A stretch of DNA of 33,211 nt. It comes from a virus. Positions 1 through 33,211 of the stretch are shown here, in pieces. The notes beneath the pieces were generated by a model. The model ran no database searches. It saw only the letters and a program-made list of their open reading frames with translations, and was not told the origin of the DNA. Position 1 is the first letter of the stretch; the number at the start of each line of letters is the position of its first letter. Location of the stretch: positions 1 through 33,211 of the IMG/VR virus record IMGVR_UViG_3300005289_000072, one strand, 5' to 3'. A program made the translations under genes and the position numbers.

Positions 1-26
1 GTGACAATCGTGGAAGCAGGTGGTAA
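1..26 (+). CDS. 3' end of an upstream gene (partial)
   Basis: Frame 3 is open from the left edge and stops at TAA (24-26), two bases before the next ATG at 28. That spacing is typical of this operon. Only seven codons are visible, so no product can be named. Frame 1 is also open here and runs into the next gene, so this partial call is tentative. Confidence 0.4.
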
Positions 27-27
27 C

Positions 28-141
28 ATGAAAACTAAAGGTCAATTGCTGAAAGAGCTGTACTCTCATGGTCACTCTCGTGGGCTGTGCCCCGATTGGT
101 TCCGGCATATGCTGCGACTGATCGAAAATGCTCCTGAGTGA
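28..141 (+). CDS. 37-aa hypothetical protein
   Basis: A short ORF starts at ATG 28 with an AGGTGG ribosome-binding site five bases upstream. It encodes a basic/aromatic peptide that begins MKTKGQLLKEL and contains a CPDWFRHML stretch. Its stop overlaps the start of the LigA-like gene by 14 nt, which suggests translational coupling. An in-frame GTG at position 1 means the gene could start further upstream, but the ribosome-binding site favours 28. I recognise no family. Confidence 0.5.
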   Translation: MKTKGQLLKELYSHGHSRGLCPDWFRHMLRLIENAPE

Positions 142-499
142 AAGTGAGCTGAAGGGGATCTATGGTGAGTATCTGGAACATTCGATCCGGTACTACATCC
201 TAGATTCCCCTGTGGTTGGCGATGGGTACTTCGATGATCTCTGTCAAGTGCTTCTCGCCAACTGGGGGAACTTCGAGCATCGGTATAAACACCTGTGCGA
301 TGAGTCAGCTCTCGTGGCTGGCTCCGGGTTCCAAATCAACGAAAAAGACGTAGCGCCGATCGTTTGGTTGTGTCGGCAGAATCCGCGTCCACTCAAAGAG
401 GTATTCAATGAACGGAGAGGTATTAGTGTTTCCTCTGGACACACCCAACCAGAAGGTGGTCGACCTGAAGCAGTACCTAGCGGCGCAACAGTCGCTTAA
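128..499 (+). CDS. LigA adenylation-domain-Ia-like small protein
   Basis: A 123-aa protein. Residues about 20-41 (RYYILDSPVVGDGYFDDL) match the pattern YYxxDxPxxxDxxYDxL of domain Ia at the N terminus of NAD+-dependent DNA ligase, the part that binds the nicotinamide mononucleotide moiety of NAD+. The nucleotidyltransferase core with the KxDG lysine, the OB-fold, zinc finger, HhH and BRCT domains are all absent, so this cannot be a complete ligase. Phage proteins of this kind are often labelled DNA ligase-related. The last 31 codons overlap the next gene by 92 nt in another frame and look low in complexity. The start has only a weak ribosome-binding site and probably depends on coupling to the upstream gene. 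It could help NAD+ binding or replication, but its function is unknown. Confidence 0.65.
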   Translation: MLLSESELKGIYGEYLEHSIRYYILDSPVVGDGYFDDLCQVLLANWGNFEHRYKHLCDESALVAGSGFQINEKDVAPIVWLCRQNPRPLKEVFNERRGISVSSGHTQPEGGRPEAVPSGATVA

Positions 500-632
500 G
501 ATGCTGCAACAGGAAATCGACACGGCTGAAGAGCAGGGATATGGCAAAGGCTATGTTGCTGAACTTCAAAAGCGGGCCACAGAGTGCCAAGCGATCATTA
601 ACAAGACTCAGGAGAAGTACGGGTCTAACTGA
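408..632 (+). CDS. 74-aa coiled-coil hypothetical protein
   Basis: ATG 408 is preceded by an AAAGAGG ribosome-binding site. After a short hydrophobic N terminus (MNGEVLVFPLD) the protein is dominated by a predicted helix (LKQYLAAQQSLKMLQQEI, then alternating E/Q/K), which suggests a small helical or coiled-coil protein. It starts inside the LigA-like gene, and its TGA overlaps the primase-helicase ATG (TGATG at 630-634). It is therefore translationally linked to replication genes. I recognise no family. Confidence 0.65.
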   Translation: MNGEVLVFPLDTPNQKVVDLKQYLAAQQSLKMLQQEIDTAEEQGYGKGYVAELQKRATECQAIINKTQEKYGSN

Positions 633-2329
633 TGAAGATTGTTGGCGATACTCGGTGCCCAAATTGTACCGCAAGAGGTGGAGACTCTAAGGGTAACCAC
701 CTAATCCTATTTGAAGGTGACGAAGGCGAGAAGTTCGCGAAGTGCCCCAAGTGTGGACACTACGAGAAAGACCCAAGCTCGTTGCCAGTGAACAAGAAGA
801 AGGAGTGGAATCCAGATGAACTTAAACGAAGGCTGGAAGAAATTGGTTCCTACCCGATTAGGTCGCTGGATACTCGGCGTATACCTGATTGGGTGTGTGA
901 GCATTTTGGCGTCCATGTGGGTCTCAGCACCCAAAACGGAACAGATGTGGTTGAACATTACTACCCCCGCCTCAACGGTGAAGGGTACGTGCAACGCTAC
1001 AACTGCCGTGTGTGCGAACCCAAGGCGTTCTATTCAATCGGTCCTCAAGCTGGAGGCCTCCCCTTCGGTGCCGAACACTTAAACAAGAAGGGTGTACGAA
1101 CCCTCAAGCTGTGGATCTTCGAAGACGAACTCAGTGCGATGTCTGGGTACTACGTAATCAAGCAGCAACTTGCAAACTCTGAGGAGACTCGGGATACATT
1201 CCCGGCCTGCATTAGCTTGCCTGCTGGTTCCGGTACTATCATCCAGTGCCTTCAATGGCTGCTGGACAACAACTACACTGACAAGTTCGAAGAGATTGTG
1301 TATGTCCACGACAATGATCGTGCGGGTTACGACTCGTATGAACAGGGTCGAGCGTTCCTCCCGACGTTGCATGGTGCAACCACGCAGCTCAAGGACGCCA
1401 ACGACATGCTCATGGAAGGACGTCATAAGGAACTCTTCCGTGTCCTCTCAAGGGGCACCCGAGTACGTTCCCCTGACGGTGCAGCCTCAGTCTCCGACGC
1501 TATGCGGGACGCTGAGGTGGTGTTGGAAGAAGGTTACTCGCTGCCATGGGCTGGCCTCACGGATCTCGTACGAGTCCGCTGGGGGGAGCTATGGGCTGTG
1601 GGTGGCCCCGTAGGTGGTGGTAAGACCACACTGGTTCATGCCATCTGTGCCCACTTCATCAAGGAGCATAAGATCCCTACGGCGTGCTTCATGATGGAGG
1701 AGAGGATCGGCAAGACACTGATCAACGTCAGTACGCAGTTGACCAGAGTCAAGACGGTGGGCTTCGAGAAGGATCGACAGCAGCAAGTGAACGAGACCTA
1801 TAACCTCGACGAGCTGTTGCACCTCTGGAAGAATAAGGGTCAGAACGACTGGGACAACATTGCCCAGTGTATCCGATACTATGCCAGCGTCCATGGCGTC
1901 AAGCTGTTCTTCGTTGACAACATCACCGCACTAACCAACACCCTGAGTTCCTCAGAGATCAACACAGAGGTTGCACGTATCGCCACCGAGGCCCACGGGC
2001 TGTGTGACGAACTCAACATCTGCATCATGATCCTGTCTCACCTGAATCCGGCACAATCCGGCAAGAGTCACGAGGCAGGCGGTCAAATCTTCCCAGTGCA
2101 GTTTACTGGTGGGCGTGGCCTCATGCGTTGGTCTGAGGTGATGATTGGGTTTGAAAGGAACATGTATGCTGACGGTGATGAGAAACATTACTCCCGCATC
2201 CGAGTTCTGAAGGACCGAGAGAATGGGAAAACTGGCTTTATTAACACCCGGTACGATCCTGAAACCGGAGGACTTGACGAACACGACCAAGACATTCCAG
2301 ATACTGGACCGGAAGTGGAACGCTTCTGA
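632..2329 (+). CDS. T7 gp4-type primase-helicase
   Basis: A bifunctional replication protein of 565 aa, about the length of T7 gp4A. The N-terminal zinc ribbon has C9-x2-C12 and C38-x2-C41. The TOPRIM primase part shows FEDELSAMSG around residue 160 and YVHDNDRAGYD around 223. The DnaB/RecA-type helicase domain has Walker A GGPVGGGKTT around residue 325, Walker B LFFVDNITAL, and a SHLNPA segment downstream. Such proteins unwind DNA ahead of the polymerase and lay down RNA primers. The start overlaps the upstream stop (TGATG), and the end lies directly before the exonuclease gene. One TACTRTGMC motif lies inside the gene at 1877-1885. Family assignment is firm; template specificity cannot be read from sequence. 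Confidence 0.95.
   Translation: MKIVGDTRCPNCTARGGDSKGNHLILFEGDEGEKFAKCPKCGHYEKDPSSLPVNKKKEWNPDELKRRLEEIGSYPIRSLDTRRIPDWVCEHFGVHVGLSTQNGTDVVEHYYPRLNGEGYVQRYNCRVCEPKAFYSIGPQAGGLPFGAEHLNKKGVRTLKLWIFEDELSAMSGYYVIKQQLANSEETRDTFPACISLPAGSGTIIQCLQWLLDNNYTDKFEEIVYVHDNDRAGYDSYEQGRAFLPTLHGATTQLKDANDMLMEGRHKELFRVLSRGTRVRSPDGAASVSDAMRDAEVVLEEGYSLPWAGLTDLVRVRWGELWAVGGPVGGGKTTLVHAICAHFIKEHKIPTACFMMEERIGKTLINVSTQLTRVKTVGFEKDRQQQVNETYNLDELLHLWKNKGQNDWDNIAQCIRYYASVHGVKLFFVDNITALTNTLSSSEINTEVARIATEAHGLCDELNICIMILSHLNPAQSGKSHEAGGQIFPVQFTGGRGLMRWSEVMIGFERNMYADGDEKHYSRIRVLKDRENGKTGFINTRYDPETGGLDEHDQDIPDTGPEVERF
1877..1885 (+). other. TACTRTGMC motif (possible single-strand interruption site)
   Basis: TACTATGCC inside the primase-helicase gene. 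It matches the consensus I recall for nicks in the top strand of P. putida phage tf, cut after TACT. Confidence 0.45.
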
Positions 2330-2333
2330 TGTC

Positions 2334-2900
2334 GTGGTGAGTGACATTGAGGGGGACAACCTCCTCTATCGTCTCAAGAAGTTCCACTGTGGGGTCGTGT
2401 TGAATCCCTTTACGCTTGAGGAGAGCATCTATGTACCGAATCAGAGCGCCGAATACCTCAAAGATCTGGACAAGAACGGTGTGGTCGTGGGTCACAACTT
2501 CCGTGGCTTTGACCTGCTTGCACTTGCCAAGCTATTTGATTATCGCTACAACGGGTTTTGCTTCGACACCCTCGTGCTGTCGCGGCTGCTCAACCCGGAA
2601 AGGTTACTGCACTCACTCGAAGGGTGGGGACACCAACTGAAGTTCCACAAAGGTGAGTACAAGTCCGCATTCAAGGCGAGAATCCTAGCCAGTGGTGGCA
2701 AGTACATAGAGGGTATGGAGTGGTTGGAGTTCAACCAAGACATGCTCGACTATTGTGTGCAGGACGTCCGTCTGAATGCGGTACTCTTCCTCTACTTCAT
2801 CTCTCGGCTCGGATGGTTCGAGTGGTTTGGGGTGACGAAAGAGGAATGCGACCGCTGTTCCCTCGCAATCCGTAAAGGGGACATCAAGAGGTTATCATGA
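2334..2900 (+). CDS. DNA polymerase, 3'-5' exonuclease part (separate subunit)
   Basis: A DnaQ-like proofreading exonuclease corresponding to the N-terminal domain of T7 gp5. It has Exo I SDIEGDNLL, Exo II VVGHNFRGFDLLAL and Exo III DYCVQDVRLN, with all acidic residues present. The frame is open from an ATG at 2223, but that start lies inside the primase gene. Exo I at 2337 onward falls where T7 gp5 itself begins (MIVSDIE), so I place the start at GTG 2334, with GTG 2337 as the alternative. This gives 188 aa. The upstream stop forms a TGATG whose ATG opens only a three-codon frame ending at the GTGA of 2337, which may aid re-initiation. The polymerase domain is encoded 1.8 kb downstream, so the two parts probably assemble in trans. 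Confidence 0.88.
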   Translation: MVSDIEGDNLLYRLKKFHCGVVLNPFTLEESIYVPNQSAEYLKDLDKNGVVVGHNFRGFDLLALAKLFDYRYNGFCFDTLVLSRLLNPERLLHSLEGWGHQLKFHKGEYKSAFKARILASGGKYIEGMEWLEFNQDMLDYCVQDVRLNAVLFLYFISRLGWFEWFGVTKEECDRCSLAIRKGDIKRLS

Positions 2901-3145
2901 GTCGGATCGAAAAGATGGACCTCGAAGCGTGGGACAATGGCCCATGCACCGGGAAGAAGCGTCTGTACAAGGACTGCTGGGTTGTCGGAGGGGCTGAAGG
3001 TGTGATGGCTACGTGTCGTCAATCCCGTGAGTCCTACTCCGATCTGATCTATGTGTTGAACGGTGATGACGGCAACTGGTGGGTCACTGAGTGCTTCGAT
3101 GAGGCTTGGTTGGATGCACGTATTGCCGTCCTTCGGAGGGTCTAA
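2897..3145 (+). CDS. 82-aa hypothetical protein
   Basis: The ATG overlaps the exonuclease stop (ATGA, 2897-2900). The product is small and tryptophan-rich, with a mixed alpha/beta look (YKDCWVVGGAEG, LIYVLNGDDGNWWVTECF) and cysteines that do not form a clear zinc site. It is the first gene of the small-gene cassette lying between the two halves of the polymerase. I recognise no family. Confidence 0.7.
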   Translation: MSRIEKMDLEAWDNGPCTGKKRLYKDCWVVGGAEGVMATCRQSRESYSDLIYVLNGDDGNWWVTECFDEAWLDARIAVLRRV

Positions 3146-3301
3146 ATGAATAACTGGATACGTTGCCTCATCTTTGGACATTCCTATGTGTTCAAAGGTA
3201 AATTCAATGTCTACGAGCATAGCAAGGCCGCGCGCCCTCTCTATGAGAAGCATTGTTATGTTTGTTCATCTTGCCTGAAATCTAAAAAGGTAAAACTCTA
3301 A
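3146..3301 (+). CDS. 51-aa possible zinc-binding protein
   Basis: The ATG at 3146 directly follows the previous stop and is preceded by CGGAGGG (3134-3140). The stop TAA overlaps the next ATG at 3301 (TAATG). The peptide begins MNNWIRCLIFGHSY and ends in a basic tail (KSKKVKL). It carries CLIFGH near the N terminus and CYVCSSC near the C terminus, so a Cys/His zinc knuckle is plausible. The strong ribosome-binding site and tight packing argue that it is real. Confidence 0.7.
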   Translation: MNNWIRCLIFGHSYVFKGKFNVYEHSKAARPLYEKHCYVCSSCLKSKKVKL

Positions 3302-3612
3302 TGGCCTCGGTAAAACGTAAGAAGGGTAGAAACTACAAACGTGAACGTGAACTCGCGATTAAGCGCGGTGAGACTGGTGCCGGTTCATCGTCTGGCGATG
3401 CGACTCGGCATAGAGCGCGCCGTAAGGTGGAGAAACGACTTGGACGAAAACTCGGCGCCACCGAAGTGGTGGATCATAAGAAGCGTCTGCGTGATGGCGG
3501 TTCTAACGATGATTCTAATCTACGCGTTCGTTCTCTTAGCAGCAATGCGGCTGATGGAGGACGCGTGGGCGATGCTTCGAAGAAAGGTAAGAGGGTCAAG
3601 ATCAAAAAATGA
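3301..3612 (+). CDS. HNH-like nuclease (103 aa)
   Basis: A small basic protein with an HNH-type core: VVDHKKRLRDGGSNDDSNLR at residues 56-75, with D58-H59 (metal/catalytic pair), N69 and N73. The N terminus is very basic (MASVKRKKGRNYKRERE), suiting DNA contact, and the C terminus is again lysine-rich. HNH proteins of this size occur as free-standing phage nucleases or homing endonucleases. Its place between the exonuclease and polymerase halves of a split PolA gene makes a past mobile-endonuclease role attractive, but this is inference. It is coupled to both neighbours by TAATG and ATGA overlaps. Confidence 0.72.
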   Translation: MASVKRKKGRNYKRERELAIKRGETGAGSSSGDATRHRARRKVEKRLGRKLGATEVVDHKKRLRDGGSNDDSNLRVRSLSSNAADGGRVGDASKKGKRVKIKK

Positions 3613-3800
3613 CCACCTGTCCTGAGTGTGGTTTGCCTGACGGCGACCACAAAATGAGTTGTGACACGCAGGTTGGCACTCGCCAATGGGCTGTCGCACA
3701 AGGTCTGACTCTAGATGTTGAGTTTCCAGAGGACGACGACTTCCTAGCAGGAATTACCTGCAATCCAAACGCACCAGAGGAATGTGAATCATGTCAGTAA
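3609..3800 (+). CDS. 63-aa zinc-ribbon-like protein
   Basis: The ATG overlaps the HNH stop (ATGA). CPEC at the N terminus is followed by DHKMSC and, at the very C terminus, CESC. Four or more cysteines and a histidine suit one zinc site. The middle is acidic (FPEDDDF). The 3' end overlaps the next gene by 10 nt. I recognise no family; a DNA- or protein-binding accessory role is a guess. Confidence 0.65.
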   Translation: MTTCPECGLPDGDHKMSCDTQVGTRQWAVAQGLTLDVEFPEDDDFLAGITCNPNAPEECESCQ

Positions 3801-4030
3801 AACTCCTGAGCAACACCATCAACATCCTTGTTGGCCTCTTGAAGGCTGCTGTCGCCGCTCGCACTGCGAAGCTGGACGATCATGCGGCCCAAGCTGAGGT
3901 CGTCCTGAAGAAGCAACGTGCTGAGTACGAGAAGGCTCGTGCAGCGCTGGAGCTGAAGCAGGCTGACAAAGCCATCAAGCTGTACAAGTCCCTCGAAGAA
4001 GCGAAGGACGCCCTCGCCGGTATTCAGTAA
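3791..4030 (+). CDS. 79-aa coiled-coil protein
   Basis: Almost entirely helical and rich in Ala, Lys and Glu. A hydrophobic N-terminal segment (LLSNTINILVGLLKAAVAA) is followed by heptad-like KKQRAEYEKARAALELKQADK. The N-terminal stretch could associate with membrane. The gene ends one base into the ATG of the next gene, which encodes a membrane protein, so the pair may act together. I recognise no family. Confidence 0.68.
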   Translation: MSVKLLSNTINILVGLLKAAVAARTAKLDDHAAQAEVVLKKQRAEYEKARAALELKQADKAIKLYKSLEEAKDALAGIQ

Positions 4031-4398
4031 TGAGTATGGCGCTACAGGGTGTAATGGTCTTCTTCGCAGCTTACTTTACGGTGATGCTGCTGGGGTTCCA
4101 AAGCAAACTGATGCGTGACAACAGATGGTTCTGCTCCTTCTTTACTAGTTGGGGCATCACCTTCGCTCAGACCGCTACGGTTTGGGCAGTGGCCAACAAT
4201 CACCTAGGGATCTACCTGCTGATCTTCATCAGTGGGTGGGGCGGTTCCCTAGGGATCGTTAGTGCACACTTCGTGTATCAGTGGTATGACGAGTGGAGAG
4301 GTAAAAAGAATGCGTTATCAAGTAGTGGTTCAACTTCCGGGTGCAACTCGGCCGACAACCCACTTCGTGGAGGCTCAGACCTTCCACAACACGGGTGA
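4030..4398 (+). CDS. Early membrane protein, about three TM segments
   Basis: A 122-aa protein with hydrophobic segments at about residues 6-24 (VMVFFAAYFTVMLLGF), 36-56 (FFTSWGITFAQTATVWAVA) and 60-84 (IYLLIFISGWGGSLGI). They are followed by YDEWRGKK and a low-complexity tail. The tail overlaps the next gene by 89 nt and may be shaped by that frame. Inner-membrane location is likely. Its position among replication genes makes a lysis role less likely than an early host-takeover or superinfection-exclusion role, but nothing in the sequence proves either. Confidence 0.68.
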   Translation: MSMALQGVMVFFAAYFTVMLLGFQSKLMRDNRWFCSFFTSWGITFAQTATVWAVANNHLGIYLLIFISGWGGSLGIVSAHFVYQWYDEWRGKKNALSSSGSTSGCNSADNPLRGGSDLPQHG

Positions 4399-4723
4399 GG
4401 CAGCAGCTGCTTTCACCACCATGCGTAGCCTCGCTAACGGCCTGAACGATAACTGGGGTAACCCAGCTCGTTCACCACAGCGGGTCACCGTGGCGATGTT
4501 CACCAACGTGATCTCCGTACAAGAAGTACAGGAGGAGTTCGCCCAAGAACCTGAGACACCCTTCGTTGGGGCCACGGGAGGAATCCGTCAGGCTCCTGAA
4601 TGGATCACTGATCACGTGGGTAATATGGGACGAGGAGCAACGCGTGCAGTTCTCCCAGACATCGCACCCCCTCGACTGGACGACGATGGTGTCAACTGGG
4701 ACGCAGAGCGAATCGAGCGATGA
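4310..4723 (+). CDS. 137-aa hypothetical protein
   Basis: The frame is open from 4262, but ATG 4310 has a good GGAGAGG ribosome-binding site and gives a sensible N terminus (MRYQVVVQLPGATRP). The N-terminal half looks like an alpha/beta fold; the C-terminal 50 residues are proline- and acid-rich. The gene begins within the membrane-protein gene, and its stop overlaps the polymerase ATG (ATGA at 4720-4723). I recognise no family. Confidence 0.65.
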   Translation: MRYQVVVQLPGATRPTTHFVEAQTFHNTGEAAAAFTTMRSLANGLNDNWGNPARSPQRVTVAMFTNVISVQEVQEEFAQEPETPFVGATGGIRQAPEWITDHVGNMGRGATRAVLPDIAPPRLDDDGVNWDAERIER

Positions 4724-6360
4724 GTGATCCTTGGAAACAGGCGTTCCTTCTGGAGTGTTCTGTTGCCGAGATCATGGCTCGCCAAGCCCGTCGTGGGGTA
4801 CACGTAAACCGAGTGAAGGCTGGATTCTACATCCATACCCTGAACGAGAAGATCCTTGAGTTGGATCGTTACGCTGTACCCCAGATGCCCAAAATGCTGG
4901 CAAAAGGTTGTACTGCACAAGAACCGTACCTCAAGTCCGGGGCTCTCAAGCAGAACGTGCAGAAGTGGTTTGATGAGGAGGGCGCTGAGTTCTCCCCTGA
5001 AGGCGGCTTCTGTGGGATCTCTTGGGTGCCCTTTGACATGGGGAAGACCGAGGCCATCAAGGAATTCATGGCTGGGTCGTTGGGGTGGGAACCTGACACT
5101 TGGAAGTTTAAGGACATCACGATGCACTCCAGCATCAAACGTCCACTCAACCAAGTTGAGCTTGAAGCAGCGTTAGAGAACTACATGTTTGACCTCAAGA
5201 ATACGAACCTCGGTCGGAGGCGTATGCAACTCTTGGGGATCAAGCCGGGTACTATGACGAAGCGTCAGGTCAAAGAGTTGCTGCTCAAGAAGAAGAAGGT
5301 GCCTGCTGGCGCGAAGCTGACAGAATCCTCTCTGGATGGTATGAAAGGGGGTGGCGGTCTGGGCATGGCCCTGAAGTCACGTTTGACCCTTGCACACCGT
5401 AGGAGTCTTCTCAAGGGTGTGTTGGAGTTGGTGAGGGATGACGGTCGCATCGAAGCTGGTGCAATCACGATCGGTACACCAACCATGCGTATGCGGCACA
5501 AGGGGGTTGTGAATATCCCTAAGGCTGCCAAGTACGTACTCTTTGGTAAGCAATGCAGGTCGATCTTCGAGAGCAGTCCGCTGCCCGAGACCGACGGCGC
5601 TTACTTCCACCGTGGGTTGGTGTTCCAACATGGGACGCCACTTCCCGGGCTTAACGTTGATAAGAAGGGCAATGTCTGCAAGGCTTACGTCCCTGCCGGA
5701 CGCCGGTTACTGATCGGCTATGATGGAGCAGGACTAGAGCTACGGATGCTGGCGCATTATGTAAACGATGCAGAGTATACCAAGCAGATTCTTGAGGGTG
5801 ATATCCACTCATACAACCAGATGCTGGCTGGTCTACCTAACCGAGACGCAGCGAAGACATTCATCTATGCCTTCCTGTACGGTGCTGGGGATCAGAAGAT
5901 CGGAGACATCATTGAGGGTAGTCGTGAGGATGGGGCTGCAATTAAAGCTCGGTTCTTCGAAAGCCTCCCGATGCTCAAAGATCTGATCGACCGGGTTAAG
6001 GCCGATGCAGAGAAGGGTTATGTGATTGGGTTGGATGGTCGTAAGCTGTGGCTCCGTAAGGACTCCAGAGGCCGTCCGATGACCCACAAGGCGCTCAATT
6101 TGTTGCTGCAAGGCGCGGGTGCAGTCGTCATGAAGTACGCAATGGTTCTCCTTGAGGAGGCTATTGAGTTGGAAGGTCTCGACGCGTGGAAAGTCATTGA
6201 CATGCACGACGAGGGGCAGTACGATGTTCATCCTAAGGACGGAAAACGTGTGCAGGAACTCATGGACATCTGTGTCAAGAAGGCCGGCGAATTGCTGGGT
6301 ATGAACTTGCCTCTGGCGAGTGACTCCGTAGTCGGCCACAACTGGGCTGAGACCCACTAA
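4720..6360 (+). CDS. DNA polymerase I family, polymerase part
   Basis: A 546-aa polymerase module of the T7 gp5 type without the exonuclease domain. Motif A is YDGAGLELRMLAHY (about residues 333-346), motif B is RDAAKTFIYAFLYGAG (about 375-390) and motif C is MHDE (495-498), with the two catalytic aspartates in A and C present. The C terminus (VVGHNWAETH) parallels the gp5 end. The N-terminal 300 residues are thumb-like and more diverged. Proofreading must come from the separate exonuclease at 2334-2900; the two parts sum to 734 aa against 704 in T7 gp5. One TACTRTGMC motif lies at 5250-5258. I see no intron or frame break in the gene. Confidence 0.95.
   Translation: MSDPWKQAFLLECSVAEIMARQARRGVHVNRVKAGFYIHTLNEKILELDRYAVPQMPKMLAKGCTAQEPYLKSGALKQNVQKWFDEEGAEFSPEGGFCGISWVPFDMGKTEAIKEFMAGSLGWEPDTWKFKDITMHSSIKRPLNQVELEAALENYMFDLKNTNLGRRRMQLLGIKPGTMTKRQVKELLLKKKKVPAGAKLTESSLDGMKGGGGLGMALKSRLTLAHRRSLLKGVLELVRDDGRIEAGAITIGTPTMRMRHKGVVNIPKAAKYVLFGKQCRSIFESSPLPETDGAYFHRGLVFQHGTPLPGLNVDKKGNVCKAYVPAGRRLLIGYDGAGLELRMLAHYVNDAEYTKQILEGDIHSYNQMLAGLPNRDAAKTFIYAFLYGAGDQKIGDIIEGSREDGAAIKARFFESLPMLKDLIDRVKADAEKGYVIGLDGRKLWLRKDSRGRPMTHKALNLLLQGAGAVVMKYAMVLLEEAIELEGLDAWKVIDMHDEGQYDVHPKDGKRVQELMDICVKKAGELLGMNLPLASDSVVGHNWAETH
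5250..5258 (+). other. TACTRTGMC motif (possible single-strand interruption site)
   Basis: TACTATGAC inside the polymerase gene, + strand. Same consensus as the sites at 1877, 14746 and 33190. Confidence 0.45.
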
Positions 6361-6375
6361 TGAGGAGAAGCCTTA

Positions 6376-6990
6376 ATGGCTAAGCAAGAACGTTGGGTAG
6401 TTACCACCCCTGTAGTTGAACTCGGTTACGGTTACCTGCGTACCCCTGACTTCAAGTTCAACCCGGATGGTGACTTCAAGCAGGACTTCTACATGTCCCC
6501 AGAGCAGGCTAAGGCCTTCTGTGCGGCCATCGAGTCCGATCCCCGTGCCAAGGTGAAGGGTAAGGCTGCAAAGCTGAAGTTCACCAAGGAAGATGGCACC
6601 ATCAAGTTCAAGACCAAGCAGCACGCTAAGGTCAAGAGCAAAGCTGGCGAGGTCTTCGAGATGAAGCCACGCCTGTACTACATCGTCTCCGGTAAGACCG
6701 TCGAGTATCCAGATGACGCCCCAATGCCATACCGTGGTAGCAAGGGTGAGCTGGAGGTGGAAGTGGTTCCGTTCGAGGGCTTCGGTGGTGGTCTGACACT
6801 GCGCCTCCGTGCGATCCGCCTGTTGGAGATCGTTGAGGGTGGCAGCAAGACCTCGGGCAACTGGGGTGAAGTGTCGGAGGGTTACACCTCCAGCGCCATC
6901 GCTCGTCCTGAGCCGGGCACCACTGGTGAATCGGACGGTGAGTACGATGCTGACGAGGAAGCTGACGATGACGCAGAAGAACGATTCTGA
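6376..6990 (+). CDS. Single-stranded DNA-binding protein (T7 gp2.5-like)
   Basis: A 204-aa protein with a beta-rich N-terminal body and a strongly acidic C terminus ending DDDAEERF. An acidic tail with a terminal aromatic residue is the hallmark of gp2.5-type SSBs, which use it to contact polymerase and helicase. Many lysines around residues 55-85 fit DNA binding. The length is close to T7 gp2.5 (232 aa). The start has a clear GAGGAG ribosome-binding site (6362-6367), and the gene follows the polymerase by 15 bp. Assignment rests on tail, size and context rather than a sharp motif. Confidence 0.75.
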   Translation: MAKQERWVVTTPVVELGYGYLRTPDFKFNPDGDFKQDFYMSPEQAKAFCAAIESDPRAKVKGKAAKLKFTKEDGTIKFKTKQHAKVKSKAGEVFEMKPRLYYIVSGKTVEYPDDAPMPYRGSKGELEVEVVPFEGFGGGLTLRLRAIRLLEIVEGGSKTSGNWGEVSEGYTSSAIARPEPGTTGESDGEYDADEEADDDAEERF

Positions 6991-7168
6991 GTTCTATCGG
7001 TCTGATCTGAGTCATGCGGTGAATACCTTGGGGGCGGCTATCCGCTCCCTTGACCGTATGCAACGGTTCGACATTTCTATTCCCTTGGCAGAGAAGAGGG
7101 CTTCACTGCTGAAGGAGTTGATTGCAATTCGGGAGAAAGAGAAGAATGCTACTAACGAGCGAGGCTGA
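6968..7168 (+). CDS. 66-aa helical hypothetical protein
   Basis: ATG 6968 has GAGGAAG upstream and overlaps the SSB 3' end by 23 nt. A longer open frame begins at 6809, but that part only shadows the SSB gene. The protein is mostly helical (LSHAVNTLGAAIRSLDRMQ; EKRASLLKELIAIREKEK) and ends in a charged tail. It in turn overlaps the next gene by 23 nt. I recognise no family. Confidence 0.65.
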   Translation: MTQKNDSEFYRSDLSHAVNTLGAAIRSLDRMQRFDISIPLAEKRASLLKELIAIREKEKNATNERG

Positions 7169-7493
7169 TCCAAATGGTATCGACCAACATGCCCCCGGTG
7201 CTAAGCTGGATAGTGGCAAACAGCGCCCCGCACTCATCATTGATTCCATGTCTCGCGCGATTGATGGAGTCGTCGCGGTGGGAACCTTCGGAGCTAACAA
7301 ATACTCTGACGGAGGATGGCTTGAAGTCGCTGATGGGATCAACCGGTATCGTAATGCTCAACTCCGACACGAATCCAAGCGTGCAAAAGGTGAGCTTGTG
7401 GATCCGGACTCGGGACTCCCACACGACTTCCACATTGCTTGGAACATTCTGGCCCAAGTTGAACTGAAAGCACGGAGAGGAGATTATCAGTGA
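7146..7493 (+). CDS. dATP/dGTP diphosphohydrolase-like protein (DUF5664 type)
   Basis: A 115-aa protein. The pattern GAKLDSGKQRPALI, FGANKYSDGGWLEV, INRYRNAQLRHE, GELVDPDSGLPHDFHIAWN matches the phage family I know as DUF5664, now named dATP/dGTP diphosphohydrolase N-terminal domain. Conserved Lys, Tyr, Arg, His and Glu/Asp residues are all visible. Members would hydrolyse purine dNTPs, changing the nucleotide pool during replication. ATG 7146 has a GGGAGAAAGAG ribosome-binding site and is preferred over ATG 7122. In some phages purine-dNTP hydrolases accompany 2-aminoadenine genomes, but I see no PurZ in this window. Confidence 0.75.
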   Translation: MLLTSEADPNGIDQHAPGAKLDSGKQRPALIIDSMSRAIDGVVAVGTFGANKYSDGGWLEVADGINRYRNAQLRHESKRAKGELVDPDSGLPHDFHIAWNILAQVELKARRGDYQ

Positions 7494-7798
7494 TCGGTAA
7501 TGAGTTCTGGACACCGTTGGAGATCCCCCCAAGTTCCTACATCTATGAAGATAGTGTATACTTGGTCATCCCAACACCAGTGCTCTGGCGTGAGATTGCA
7601 AAGGCTAAACTGGAACGAACTCTCCTAGAGTATTCGATTGTCAACAAACGTTGGGGGGCTGTTGAAGGCTCCGCTAACACACTCGCAACTGCCATCATGA
7701 CTACCAAGTCGCTGACTGAGCAGTACAACGAGTTCTGCAAAGAGGAAGACCCAAATGCAAACGTTGTTAGATTCCCGGGCAAAAACAGTCCCGAGTAA
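7490..7798 (+). CDS. 102-aa hypothetical protein
   Basis: It starts at GTG 7490, which overlaps the previous stop (GTGA) and has GGAGAGGAG upstream. The ATG at 7503 is out of frame. The protein has an aromatic N-terminal third (FWTPLEIPPSSYIYEDSVYLV), a helical middle, and a C terminus (NANVVRFPGKNSP) of a kind common in small phage proteins. It overlaps the next gene by 44 nt. I recognise no family. Confidence 0.6.
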   Translation: MIGNEFWTPLEIPPSSYIYEDSVYLVIPTPVLWREIAKAKLERTLLEYSIVNKRWGAVEGSANTLATAIMTTKSLTEQYNEFCKEEDPNANVVRFPGKNSPE

Positions 7799-8042
7799 CT
7801 ACAGCGTCCAAGGGTTCGCATCGGATTTGCCGGGTTCTGAGGAGCCCGGTTTCTCCCTTACAGCGGATCAATGGGCGAAGGCCGAACGTATGGCTGACCC
7901 GAATTACGACTGGAGTAACTACCAGAACGCAATCAAGAACAGCCTGTTCGATCATCCTGACTTCGCACACCGCGAGCATGATATGGCCGTCACCGAGGAA
8001 TGGAACACCATCCTTGGCGAGCTGGAGCCATTCCGGAGGTAA
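7755..8042 (+). CDS. 95-aa hypothetical protein
   Basis: ATG 7755 has GAGGAAG upstream and lies 44 nt inside the previous gene. The product is acidic and Trp/Asn-rich (FSLTADQWAKAERMADPNYDWSN in two parts), with a DHPDFAHREHDM segment carrying several His/Asp residues. I do not recognise a catalytic motif. It ends one base before the next ATG. Confidence 0.65.
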   Translation: MQTLLDSRAKTVPSNYSVQGFASDLPGSEEPGFSLTADQWAKAERMADPNYDWSNYQNAIKNSLFDHPDFAHREHDMAVTEEWNTILGELEPFRR

Positions 8043-8043
8043 G

Positions 8044-8253
8044 ATGGACTTCAGATTGGAGGATCGGTATGTGGTTATCAAGACCAGATACCTGACCCGT
8101 GAACAACGGCTGGCCATTGAAGGTCTCATTCGTGAGCAGAACCTCCCTGTAGAGGACTGCGTAGTGATCGAGTCCGATTGGCCCGAGTACACCCCAGTGT
8201 GTGACATGTTGTTCGGGAGGATCGACCGTGAAGCGTCTGCTAATCGACGGTGA
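8044..8253 (+). CDS. 69-aa hypothetical protein
   Basis: ATG 8044 is preceded by CGGAGG, which also holds the end of the previous gene. An in-frame ATG at 7978 is unlikely because it lies deep in that gene. The product (MDFRLEDRYVVIKTRYLT, EQRLAIEGLIREQ, CVVIESDWPEY) looks like a small alpha/beta protein. Its end overlaps the exonuclease gene by 26 nt. I recognise no family. Confidence 0.65.
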   Translation: MDFRLEDRYVVIKTRYLTREQRLAIEGLIREQNLPVEDCVVIESDWPEYTPVCDMLFGRIDREASANRR

Positions 8254-9184
8254 CATTAGTCGCTACGAACTGGGTGCTGTATGCCAGTCCGTGGAGATGC
8301 ACTTTGGGCAGCCTGTAGCGAGGCCCCATAGTGAGCAGAAGGTTCGAGAGGTCGTTGACAGATTCATCAACGGTATCATTGAAAGGACGGACTCAGATGG
8401 ATACGAACTCTTCCTCTCAGGTGGCACCAACTACCGGAACGAGATCGCCGTTACAGATCCATACAAGGGTCAGAGGCATGCCCCCAAGCCTTATCACTGG
8501 GCGACTGTGGGTGAGATTCTCCGTTCAGACTACGGCGCTTATACTGTCCATGGAGCGGAGGCCGATGACGCGCTGTCGGTATTCGGACGAATGGACCCGG
8601 ACAACACTGTTATCGCTAGCCGGGATAAGGATCTTAGAATTGTCCCATGCTATCACTATTCTTGGAGATGCGGAGAGTCGCAGCCGGAAGTACCAGTCCA
8701 TCTTGTCGAAGAGATGGGGTGGATCGCAGCGAAGCCCTACAAGTCTGGTGGATACAAGCTAACTGGCGAAGGTCTCAAGTTCTTTTACGGACAAGTACTA
8801 GCAGGTGACGCAATTGACAACTACAAAGGATGTCCCGGAGTCGGCCCTCAAAAGGCTGCTTCTGCACTGGCTAGTTGTAGCAGTGAGTATGAGTTGTTCC
8901 AAGCAGCCAGTTGGCTGTATACCGCGAAACTCGGCCCTGAAGAAGGGCAAAAACGCCTGATCGAAAATGCTCGACTGGCTTGGTTATTAGAAGACGCAGA
9001 GGTAAATTACGATGCCCATGACATATACGTATCCCCGAAACAGCTATGGCAACCGCCGACGCCCCTTCCAACTGGTGAGTCCCGCTGGTCAGTTCCTGTC
9101 AGTACGGTCGCAGAGCCCAGCGATCCACAATCTGCGTGGGATGATCGCCCGACTTCGGGCGAGTATTGGGACGGTGTTGCCTGA
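8228..9184 (+). CDS. 5'-3' exonuclease, FEN/T7 gp6 type
   Basis: A 318-aa flap-endonuclease-family protein. It shows RLLIDGDISRY at the N terminus (first metal aspartate), EADDALSVFG (acidic cluster), VIASRDKDLRI (second acidic site) and, after an aromatic stretch, GDAIDNYKGCPGVGPQKA, the helix-3-turn/HhH region that grips duplex DNA. It would degrade host DNA and remove RNA primers, as gp6 does in T7. GTG 8228 with GGGAGG upstream is chosen over ATG 8201. The last 40 residues are proline-rich and overlap the next gene by 173 nt, well past the recognisable domain. Confidence 0.9.
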   Translation: MKRLLIDGDISRYELGAVCQSVEMHFGQPVARPHSEQKVREVVDRFINGIIERTDSDGYELFLSGGTNYRNEIAVTDPYKGQRHAPKPYHWATVGEILRSDYGAYTVHGAEADDALSVFGRMDPDNTVIASRDKDLRIVPCYHYSWRCGESQPEVPVHLVEEMGWIAAKPYKSGGYKLTGEGLKFFYGQVLAGDAIDNYKGCPGVGPQKAASALASCSSEYELFQAASWLYTAKLGPEEGQKRLIENARLAWLLEDAEVNYDAHDIYVSPKQLWQPPTPLPTGESRWSVPVSTVAEPSDPQSAWDDRPTSGEYWDGVA

Positions 9185-10121
9185 TGGTTGCCCATTCGTA
9201 ATCGGTGGCGGTCTTGTCCGCGACGCGATCATGGGTGGTCGCCCTAACGACATCGACGTGTGGCTCCCAAGCAACATCACGGTGCCTGACTGCGATGCCT
9301 TCTGTGCCCACCTTGTCCGTACTGGCTACGGCGTGGCTGACGGTTTCCAAGGTCAGGTGATCTTCCGTGGCCCGGGCTCCGATGTACGTGAGGTAGAAGC
9401 TGAGCCGATCCTCGGTGGCTTCCACAACGCGGAGTACAACGCCGAGAACTACGGCGACGTGCACAACCACTGGGTAATCGAAGTGGAGAACACCTCGGAA
9501 GAGTTCGCTCATCCAAAGGTGAACATCATGCGTAACATGGCACGGTGGACTGGGGATGCCCCAGCGTTCTTCACCGAGATCATGCGCAACTTCGACCTCG
9601 ATCTGTGCATGTACTTCATCGGCTACATGCCGGGGCAGAACTCGATTAATACTGTGATCATGCCTCGTCACCTGCGGATCGGCCTCATGAGCGCAGCCTC
9701 AAACGGTGCGCGTACTGTTCAGACCCACATCAATGAGGTATACTGGAATCAGGCACGGTTGAATAATACCTCGGAAGAGCGTATCCGTTCTCGCGTAGTC
9801 AAGATGAACCAGAAGTACATGCTGCGCCTGCCAGAGGCAATCGAAGACATCCGTATGATCCCAACCGCGGACATCGTTGCTGAGCCGGTTCAGTTGTCCT
9901 TCCTCATGCGCTACTTCAACGCCAACATGGGTTACGGTAACGCAGCACTGCCACAAATGGCCAACCGTCTACACGAGGCTGACTACAACCGTCTCTGGGC
10001 TGAAGCCACAGCGCGGTTCCATGAGTGGCAATCTCGGGTTAACCCACTTCACACTGGAGTCGGCCGAGCGATCACCCCAATGGCGTTCATGCGTTGGTCA
10101 ACTGATGCAGGTGTAGCATAA
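9012..10121 (+). CDS. Nucleotidyltransferase-fold protein (poly(A) polymerase/CCA-adding head type)
   Basis: A 369-aa protein. FVIGGGLVRDAIMGGRPNDIDVWL (residues about 62-85, in two parts) carries the GG-x-VRD and D-x-D signature of class II nucleotidyltransferases, including CCA-adding enzymes and bacterial poly(A) polymerase. These transfer NMP to RNA 3' ends. The remaining 280 residues do not show an obvious CCA-enzyme body, so the substrate is unknown; tRNA repair or RNA tailing are possible. ATG 9012 has an AGAGG ribosome-binding site but puts 173 nt inside the exonuclease gene. ATG 9141, closer to the domain, is an alternative with a poor site. The product is most likely cytoplasmic. 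Confidence 0.75.
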   Translation: MPMTYTYPRNSYGNRRRPFQLVSPAGQFLSVRSQSPAIHNLRGMIARLRASIGTVLPDGCPFVIGGGLVRDAIMGGRPNDIDVWLPSNITVPDCDAFCAHLVRTGYGVADGFQGQVIFRGPGSDVREVEAEPILGGFHNAEYNAENYGDVHNHWVIEVENTSEEFAHPKVNIMRNMARWTGDAPAFFTEIMRNFDLDLCMYFIGYMPGQNSINTVIMPRHLRIGLMSAASNGARTVQTHINEVYWNQARLNNTSEERIRSRVVKMNQKYMLRLPEAIEDIRMIPTADIVAEPVQLSFLMRYFNANMGYGNAALPQMANRLHEADYNRLWAEATARFHEWQSRVNPLHTGVGRAITPMAFMRWSTDAGVA

Positions 10122-10130
10122 GGAGGACAC

Positions 10131-10553
10131 ATGCCGCAAGGGCGTTGGTTTCGCCCACGTGACACGGGATTGAAGGGGACAGGGTACGACAGCAAGCTGG
10201 AACAGAGGCTCCACACGGGGCCTCTCAGCGCCGCTCAGCACCATGCCAACAAAATCTCGTACACATGGGAGCATCAATATGAACCAGACTTTGTGGTGGA
10301 CCATGGTGGTACTTACACCTTGGTTGAATGCAAAGGCTACTTTATGGATAGGGAGGACTGCACGAAGTATCTGTGGGTGCGGAAAGCCCTGCCAGAGAAC
10401 TACCAACTCGTGTTCTGCTTTGAGACTCCTAGCAAAGCAATACATTTCCAATCCGCAAGAAAAGACGGAAGTAAAATGACTCACGCTGAGTGGGCTGAGA
10501 AGAACGGCTTTCGTTGGTACGATGAGACAACCATAGGAACCTTAACCCAATGA
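10131..10553 (+). CDS. Endonuclease I, Holliday-junction resolvase (T7 gp3-like)
   Basis: A 140-aa protein with the PD-(D/E)XK layout of T7 gp3: E24 in YDSKLE, D53 in YEPDF, and E66-x-K68 in LVECKG. These match E20, D55, E65 and K67 of gp3 in order and spacing. The C-terminal AEWAEKNGFRWYD also parallels gp3. It would cut branched DNA to clear recombination intermediates before packaging and help degrade host DNA. The ribosome-binding site AAGGAGG is strong. The stop overlaps the next ATG (ATGA). Confidence 0.9.
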   Translation: MPQGRWFRPRDTGLKGTGYDSKLEQRLHTGPLSAAQHHANKISYTWEHQYEPDFVVDHGGTYTLVECKGYFMDREDCTKYLWVRKALPENYQLVFCFETPSKAIHFQSARKDGSKMTHAEWAEKNGFRWYDETTIGTLTQ

Positions 10554-11317
10554 AAATTCTAGTAATCCCTGACACTCAGCGCCGCCCAGACAATGTTCAA
10601 ATGAACACGCCTCTGGACATCGCGATCGGCAATATGATCGTGGCGGAGCAGCCTGATGTAGTCGTCCATATCGGCGACCACTTCGACATGCCTTCGCTAT
10701 CGACATACGATATGCCGAAGAACAATCGGAGGACGATCGATGGACGGGAAGTTGCAGCTGACGTGGCGGCCGGACGCGAGTCTATGGGACGGATTCTTGC
10801 GCCTCTACGAGATCTCCAAGAGCGCCAGAGGAACAGTAAACATCGAGTGTACCGACCCCGAATGGTCTTTACTCTTGGAAACCATGAGGAAAGAATTCTC
10901 CGGTTTCCCGAGCTACGAGGCTTGGTTGGTATCCCAGATCTGTTTGCTGGCACCCCATGGGAGGTTTACGATTATCTTGAACCCGTTACCTTCGGAGGAG
11001 TCGAGTTCGTGCACTACGCAGCGAACGCTCTCTCGGGCAGACCTTATGGCGGGTCGGCTGAGTACCGTCTGAACAAGACCAAGATGTCCGTAGTGCAGGG
11101 CCATGAGCAGACCTTCAAGTATGCCATGGAGTTCCTGAACAATGGACGTGCTCTGAGCTTCTTAGTGGGTGGCTCCTGCTACCTGCATGACGAGCCGTAC
11201 AAAGGCCCGCAAGGCAACAACCACTTCCGTGGCTCCTTCATCCTTCACGATGTGAAAGACGGGATCTACGATCTGGAGCAAGTGTCTTGCCGTCGTATGA
11301 TGGAGGAATACCTGTGA
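10550..11317 (+). CDS. Calcineurin-like metallophosphoesterase
   Basis: A 255-aa protein with metallophosphoesterase blocks: IPDTQ near the N terminus, HIGDHFDMPSLSTYD, TLGNHEERI, EFVHYA and VQGHEQTF. Motif I has D-T-Q in place of the usual D-x-H, and the last block is GHEQ rather than GHxH, so metal binding is a variant. Possible substrates include nucleotides, RNA ends or proteins. It sits directly after endonuclease I (ATGA overlap), which hints at nucleic-acid metabolism. The fold assignment is solid; the substrate is open. Confidence 0.85.
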   Translation: MKILVIPDTQRRPDNVQMNTPLDIAIGNMIVAEQPDVVVHIGDHFDMPSLSTYDMPKNNRRTIDGREVAADVAAGRESMGRILAPLRDLQERQRNSKHRVYRPRMVFTLGNHEERILRFPELRGLVGIPDLFAGTPWEVYDYLEPVTFGGVEFVHYAANALSGRPYGGSAEYRLNKTKMSVVQGHEQTFKYAMEFLNNGRALSFLVGGSCYLHDEPYKGPQGNNHFRGSFILHDVKDGIYDLEQVSCRRMMEEYL

Positions 11318-11553
11318 GCATGCTGCAACTGAAGTGCCTGTTCTGTATGGGCTCTTGGGGTCTCCACACTCAGAAGTCTATGGGTGAACACTCCAAGAAA
11401 GTCTGGAAGTGGCTGGTGCAGATGAATGAAGGCGGTGCGCCATTCAACTGCAACATCGGTCTGTACACCAAGGAAGAGATGGAGCGCTGGCCATGCAAGA
11501 ACCGGCTCTTTGTCTATGTCTACCTGTTCGGTTATCGGTGGTATACGAAATAA
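11314..11553 (+). CDS. 79-aa hypothetical protein, last gene of the rightward block
   Basis: It starts at GTG 11314, overlapping the previous stop (GTGA) with TGGAGGA seven bases upstream. ATG 11320 is the alternative, at wider spacing. CLFC near the N terminus and two later cysteines (FNCN, WPCKN) could bind metal, and the C terminus is aromatic (FVYVYLFGYRWY). The stop at 11551-11553 is followed one base later by a strong promoter. Confidence 0.65.
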   Translation: MSMLQLKCLFCMGSWGLHTQKSMGEHSKKVWKWLVQMNEGGAPFNCNIGLYTKEEMERWPCKNRLFVYVYLFGYRWYTK

Positions 11554-11554
11554 C

Positions 11555-11583
11555 TTGACAGGTTTTTCACCGGGCGGTATACT
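11555..11583 (+). promoter_or_regulatory. Near-consensus sigma70 promoter in the convergent junction
   Basis: TTGACA (11555-11560), 17-bp spacer, TATACT (11578-11583): eleven of twelve consensus bases at ideal spacing. It fires rightward, yet the only features to its right on that strand are a hairpin terminator and the antisense of late genes. Transcription should start near 11590. Confidence 0.8.
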
Positions 11584-11589
11584 GACCTT

Positions 11590-11698
11590 ATAGACCCTTT
11601 ATACCCCCGGTGATTATTACTTAAGGTGTAGATACAAAGAAACCCCAGTCAGGGGCCTTAGGATAACCTAGGGTCTTTACTGGGGTTTTCTTGTTTTT
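11590..11698 (+). ncRNA. Candidate short phage RNA from the convergent junction
   Basis: Predicted from the promoter at 11555-11583 and the terminator ending near 11698, giving an RNA of about 105-110 nt with no plausible ORF. AGACCCT (11592-11598) can pair with AGGGTCT (11670-11676) inside the terminator, competing with its inner stem, so two alternative folds exist. Part of its 5' region resembles sequence in the right control region (32622-32661). Existence and function are inferred. Confidence 0.5.
11637..11698. terminator. Bidirectional rho-independent terminator between convergent operons
   Basis: AAACCCCAGT (11640-11649) pairs with ACTGGGGTTT (11679-11688). An inner stem, CCTTAGG (11656-11662) with CCTAGGG (11667-11673), closes on an ATAA loop. 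On the + strand the hairpin runs into TTTTCTTGTTTTT. On the - strand it runs into TTTCTTTG. It therefore ends both the replication and the late transcripts. Confidence 0.85.
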
Positions 11699-11839
11699 AC
11701 AGGATTGCTTCTTGTGTAGCCCTTACAGCGTAGGTAGGGGTGCCTGTCACGTTAACCGTACGGAGACGTAACCAATCCAATCGGTAAACGTCAAGAACAC
11801 TTGCTCTGAGATACCCGGTATGTTGTAATAACCTGACAT
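11697..11839 (-). pseudogene. Small late gene broken by a 5-bp tandem duplication (45 aa if restored)
   Basis: ATG 11839-11837 has an excellent GAGGAAGC ribosome-binding site. As written, the frame gives 30 aa (MSGYYNIPGISEQVFLTF...) and stops at 11749-11747. CAATC is duplicated in tandem on the + strand (11773-11777 and 11778-11782), reading GATTGGATTGG in the gene. Removing one copy joins the frame to DWLRLRTVNVTGTPTYAV and ends at TAA 11699-11697, just before the terminator. The restored 45-aa product reads like a beta-rich virion or fibre protein. The 30-aa form may be what is made. Alternatives are a true mutation, an assembly error, or two short peptides. Confidence 0.6.
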
Positions 11840-11852
11840 AAGCTTCCTCGTA

Positions 11853-14800
11853 TTATGGAAGATCGAAATATTCCTTCACTGCTTCCTTGCCGGGCTTCAG
11901 TTGGTTAATTACTGGAACTTGCTTGTACAGGAACTGCCAAATGTATCCACTCGTTGGATCATCCTCAAAGTGAGATACAGTGTTATACCCTGCTTGGACA
12001 CCTTCCTTAATTAGACCAGCAGCAGGCCCAAGGTTGGCAGACACTGGATCAGTGCCATACCGTGGAGCATTGAACATGTTTAGAACGTATTGCATCTGCA
12101 TAGGAACAACTGTACTGTTGAGTACATCCATCAGACGTTGTGCCTCAGTCCTTTGATCATCTGGATCTTGCATCCCCGCTTTAGTCCACTGTTTCAGTTC
12201 ATCCTGTAGGTATCCAATCCCCACCATAGACCCTAAGATAAATGCCAAACCAATTGTACCTGCCGCAGCACCTGTGTAAGAACCTTGATAACTTGGGCGC
12301 ATCTTACGAATCAGTTGTGGGAGGATAATGTTGGTATAGGCCGTAGGGTATCGCTTTAATTGAGCCAAGAGTTGCATGTGACCATTGTTCATCCAGAGGG
12401 GAAGATCCGCTGAGTTAGGCTCAAGGATCGTCTGACTGGTGAACCTACGGATAGCAAGTAGCTTGGCTTCCCTCGCAGCAACAACCTCTGATTGATTACT
12501 TGGTGAGTAATGCGCCATAGCTTCAGCCTGAGAGTTAATCTCCAGACCCATTGTACGCAACTGACGTTGGTACTGGGCGCCTTTAGCACTCGTAAGGTCA
12601 ATCCCTAGGGATAACTTATAGATTGCATCGTTGTAAATCCTTTCCCCCGTCTTAGCAGCATAAATCCTCTGCACATGAGTCAGAAGGGTCAGTCCGTTAG
12701 CAAGGAAGAAGTACTTCATAGCTGTTGCAGAACCACGGTTGAACATGGTGCTACCTAAGCGCTCAGCTAGTACGTTCTGAGTACTTGCAAGGTCAATCCC
12801 TGTATCAGCAGCCATCTTAGCCCAGTCGCTTCTAGGAGAACCCTTGAAGAGGGTTTGAGTAAGATTCTTGGCTACCTGAGCCATCGTTGGGATTACAGAA
12901 GCAATGGCATCCACCACGTTGCCACGAATAGCAGGAGTAGTGAACTCTACAAGAGACGACAGGGTTGCCAAAGGAAGAGACTTAACAGTCAAGAATGCAG
13001 AGAGGGCACTCTGGGTATTCCTAATGGAATCACTTTGAATACGACCATACATCCCATTGTAGGCGTCGAGGATACCATACATCTGATCCACTTCAGCCTT
13101 ACTAACGCTACGTCCAGCTTTTTGAGCCTGAGCCACAGCAGTAGCAATCTGCTTGTTTGCCTTTTCTCCTGTTTCCCCAAAGCGATCCGTGAAAGCGATC
13201 CTGTGGGCAGCCCCATGGAAGTAATCATGTACAGCCTGAATGCGTTGGCTAGGAGATTCCTCTTTAGCGTACTTATTCATGATGGACTGAGGTACTTCGT
13301 TAAAGGCACGGGAGAACTCAAGGTTGGAGAACTTAGGTGGAACTGTACCTTGAGCAAACTTCCCACGGAGAGTCTCTGGGTTGTCTGCCTTACGTTGACG
13401 CTTCATGGCCTCCCATTTACCAGTCTGTGGGTTCTGTTGAACCAGACGAGTAACCTGAGGGGCAGCATTGGTGCGAGGAGTATTGATAGTCTCAATGTAG
13501 TTGTCTACGGCAGCCTTAGGGTCTTTGACATATGGTGCAATCTCTGCCTCGAATTGAGGACGGTTAGCCTCAATCTTAGCTAGGTCTGGACGGAAAGGCA
13601 TGTAGCCATCAATGAGACCTACCTTGAGACCGCTCTTAACAGCGTCTGCGGGTGCTTCATCAAGGACTTTACGAAGGCGTAGGGCTTCTGGGGAAGTAAC
13701 CTGAGCGCGTGGTAGAGAGGCTTCATCAATAATGGATGCCTTCTCTGCGTCGCTCTTACCGTGGAAGATGTCAGATACCTCTGAGTTCCACTTACCAGAG
13801 CGAAGCTCGTAGTCTTCAAATACAGTCTTACCTGTGGCCTTCTCACCGGTAGCATCTGGACGAAACTCACGGATGAACTTCTCAGCCTCAGGAGCAACAC
13901 GAGCTAATGGTTCCAGAGGCGCTGTTGCTTCACGCCCACCCATTTGCCACATCTTCGTAAGGAATCCACCTTCTTCAGTAGGGCCATTTGCAAACTTAGC
14001 AGCAGGTGCAGCAGTACCAGCAGCGTGAGCGTTGGACATTACAGTGTCGAGGATCTCAGATCCACCACGAGCAATACCACCACCTACGGCACCACCAATA
14101 GCAGCATTGATGGAGCGCTCTAGGATACTATCAGCACTGGCCTCATGGTCAGTCACCTTACCAGCCAAGTAGGCCTGAGCACCCTCTGTGGCCCCGCTAA
14201 TGGCACCTTCTGTAGCAGCACCCTTACCAACACCAATCATAGCTTGCTTGATACCGTCCAAAGCCATGACCTTAGGGATACCTGCGGCTACAGCATTCTG
14301 GTAGATGATCTCAGGGGCTACGTGTTTTAGCAAAGGAGAAACAAGAGACTTAACCCCCAAAGTATCAAGCACGCCAGCTCCAGTACCAAAGGCAACAGAT
14401 GTCCATGGTGCTTGTTTGTTAGGATCGAGAGCTTTAATCTCATTCTGCATTGCACCTGTGTTGATACCAAAGGAGGCCAAGAAGCCACCTACAATAGGTC
14501 CTGCGATACGACCGGGAATACCAAATGCTGCACCAGCCTTCTCACCTGCAAGTGCACCACCACCCATTGCAGCCATTGTAGTACCTAAAGCCGGAGCCAT
14601 AGAGCCTACGGTATTGGTGAGGTATTGACTTACAGAGGACAGGTCATCAAGGTTGACATCCTTGTAGGAGTCTACTTCTGGTTGACCGTACTGAGCGGCT
14701 TGTTCAAGTTGTTCCTCACGGATCTCCTTACCGGAGTCCTGAAGATACTGTGACCCTGTGATTTCACCCAAGGCCTCAACGGTACCACCGAAGTTTGCCT

Positions 14801-15059
14801 GCATGGTATCAACACCACGACCTACAGCAGAACTAAAAGAATTAGGGTCAGCGACAGCCTGTGGGGTTTCTTGTGAGGTGCTCTCTTCTGCTACCTCCCC
14901 ACGGGCTGCGCTGAGATTGGAAACTGCTGGAGCAGCCTCAGGGGCTGCCACAGGTTCTACTTGAGCTGGAGTCCCTTGGCCCCCATTAAGGATTGCAAGG
15001 ATTTCAGGACGTACTCGACCAAAAGGCGAATCGACCAAGCCATCATTAAGGGTTGCCAT
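11853..15059 (-). CDS. Large internal/ejection virion protein (1068 aa)
   Basis: By size and position this is the large internal core or DNA-ejection protein, the counterpart of T7 gp16 or the big ejection protein of other podoviruses. The N-terminal 90 residues are Ala/Pro/Glu-rich. Residues about 145-340 contain Gly/Ala-rich hydrophobic stretches (PALGTTMAAMGGGALAG; IAGPIVGGFLASFG). A further hydrophobic segment lies near residue 950 (GTIGLAFILGSMVGIGYL). I see no lysozyme or transglycosylase motif. Such proteins leave the head at infection and form a channel across the envelope. The ribosome-binding site CGAGGAGAG is strong. A TACTRTGMC motif sits opposite at 14746-14754. The frame stays open after its TAA, to 11697. 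Confidence 0.75.
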   Translation of the reverse strand: MATLNDGLVDSPFGRVRPEILAILNGGQGTPAQVEPVAAPEAAPAVSNLSAARGEVAEESTSQETPQAVADPNSFSSAVGRGVDTMQANFGGTVEALGEITGSQYLQDSGKEIREEQLEQAAQYGQPEVDSYKDVNLDDLSSVSQYLTNTVGSMAPALGTTMAAMGGGALAGEKAGAAFGIPGRIAGPIVGGFLASFGINTGAMQNEIKALDPNKQAPWTSVAFGTGAGVLDTLGVKSLVSPLLKHVAPEIIYQNAVAAGIPKVMALDGIKQAMIGVGKGAATEGAISGATEGAQAYLAGKVTDHEASADSILERSINAAIGGAVGGGIARGGSEILDTVMSNAHAAGTAAPAAKFANGPTEEGGFLTKMWQMGGREATAPLEPLARVAPEAEKFIREFRPDATGEKATGKTVFEDYELRSGKWNSEVSDIFHGKSDAEKASIIDEASLPRAQVTSPEALRLRKVLDEAPADAVKSGLKVGLIDGYMPFRPDLAKIEANRPQFEAEIAPYVKDPKAAVDNYIETINTPRTNAAPQVTRLVQQNPQTGKWEAMKRQRKADNPETLRGKFAQGTVPPKFSNLEFSRAFNEVPQSIMNKYAKEESPSQRIQAVHDYFHGAAHRIAFTDRFGETGEKANKQIATAVAQAQKAGRSVSKAEVDQMYGILDAYNGMYGRIQSDSIRNTQSALSAFLTVKSLPLATLSSLVEFTTPAIRGNVVDAIASVIPTMAQVAKNLTQTLFKGSPRSDWAKMAADTGIDLASTQNVLAERLGSTMFNRGSATAMKYFFLANGLTLLTHVQRIYAAKTGERIYNDAIYKLSLGIDLTSAKGAQYQRQLRTMGLEINSQAEAMAHYSPSNQSEVVAAREAKLLAIRRFTSQTILEPNSADLPLWMNNGHMQLLAQLKRYPTAYTNIILPQLIRKMRPSYQGSYTGAAAGTIGLAFILGSMVGIGYLQDELKQWTKAGMQDPDDQRTEAQRLMDVLNSTVVPMQMQYVLNMFNAPRYGTDPVSANLGPAAGLIKEGVQAGYNTVSHFEDDPTSGYIWQFLYKQVPVINQLKPGKEAVKEYFDLP
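14746..14754 (+). other. TACTRTGMC motif (possible single-strand interruption site)
   Basis: TACTGTGAC on the + strand, which here is the non-coding (non-sense) strand of the 1068-aa ejection protein gene. The motif therefore keeps the same DNA strand although the genes are reversed. Confidence 0.45.
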
Positions 15060-15081
15060 TAAGTTCTCTCCTCGTTAACTC

Positions 15082-15558
15082 TTAAACGCCGACTGGATAA
15101 GCATCTGGACCTTCATACCAAGCAAGGTAGACATCGGCGACTTGTGCAGCAGCATCAGTGTTGTTGATACGCAGGACGTAGTTGGTATTCGCTTTCAACC
15201 TATGGGTCAACACGGGAGAGGCTTGGATACCAAGGGTATTGACCCCACGGTAATAAGCTGAGGCACCAACCTGTGTACCGGGAGTAGTAACCCCAGCACC
15301 ACCCTCTACAACCAACGTTGGAGTGTTAACATCAACTCGGTCAAGACTATAGGCCACAAGGCCCGACCCTGCGGTTAGACCTGTGGGGCCTTCAAACAAG
15401 GTTACATTGCCAGCAGTGCTAGCAGTACCTGTTCCGAAAGCAAAGGATAGATTAAGCAAGACGACAGGCTTAGCACCAACCTTGAGGGCCACATAGAAGT
15501 TGGCCCCCGTGTTGATACTAGAAGTCTGCCCAGATACTTCAAACACTGGGTAGCTCAT
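15082..15558 (-). CDS. 158-aa beta-rich virion protein
   Basis: Rich in Gly, Thr, Val and Ala with alternating strand-like segments (YVALKVGAKPVVLLNLSF; NVTLFEGPTGL; YVLRINNTDAAAQVADVYLAW), typical of an all-beta structural or decoration domain. It sits between two ejection-protein genes and has a CGGAGATC ribosome-binding site. The restored small protein at 11697-11839 has a similar beta-strand character. I recognise no named family; a head decoration or fibre role is an inference from composition. Confidence 0.65.
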   Translation of the reverse strand: MSYPVFEVSGQTSSINTGANFYVALKVGAKPVVLLNLSFAFGTGTASTAGNVTLFEGPTGLTAGSGLVAYSLDRVDVNTPTLVVEGGAGVTTPGTQVGASAYYRGVNTLGIQASPVLTHRLKANTNYVLRINNTDAAAQVADVYLAWYEGPDAYPVGV

Positions 15559-15570
15559 AGAGATCTCCGA

Positions 15571-17199
15571 TTATTGTTTCTTCTGTTTGATACGACGACC
15601 ACCTGTAAATGGAACAAACGGAATTCCCGCATCGTCCTTTACAATATAACCTGTTCCATTGAGGATTTCAGCCATAACCGAATTAGGATTGGTTGCCCAT
15701 CGTGGATCATTCTTCGAAGCTTGTTGAATCTGGCTAGAGATTGCACTCACCGCATCGGAGTCGATATCAACACCTTGAGACGATGCAAAATCTTTAGCAA
15801 CCTTAATGGCTCCTTTCTCTGTAAGAGGAACACCTGGAGCAGCCTTATTAGCCCTAGCTGCTACACCTGCTGCACGAATCGCATTACCTTCCCCTCGGAG
15901 ATCAAGACCTTTCTTGGAGAGTTCGTAATTACGATCAGCGTTAGCTTGAGCTTGTTGCAAGGCCTGTTGACGCAAGGAAAGACCTTGGGCACGAAGACCT
16001 AAACCTGCCGCACCTTGAGACGCCTGACGACCTTCAGATTGTTGAGCAAGACCCAAACGGCCTTCACCAAGCTTAACTTGTGCTTGTTGGTATTGACCAG
16101 TCTGATCGGCAGTTTGTTCACGGATATCCAAACCTCGGTCATCGCGCTTAAACTTCTCTTGTTGGATAGCAAGCTCTTGGTTCAACTTAGCTTGGGCCGC
16201 AAGTGCCTTCTGTGTCTGAATACCAGAAGCCAAATTACGATCAAGTTGTTTGTTGAAGCTTGTATTAAACCCTTCAGCGGCTTTCCCAGATTTGTCCAAC
16301 AGAACAGCCAATACACCACCAGCCATAAGGGCATATGAAATATACCGACTCAGGTCGTTGTTGTCCATAGACTTCATATTAGCCAGCTCTTGAGTTACAG
16401 CCTTCTTGGTAGCCTCTGGAGTAAGCTTCTGACCTGTACGAGCCAAGTCAGCTTCTACCACAGCTTCTGCCATCTTAGGACGACTCACAGCGCCTGTAGA
16501 GAGGCCCTTGAGAGCACCCTGTTCTAGGGTCTGCCTTTGGGTCTCTTGTTCCTGCATGGTTGTTGCACGGGCTTGTTCAGTGTTAGCTGGGGCAGCCTGT
16601 ACAGCAGGGCCGGCAGGGGTAGGTGTAACCGCTGGAGCATCATTCTGAGCCAAGGCCGACTGAGCTGCCGCAATGTCTTCTGCACTATCGGCATCAGCAT
16701 TGGGATTCATCAGGGATACTGGTGGGCTAGGGGTAATACCTGCGGCAGCCTTAGCGTTACCTTGTACACGTTGTGCATAAGCAGCAGCATCAGCCTGTTC
16801 ACCTGGGTTCTTAGCTTCTCGTTGAGCAGGACTTAGTTCAGCAGCATCAGCATAGCCTGAGTACAACAGGGCTTGAAGACCAGTAGCAGGTGCGCCCCCG
16901 ACTACCTTGAGTGCTTCTGAACCTTGTTGTGCCAGACCACGAGCTGCACCCCAACCATCAAAGGATTGAGCAGCAGTCCATGCGGCAGAGTTAGGTGCAA
17001 AACTTCTAGCACTGTTGGTAAGAGCAGCCTTCTCGGCAGCAGCCATACGAGCAGCTTCAAGTGCGCGTTGGGCCTCAAGAGCTTTTTGTGCCGCCTCTAC
17101 ACCACCACGAGATTGCAGCAAAGCGGGTTTATTTGGATCAAGCGCTTGGGTTGCCCCTTGCAGCATAGACGGGTAGGTTGGATCAAATAGTCCGGCCAT
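15571..17199 (-). CDS. Internal virion/ejection protein, Ala/Gln-rich (542 aa)
   Basis: Dominated by Ala and Gln with long helical, coiled-coil-like segments (ALEAQRALEAARMAAAEKA; QGLSLRQQALQQAQANA). One hydrophobic stretch lies near residue 290 (ISYALMAGGVLAVLLD). The composition and the place next to the 1068-aa protein match podovirus ejection proteins that assemble inside the capsid and pass through the portal. The start has an AAGGGG ribosome-binding site. No enzymatic motif is visible. Confidence 0.65.
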   Translation of the reverse strand: MAGLFDPTYPSMLQGATQALDPNKPALLQSRGGVEAAQKALEAQRALEAARMAAAEKAALTNSARSFAPNSAAWTAAQSFDGWGAARGLAQQGSEALKVVGGAPATGLQALLYSGYADAAELSPAQREAKNPGEQADAAAYAQRVQGNAKAAAGITPSPPVSLMNPNADADSAEDIAAAQSALAQNDAPAVTPTPAGPAVQAAPANTEQARATTMQEQETQRQTLEQGALKGLSTGAVSRPKMAEAVVEADLARTGQKLTPEATKKAVTQELANMKSMDNNDLSRYISYALMAGGVLAVLLDKSGKAAEGFNTSFNKQLDRNLASGIQTQKALAAQAKLNQELAIQQEKFKRDDRGLDIREQTADQTGQYQQAQVKLGEGRLGLAQQSEGRQASQGAAGLGLRAQGLSLRQQALQQAQANADRNYELSKKGLDLRGEGNAIRAAGVAARANKAAPGVPLTEKGAIKVAKDFASSQGVDIDSDAVSAISSQIQQASKNDPRWATNPNSVMAEILNGTGYIVKDDAGIPFVPFTGGRRIKQKKQ

Positions 17200-17208
17200 G
17201 GGAACCCC

Positions 17209-17691
17209 TTAATAGGTGGCCCCACCATAGGAGCCACTGTAGTTAAACAAGGAAGATCTTTGACGGCCATTGCTATAATCCAAAGCATAAGGATTAGAGT
17301 CTCGGTAGCCGTTATCTGCTGGCATGTTGGATTGAGTGGAAGGAGAGAACAAGGTAGCTTGTTGAGTGCCAGCATACTCTGGATTATCCACAGTTCCGGA
17401 CACTAGATTACCACCTAGTCCATAGCCATTACCTGCTTCACTAACTGGAGCTGACCCTGATTGAGATCCAAGATATGCACCAATCGCTGTGGAAGCAATA
17501 CTGCCAAGAGCCTTAGATCTTTCACCACTTCGATCCTTAGCCGGAGCAGGCATAGCCCTTTGGCCAGTATCGAATCCCTGTGGTCTAGCAGAGACATTTC
17601 CCTTGAATTGAACATCCTTTCCACCTACATCTGAGGCAGATCCAAGGCTGTACAATTGGGCAGCCAATGGAGCTTGTACCGTGATTGCCAT
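17209..17691 (-). CDS. 160-aa virion-associated hypothetical protein
   Basis: Rich in Gly, Ser, Ala, Asn and Tyr with little predicted regular structure. A short hydrophobic helix lies in the middle (KALGSIASTAIGAYLGSQ), and the C terminus is Gly/Ser/Tyr-rich. It lies between two ejection-type genes with an AAGGAG ribosome-binding site. It is probably an internal or head-tail protein, by context only. Confidence 0.6.
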   Translation of the reverse strand: MAITVQAPLAAQLYSLGSASDVGGKDVQFKGNVSARPQGFDTGQRAMPAPAKDRSGERSKALGSIASTAIGAYLGSQSGSAPVSEAGNGYGLGGNLVSGTVDNPEYAGTQQATLFSPSTQSNMPADNGYRDSNPYALDYSNGRQRSSLFNYSGSYGGATY

Positions 17692-17700
17692 ATTAACTCC

Positions 17701-18648
17701 TTAGCTCAATCCATTACCAACTGCACCACCAACAGTAGCACCTGCGGCAGCACCTGCTGGCCCACCGAAGAATCCACCAACCACTGCACCACCAACAGTA
17801 CCAATTGTTCCAAGAGCAGAACTGCCACCACCTCCACCAGAGCTTTCGCTAGTAGATGTACCGCCCATATTGCCGGATACAAGTTGTTGGTATGCAATCA
17901 GATCATTCAGAGAGACGTTGTTTTCATATGCCCATTTCTGGAGTTGACCATTAATTTCTGCTTGATTCTGCTGCTGCTGTAAGGTGCCTGCGTCATATTG
18001 TAGGCCATTACCAGAGTTAAGACCTTTGGTAATGCCTGATAGATTATTCAGAATGTTTAATTGGTTCTGGTTGTAAGCTTGCTGGTCTTGATACGCCAAC
18101 GTAGATGCAGCATCAGTTTTCTGCTGGCTAAGATTGCTAAGTGCGATACCCTCAGCTACACCATGACGAGTAGACCCATACTGACCGGAGTCCGTAGCAC
18201 CTTGGCGAACCTGAGGAGCCACACCAGTGTTGTAATTCCAATCAAGACGATTATTAGATGCATCAATAGCACCAGTCAGTCCAGTTTTATTGGGGTCGTA
18301 TGTACCGAAGTAGTTGGCAAGAGTAGAGAGTCCCTGAGAATCATAGAGCCCCTGCGCGGCCTTGCCTGTTGCATCGCTACCAGCCAATCCTGCTTGTTGT
18401 CCTGAAGTGAATCCAGCTGTGGGATTGAATCCAGCAGATCCACCATAATTCTTATCAAACCCTCCACCTGAGAGCCAACTATCGGCTCCGGCTAAAAGTT
18501 TGTCATACTGTTCTTTCTGGTATGGGGTTGATGTAGAGTTGGACTCTTGCTTTTCATCACCACCGCCACCATGTACGCTGCTCATATAGTCAGCAGCTTG
18601 TGGGGTCATGCCAAGACGGATCCCTTCAAAGAATCTGTGCAAACTCAT
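17701..18648 (-). CDS. Ejection-type virion protein with C-terminal glycine zipper (315 aa)
   Basis: The middle is Gln/Asn/Gly-rich. The C-terminal 40 residues form a Gly/Ala repeat (GTVGGAVVGGFFGGPAGAAA and onward) resembling a glycine zipper, a motif that packs membrane helices in channels and in several phage DNA-transfer proteins. A GGGGGSS linker precedes it. This suggests membrane insertion during DNA entry. The ribosome-binding site TAGGTGA precedes the ATG closely. Family membership is inferred from layout. Confidence 0.62.
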   Translation of the reverse strand: MSLHRFFEGIRLGMTPQAADYMSSVHGGGGDEKQESNSTSTPYQKEQYDKLLAGADSWLSGGGFDKNYGGSAGFNPTAGFTSGQQAGLAGSDATGKAAQGLYDSQGLSTLANYFGTYDPNKTGLTGAIDASNNRLDWNYNTGVAPQVRQGATDSGQYGSTRHGVAEGIALSNLSQQKTDAASTLAYQDQQAYNQNQLNILNNLSGITKGLNSGNGLQYDAGTLQQQQNQAEINGQLQKWAYENNVSLNDLIAYQQLVSGNMGGTSTSESSGGGGGSSALGTIGTVGGAVVGGFFGGPAGAAAGATVGGAVGNGLS

Positions 18649-18659
18649 AGGTCACCTAT

Positions 18660-19073
18660 TCAAAGTTCTTTAACGTATGTCCTAGAGTCCTCTAGATAAC
18701 CTTGACGACTCGCCATTTTCTCCCAACCACGACGACCCTTAATGAGGATTGCTTGACATTCAAAGTGAATAGCACAAGCCTTGAAGAACTCATCACACTC
18801 GGTATCGTTGATTGGAACCTTATTTCCGGGAGCCTTACCTGCCCAAAAGATGTTCAGGCAGCGCTTCCGTGGAGACTTAACCACAGTGAAGATACCAGAA
18901 TACTGGCTCTCCTCTTGATAAAATCCATAAACCTCAAAATTCACAAGACTGTCATAGGCATCTTGGATAGTCCAATACTCCCCTAAGGATGTCTTTGTCC
19001 TGGCCCGTTCAAGGCCAGACTCCATGAGTGGGAACATCTCATCAACATTGGGTCTCGATACGAGCTTGATCAT
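18660..19073 (-). CDS. gp13-like/GNAT-fold internal virion protein (137 aa)
   Basis: The length equals T7 gp13 (138 aa), and the layout recalls it and acetyltransferase-like folds. An N-terminal strand-helix is followed by a basic loop (SPRKRCLNIFWAGKA) and a C-terminal RGWEKMASRQGYLEDSRTYVKEL-type end, read in two parts, that resembles the last GNAT helix and strand. Many phages carry such a protein beside their ejection proteins. Whether it binds acetyl-CoA cannot be told. The ribosome-binding site GAGGAG is strong. A 45-bp gap lies upstream. Confidence 0.6.
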   Translation of the reverse strand: MIKLVSRPNVDEMFPLMESGLERARTKTSLGEYWTIQDAYDSLVNFEVYGFYQEESQYSGIFTVVKSPRKRCLNIFWAGKAPGNKVPINDTECDEFFKACAIHFECQAILIKGRRGWEKMASRQGYLEDSRTYVKEL

Positions 19074-19118
19074 TACTACTCTCCTCAGTAGGTATATCTA
19101 CAGTATAACACAGGTAGG

Positions 19119-19370
19119 TCACCCAATGTAATTCCAATTGCCAGATAGATCGTATCGATACAAACCTTCAAGGCCAGTACCCAAAGGGCTTGCTGGCCCA
19201 GCGAAATACCACACCAATCCGGGCTTTACCTTATCCGGCATCTTGTAGTGAATCTCATGGAGACCTTCGAGAATCGGGTTGTAAGATGTGGAGACCCTAA
19301 AGAACTCCTCATTTAGATAAACAAGGAGCTCCTCTAGGGTGGCAGGTGGGGTGGAAGGGTTATAGTACAT
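19119..19370 (-). CDS. 83-aa tail-region hypothetical protein
   Basis: It begins MYYNPSTPPATLEELLVYLNE and carries an aromatic C-terminal half (GLVWYFAGPASPLGTGLEG, YRYDLSGNWNYIG) that looks like a small beta domain. It starts at the end of the nozzle-like gene with a one-base overlap, so the two are co-translated. Context suggests a minor tail protein. I recognise no family. Confidence 0.65.
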   Translation of the reverse strand: MYYNPSTPPATLEELLVYLNEEFFRVSTSYNPILEGLHEIHYKMPDKVKPGLVWYFAGPASPLGTGLEGLYRYDLSGNWNYIG

Positions 19371-20929
19371 TATCGTTTACCTGTCGTAGGTGTGAATTCT
19401 GCTGTGTATCCATTCAAAGTCCAAGACCCTTGGGTTTCAAACTCGAATCGGACACCAACGTACCGTCCCGATACTCGACAATCAATCTTATCATCGACAC
19501 CAATAGTGTACTGGTATGGGCCAAACCATTCCGTTGGGGCATCGTGAAGCATATTAGACCCAACGTAAATATTACACACACCAACGCCAGATAGGTGAGG
19601 AGTGATAGAACTCACAAATTTAATTTTCTGGTCATCATTAAGATACACCTGATTTCTATCAACTCTGGCTTTGAATGTAGCGCCATCATAAAGGTTTGTA
19701 TCACCCACGGCAAAGATTGTCATCTGCTGGTTACCTGCAAAGACCAGCTTAGATTTACTTGGATTATACGAAGCGTTACCCCAAGCTGTCGTATCACTAT
19801 CCCACGTATTAGAGTCATCATCCCAAGCATCGGATACCTGAGGGTCTACAATACCATAGGTGGCCGCTGGGGTCTCTGGGATCTCCCGGATAGTCCAATT
19901 GTCATCCTTCCAGTTCCAGATAAGGGCACGGTTAGCGTATGGAGATCCAGTGACAATATTATCAGCCGACTGAAAGCAGATCCACATCTCGTTGTTGTTA
20001 TAGTCTGGAACAACGAAGACAGCTTTAACGGTTGTGTTCTTGATACTATTATACAGATAGTTCTTCATCCGGCCATCAATGACACTGGATTTCTGAACAC
20101 CATTGTGGACGTATACATCACCTTGACCAACCACGAAGTGTTTACCATCAAACTCTGCAGCGCAGTTAGGTGCGAGCATGCCAACATCATCAAAGAGTTG
20201 CTGGAACTGGAAGACGAAGGTGCCACCAATGTAGCGCATTGAATACACACTATCTTCCTTGTAGATGATGAAGGAGTCTTTCAACTTCTTGCCATCTACA
20301 ATAGCCCCTGTAGTATCGGCCAGGGAGTTCTCCCCGGCATCATTGGTAACATCAGTTACATCCCATGTGAAGGGAACCTCGCCGGGATCTGCTGGTGAAG
20401 ACCACTTGACGGTTGTAGGTTGTTCCACAGAGGATACTGTGATACCCAAAGCCACCAAGTAGTTCTTGAATGGGCGCATTACCTTAGCACGATACGTAGC
20501 GGGCCAATTAGGAAGATCTGTGAAATCACTATCCGTTGGTTTGAGACTTTGGGGCTTATCCACCCCATTGTTCAACACCACAACCTGATTTAAGATTCCA
20601 CCATTCCAGTTATTATCCAAGGTTGCAGCGTAATCTCCACCAGTGGTACGACTAACATCCACCCAAGAGGAACCCTCTGTTCGGTAAAGTTTTGTGGTAC
20701 TGCCCATGATCCAATAAGGGATGTTCTGGGACAGATATGGCTGAAGGTGCAGAGGAGCAGCCGGAGTAGGTGGAAACACTCGACTAAGCCCATCTGCTTT
20801 CTCTACGCGGCCATTCCTGAACTTCACATTGAGACCACCAGTCCACACCTGAGCAAGGACATCAGATGGGTTAGGATCATAAGAGATCCCTACGACGTTC
20901 TTGATTTCGACACGCTGTAGATCAGCCAT
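19370..20929 (-). CDS. Tail nozzle/tubular-type protein (519 aa)
   Basis: A beta-rich protein with repeated blade-like segments (KLYRTEGSSWVDVSR; VYVHNGVQKSSVIDG; ALIWNWKDDNWTIREI), typical of the propeller-like nozzle or tail-stabilisation proteins of short-tailed phages (P22 gp10 or T7 gp12 role). The early residues NVVGISYDPNPSDVLAQVW and NVKFRNGRVEKADG resemble N-terminal regions of such proteins. It would extend the tail tube below the adaptor ring. A GAAGGTG ribosome-binding site precedes the ATG. The assignment is structural and by position. Confidence 0.65.
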   Translation of the reverse strand: MADLQRVEIKNVVGISYDPNPSDVLAQVWTGGLNVKFRNGRVEKADGLSRVFPPTPAAPLHLQPYLSQNIPYWIMGSTTKLYRTEGSSWVDVSRTTGGDYAATLDNNWNGGILNQVVVLNNGVDKPQSLKPTDSDFTDLPNWPATYRAKVMRPFKNYLVALGITVSSVEQPTTVKWSSPADPGEVPFTWDVTDVTNDAGENSLADTTGAIVDGKKLKDSFIIYKEDSVYSMRYIGGTFVFQFQQLFDDVGMLAPNCAAEFDGKHFVVGQGDVYVHNGVQKSSVIDGRMKNYLYNSIKNTTVKAVFVVPDYNNNEMWICFQSADNIVTGSPYANRALIWNWKDDNWTIREIPETPAATYGIVDPQVSDAWDDDSNTWDSDTTAWGNASYNPSKSKLVFAGNQQMTIFAVGDTNLYDGATFKARVDRNQVYLNDDQKIKFVSSITPHLSGVGVCNIYVGSNMLHDAPTEWFGPYQYTIGVDDKIDCRVSGRYVGVRFEFETQGSWTLNGYTAEFTPTTGKR

Positions 20930-20931
20930 AA

Positions 20932-21549
20932 TTACACCTTCATAATGTACGCCAGAGCCCAGTATGGAGGACGACTATCTGTTGGACTAGCCGATGCACC
21001 GTGGGTGTGAGTATCACCACTACCTGTCAAGCCTGTAGTAGAAGCACTACCAATATTTGCCCCACCTACAGTGTTACCGATACCAGTACCAGCCACAATG
21101 AACTGACCACTAGGGCCGTTACTTGGGGTGTGGGAGTGGGGTGGCAACTGGGCTACAGTCAGTGCTGTACCAGATACACTGATTGTGTGGGTATGGCTGT
21201 TAAAGCCACCAGTGTTGTTTGGAGCATAACTCCCACCAGCCCCCACGACGAATCGATCTCGAAGGTCTGGAGTGCCGGCAGTACCGTTACAGAGAACCCA
21301 CCCAGTAGGGATAGATGCAATAGATCCACCCCAGATCACAATCATATTGGGACGCAGAAGGTTAAGACCACCGGCAAGGGCATTCATTTCAGCTGGGGTT
21401 ACTGTAACTGCTGCGTCAAGATTAGGGAAGGTATTCAGGAGAGTTGATTTAATCAATCTCAGATGGTCATCTCCCTGCCCCTTTGGGTCAGAACCATCTG
21501 GGTTCGCAGCAACAAGCTGCTTGATATAGGTTGCAGACTCAAGAGACAT
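20932..21549 (-). CDS. Tail tip protein with phage collar domain (205 aa)
   Basis: The core IPTGWVLCNGTAGTPDLRDRFVVGAGG (residues about 78-104, in two parts) is the phage tail collar/microcystin-dependent-protein motif. It is followed by histidine pairs (HTHT; PPHSHT; DTHTHG) that in related fibres bind metal at the tip, and a C terminus typical of these tips (RPPYWALAYIMKV). The N terminus (SATYIKQLVAANPDGSDPKG, GDDHLRLIKSTL) is a standard attachment segment. It is likely part of the receptor-binding apparatus with the fibre at 22627-24036. It overlaps the upstream gene end by one base. Confidence 0.82.
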   Translation of the reverse strand: MSLESATYIKQLVAANPDGSDPKGQGDDHLRLIKSTLLNTFPNLDAAVTVTPAEMNALAGGLNLLRPNMIVIWGGSIASIPTGWVLCNGTAGTPDLRDRFVVGAGGSYAPNNTGGFNSHTHTISVSGTALTVAQLPPHSHTPSNGPSGQFIVAGTGIGNTVGGANIGSASTTGLTGSGDTHTHGASASPTDSRPPYWALAYIMKV

Positions 21550-21797
21550 TATGGATTCCTCGTGATAAGTGGAGCAAGCTTTCTATCCAGCTCGTCTTTT
21601 GTAACAAACTTCTCTCCCTGCACAGCTACTGTAATTCTAAGTTCAGTAACTGCTTTAGAGAGCGCCTCAGTAGCTGCAATGTTCTGCTCTAAGAGAACCT
21701 TCTGTGTCCCTGAGTTCCAGAGTACACTAAAAACACCCATAGCCATAGATACAATAAGCGGAATAATAACCTGCTTACTAATGTCTTCAATTTTCAT
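21549..21797 (-). CDS. Single-TM protein, holin candidate (82 aa)
   Basis: One strong transmembrane segment (VIIPLIVSMAMGVFSVLW, residues about 10-27) follows a short charged N terminus. It is followed by a helical coiled-coil-like domain (ATEALSKAVTELRITVAVQ; KDELDRKLAP). Small one-TM proteins in tail or lysis regions can be holins, but a membrane-anchored tail-assembly protein is also possible. The endolysin gene lies 9.6 kb away at 31411-31923, which weakens the lysis call. The spacing to neighbours is tight. Confidence 0.55.
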   Translation of the reverse strand: MKIEDISKQVIIPLIVSMAMGVFSVLWNSGTQKVLLEQNIAATEALSKAVTELRITVAVQGEKFVTKDELDRKLAPLITRNP

Positions 21798-21814
21798 ATC
21801 TACACCTCAGTAAG

Positions 21815-22459
21815 TCAAAGCCAGTATCCTACGCTTTGCATTTTGGAGATCATCCATTTAGTCTTAACATCATGACCATCTGCGTTTAGGTGAATCCCAT
21901 CTGCTACATAGTGGCAGGGTTGCAGTGGACACTCTGAACCTTTGAATACTGTCAGAAATGGGCCAGGGCGAAGAGGTGGTTTCTCTTCATAACAAAGCAT
22001 CTGAATGAAGTATGTAAAGTCTGCTAGGTTCCTCCATGGGCCATCACCATGTGAGATATAGGTTGCGCCGTCGGCCCTATTAAGAGGAGTTACTACAACT
22101 ACAGGAAGAAGAAGAGTCTCCCTTACATACCGGATGAGACTCTTATACTGGTCTATGAATTCGATCATTCCAGTTGATGGATTAGCATAGTCATTGGTTC
22201 CGAGCGTAATGATTACACCTGAGGCACCAGAGTATCCACTTACTGTCCCTATCGCATTCTTGTTAACACTGGCTCCAAACCCCGGTTGACCACCTTCAGT
22301 GATTCGTTGTCCGGGAGAAGACAGATTGTTGATAGAGACATTTACAAGGTGTGGGAGTTGAGCTACAGTCAACCTGCAAGCATCTCCAACACCTGAGTCT
22401 GAGTAAACCCCAGCGTCAATAGAATCACCAACCCAGATCCAACGACTAGCCAATGTCAT
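21815..22459 (-). CDS. SGNH/GDSL-family esterase in the tail module (214 aa)
   Basis: Block I is WVGDSIDAG with nucleophile Ser13, block III is LGTND, and block V is DGIHLNADGH with the Asp-x-x-His dyad near the C terminus. All catalytic residues of an SGNH hydrolase are visible. No signal peptide is seen. Placed among tail-fibre genes, it is probably a virion enzyme that removes acyl groups from surface polysaccharide, aiding adsorption; a role on another ester is possible. Its LTVAQLP heptapeptide also occurs in the neighbouring collar protein, most likely by chance. Confidence 0.8.
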   Translation of the reverse strand: MTLASRWIWVGDSIDAGVYSDSGVGDACRLTVAQLPHLVNVSINNLSSPGQRITEGGQPGFGASVNKNAIGTVSGYSGASGVIITLGTNDYANPSTGMIEFIDQYKSLIRYVRETLLLPVVVVTPLNRADGATYISHGDGPWRNLADFTYFIQMLCYEEKPPLRPGPFLTVFKGSECPLQPCHYVADGIHLNADGHDVKTKWMISKMQSVGYWL

Positions 22460-22461
22460 GA

Positions 22462-22623
22462 TTATTCTTCCTTATTTCCAGTGAACCGTTCCTCAACCTC
22501 TTTAAGGTAGTTATCCAATAACTCTTGTGGGAGATTTTTAGATAGAGAGTAACCTTGTGGGAGATCTTGAAGTTTAGTATTATCTGGTACTACTGTCCAA
22601 CCGTCTGCATTAAAGGCGTACAT
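22462..22623 (-). CDS. 53-aa hypothetical protein between fibre and esterase
   Basis: ATG 22623-22621 has TAGGTGA upstream and the ORF ends at TAA 22464-22462, two bases before the esterase ATG. The peptide begins MYAFNADGWTVVPDNTKL and ends in a charged helix (LDNYLKEVEERFTGNKEE). The start and end fit the gap between flanking genes almost exactly. It might be a fibre-assembly or attachment peptide, by position only. Confidence 0.65.
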   Translation of the reverse strand: MYAFNADGWTVVPDNTKLQDLPQGYSLSKNLPQELLDNYLKEVEERFTGNKEE

Positions 22624-22626
22624 AGA

Positions 22627-24036
22627 TCACCTATCGAATTTGTAGCCATAGGCAAGAATGTTTACTGAACCAGCACCAACCAGATAAGTAAATGTCTGAG
22701 GGGATGTGATTCTTGAAAGTTCTATCCAAATCTCAATACCTTGACTTTGATCTGTGGTGTGAAGGTAGTTAGTTGTACTTAAAGCTCCAAGATCAGCATT
22801 ACCTGCAATCCAAGTCCCTGCCGTGAATTTAGCTACACCACAGTGCAGGGATGTTGCAGTGGCAGGAGCCACTACGGTAGCAGTAACTGTAACGGAGGTT
22901 GTGGTAGTTCCACCAATCACCAAGGCAAAAGGTGCTACAGCCCAGTTACCTGCGTAATACCGAATTCTACCTTCAGAAGAGATATGTTTGAACTTAAGGA
23001 TTGTATTCGCTGCTCCAGTCAGAACCTGCCCCACCAACCTACGAGTCGTATCACCAGTCTTCGTATATGAGGTGCCAGTGGCAATTACTGGGACTGTAGT
23101 AGAGAACTCAATGGTTGGAGTCCCGGTAATTTCTGTTAGGTACACATAGAAGAATGTATTCGCTGCTCCAGTAAAACCAGTGATATTAGATGCGGACGAC
23201 AGTGTTACAACCTTGCTCAGGCCCGGCACATAGGCAGAACCTGTAGAGACGGTAAAGGCCGTTGCACTAACCCAAAGCATCTCCAGACCTTGGATATATC
23301 CGGGGTCAACATTGAGGACTCCAAGGGTAGTACGAGCAGCAGCAGCAGAGGTATCATCCAAGACAGTTCTCATGTACGCCGAGAGGTCAGTCAAAGAGAA
23401 GGCATCGACACCTGTGGAATAGATCATCTTATTAGCTGAGGTTACAAGACCCGCAAGAGCAGTCAGTGTGGCATCGCCGGGTTGGGCAGCATTAGCTGTA
23501 GTAATAGCTGTGTTGGAGTTAGTCAGTGCGGTATTAGCTGTTGCTGCAATACCATTTGCGGTAGTCACCGCATTGTTGGAGTTAGTCAAAGCAGTGTTAG
23601 CTGTAGTCACCGCATTGTTGGAGTTAGTCAAAGCAGTGTTAGCTGTACCTGCAATGCCATTAGCTGTGGTAACTGCGTTATTAGCGTTAGTCAGTGCAGT
23701 GTTAGCTGTGGTGTTTGCCGTATTGGCAACTACCAATGCAGCAGCACTATTGGTGATAGCATCGGCGGCAGCTTGTTGGGCAATCACAGCAGCAGCTTCA
23801 GAGTCAATCTTAGAGGACAATGAAGATGCAGCACTAGAAGATGCGTTAGAGGCTGCTACAGATGCCGTAGCGGAGGCTCCAGAAGCCAAGGCTGCATCGG
23901 AGGCCGCTTGAGCTGCAAGATTCTCCACATTAGTCTCAGAAGCCGATACTTGATCTCTTACCTCAAGAACCTGAGAGAGAATCTCGTTGGTGGTTCCACG
24001 GGTAGAGAGATCACTATACATTCCATCATATGCCAT
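22627..24036 (-). CDS. Tail fibre protein with Ala/Thr/Asn repeat shaft (469 aa)
   Basis: Residues about 30-95 are Ala/Ser-rich and helical (ASDAALASGASATASVAAS). Residues about 100-190 are repeats of about 14 residues built on TANTALTNSNNAV, a trimeric coiled-coil-like shaft. The C-terminal 270 residues are beta-rich and probably form the receptor-binding head. It starts at the stop of the adaptor gene (TAATG) with TGGAGA upstream, and the attachment end (MAYDGMYSDLSTRGTTN) is short. It fits the receptor-binding fibre of a short-tailed phage. Confidence 0.78.
   Translation of the reverse strand: MAYDGMYSDLSTRGTTNEILSQVLEVRDQVSASETNVENLAAQAASDAALASGASATASVAASNASSSAASSLSSKIDSEAAAVIAQQAAADAITNSAAALVVANTANTTANTALTNANNAVTTANGIAGTANTALTNSNNAVTTANTALTNSNNAVTTANGIAATANTALTNSNTAITTANAAQPGDATLTALAGLVTSANKMIYSTGVDAFSLTDLSAYMRTVLDDTSAAAARTTLGVLNVDPGYIQGLEMLWVSATAFTVSTGSAYVPGLSKVVTLSSASNITGFTGAANTFFYVYLTEITGTPTIEFSTTVPVIATGTSYTKTGDTTRRLVGQVLTGAANTILKFKHISSEGRIRYYAGNWAVAPFALVIGGTTTTSVTVTATVVAPATATSLHCGVAKFTAGTWIAGNADLGALSTTNYLHTTDQSQGIEIWIELSRITSPQTFTYLVGAGSVNILAYGYKFDR
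23560..23646 (-). repeat. 42-bp tandem repeat within the fibre shaft
   Basis: An exact 42-bp unit starts at 23561 and again at 23603; degenerate copies extend on both sides (about 23490-23720). Each unit encodes 14 residues of the TALTNSNNAVTTAN type. The exact copies suggest recent duplication, so shaft length may vary by recombination. Confidence 0.75.
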
Positions 24037-24689
24037 TAGAGATCTCCAGAGCGATCGGTATCGCGGTTTCGGATAGTGAGAGATGTCCCTTTATACTCAG
24101 CGTCATCAGCAAGAGATTGAAGCCTAGCCAATTCGCCATTAAACTTATCCAACCAATATTGAGCCCTGTCGTCATCCATAAGGTAAAGATACAGGAAGTG
24201 CAATGCACCAAACACATATGTCATCGGGCTAAGGTTAGTCAACCAGTTCTCTTGCTCATCCACATTTACATCAGGCATCGATCTATAGTAGTGACAAGTT
24301 ACTTTAGATCCAGCAGCAGGCTGAGGAGTCAAAAACCAATAGGCACCCTGCCTAGCGAAATACATTGGATTGGTCTCATTATTTAACAAGTCATCTTGCT
24401 TGTAGTTAATGAATTGATCCCATGCAATCCTTTCAAGCGGAACAGAGAGTTGATCGTTAAATAAAGCAGTAAGGCTTCGAAGCTCTAGGAAGTCATATGG
24501 GATGACAAGGTGACCATCAGGTGAGACCTCAAGAATTACAGTATTCTCCATCGCTGGGACACGAAGGATTTGGTTAGCCATGTTCCCGGCAAAGTAGATG
24601 AAGTTATAGAAGTTTTCATCAGTTAAATCTCTGCGGTTAGACCAAGACTTAACCAGTGTTACGATACTGCTATAGGTCTCATATGCCAT
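24036..24689 (-). CDS. Head-tail adaptor/neck protein (217 aa)
   Basis: An N-terminal helical region (YSSIVTLVKSWSNRRDLTDE; FYNFIYFAGNMANQILRVP) is followed by VPYDFLEL-type strands and a C-terminal helix (YWLDKFNGELARLQSLADDAE). The layout matches podovirus adaptor proteins that form the ring under the portal, in the family I know from SU10-like phages. It sits between the capsid and fibre genes, as expected. The ribosome-binding site is weak, and the gene follows the previous stop by two bases. Confidence 0.65.
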   Translation of the reverse strand: MAYETYSSIVTLVKSWSNRRDLTDENFYNFIYFAGNMANQILRVPAMENTVILEVSPDGHLVIPYDFLELRSLTALFNDQLSVPLERIAWDQFINYKQDDLLNNETNPMYFARQGAYWFLTPQPAAGSKVTCHYYRSMPDVNVDEQENWLTNLSPMTYVFGALHFLYLYLMDDDRAQYWLDKFNGELARLQSLADDAEYKGTSLTIRNRDTDRSGDL

Positions 24690-24691
24690 GG

Positions 24692-25009
24692 TTATTGTCT
24701 CGAATTATTGGTACGGAAATTCTGGTTGTCTCGATCATTGAGCCAACGGTTAAATCTCATGGTATGCTCTATATCTACTCCCAGTAGGTTCAGGTCGATA
24801 GGGCCACCCTCAGACATGGGACGAACCTTGAGCTGCTCTACTACCAGAAGGGGAATACTGGCAACCTTTCGCATCTCCGATTTACGATCATCATTGATGC
24901 CGGAGTTACGTTCAATCTTGTTTTGTTCCATCACTGGATCAGCATCTTGAGAGGCTTTAGCCACAAACAAGCCATCTTGGATTGTATACTCTTCGATGAT
25001 ACCGGCCAT
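24692..25009 (-). CDS. 105-aa head/neck-region hypothetical protein
   Basis: The first gene after the capsid terminator, with GAGGAG upstream. The sequence is charged (EQNKIERNSGINDDRKSEMRK in two parts), with a short strand-like stretch (VASIPLLVVEQLKV) and an Asn/Arg-rich end. Its place between capsid and adaptor suggests a head-completion or adaptor-associated role. I recognise no family. Confidence 0.65.
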   Translation of the reverse strand: MAGIIEEYTIQDGLFVAKASQDADPVMEQNKIERNSGINDDRKSEMRKVASIPLLVVEQLKVRPMSEGGPIDLNLLGVDIEHTMRFNRWLNDRDNQNFRTNNSRQ

Positions 25010-25031
25010 ATTTTTCTCCTCAGAAACAAGA

Positions 25032-25057
25032 AAGGGGCAACCCGAAGGCCGCCCCTT
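25032..25057 (-). terminator. Terminator after the capsid gene, UUCG loop
   Basis: Read on the - strand: AAGGGGC pairs with GCCCCTT. An inner GGCC/GGTT stem (two G-T pairs) closes a TTCG tetraloop, followed by TTTCTTGTTTC. It lies between the capsid stop and the next ribosome-binding site, so read-through likely sets a lower level for downstream tail genes. Confidence 0.82.
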
Positions 25058-25064
25058 ATGGGTC

Positions 25065-26015
25065 TTACGATGCGATTACGTCGCGGATCAGAGCACCAGA
25101 TTCCTCGTTGTTCACGCGGAAGGTATACTCAGCCAGCATTTCTCGTTTCTCGCTGTCACCAGTTTTAGCCAGTGGGAACTGTTGGAACGACCGCAGGTAG
25201 CACAGGGAGTGCATCTTAGGATCGAACATAAACAGTGCATCAGCTTTGAAGAACCGGTTAGCTACAATCTGGTACTTACCGAAGTCACACTCGTAGACGT
25301 CCACTGCCTGAGCAATGGTCGAATCCGAAGCGTCAAGTTGGATCTGGGTAGCACGACCCTTGAAGTTCTTACTGATGTGTTTCTTCAGCGAGGAACTAGT
25401 GTGGATGGTGTTAGCCTGACCACCTTTCTGCCAGATCAACTCGGAGGCATCCAAGATCATCTGCTCGGTGAGTACACGCTGAGTACCAGCAGTACCGGTG
25501 TTCACACCGTTGCCGGTAGGAGCAACACCAGTCGCACCCAAAGAACCATTGGTCTTGTAGTACGAGTAGATGTTACCTGCCTGACCAGCTACAGAGCTGG
25601 AACGAGCGATCTTAGCCAAAGGAGTACCAACCAGCATGTACTCCATGTCGGTCTTAATCTCTTTAGCTTTCTTAGCCAACTGATAGGCCAGTTCCGACTT
25701 ACGGCCAGCCTTGTCGACAGCCTCAGTAGTACCGGTTACTTGCAGGGTTTCAGTCACGATCTGGCAAATGTTATCTGCCATGGTGGTGAAAGTTGCAGCG
25801 TTCATTACAGCGTCGTCACCTTCGATCTTGGTGTTGAGCGCTGGAGCACGCAGTGCATCGGTTTGCCATTGGTGAGTAATCGCCTTAGCAGTACCCTTGC
25901 CGATGGCAGTCATAAACGGGGTATCATAAGGGCGGATGTTGTAGATGACGTCAATCAAGTCCTCACGCTGACCTTTGATCAGCACGGTACTGACAGCGTT
26001 TACTGGAGTAGCCAT
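25065..26015 (-). CDS. Major capsid protein, SU10/DUF5309-like
   Basis: A 316-aa protein. The N-terminal pattern KGQREDLIDVIYNIRPYDTPF followed by TAIGKG, then HQWQTDAL, is the signature of the DUF5309/SU10 capsid family with an HK97 fold (the first run spans residues about 14-34). NRFFKADALFMFDP and the long E-loop-like segment fit. It lies directly after the scaffold gene, has an AAGGAA ribosome-binding site, and is followed by a strong terminator, all typical of a highly expressed capsid gene. Confidence 0.88.
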   Translation of the reverse strand: MATPVNAVSTVLIKGQREDLIDVIYNIRPYDTPFMTAIGKGTAKAITHQWQTDALRAPALNTKIEGDDAVMNAATFTTMADNICQIVTETLQVTGTTEAVDKAGRKSELAYQLAKKAKEIKTDMEYMLVGTPLAKIARSSSVAGQAGNIYSYYKTNGSLGATGVAPTGNGVNTGTAGTQRVLTEQMILDASELIWQKGGQANTIHTSSSLKKHISKNFKGRATQIQLDASDSTIAQAVDVYECDFGKYQIVANRFFKADALFMFDPKMHSLCYLRSFQQFPLAKTGDSEKREMLAEYTFRVNNEESGALIRDVIAS

Positions 26016-26030
26016 ATTTGTATTTCCTTC

Positions 26031-27056
26031 TTACAGGTCAAGGGTCATGAGGTATGCCGCAGCAGCTTCCTCACTATTTTCGGATTTTAAACGTGCCGCA
26101 GCTTTCTTAGTCTGCTGGGTTCTAACGGATGTGTCACTCTTAGTAGCTCCCGGCTTAATCACCGGAGGCAACTCTTTAGCAGGCCGTCTGTTTTCCAATG
26201 CAGCCTTCTTCTTCACGACCCCCTCTGCATACAATTTAGCATTGTTCAACAAAAGGAGTTGTCTTGCATCAGTGATATTCTCGATTTCACTTTGGGTGTA
26301 ACCGACACTCTCACCGAATTTAACTAGGTTTTTAAAGAACTCAGGTTCACGGAAACCCGGAACAAGCTTATCGGCCAATTCCACTTGACCTCGAACATAT
26401 GCTTCATGGCGCAATTGCTGAGCCTTCTTGTGCATAGCATCGATGCCGCGCTGTCGTTCTACAATGGCAGTAACTCGTTCTTTAGCTTCAGCGTACTCAA
26501 CACGGAGTTCATTGTACTTAGCCGGATCTGCCTCTTTAAGCCCTTGCCAATTAATTTGCTCATATCGAGAAAGATCGCCAGTAAGCATTACGGCAGCTTG
26601 ACGAAGCTCACTAGATAATTGTGCTTCAAGCTCTTCAACCTTAGAGGACTTCTCAAGGTATTCAGCCTCTTGAGTATTGACTTTAGCAATATAGTCTTCT
26701 TGACGCAGATAACCAGCACGAAGCTCAGCGAAGTTTACTTCGTAAGTATCATCACCAATCTTGATGTCGACAAGAGTTTCATCAGAGATCTCAGGATTTA
26801 CTTCTGAGGGTTCTTCCTCTTCAGGATCTCCTTCACCTTCTTCAGGATCTTCGGAAGAATCATCTTCAGGATCTCCTTCAGGATCTGTATCGTCATCGGA
26901 TTCAGGATCTTCATCAGAAGGCTCCTCTTTAGTTGGCTCTGGTTTCTTCTTGCCGGGTTCTAGTTCAGCTTGGACATCAAAGTCATCACCCAGAAGATCT
27001 TCAATAAGATCAGCAGCAACGTCTTCGTCAATACCCAAATCTACTTCAGGATCCAT
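26031..27056 (-). CDS. Capsid scaffolding protein (341 aa)
   Basis: The N-terminal 100 residues are extremely acidic (DEDPESDDDTDPEGDPEDD and similar). A beta segment (VDIKIGDDTYEVNFAELRAG) and a long charged helix (EAEYLEKSSKVEELEAQL onward) follow, and the C terminus is basic (TKKAAARLKSEN). An acidic or helical body with a basic capsid-binding end just before the capsid gene is typical of internal scaffolds. It would guide procapsid assembly and then leave. The ribosome-binding site is GAGAGGAGAG. Confidence 0.85.
   Translation of the reverse strand: MDPEVDLGIDEDVAADLIEDLLGDDFDVQAELEPGKKKPEPTKEEPSDEDPESDDDTDPEGDPEDDSSEDPEEGEGDPEEEEPSEVNPEISDETLVDIKIGDDTYEVNFAELRAGYLRQEDYIAKVNTQEAEYLEKSSKVEELEAQLSSELRQAAVMLTGDLSRYEQINWQGLKEADPAKYNELRVEYAEAKERVTAIVERQRGIDAMHKKAQQLRHEAYVRGQVELADKLVPGFREPEFFKNLVKFGESVGYTQSEIENITDARQLLLLNNAKLYAEGVVKKKAALENRRPAKELPPVIKPGATKSDTSVRTQQTKKAAARLKSENSEEAAAAYLMTLDL
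26810..26920 (-). repeat. Short tandem repeats in the acidic part of the scaffold gene
   Basis: TTCAGGATCT-type decamers recur at least five times (plus-strand reading), encoding Asp/Glu/Pro/Gly-rich stretches. They probably arose by slippage and would tolerate length change without breaking the acidic domain. Confidence 0.6.
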
Positions 27057-27313
27057 TAGTCTCTCCTCTCTGCCATCAGAAGGTCATTCACCAAAGTGGA
27101 AATCTTGATGTTAACCCTATTCAAGGCATGTAATTCTTGATATATAAGTTCTCTAGTTGAAGAAGCCTCGGGGGGAGTGCGTATCCATTCCCCCTCAAGG
27201 TCACTTTGCACCTGAGCAATGAGTTGAGCCAGAGTACCTTCATCAAGGAGTTCCTTGACCCTCTGGCTCAGCATAATGTCATATCCTACCTTCATAATTC
27301 CATTATACCTCAT
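27056..27313 (-). CDS. 85-aa hypothetical protein between portal and scaffold
   Basis: It starts at the portal stop (TAATG overlap at 27313). In-frame ATGs at 27295 and 27274 are alternatives, since the ribosome-binding site for 27313 is weak. The protein is helical and charged (LSQRVKELLDEGTLAQLIAQV; LIYQELHALNRVNIKISTL). Its place between portal and scaffold suggests a head-assembly role, but I do not recognise the family. Confidence 0.6.
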   Translation of the reverse strand: MRYNGIMKVGYDIMLSQRVKELLDEGTLAQLIAQVQSDLEGEWIRTPPEASSTRELIYQELHALNRVNIKISTLVNDLLMAERRD

Positions 27314-29448
27314 TATTTCAGAGTAGTGCTAGCTTTTCTTTGGCTACGCTTAGTGGTTTCTGGAACTTTGCCGTCTCCTAGAGCAACAGCACGAGCTTGG
27401 GCAGACTCAAGAGTATACTCAGCTTCGTCTCTAGCACGTTCCCATTGGAACTTATCACGTTCAAGTTGCAACTCAGCTTCTTGAAGAGCAATTTGACGGA
27501 GCTTGATGGTAGCTTCTTGTTTCTTCAACTCAATCTCAGCCATTTGAACTTGAGCAGAGATCTGAGCAGCTTGGGCATCAGATTGGTGCTTCATGTTCTG
27601 ACCTTGAGCTTGGGCCATTTGGGCCTGTGCTTTGATGTCATCTGGCTTAGGTTTCTGAGCTTCCTGTGCCTTCTGCTGTGCAGCCTTCTGTGCTTCAGGG
27701 GAACTAGGATCTGTCCAGAACTTAGATACGTCTTTATAGCCTGCGTTCTCGGTCATTTCCTTGAGCATGTTATAGATGTTGGTCTTACTCACGAGGATAT
27801 CCATGCCACCACCATTAATCACCGTCTGAACCATTTCGAACATACGAGTGAGGTGGATAAGTTGTTGATCCTTGTTCATATTACCAACACCGACAGTCAC
27901 ACTCATGTCGGTACGTTCACGCCAGTTAGAGGGGTTGACTGCCACGTATTGACCACGAAGCTCAAACACTTCTTCTTGGTCTTGATACTTAATGGCATGG
28001 TCATGGAGCAACTGGAAGAGACGCTTAACGCCAGTCTCAGCGAACATCCTAGCAATCAAGTCAATCTGCTGCTCAGCAGCGGTCATGAGTTGGTTTACAG
28101 AGGTTGCAGCTTGGTTGCTATGCAGAGTATTCTCATCGAGACCCTGACTACGCTCAGTAACACCTGTACGCTTACCACGATCACTTTCAAGGCGATCAAG
28201 CATATTGTAGACATCACCAGAGAGGGCTGGTACAGGAAGTGGTTGGATAGCATTAGCCATCTTCTGACGAACCACACCAGACTGCTCGTTGGACAGGAGA
28301 TCTTCCATGTTAACTTGGCCATCGATAACACTGTACCGACCCTTGTTAACCAAGTAGATGTTATCCATGATGTTACGCATCAGGGTTGAGCGAATCTCTT
28401 GGATATCTTTGATCTTATCGTAGATACTCATACCGTAGAACTTGTGGGCAATACGGTGTGCCGAGAGGTCAGCAAAAGGTTTGCAGTCCCACTCTTCGTT
28501 GCTCAGGATATGATTCCCTGCAACAACGATACGACGTAGCTCAGCGATACCATCGCCATCACAATCCAACTGGACGTAGCACTCACTTACCCACACCTTA
28601 CGGTTAGCTTCATCCTCTGGGCCAGCGATACGTGACATATCCCCAGTACCATCGAAGTTATCTCGGGTAAGACGTTCAGGGCTGCTGTCTGAGAACTCCC
28701 AATCATCAAACTGGAGAGTATCAATGACATCCTCACCTACACCCATGGCACGAAGCCAAGAGACGGTTTGCTCTTCACGGTGTGCACAGAAACGAGAGGT
28801 CTCAATATCAGGTGAATCACGGTCGATAAGAAACTGCTCTGGGGGTACTACACATACCTTAATGTTGCGCTTCTTGCAGTCCTTACGGAGCTTAATTGCG
28901 TAGGTGCCATCACCATTATCTGTCTGAGCAAGAACCTCAACCTCTGGATCTGAAGCGATGTCCATAAGGGTAGCTTCATCGATACCATCGAAGTAGTCAA
29001 ACTTAGGTTGGTTGTCCTCTTCGCAGTAGACCTTAACAACACCGTTTTTGTAGATCAAGGCATCTTGGAACCAATCATACATGATTTTAAACCCTTCGTT
29101 CTTACGATTGAAGAGGTAGTTCACATACTCAGTTTCCTGCTCAGCCTGAGGTACATCAGCGACGGTACTAGGGTTGTACTTGACGACATCACCACCGGAG
29201 TGGAAGACCTTCATAAGAGAAGGCATAATCCAGTCAACACACTCTTGGACGTCTCGTGTGACAACCTGAGACTTACCACGACGTTCATTACCGAAGGGTT
29301 CACCAAAGTAATACTTGAGGGCGTCTGAGCGCTGCTGGGACAATTCCGAAACACTGTAACTAATGGAGTCTTGAAGCCAGCGATCGACATAAGTGAAGAT
29401 CTCTTCATCATCCATAGGTTGGATCTTAGCTTTCTTAGATCTAGCCAT
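27313..29448 (-). CDS. Portal protein (711 aa)
   Basis: The N-terminal pattern (YVDRWLQDSISYSVSELSQQ; DVQECVDWIMPSLMKVF) and central conserved stretch (HRIAHKFYGMSIYDKIKDIQ) are those of large podovirus/SU10-like portals. The C-terminal 130 residues form a long Gln/Ala/Lys-rich helix (AQAQMAQAQGQNMKHQ; EIELKKQEATIKLRQIALQE), corresponding to the barrel region inside the head. It would form the dodecameric DNA channel used in packaging and ejection. It follows the large terminase with a TAATG overlap, and the length suits this portal class. Confidence 0.88.
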   Translation of the reverse strand: MARSKKAKIQPMDDEEIFTYVDRWLQDSISYSVSELSQQRSDALKYYFGEPFGNERRGKSQVVTRDVQECVDWIMPSLMKVFHSGGDVVKYNPSTVADVPQAEQETEYVNYLFNRKNEGFKIMYDWFQDALIYKNGVVKVYCEEDNQPKFDYFDGIDEATLMDIASDPEVEVLAQTDNGDGTYAIKLRKDCKKRNIKVCVVPPEQFLIDRDSPDIETSRFCAHREEQTVSWLRAMGVGEDVIDTLQFDDWEFSDSSPERLTRDNFDGTGDMSRIAGPEDEANRKVWVSECYVQLDCDGDGIAELRRIVVAGNHILSNEEWDCKPFADLSAHRIAHKFYGMSIYDKIKDIQEIRSTLMRNIMDNIYLVNKGRYSVIDGQVNMEDLLSNEQSGVVRQKMANAIQPLPVPALSGDVYNMLDRLESDRGKRTGVTERSQGLDENTLHSNQAATSVNQLMTAAEQQIDLIARMFAETGVKRLFQLLHDHAIKYQDQEEVFELRGQYVAVNPSNWRERTDMSVTVGVGNMNKDQQLIHLTRMFEMVQTVINGGGMDILVSKTNIYNMLKEMTENAGYKDVSKFWTDPSSPEAQKAAQQKAQEAQKPKPDDIKAQAQMAQAQGQNMKHQSDAQAAQISAQVQMAEIELKKQEATIKLRQIALQEAELQLERDKFQWERARDEAEYTLESAQARAVALGDGKVPETTKRSQRKASTTLK

Positions 29449-30902
29449 TATACGATCTCACTATACCAAGACGGGGTTAGCGGCTGCTTACTATCAAAAT
29501 AGTATGCCGAGTTATCTTTGTGTGACCCGGGACGGGCATGACGACCAGCCATAAGGACAGCATAACGTGTAGCTGAAATCATGTCATCCCCTTTATCAAT
29601 AATCTTACCATCTACACGATGATAAAGTTTTGTCTCTTGTAGGAATTTAGTACAGGTGTTGAAAACTTTAAACCTGTCTTCTTCCATGGCAGTCATCATA
29701 AATGCGATACCAGACTCTACAGAGTTACCACCGGCTTTACCATCGGGCGCTGGTGGGTTCGAGAAAGGCTCCATCACTACATTCAACCCGTGGTCTTCTT
29801 GCAAGAGTTTAATAATCTGTTTACCAGATCCTAGACCATCTCTCTTAAAGGCGTCATGAGGAACAACCACTGGGATAGTAGCTCCACCTTTTCCTCGGAT
29901 TGCTGTAGCATGCATGGAAAGTGTCTCACCGCGCTGACTGTATTCATCATACAAGTAGAATTTGTCATTCTCATTGTCCCATGCAATACAAGCTACAGCG
30001 TTAGGGTGGTCCATACCAAGATCGATGCCAATAATGCGCATCCAGTGCTCAGGAATCTCAAAAGGATCACAACTAATCTTTTCTTCAAGAATTGGAAATA
30101 CAACACCAGATCCAAGAGACGGTTGACCAGAAACACGCATGGCGCGCTCTGCTGGAGTAAAGACCGACATTAACTGCTCTTTCACCTTATCATCAAGGTG
30201 AGGAGCGTCATCCCATGAAGCAGTGATCATGAACTGGCCGGGTTTCAGCTCGTACATGAAATTCTTCACAATTTCAGTAAGACCATGCTCTGGCGTAAAC
30301 GTAAGCAGTACAAGACCACCTGTGGTGGCAGTCCGGGTAACACACTGAGTAAAGATGTCGGATGGGCACTCTTCATCTAGCCAGATCACATGTTTAGCTG
30401 TACCCATGAACTTATCTTGAGACATCTCGTAAGACTTAAAATCAAGTGTAGATATGCCACCACTGATGTGTCTAACAAGAACACTCTGAACAGCTCCGGG
30501 AACCTGTGGCTTGTTAATGACATCCACAATGAGTTCTTTAGGAATTGCACCTGTACCAAACTTCTCAGGGTTCTTCCAATCGCCAAGCAGCTCACTCTGA
30601 AGAATATCACGAGTGGTATCTGTAGAAATACCTGCCGCCCAAGCTTCAATTGGATTATCAAATCTTTTACCGGTCCACCACACTGGATATAGCCCAGTCA
30701 AGTGAACAGCCACTGCATAGCCACCCGTATATGTTTTACCACAACGGTTACCAGTCATGGCTAAGATTTGTTGGCAATTCGATGAGGCTGCAAGGAACTT
30801 CTCTTGCCAGCCGTATGGGGTGTATTGTTTAATACGCCAGAACTTCTCGCGCTCTTTGAGCTCTCCAAGAAGCTGGACTAGTCTCTCCTCAGTACTGTCC
30901 AT
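29448..30902 (-). CDS. terL: Terminase large subunit
   Basis: A packaging ATPase-nuclease of 484 aa. Walker A TGNRCGKT lies at residues 50-57, Walker B with the catalytic glutamate is HVIWLDEE (about 160), and the RNase H-like nuclease begins at IGIDLGMDHPNAV (about 285). Later PVVVPHDAFKRDG and a C-terminal Asp-rich segment complete the nuclease part. ATG 30902 forms a TGATG with the DUF1353 stop and has GGAGAG upstream, so I prefer it to ATG 30914, which would add four residues. It pairs with the small subunit at 31847-32308. Confidence 0.93.
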   Translation of the reverse strand: MDSTEERLVQLLGELKEREKFWRIKQYTPYGWQEKFLAASSNCQQILAMTGNRCGKTYTGGYAVAVHLTGLYPVWWTGKRFDNPIEAWAAGISTDTTRDILQSELLGDWKNPEKFGTGAIPKELIVDVINKPQVPGAVQSVLVRHISGGISTLDFKSYEMSQDKFMGTAKHVIWLDEECPSDIFTQCVTRTATTGGLVLLTFTPEHGLTEIVKNFMYELKPGQFMITASWDDAPHLDDKVKEQLMSVFTPAERAMRVSGQPSLGSGVVFPILEEKISCDPFEIPEHWMRIIGIDLGMDHPNAVACIAWDNENDKFYLYDEYSQRGETLSMHATAIRGKGGATIPVVVPHDAFKRDGLGSGKQIIKLLQEDHGLNVVMEPFSNPPAPDGKAGGNSVESGIAFMMTAMEEDRFKVFNTCTKFLQETKLYHRVDGKIIDKGDDMISATRYAVLMAGRHARPGSHKDNSAYYFDSKQPLTPSWYSEIV

Positions 30903-31351
30903 CAGTCTCTCCATTCCGCCTCAAGGCGCCTCTTCTGGAGAGTAGCCGACGGTTCTGTTACGTGAAAGGTGATTCTATAGGAGCAAACGGCTCCGTAGAT
31001 CATCCAGCGTTGCAGAGTGGGAACCCCTAAGTTCTGCATCGCCTGATTCAATACGCTGTCGCATTCAGCTCTGGTAATCCTTACGGGCTTTCCATTACGG
31101 ACGACAGTCAGATACTCGCACAGAAGATCGTGGACCACAGCGGCTTGACCATAAGCGCCCCATGGTGGGATCATGTTCCAAAACAAACGAGGCACACTGG
31201 CCCCGTCGGTAAGGTATCCTCTAGGGATAGTAACGTGCGTCTCCGGGTCAATCATGTAGCTAAAAGGGGTGAGGACGCGCCAATGATCGTGACCAAGCAA
31301 ACGACTGGCATGGGCATCGTACCGGGTATCCAGTGGTTGGTCGTAATTCAT
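30902..31351 (-). CDS. DUF1353 family protein (149 aa)
   Basis: The core ITIPRGYLTDGASVPRLFW-type stretch (here VTIPRGYLTDGASVPRLFW), then PPWGAYGQAAVVHDLL, matches DUF1353, a family common in tailed phages. The conserved TDGASVPR and HD residues suggest a metal or hydrolase site, but no activity is known to me. It lies between endolysin and large terminase. A GAGGA ribosome-binding site lies eight bases before the ATG. Virion or lysis roles are both conceivable. Confidence 0.85.
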   Translation of the reverse strand: MNYDQPLDTRYDAHASRLLGHDHWRVLTPFSYMIDPETHVTIPRGYLTDGASVPRLFWNMIPPWGAYGQAAVVHDLLCEYLTVVRNGKPVRITRAECDSVLNQAMQNLGVPTLQRWMIYGAVCSYRITFHVTEPSATLQKRRLEAEWRD

Positions 31352-31410
31352 GGCGCATCCTCATAAAGGGGCCCCGAAGGAAGGAGGAGAGGTCTCCCAA
31401 CGGGGTGGTG

Positions 31411-31923
31411 TTACACGTATGCCTGATACTGAGTGAAGCAGTCTTGAGTGTGGCGAATAGCCTCCACTAGGTCCTTCACTCGGGTTGGCGTCTGGCGGGC
31501 CCACAGCGTCGCTTGGAACCCTTTGATTGCACCCGGGTAATCACCCTTCACCAACTTCCCAAATGAGTCTGGAAAGTCAGTGTCGAAGTCATTCCCGAAC
31601 TGGAAGTTGCAGGAGACCAGCGCATCGTACAACGCTTGGGTCTGATAGGGCAGCTTAGCGAACTGTTTGTCCGTAGCCTTCCGTGCCCCGAGGATGTCAT
31701 TGAGGAGCCATTGGGTTGACTCGTACTGACTGAAGGTGTCTGGGTCCCCTTTCTTGCGAAGGTGCCCTACACCACCAGTCCACTTGCCTAGGCTGTCCTT
31801 GTACCAGAACAACTTCTCACCCTCACGGAGCTTAACCAGCTCGATGTCACTCCCCCTGAGACTCTTCTCGATGGAGGAACGCAGCAACGGCGGGGTTTTC
31901 GCTGATAAGGCGCCTAATTTCAT
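31411..31923 (-). CDS. Endolysin, GH24 lysozyme (170 aa)
   Basis: The catalytic triad of T4-type lysozymes is present with exact spacing: E34 (REGE), D43 (YKDS), T49 (WTGGVGH), and H54 matching the T4 histidine. These equal E11, D20, T26 and H31 of T4 lysozyme. The C-terminal region (ALYDALVSCNFQFGN; GAIKGFQATLWARQ) matches the second lobe. There is no signal peptide or SAR helix, so release needs a holin. The gene starts 77 nt inside the small terminase gene with its own GAGGAG ribosome-binding site, an unusual place for a lysis gene. Confidence 0.92.
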   Translation of the reverse strand: MKLGALSAKTPPLLRSSIEKSLRGSDIELVKLREGEKLFWYKDSLGKWTGGVGHLRKKGDPDTFSQYESTQWLLNDILGARKATDKQFAKLPYQTQALYDALVSCNFQFGNDFDTDFPDSFGKLVKGDYPGAIKGFQATLWARQTPTRVKDLVEAIRHTQDCFTQYQAYV

Positions 31924-32308
31924 TTTCCAACTCCTCAGTGTTCATCTCTGTGGCGTCCTTGGTGACCAGCTCAATGGTCTGCTTGGCGTTAAAGCCACCG
32001 CGATCCATGATATCTTGAGCTGCTTTCAACCGGATACCAGCCTTCTCTTGGGTATTAGTGGCGATCTCAAGGATCACCTTGAAGGCGGTAGGGACGTGCA
32101 CCCCAATGTGTTCACTGAGGTAGATTTTGATGTAGTCAGCGTTCTGACGGTAGTACTTGTGGGCGTTTGCCCTGCAATTGTGACCCGAATAACCAGCCTC
32201 TTTGTAGGCCTCCTCACGGGTCTTACCGTCTGCGAGGGCCTTACAGAAGTCGTCAAGCTTCTCTTGCTTGTTCTTCGGGGCATCAGCGATGTTGGTTACG
32301 TTGTTCAC
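31847..32308 (-). CDS. terS: Terminase small subunit
   Basis: A 153-aa protein with an N-terminal HTH-like region (KALADGKTREEAYKEAGYS), a central stretch typical of small terminases (PTAFKVILEIATNTQEKAGI, then RLKAAQDIMDRGGF) and a C-terminal acidic helix (TEELENEIRRLISENP). It would recognise phage DNA and load the large subunit. It starts at GTG 32308 with a perfect GAGGAGG. It is the first gene of the leftward late operon, directly downstream of the promoter at 32343-32371. Confidence 0.85.
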   Translation of the reverse strand: MNNVTNIADAPKNKQEKLDDFCKALADGKTREEAYKEAGYSGHNCRANAHKYYRQNADYIKIYLSEHIGVHVPTAFKVILEIATNTQEKAGIRLKAAQDIMDRGGFNAKQTIELVTKDATEMNTEELENEIRRLISENPAVAAFLHREESQGE

Positions 32309-32319
32309 GACGCCTCCTC

Positions 32320-32333
32320 GGCTGAAATCAGCC
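32320..32333. promoter_or_regulatory. Palindrome in the 5' leader of the late operon
   Basis: GGCTGAAATCAGCC, a 6-bp inverted repeat with two central bases. It lies between the late promoter at 32343-32371 and the GAGGAGG ribosome-binding site. It could be an operator or a small leader hairpin that protects the transcript end. Confidence 0.45.
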
Positions 32334-32342
32334 TATAGTTCT

Positions 32343-32371
32343 ATTATCTCAGGGATAGCCCTTAGGGTCAA
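32343..32371 (-). promoter_or_regulatory. Late-operon sigma70 promoter, proximal
   Basis: On the - strand: TTGACC (32371-32366), 17-bp spacer, GATAAT (32348-32343). Five of six bases match in each box. Initiation would be near 32336, about 28 nt before the GTG of the small terminase gene. Confidence 0.72.
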
Positions 32372-32421
32372 CCTATGATTGAAGAGCTTGCTGGAAAAGC
32401 TGTCTACGACGGCCTCCGCTC

Positions 32422-32440
32422 CTATAGGTCTACCCTATAG
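32422..32440. promoter_or_regulatory. Operator-like palindrome CTATAGG-N5-CCTATAG
   Basis: A 19-bp inverted repeat with perfect 7-bp arms. It lies downstream of the strongest late promoter, inside its transcribed leader. A shorter relative, TAGGG-TCTA-CCCTA, occurs at 32545-32558, and CCCTATAGGG occurs at 32582-32591. This suggests sites for one DNA-binding protein. Confidence 0.5.
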
Positions 32441-32444
32441 AGTA

Positions 32445-32474
32445 TTTATAGAATAGGTTTTAAGAAGAAGTAAA
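32445..32474 (-). promoter_or_regulatory. Weak late-promoter candidate
   Basis: On the - strand: TTTACT (32474-32469), 18-bp spacer, TATAAA (32450-32445). It matches four and five of six bases and lies between the two better promoters; it may be inactive. Confidence 0.3.
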
Positions 32475-32488
32475 GACCCTATAAGACC

Positions 32489-32518
32489 ATTATACCCATG
32501 CCAGAAAGACCCTGTCAA
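32489..32518 (-). promoter_or_regulatory. Perfect-box sigma70 promoter for the late operon, distal
   Basis: On the - strand: TTGACA (32518-32513), 18-bp spacer, TATAAT (32494-32489). Both boxes are exact consensus. Initiation near 32482 would give a leader of about 170 nt that crosses the operator-like palindrome and the proximal promoter before the small terminase gene. Confidence 0.82.
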
Positions 32519-32544
32519 CCCTAAGGTAAGCTTTAGATACTCCT

Positions 32545-32591
32545 TAGGGTCTACCCTATTGAAGTCCTTCAGGGTCCCCCGCCCTATAGGG
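32545..32591. promoter_or_regulatory. Further CCCTA/TAGGG palindromes upstream of the late promoters
   Basis: TAGGG-TCTA-CCCTA at 32545-32558 and the perfect decamer palindrome CCCTATAGGG at 32582-32591 lie just upstream of the distal promoter. They share arms and centre with the palindrome at 32422-32440, so repeated binding of one protein is plausible. Confidence 0.4.
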
Positions 32592-33054
32592 GAGTACCTC
32601 AGGGTCGTCTAAAGGGAAGGCCTAGACCCCTGAAGTTGAAAATAGCCCCCGGTGTGTATTAGGAATATCCGCTTGGGACACTCAATGAGTTAAGTGGGGG
32701 TGGCCCCTAAGGATTGACCTCCGAGTCAACCATAGGGTAAACATCAGGTACAACCCCCTCCCCCATAGAAAAAACTTATGGGGTTATACCTATAGATACC
32801 TTAGGGGATATCACTGGGCATGTATACAGTGCTACCTGTAGTAACCCTTATGCAATCCTCATGCCTACCTTGAGTGCTACTCTACTGGGCTACAACACAC
32901 TACATAGGTGCTACTCAAGGGTGATACCCGCTGATACGCTCTAGGATGCGTTAGGAGACGCTTTGCTCTGTACCCCTAGGCTAACCCCTAGTGATGCGCT
33001 AAAAAGAGCAGGCTTACATTTCTTCAATGATAACAATGACTTAGAGTGTGTGAC

Positions 33055-33066
33055 CTGATCGATCAG
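33055..33066. promoter_or_regulatory. 12-bp perfect palindrome CTGATCGATCAG
   Basis: A perfect dyad in the gene-free region. It could be an operator for a dimeric DNA-binding protein. Two overlapping GATC sites lie inside it (33057-33060 and 33061-33064), so it is also a possible Dam-type methylation target. Confidence 0.4.
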
Positions 33067-33091
33067 TCAGGATAGTGGCATACCATATACC

Positions 33092-33106
33092 TGTAGTAAA
33101 ACTACA
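33092..33106. promoter_or_regulatory. Inverted repeat TGTAGT-AAA-ACTACA
   Basis: A 15-bp sequence with 6-bp perfect arms, 26 bp to the right of the CTGATCGATCAG palindrome. It overlaps the second copy of the direct repeat ACCTGTAGTAA. Possible operator or replication-related site. Confidence 0.4.
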
Positions 33107-33120
33107 TGACCAACGGTAGC

Positions 33121-33149
33121 TTGACGTATGCAATGAATGTGTGTATCAC
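33121..33149 (+). promoter_or_regulatory. Weak rightward promoter candidate
   Basis: TTGACG (33121-33126), 17-bp spacer, TATCAC (33144-33149). The -35 box is good and the -10 box poor. If the genome ends or repeats nearby, it could correspond to an early rightward promoter; otherwise it may be chance. Confidence 0.3.
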
Positions 33150-33152
33150 GCG

Positions 33153-33181
33153 CACCCCCGGTTCGTTAACCAATGGGGGTG
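33153..33181. other. Strong two-part hairpin near the right edge
   Basis: CACCCCC (33153-33159) pairs with GGGGGTG (33175-33181), and an inner GGTT/AACC stem closes a CGTT loop with a three-base AAT bulge. No T-run follows on the + strand, so a classic terminator is unlikely. A TACTRTGMC match begins nine bases after it. Confidence 0.5.
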
Positions 33182-33189
33182 ACCTAAGA

Positions 33190-33198
33190 TACTATGAC
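33190..33198 (+). other. TACTRTGMC motif in the right control region
   Basis: TACTATGAC, preceded by GA as at 1877 and 14746, nine bases after the hairpin at 33153-33181 and close to the window edge. Confidence 0.45.
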
Positions 33199-33211
33199 GG
33201 CGTGTGCATAC

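Follow-up and report, generated by a model that had tools for sequence, protein, structure and literature searches.

The window, which is the whole 33.2-kb virus record analysed here, comes from a phage akin to the LUZ24-like podoviruses of Pseudomonas. Its left third carries rightward genes (primase/helicase, DNA polymerase, exonuclease, endonuclease and metallophosphoesterase) and the remainder carries leftward genes (virion proteins, portal, terminase and lysozyme), with the two blocks converging at 11553/11853 (Table 1). The nearest relatives are Lyrsu01–03, Bjorn and JB8, at approximately 60–65% identity in the metallophosphoesterase just upstream of the junction. Of these, Lyrsu01–03 infect P. 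syringae and Bjorn infects Pseudomonas sp. CT12. The last rightward gene, which has an upstream TTG at 11287 and a TAA stop codon at 11551–11553, gave no PHROG family match, and it was not found in Bjorn, Lyrsu03 or the IMG/VR phage contigs L005 and L098 in a search run without a positive control.

Table 1. Features of the convergent junction and of the late promoter region; positions are in the window unless another genome is named.
Feature	Position	Strand	Details
Last rightward gene	11320..11553	+	77 aa from ATG; ORF list and translation
σ70-type junction promoter, TTGACA-N17-TATACT	11555..11583	+	Sequence match; TTGACA 11555–11560, 17-nt spacer, TATACT 11578–11583; counterparts in Lyrsu03, Bjorn, L005 and L098
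Predicted transcript leader	11590..11633	+	Fold; start inferred at ~11590; alignment to Bjorn gp50 leader
Intrinsic terminator, rightward transcripts	11639..11698	+	23-bp stem 11639–11662/11667–11689, loop 11663–11666, T-rich tail
Same hairpin, terminator for leftward late transcripts	11622..11689	−	Fold; tail TTTCTTTGTATC
Last leftward (late) gene	11853..15059	−	1068-aa virion structural protein homologue, ends at junction
Late promoter, TTGACA-N18-TATAAT	32489..32518	−	12/12; initial transcribed CTTATAG matches junction promoter
Junction promoter, Lyrsu03			TTGACAGGCTTTTTCTGGGACGATATACTGAC; Lyrsu01 and Lyrsu02 identical here
Junction promoter, L098			TTGACAGGCTTTTTCTGGGTTGGTATACTGAC
Junction promoter, Bjorn			TTGACA-N17-TACAAT
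Junction promoter, L005			TTGCCA-N18-TATAAT
Two-promoter late region, window	32518-32489 and 32371-32343	−	
Two-promoter late region, L097	42829 and 42994		
Two-promoter late region, L193	17791 and 17612		
Two-promoter late region, Lyrsu03 (L096)	223 and 399		

The junction opens with a strong promoter match that, as originally predicted, begins one base after the last rightward gene: the gene stops at 11553 and TTGACA starts at 11555. It agrees with the consensus at 11 of 12 positions, is the top promoter match between 3000 and 20000, and has near-consensus hexamers with a spacing inside the 16–18 nt of host σ70 promoters. Matches of at least 11/12 occur twice in the whole window, compared with 0.27 expected from order-1 Markov sequences, and the other is the 12/12 late promoter on the minus strand at 32518. 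Its position predicts a transcript start at approximately 11590. The claim that no ORF separates promoter and terminator also held, as this interval contains not even an ATG.

A long hairpin terminator had been proposed to end approximately 105 nt downstream of the predicted start, and the hairpin at 11639–11689 with its T tract bears this out. Its folding energy is −35.4 kcal/mol on the plus strand and −28.0 kcal/mol on the minus strand; this high stability, together with T tails on both strands, indicates that it would serve both directions. The hairpin sits between the last rightward (early) and the last leftward (late) gene, which fits the convergent-junction terminator of LUZ24-like phages, and judged from its sequence it is the bidirectional terminator already annotated at that junction in LUZ24 and tf. 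The flanking sequence GTAGAYNNAAAGAAACCCC was rejected as a marker of the junction terminator: it occurs in 18 viral contigs, of which all but Bjorn apparently come from unrelated phages and have ordinary terminators, so we regard the flank as generic. Separately, TAGGGTCTTTACT is common to the 3′ arm of the terminator (11671, plus strand) and the leader of the late promoter (32479, minus strand), so that the 3′ end of a late transcript would have a 13-nt complement in that transcript's 5′ leader.

The predicted RNA of approximately 105 nt folds at −47.2 kcal/mol (z = −5.3). Its leader comprises an unpaired 5′ end, AUAGACCC, followed by a hairpin at 11598–11632 (−9.4 kcal/mol, z = −2.1), and includes an SD-like TAAGGTG at 11622–11628 with no start codon after it. 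Both this RNA and the corresponding Lyrsu RNA (z = −3.5) fold better than all of their shuffles, although the terminator dominates these scores. Leader hairpins also fold at the L005 junction (z = −2.9) and in the L005 late leader (z = −2.7), but neither of the two Bjorn leaders folds, and the sequences are too few to claim covariation or a conserved leader hairpin. An Rfam search with the RNA returned nothing above the gathering score, only weak sub-threshold matches. Pairing of its 5′ part in trans with 42 gene starts of the window and the late leader reached a best z of −1.7.

We reject a termination switch that had been suggested for this RNA, in which AGACCCT near the 5′ end pairs with AGGGTCT in the terminator loop to give an alternative fold. 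AGGGTCT lies at 11670–11676, in the 3′ arm of the stem and not in the loop. Forcing the pairing yields −26.1 kcal/mol versus −47.2 kcal/mol for the unconstrained fold, a penalty of 21 kcal/mol, and its probability in the equilibrium ensemble is 0; at nascent lengths, pairing of this type appears transiently at 90 nt only and is replaced by the terminator stem by 95 nt. The word is not kept in relatives, and because it recurs in the non-coding DNA of this phage, where it is common, the pairing is not specific.

Conservation of the promoter in close relatives had been put forward as one of two conditions for testing the original prediction, and the prediction survives it, since a promoter is indeed found at the equivalent junction in Bjorn, Lyrsu01–03, L005 and L098, a promoter-bearing group in which the comparison spans five lineages only. 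No good promoter precedes the junction terminator in LUZ24, PaP3, tf, NV1, UFV-P2, Rembedalsseter, SCYZ1, BroderSalsa or JB8. A blastn search of the window junction against phages gave no match, and a search with the promoter pattern found nothing in genome contigs and only L098 among viral contigs. What follows the promoter differs between members. In Bjorn it is gp50 (69 aa, phrog_11040) and in L005 a 156-aa ORF, each followed by the terminator, whereas the window and Lyrsu have no annotated gene or long ORF in this slot, that of Lyrsu holding a 9-codon reading frame, MDTDIRLNL; the L098 contig ends just before its terminator. The family of gp50 has relatives in Rhizobium and Sinorhizobium phages, which fits the expectation for a mobile accessory gene.

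The window leader, CTTATAGACCCTTTATACCCCCGGTGATTATTACTTAAGGTGTAGATAC, aligns over its full length to the leader of Bjorn gp50, including the SD-like element (score 65, against 41 for the highest of 300 shuffles; z = 10), but lacks a start codon at the position of the gp50 ATG. The junction promoter-leaders of Bjorn and L005 are each the best match to the late promoter in their own genome, with scores of 90 and 54, respectively, against a background of approximately 35. An initial ATAG, mostly within CTTATAG, is common to all six junction and late promoters compared. On the strength of the leader similarity and this common initial sequence, the promoter at the junction appears to have been copied from the late promoter class. 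Late leaders with no gene directly behind them (for example, Bjorn 42829) also contain SD-like AAGG or AGGAG, so the SD-like element of the window is no proof of a gene deletion.

The late promoters themselves have a recurrent arrangement. In the phages examined, a near-perfect TTGACA/TATAAT promoter is followed approximately 150–180 bp downstream by a second one with the −35 element TTGACC and then a CTTAGG- or CTAAGG-type word. The palindrome CCTWAGG occurs five times in the 903-nt late regulatory region of the window (32309–33211); counted on both strands, this gives 10 occurrences versus 0.73 expected, with a maximum of 6 in 1000 Markov sequences. Its enrichment in non-coding DNA is approximately 25-fold in the window and Lyrsu03 and approximately 13-fold in Bjorn. 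Some of the copies, several in number, overlap −35 elements (TTGACCTTAGG, CCTTAGGGTTGACA), and another forms part of the junction terminator's apex, at 11656; the palindrome is possibly the operator of a regulator. Lyrsu03 also has a long non-coding early region (46366–46906, minus strand) with two TTGACA promoters 150 bp apart, apparently structured and unannotated, which is a candidate non-coding RNA region.

The reading that we favour, and to which we give about an even chance of being correct, is that the junction carries the late-type σ70 promoter-leader cassette of a terminal accessory-gene slot that is vacant here. The cassette would mark a slot with which the rightward block ends, immediately ahead of the bidirectional terminator lying between the converging early and late units. 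Relatives have this slot occupied by a single small gene, whose ribosome-binding site lies within the leader, and the window has no gene there. Given an active promoter, the host polymerase would start near 11590 and stop at the terminator approximately 105 nt on, and the product would be a short untranslated RNA consisting mostly of the terminator hairpin. The cassette would be expressed late, its gene would have been lost or never gained, and the RNA would have no essential role of its own. This reading builds on the observed parts and their order and is supported by the recurrence of the slot promoter, which drives genes in Bjorn and L005, by the alignment of the window leader to that of gp50 up to the start-codon position, and by the annotation of the terminator in both directions at the tf and LUZ24 junctions. 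The last pre-junction genes of PaP3 (ORF22–25) differ in time class from ORF26–31 in clustering (PMC4707531), which fits separate control near the junction. Against a vacant slot stands the near-consensus promoter kept without a gene in the window, Lyrsu and probably L098, as a dead slot needs none.

That kept promoter, with no ORF behind it in the window or Lyrsu, is a point for a dedicated phage small RNA (sRNA), the main rival reading and a possible but rather doubtful one, in which an RNA of approximately 100 nt, with a single-stranded 5′ end and the terminator hairpin, acts late in infection on RNAs of the phage or its host. Over the first 41 nt of the RNA, L098 and Lyrsu03 are identical at 39 positions (95%), compared with 80% for the preceding gene and 75% at the third codon positions in the nearby phosphoesterase gene. 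These values are suggestive of selection on the RNA itself between these two phages, although the test was post hoc, on one pair whose divergence is mosaic (100-base windows range from approximately 55 to 100%). No clear relationship links the window leader to the Lyrsu and L098 leaders (z = 2.4 and 3.5), and this difference in type argues against a common RNA kept across the clade. Folding better than every shuffle speaks for an sRNA in both the window and Lyrsu; the dominance of the terminator in those scores, the lack of an Rfam family match and the lack of any gene start in the window whose pairing with the 5′ part exceeds that of shuffles speak against it. There is a precedent in the virulent Pseudomonas phage PAK_P3, which makes two abundant late sRNAs, sRNA1 and sRNA2, that like the window RNA are intergenic and approximately 100 nt long (PMC4933390); they were seen by RNA-seq whereas the window RNA is predicted, and the likeness is one of size and position. 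The original idea of a dedicated RNA stands as regards a strong σ70-type promoter running into a terminator with no ORF, and is weakened by the small gene in the same slot of two relatives. Given the standard terminator and these gene-bearing slots, an empty accessory-gene slot is no less likely than a gene dedicated to an RNA.

A combined view, which we hold to be unlikely, is that in one clade of LUZ24-like phages a late-type promoter site ends the rightward block and yields an untranslated RNA or a small protein depending on the member, with the Lyrsu-type RNA selected and acting late. Still less likely is a guard function, in which rightward initiation opposes late RNA polymerase leaking leftward and thus prevents antisense RNA to the early genes. 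Position and direction fit, and with its late-like initial transcribed sequence the promoter could be on when late transcription arrives; however, the terminator is strong both ways, LUZ24, PaP3, tf, NV1, UFV-P2, SCYZ1 and JB8 have it without such a promoter, and the promoters of Bjorn and L005 each drive a gene. We know of no antiterminator in LUZ24-like phages. Regulated read-through, in which a factor or an alternative fold lets polymerase pass the terminator and transcribe the late tail gene in antisense, is very improbable: the leader shared by the junction and late promoters of Bjorn and L005 (+1 to +45) could bind an antiterminator, and in PAK_P3 structural genes are covered by early antisense RNA (PMC4933390), but the proposed switch is costly and unspecific, as described above, and the read-through into late genes suggested in the original prediction would have to get through a hairpin of −35 kcal/mol and its T tract.

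Whether gene-less promoter–terminator units of virulent phages encode sRNAs or are vacant slots could be tested concretely and cheaply at this junction. Should the RNA prove real and functional, the LUZ24-like group would gain a short RNA, of which, to our knowledge, none has been reported there; the excerpted texts of two papers on LUZ24-like transcription describe no short RNA (PMC3517423, PMC4707531). If the slot is empty, a strong promoter without an ORF would by itself be no evidence of a regulatory RNA.

Among known systems, the junction terminators of LUZ24 (25725–25768), tf (25092–25133) and UFV-P2 (25922–25964) are annotated as acting in both directions and share with the window hairpin their position between converging blocks, a long hairpin and T tracts on both strands. 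The apex is longer in the window, and the three phages, unlike the window, have no promoter annotated or found just upstream. The pR′-tR′ unit of phage lambda, which makes 6S RNA, likewise aims a strong promoter at a nearby terminator, but there the late genes lie beyond the terminator in the same direction and are reached through antitermination by Q, whereas beyond the window terminator a late gene lies in antisense. In phage accessory ‘moron’ units, a gene comes with a promoter and a terminator of its own. The slots of Bjorn and L005 are, like these, single-gene promoter–terminator units, and the window has its own promoter and terminator with no protein gene between; the term ‘moron’ is used in PMC7067206. 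The gp50 unit of Bjorn (Bjornvirus bjorn, MG775259) resembles the window in where its promoter lies, in its leader (z = 10) and in its terminator, and differs in the 69-aa gene that it carries between leader and terminator.
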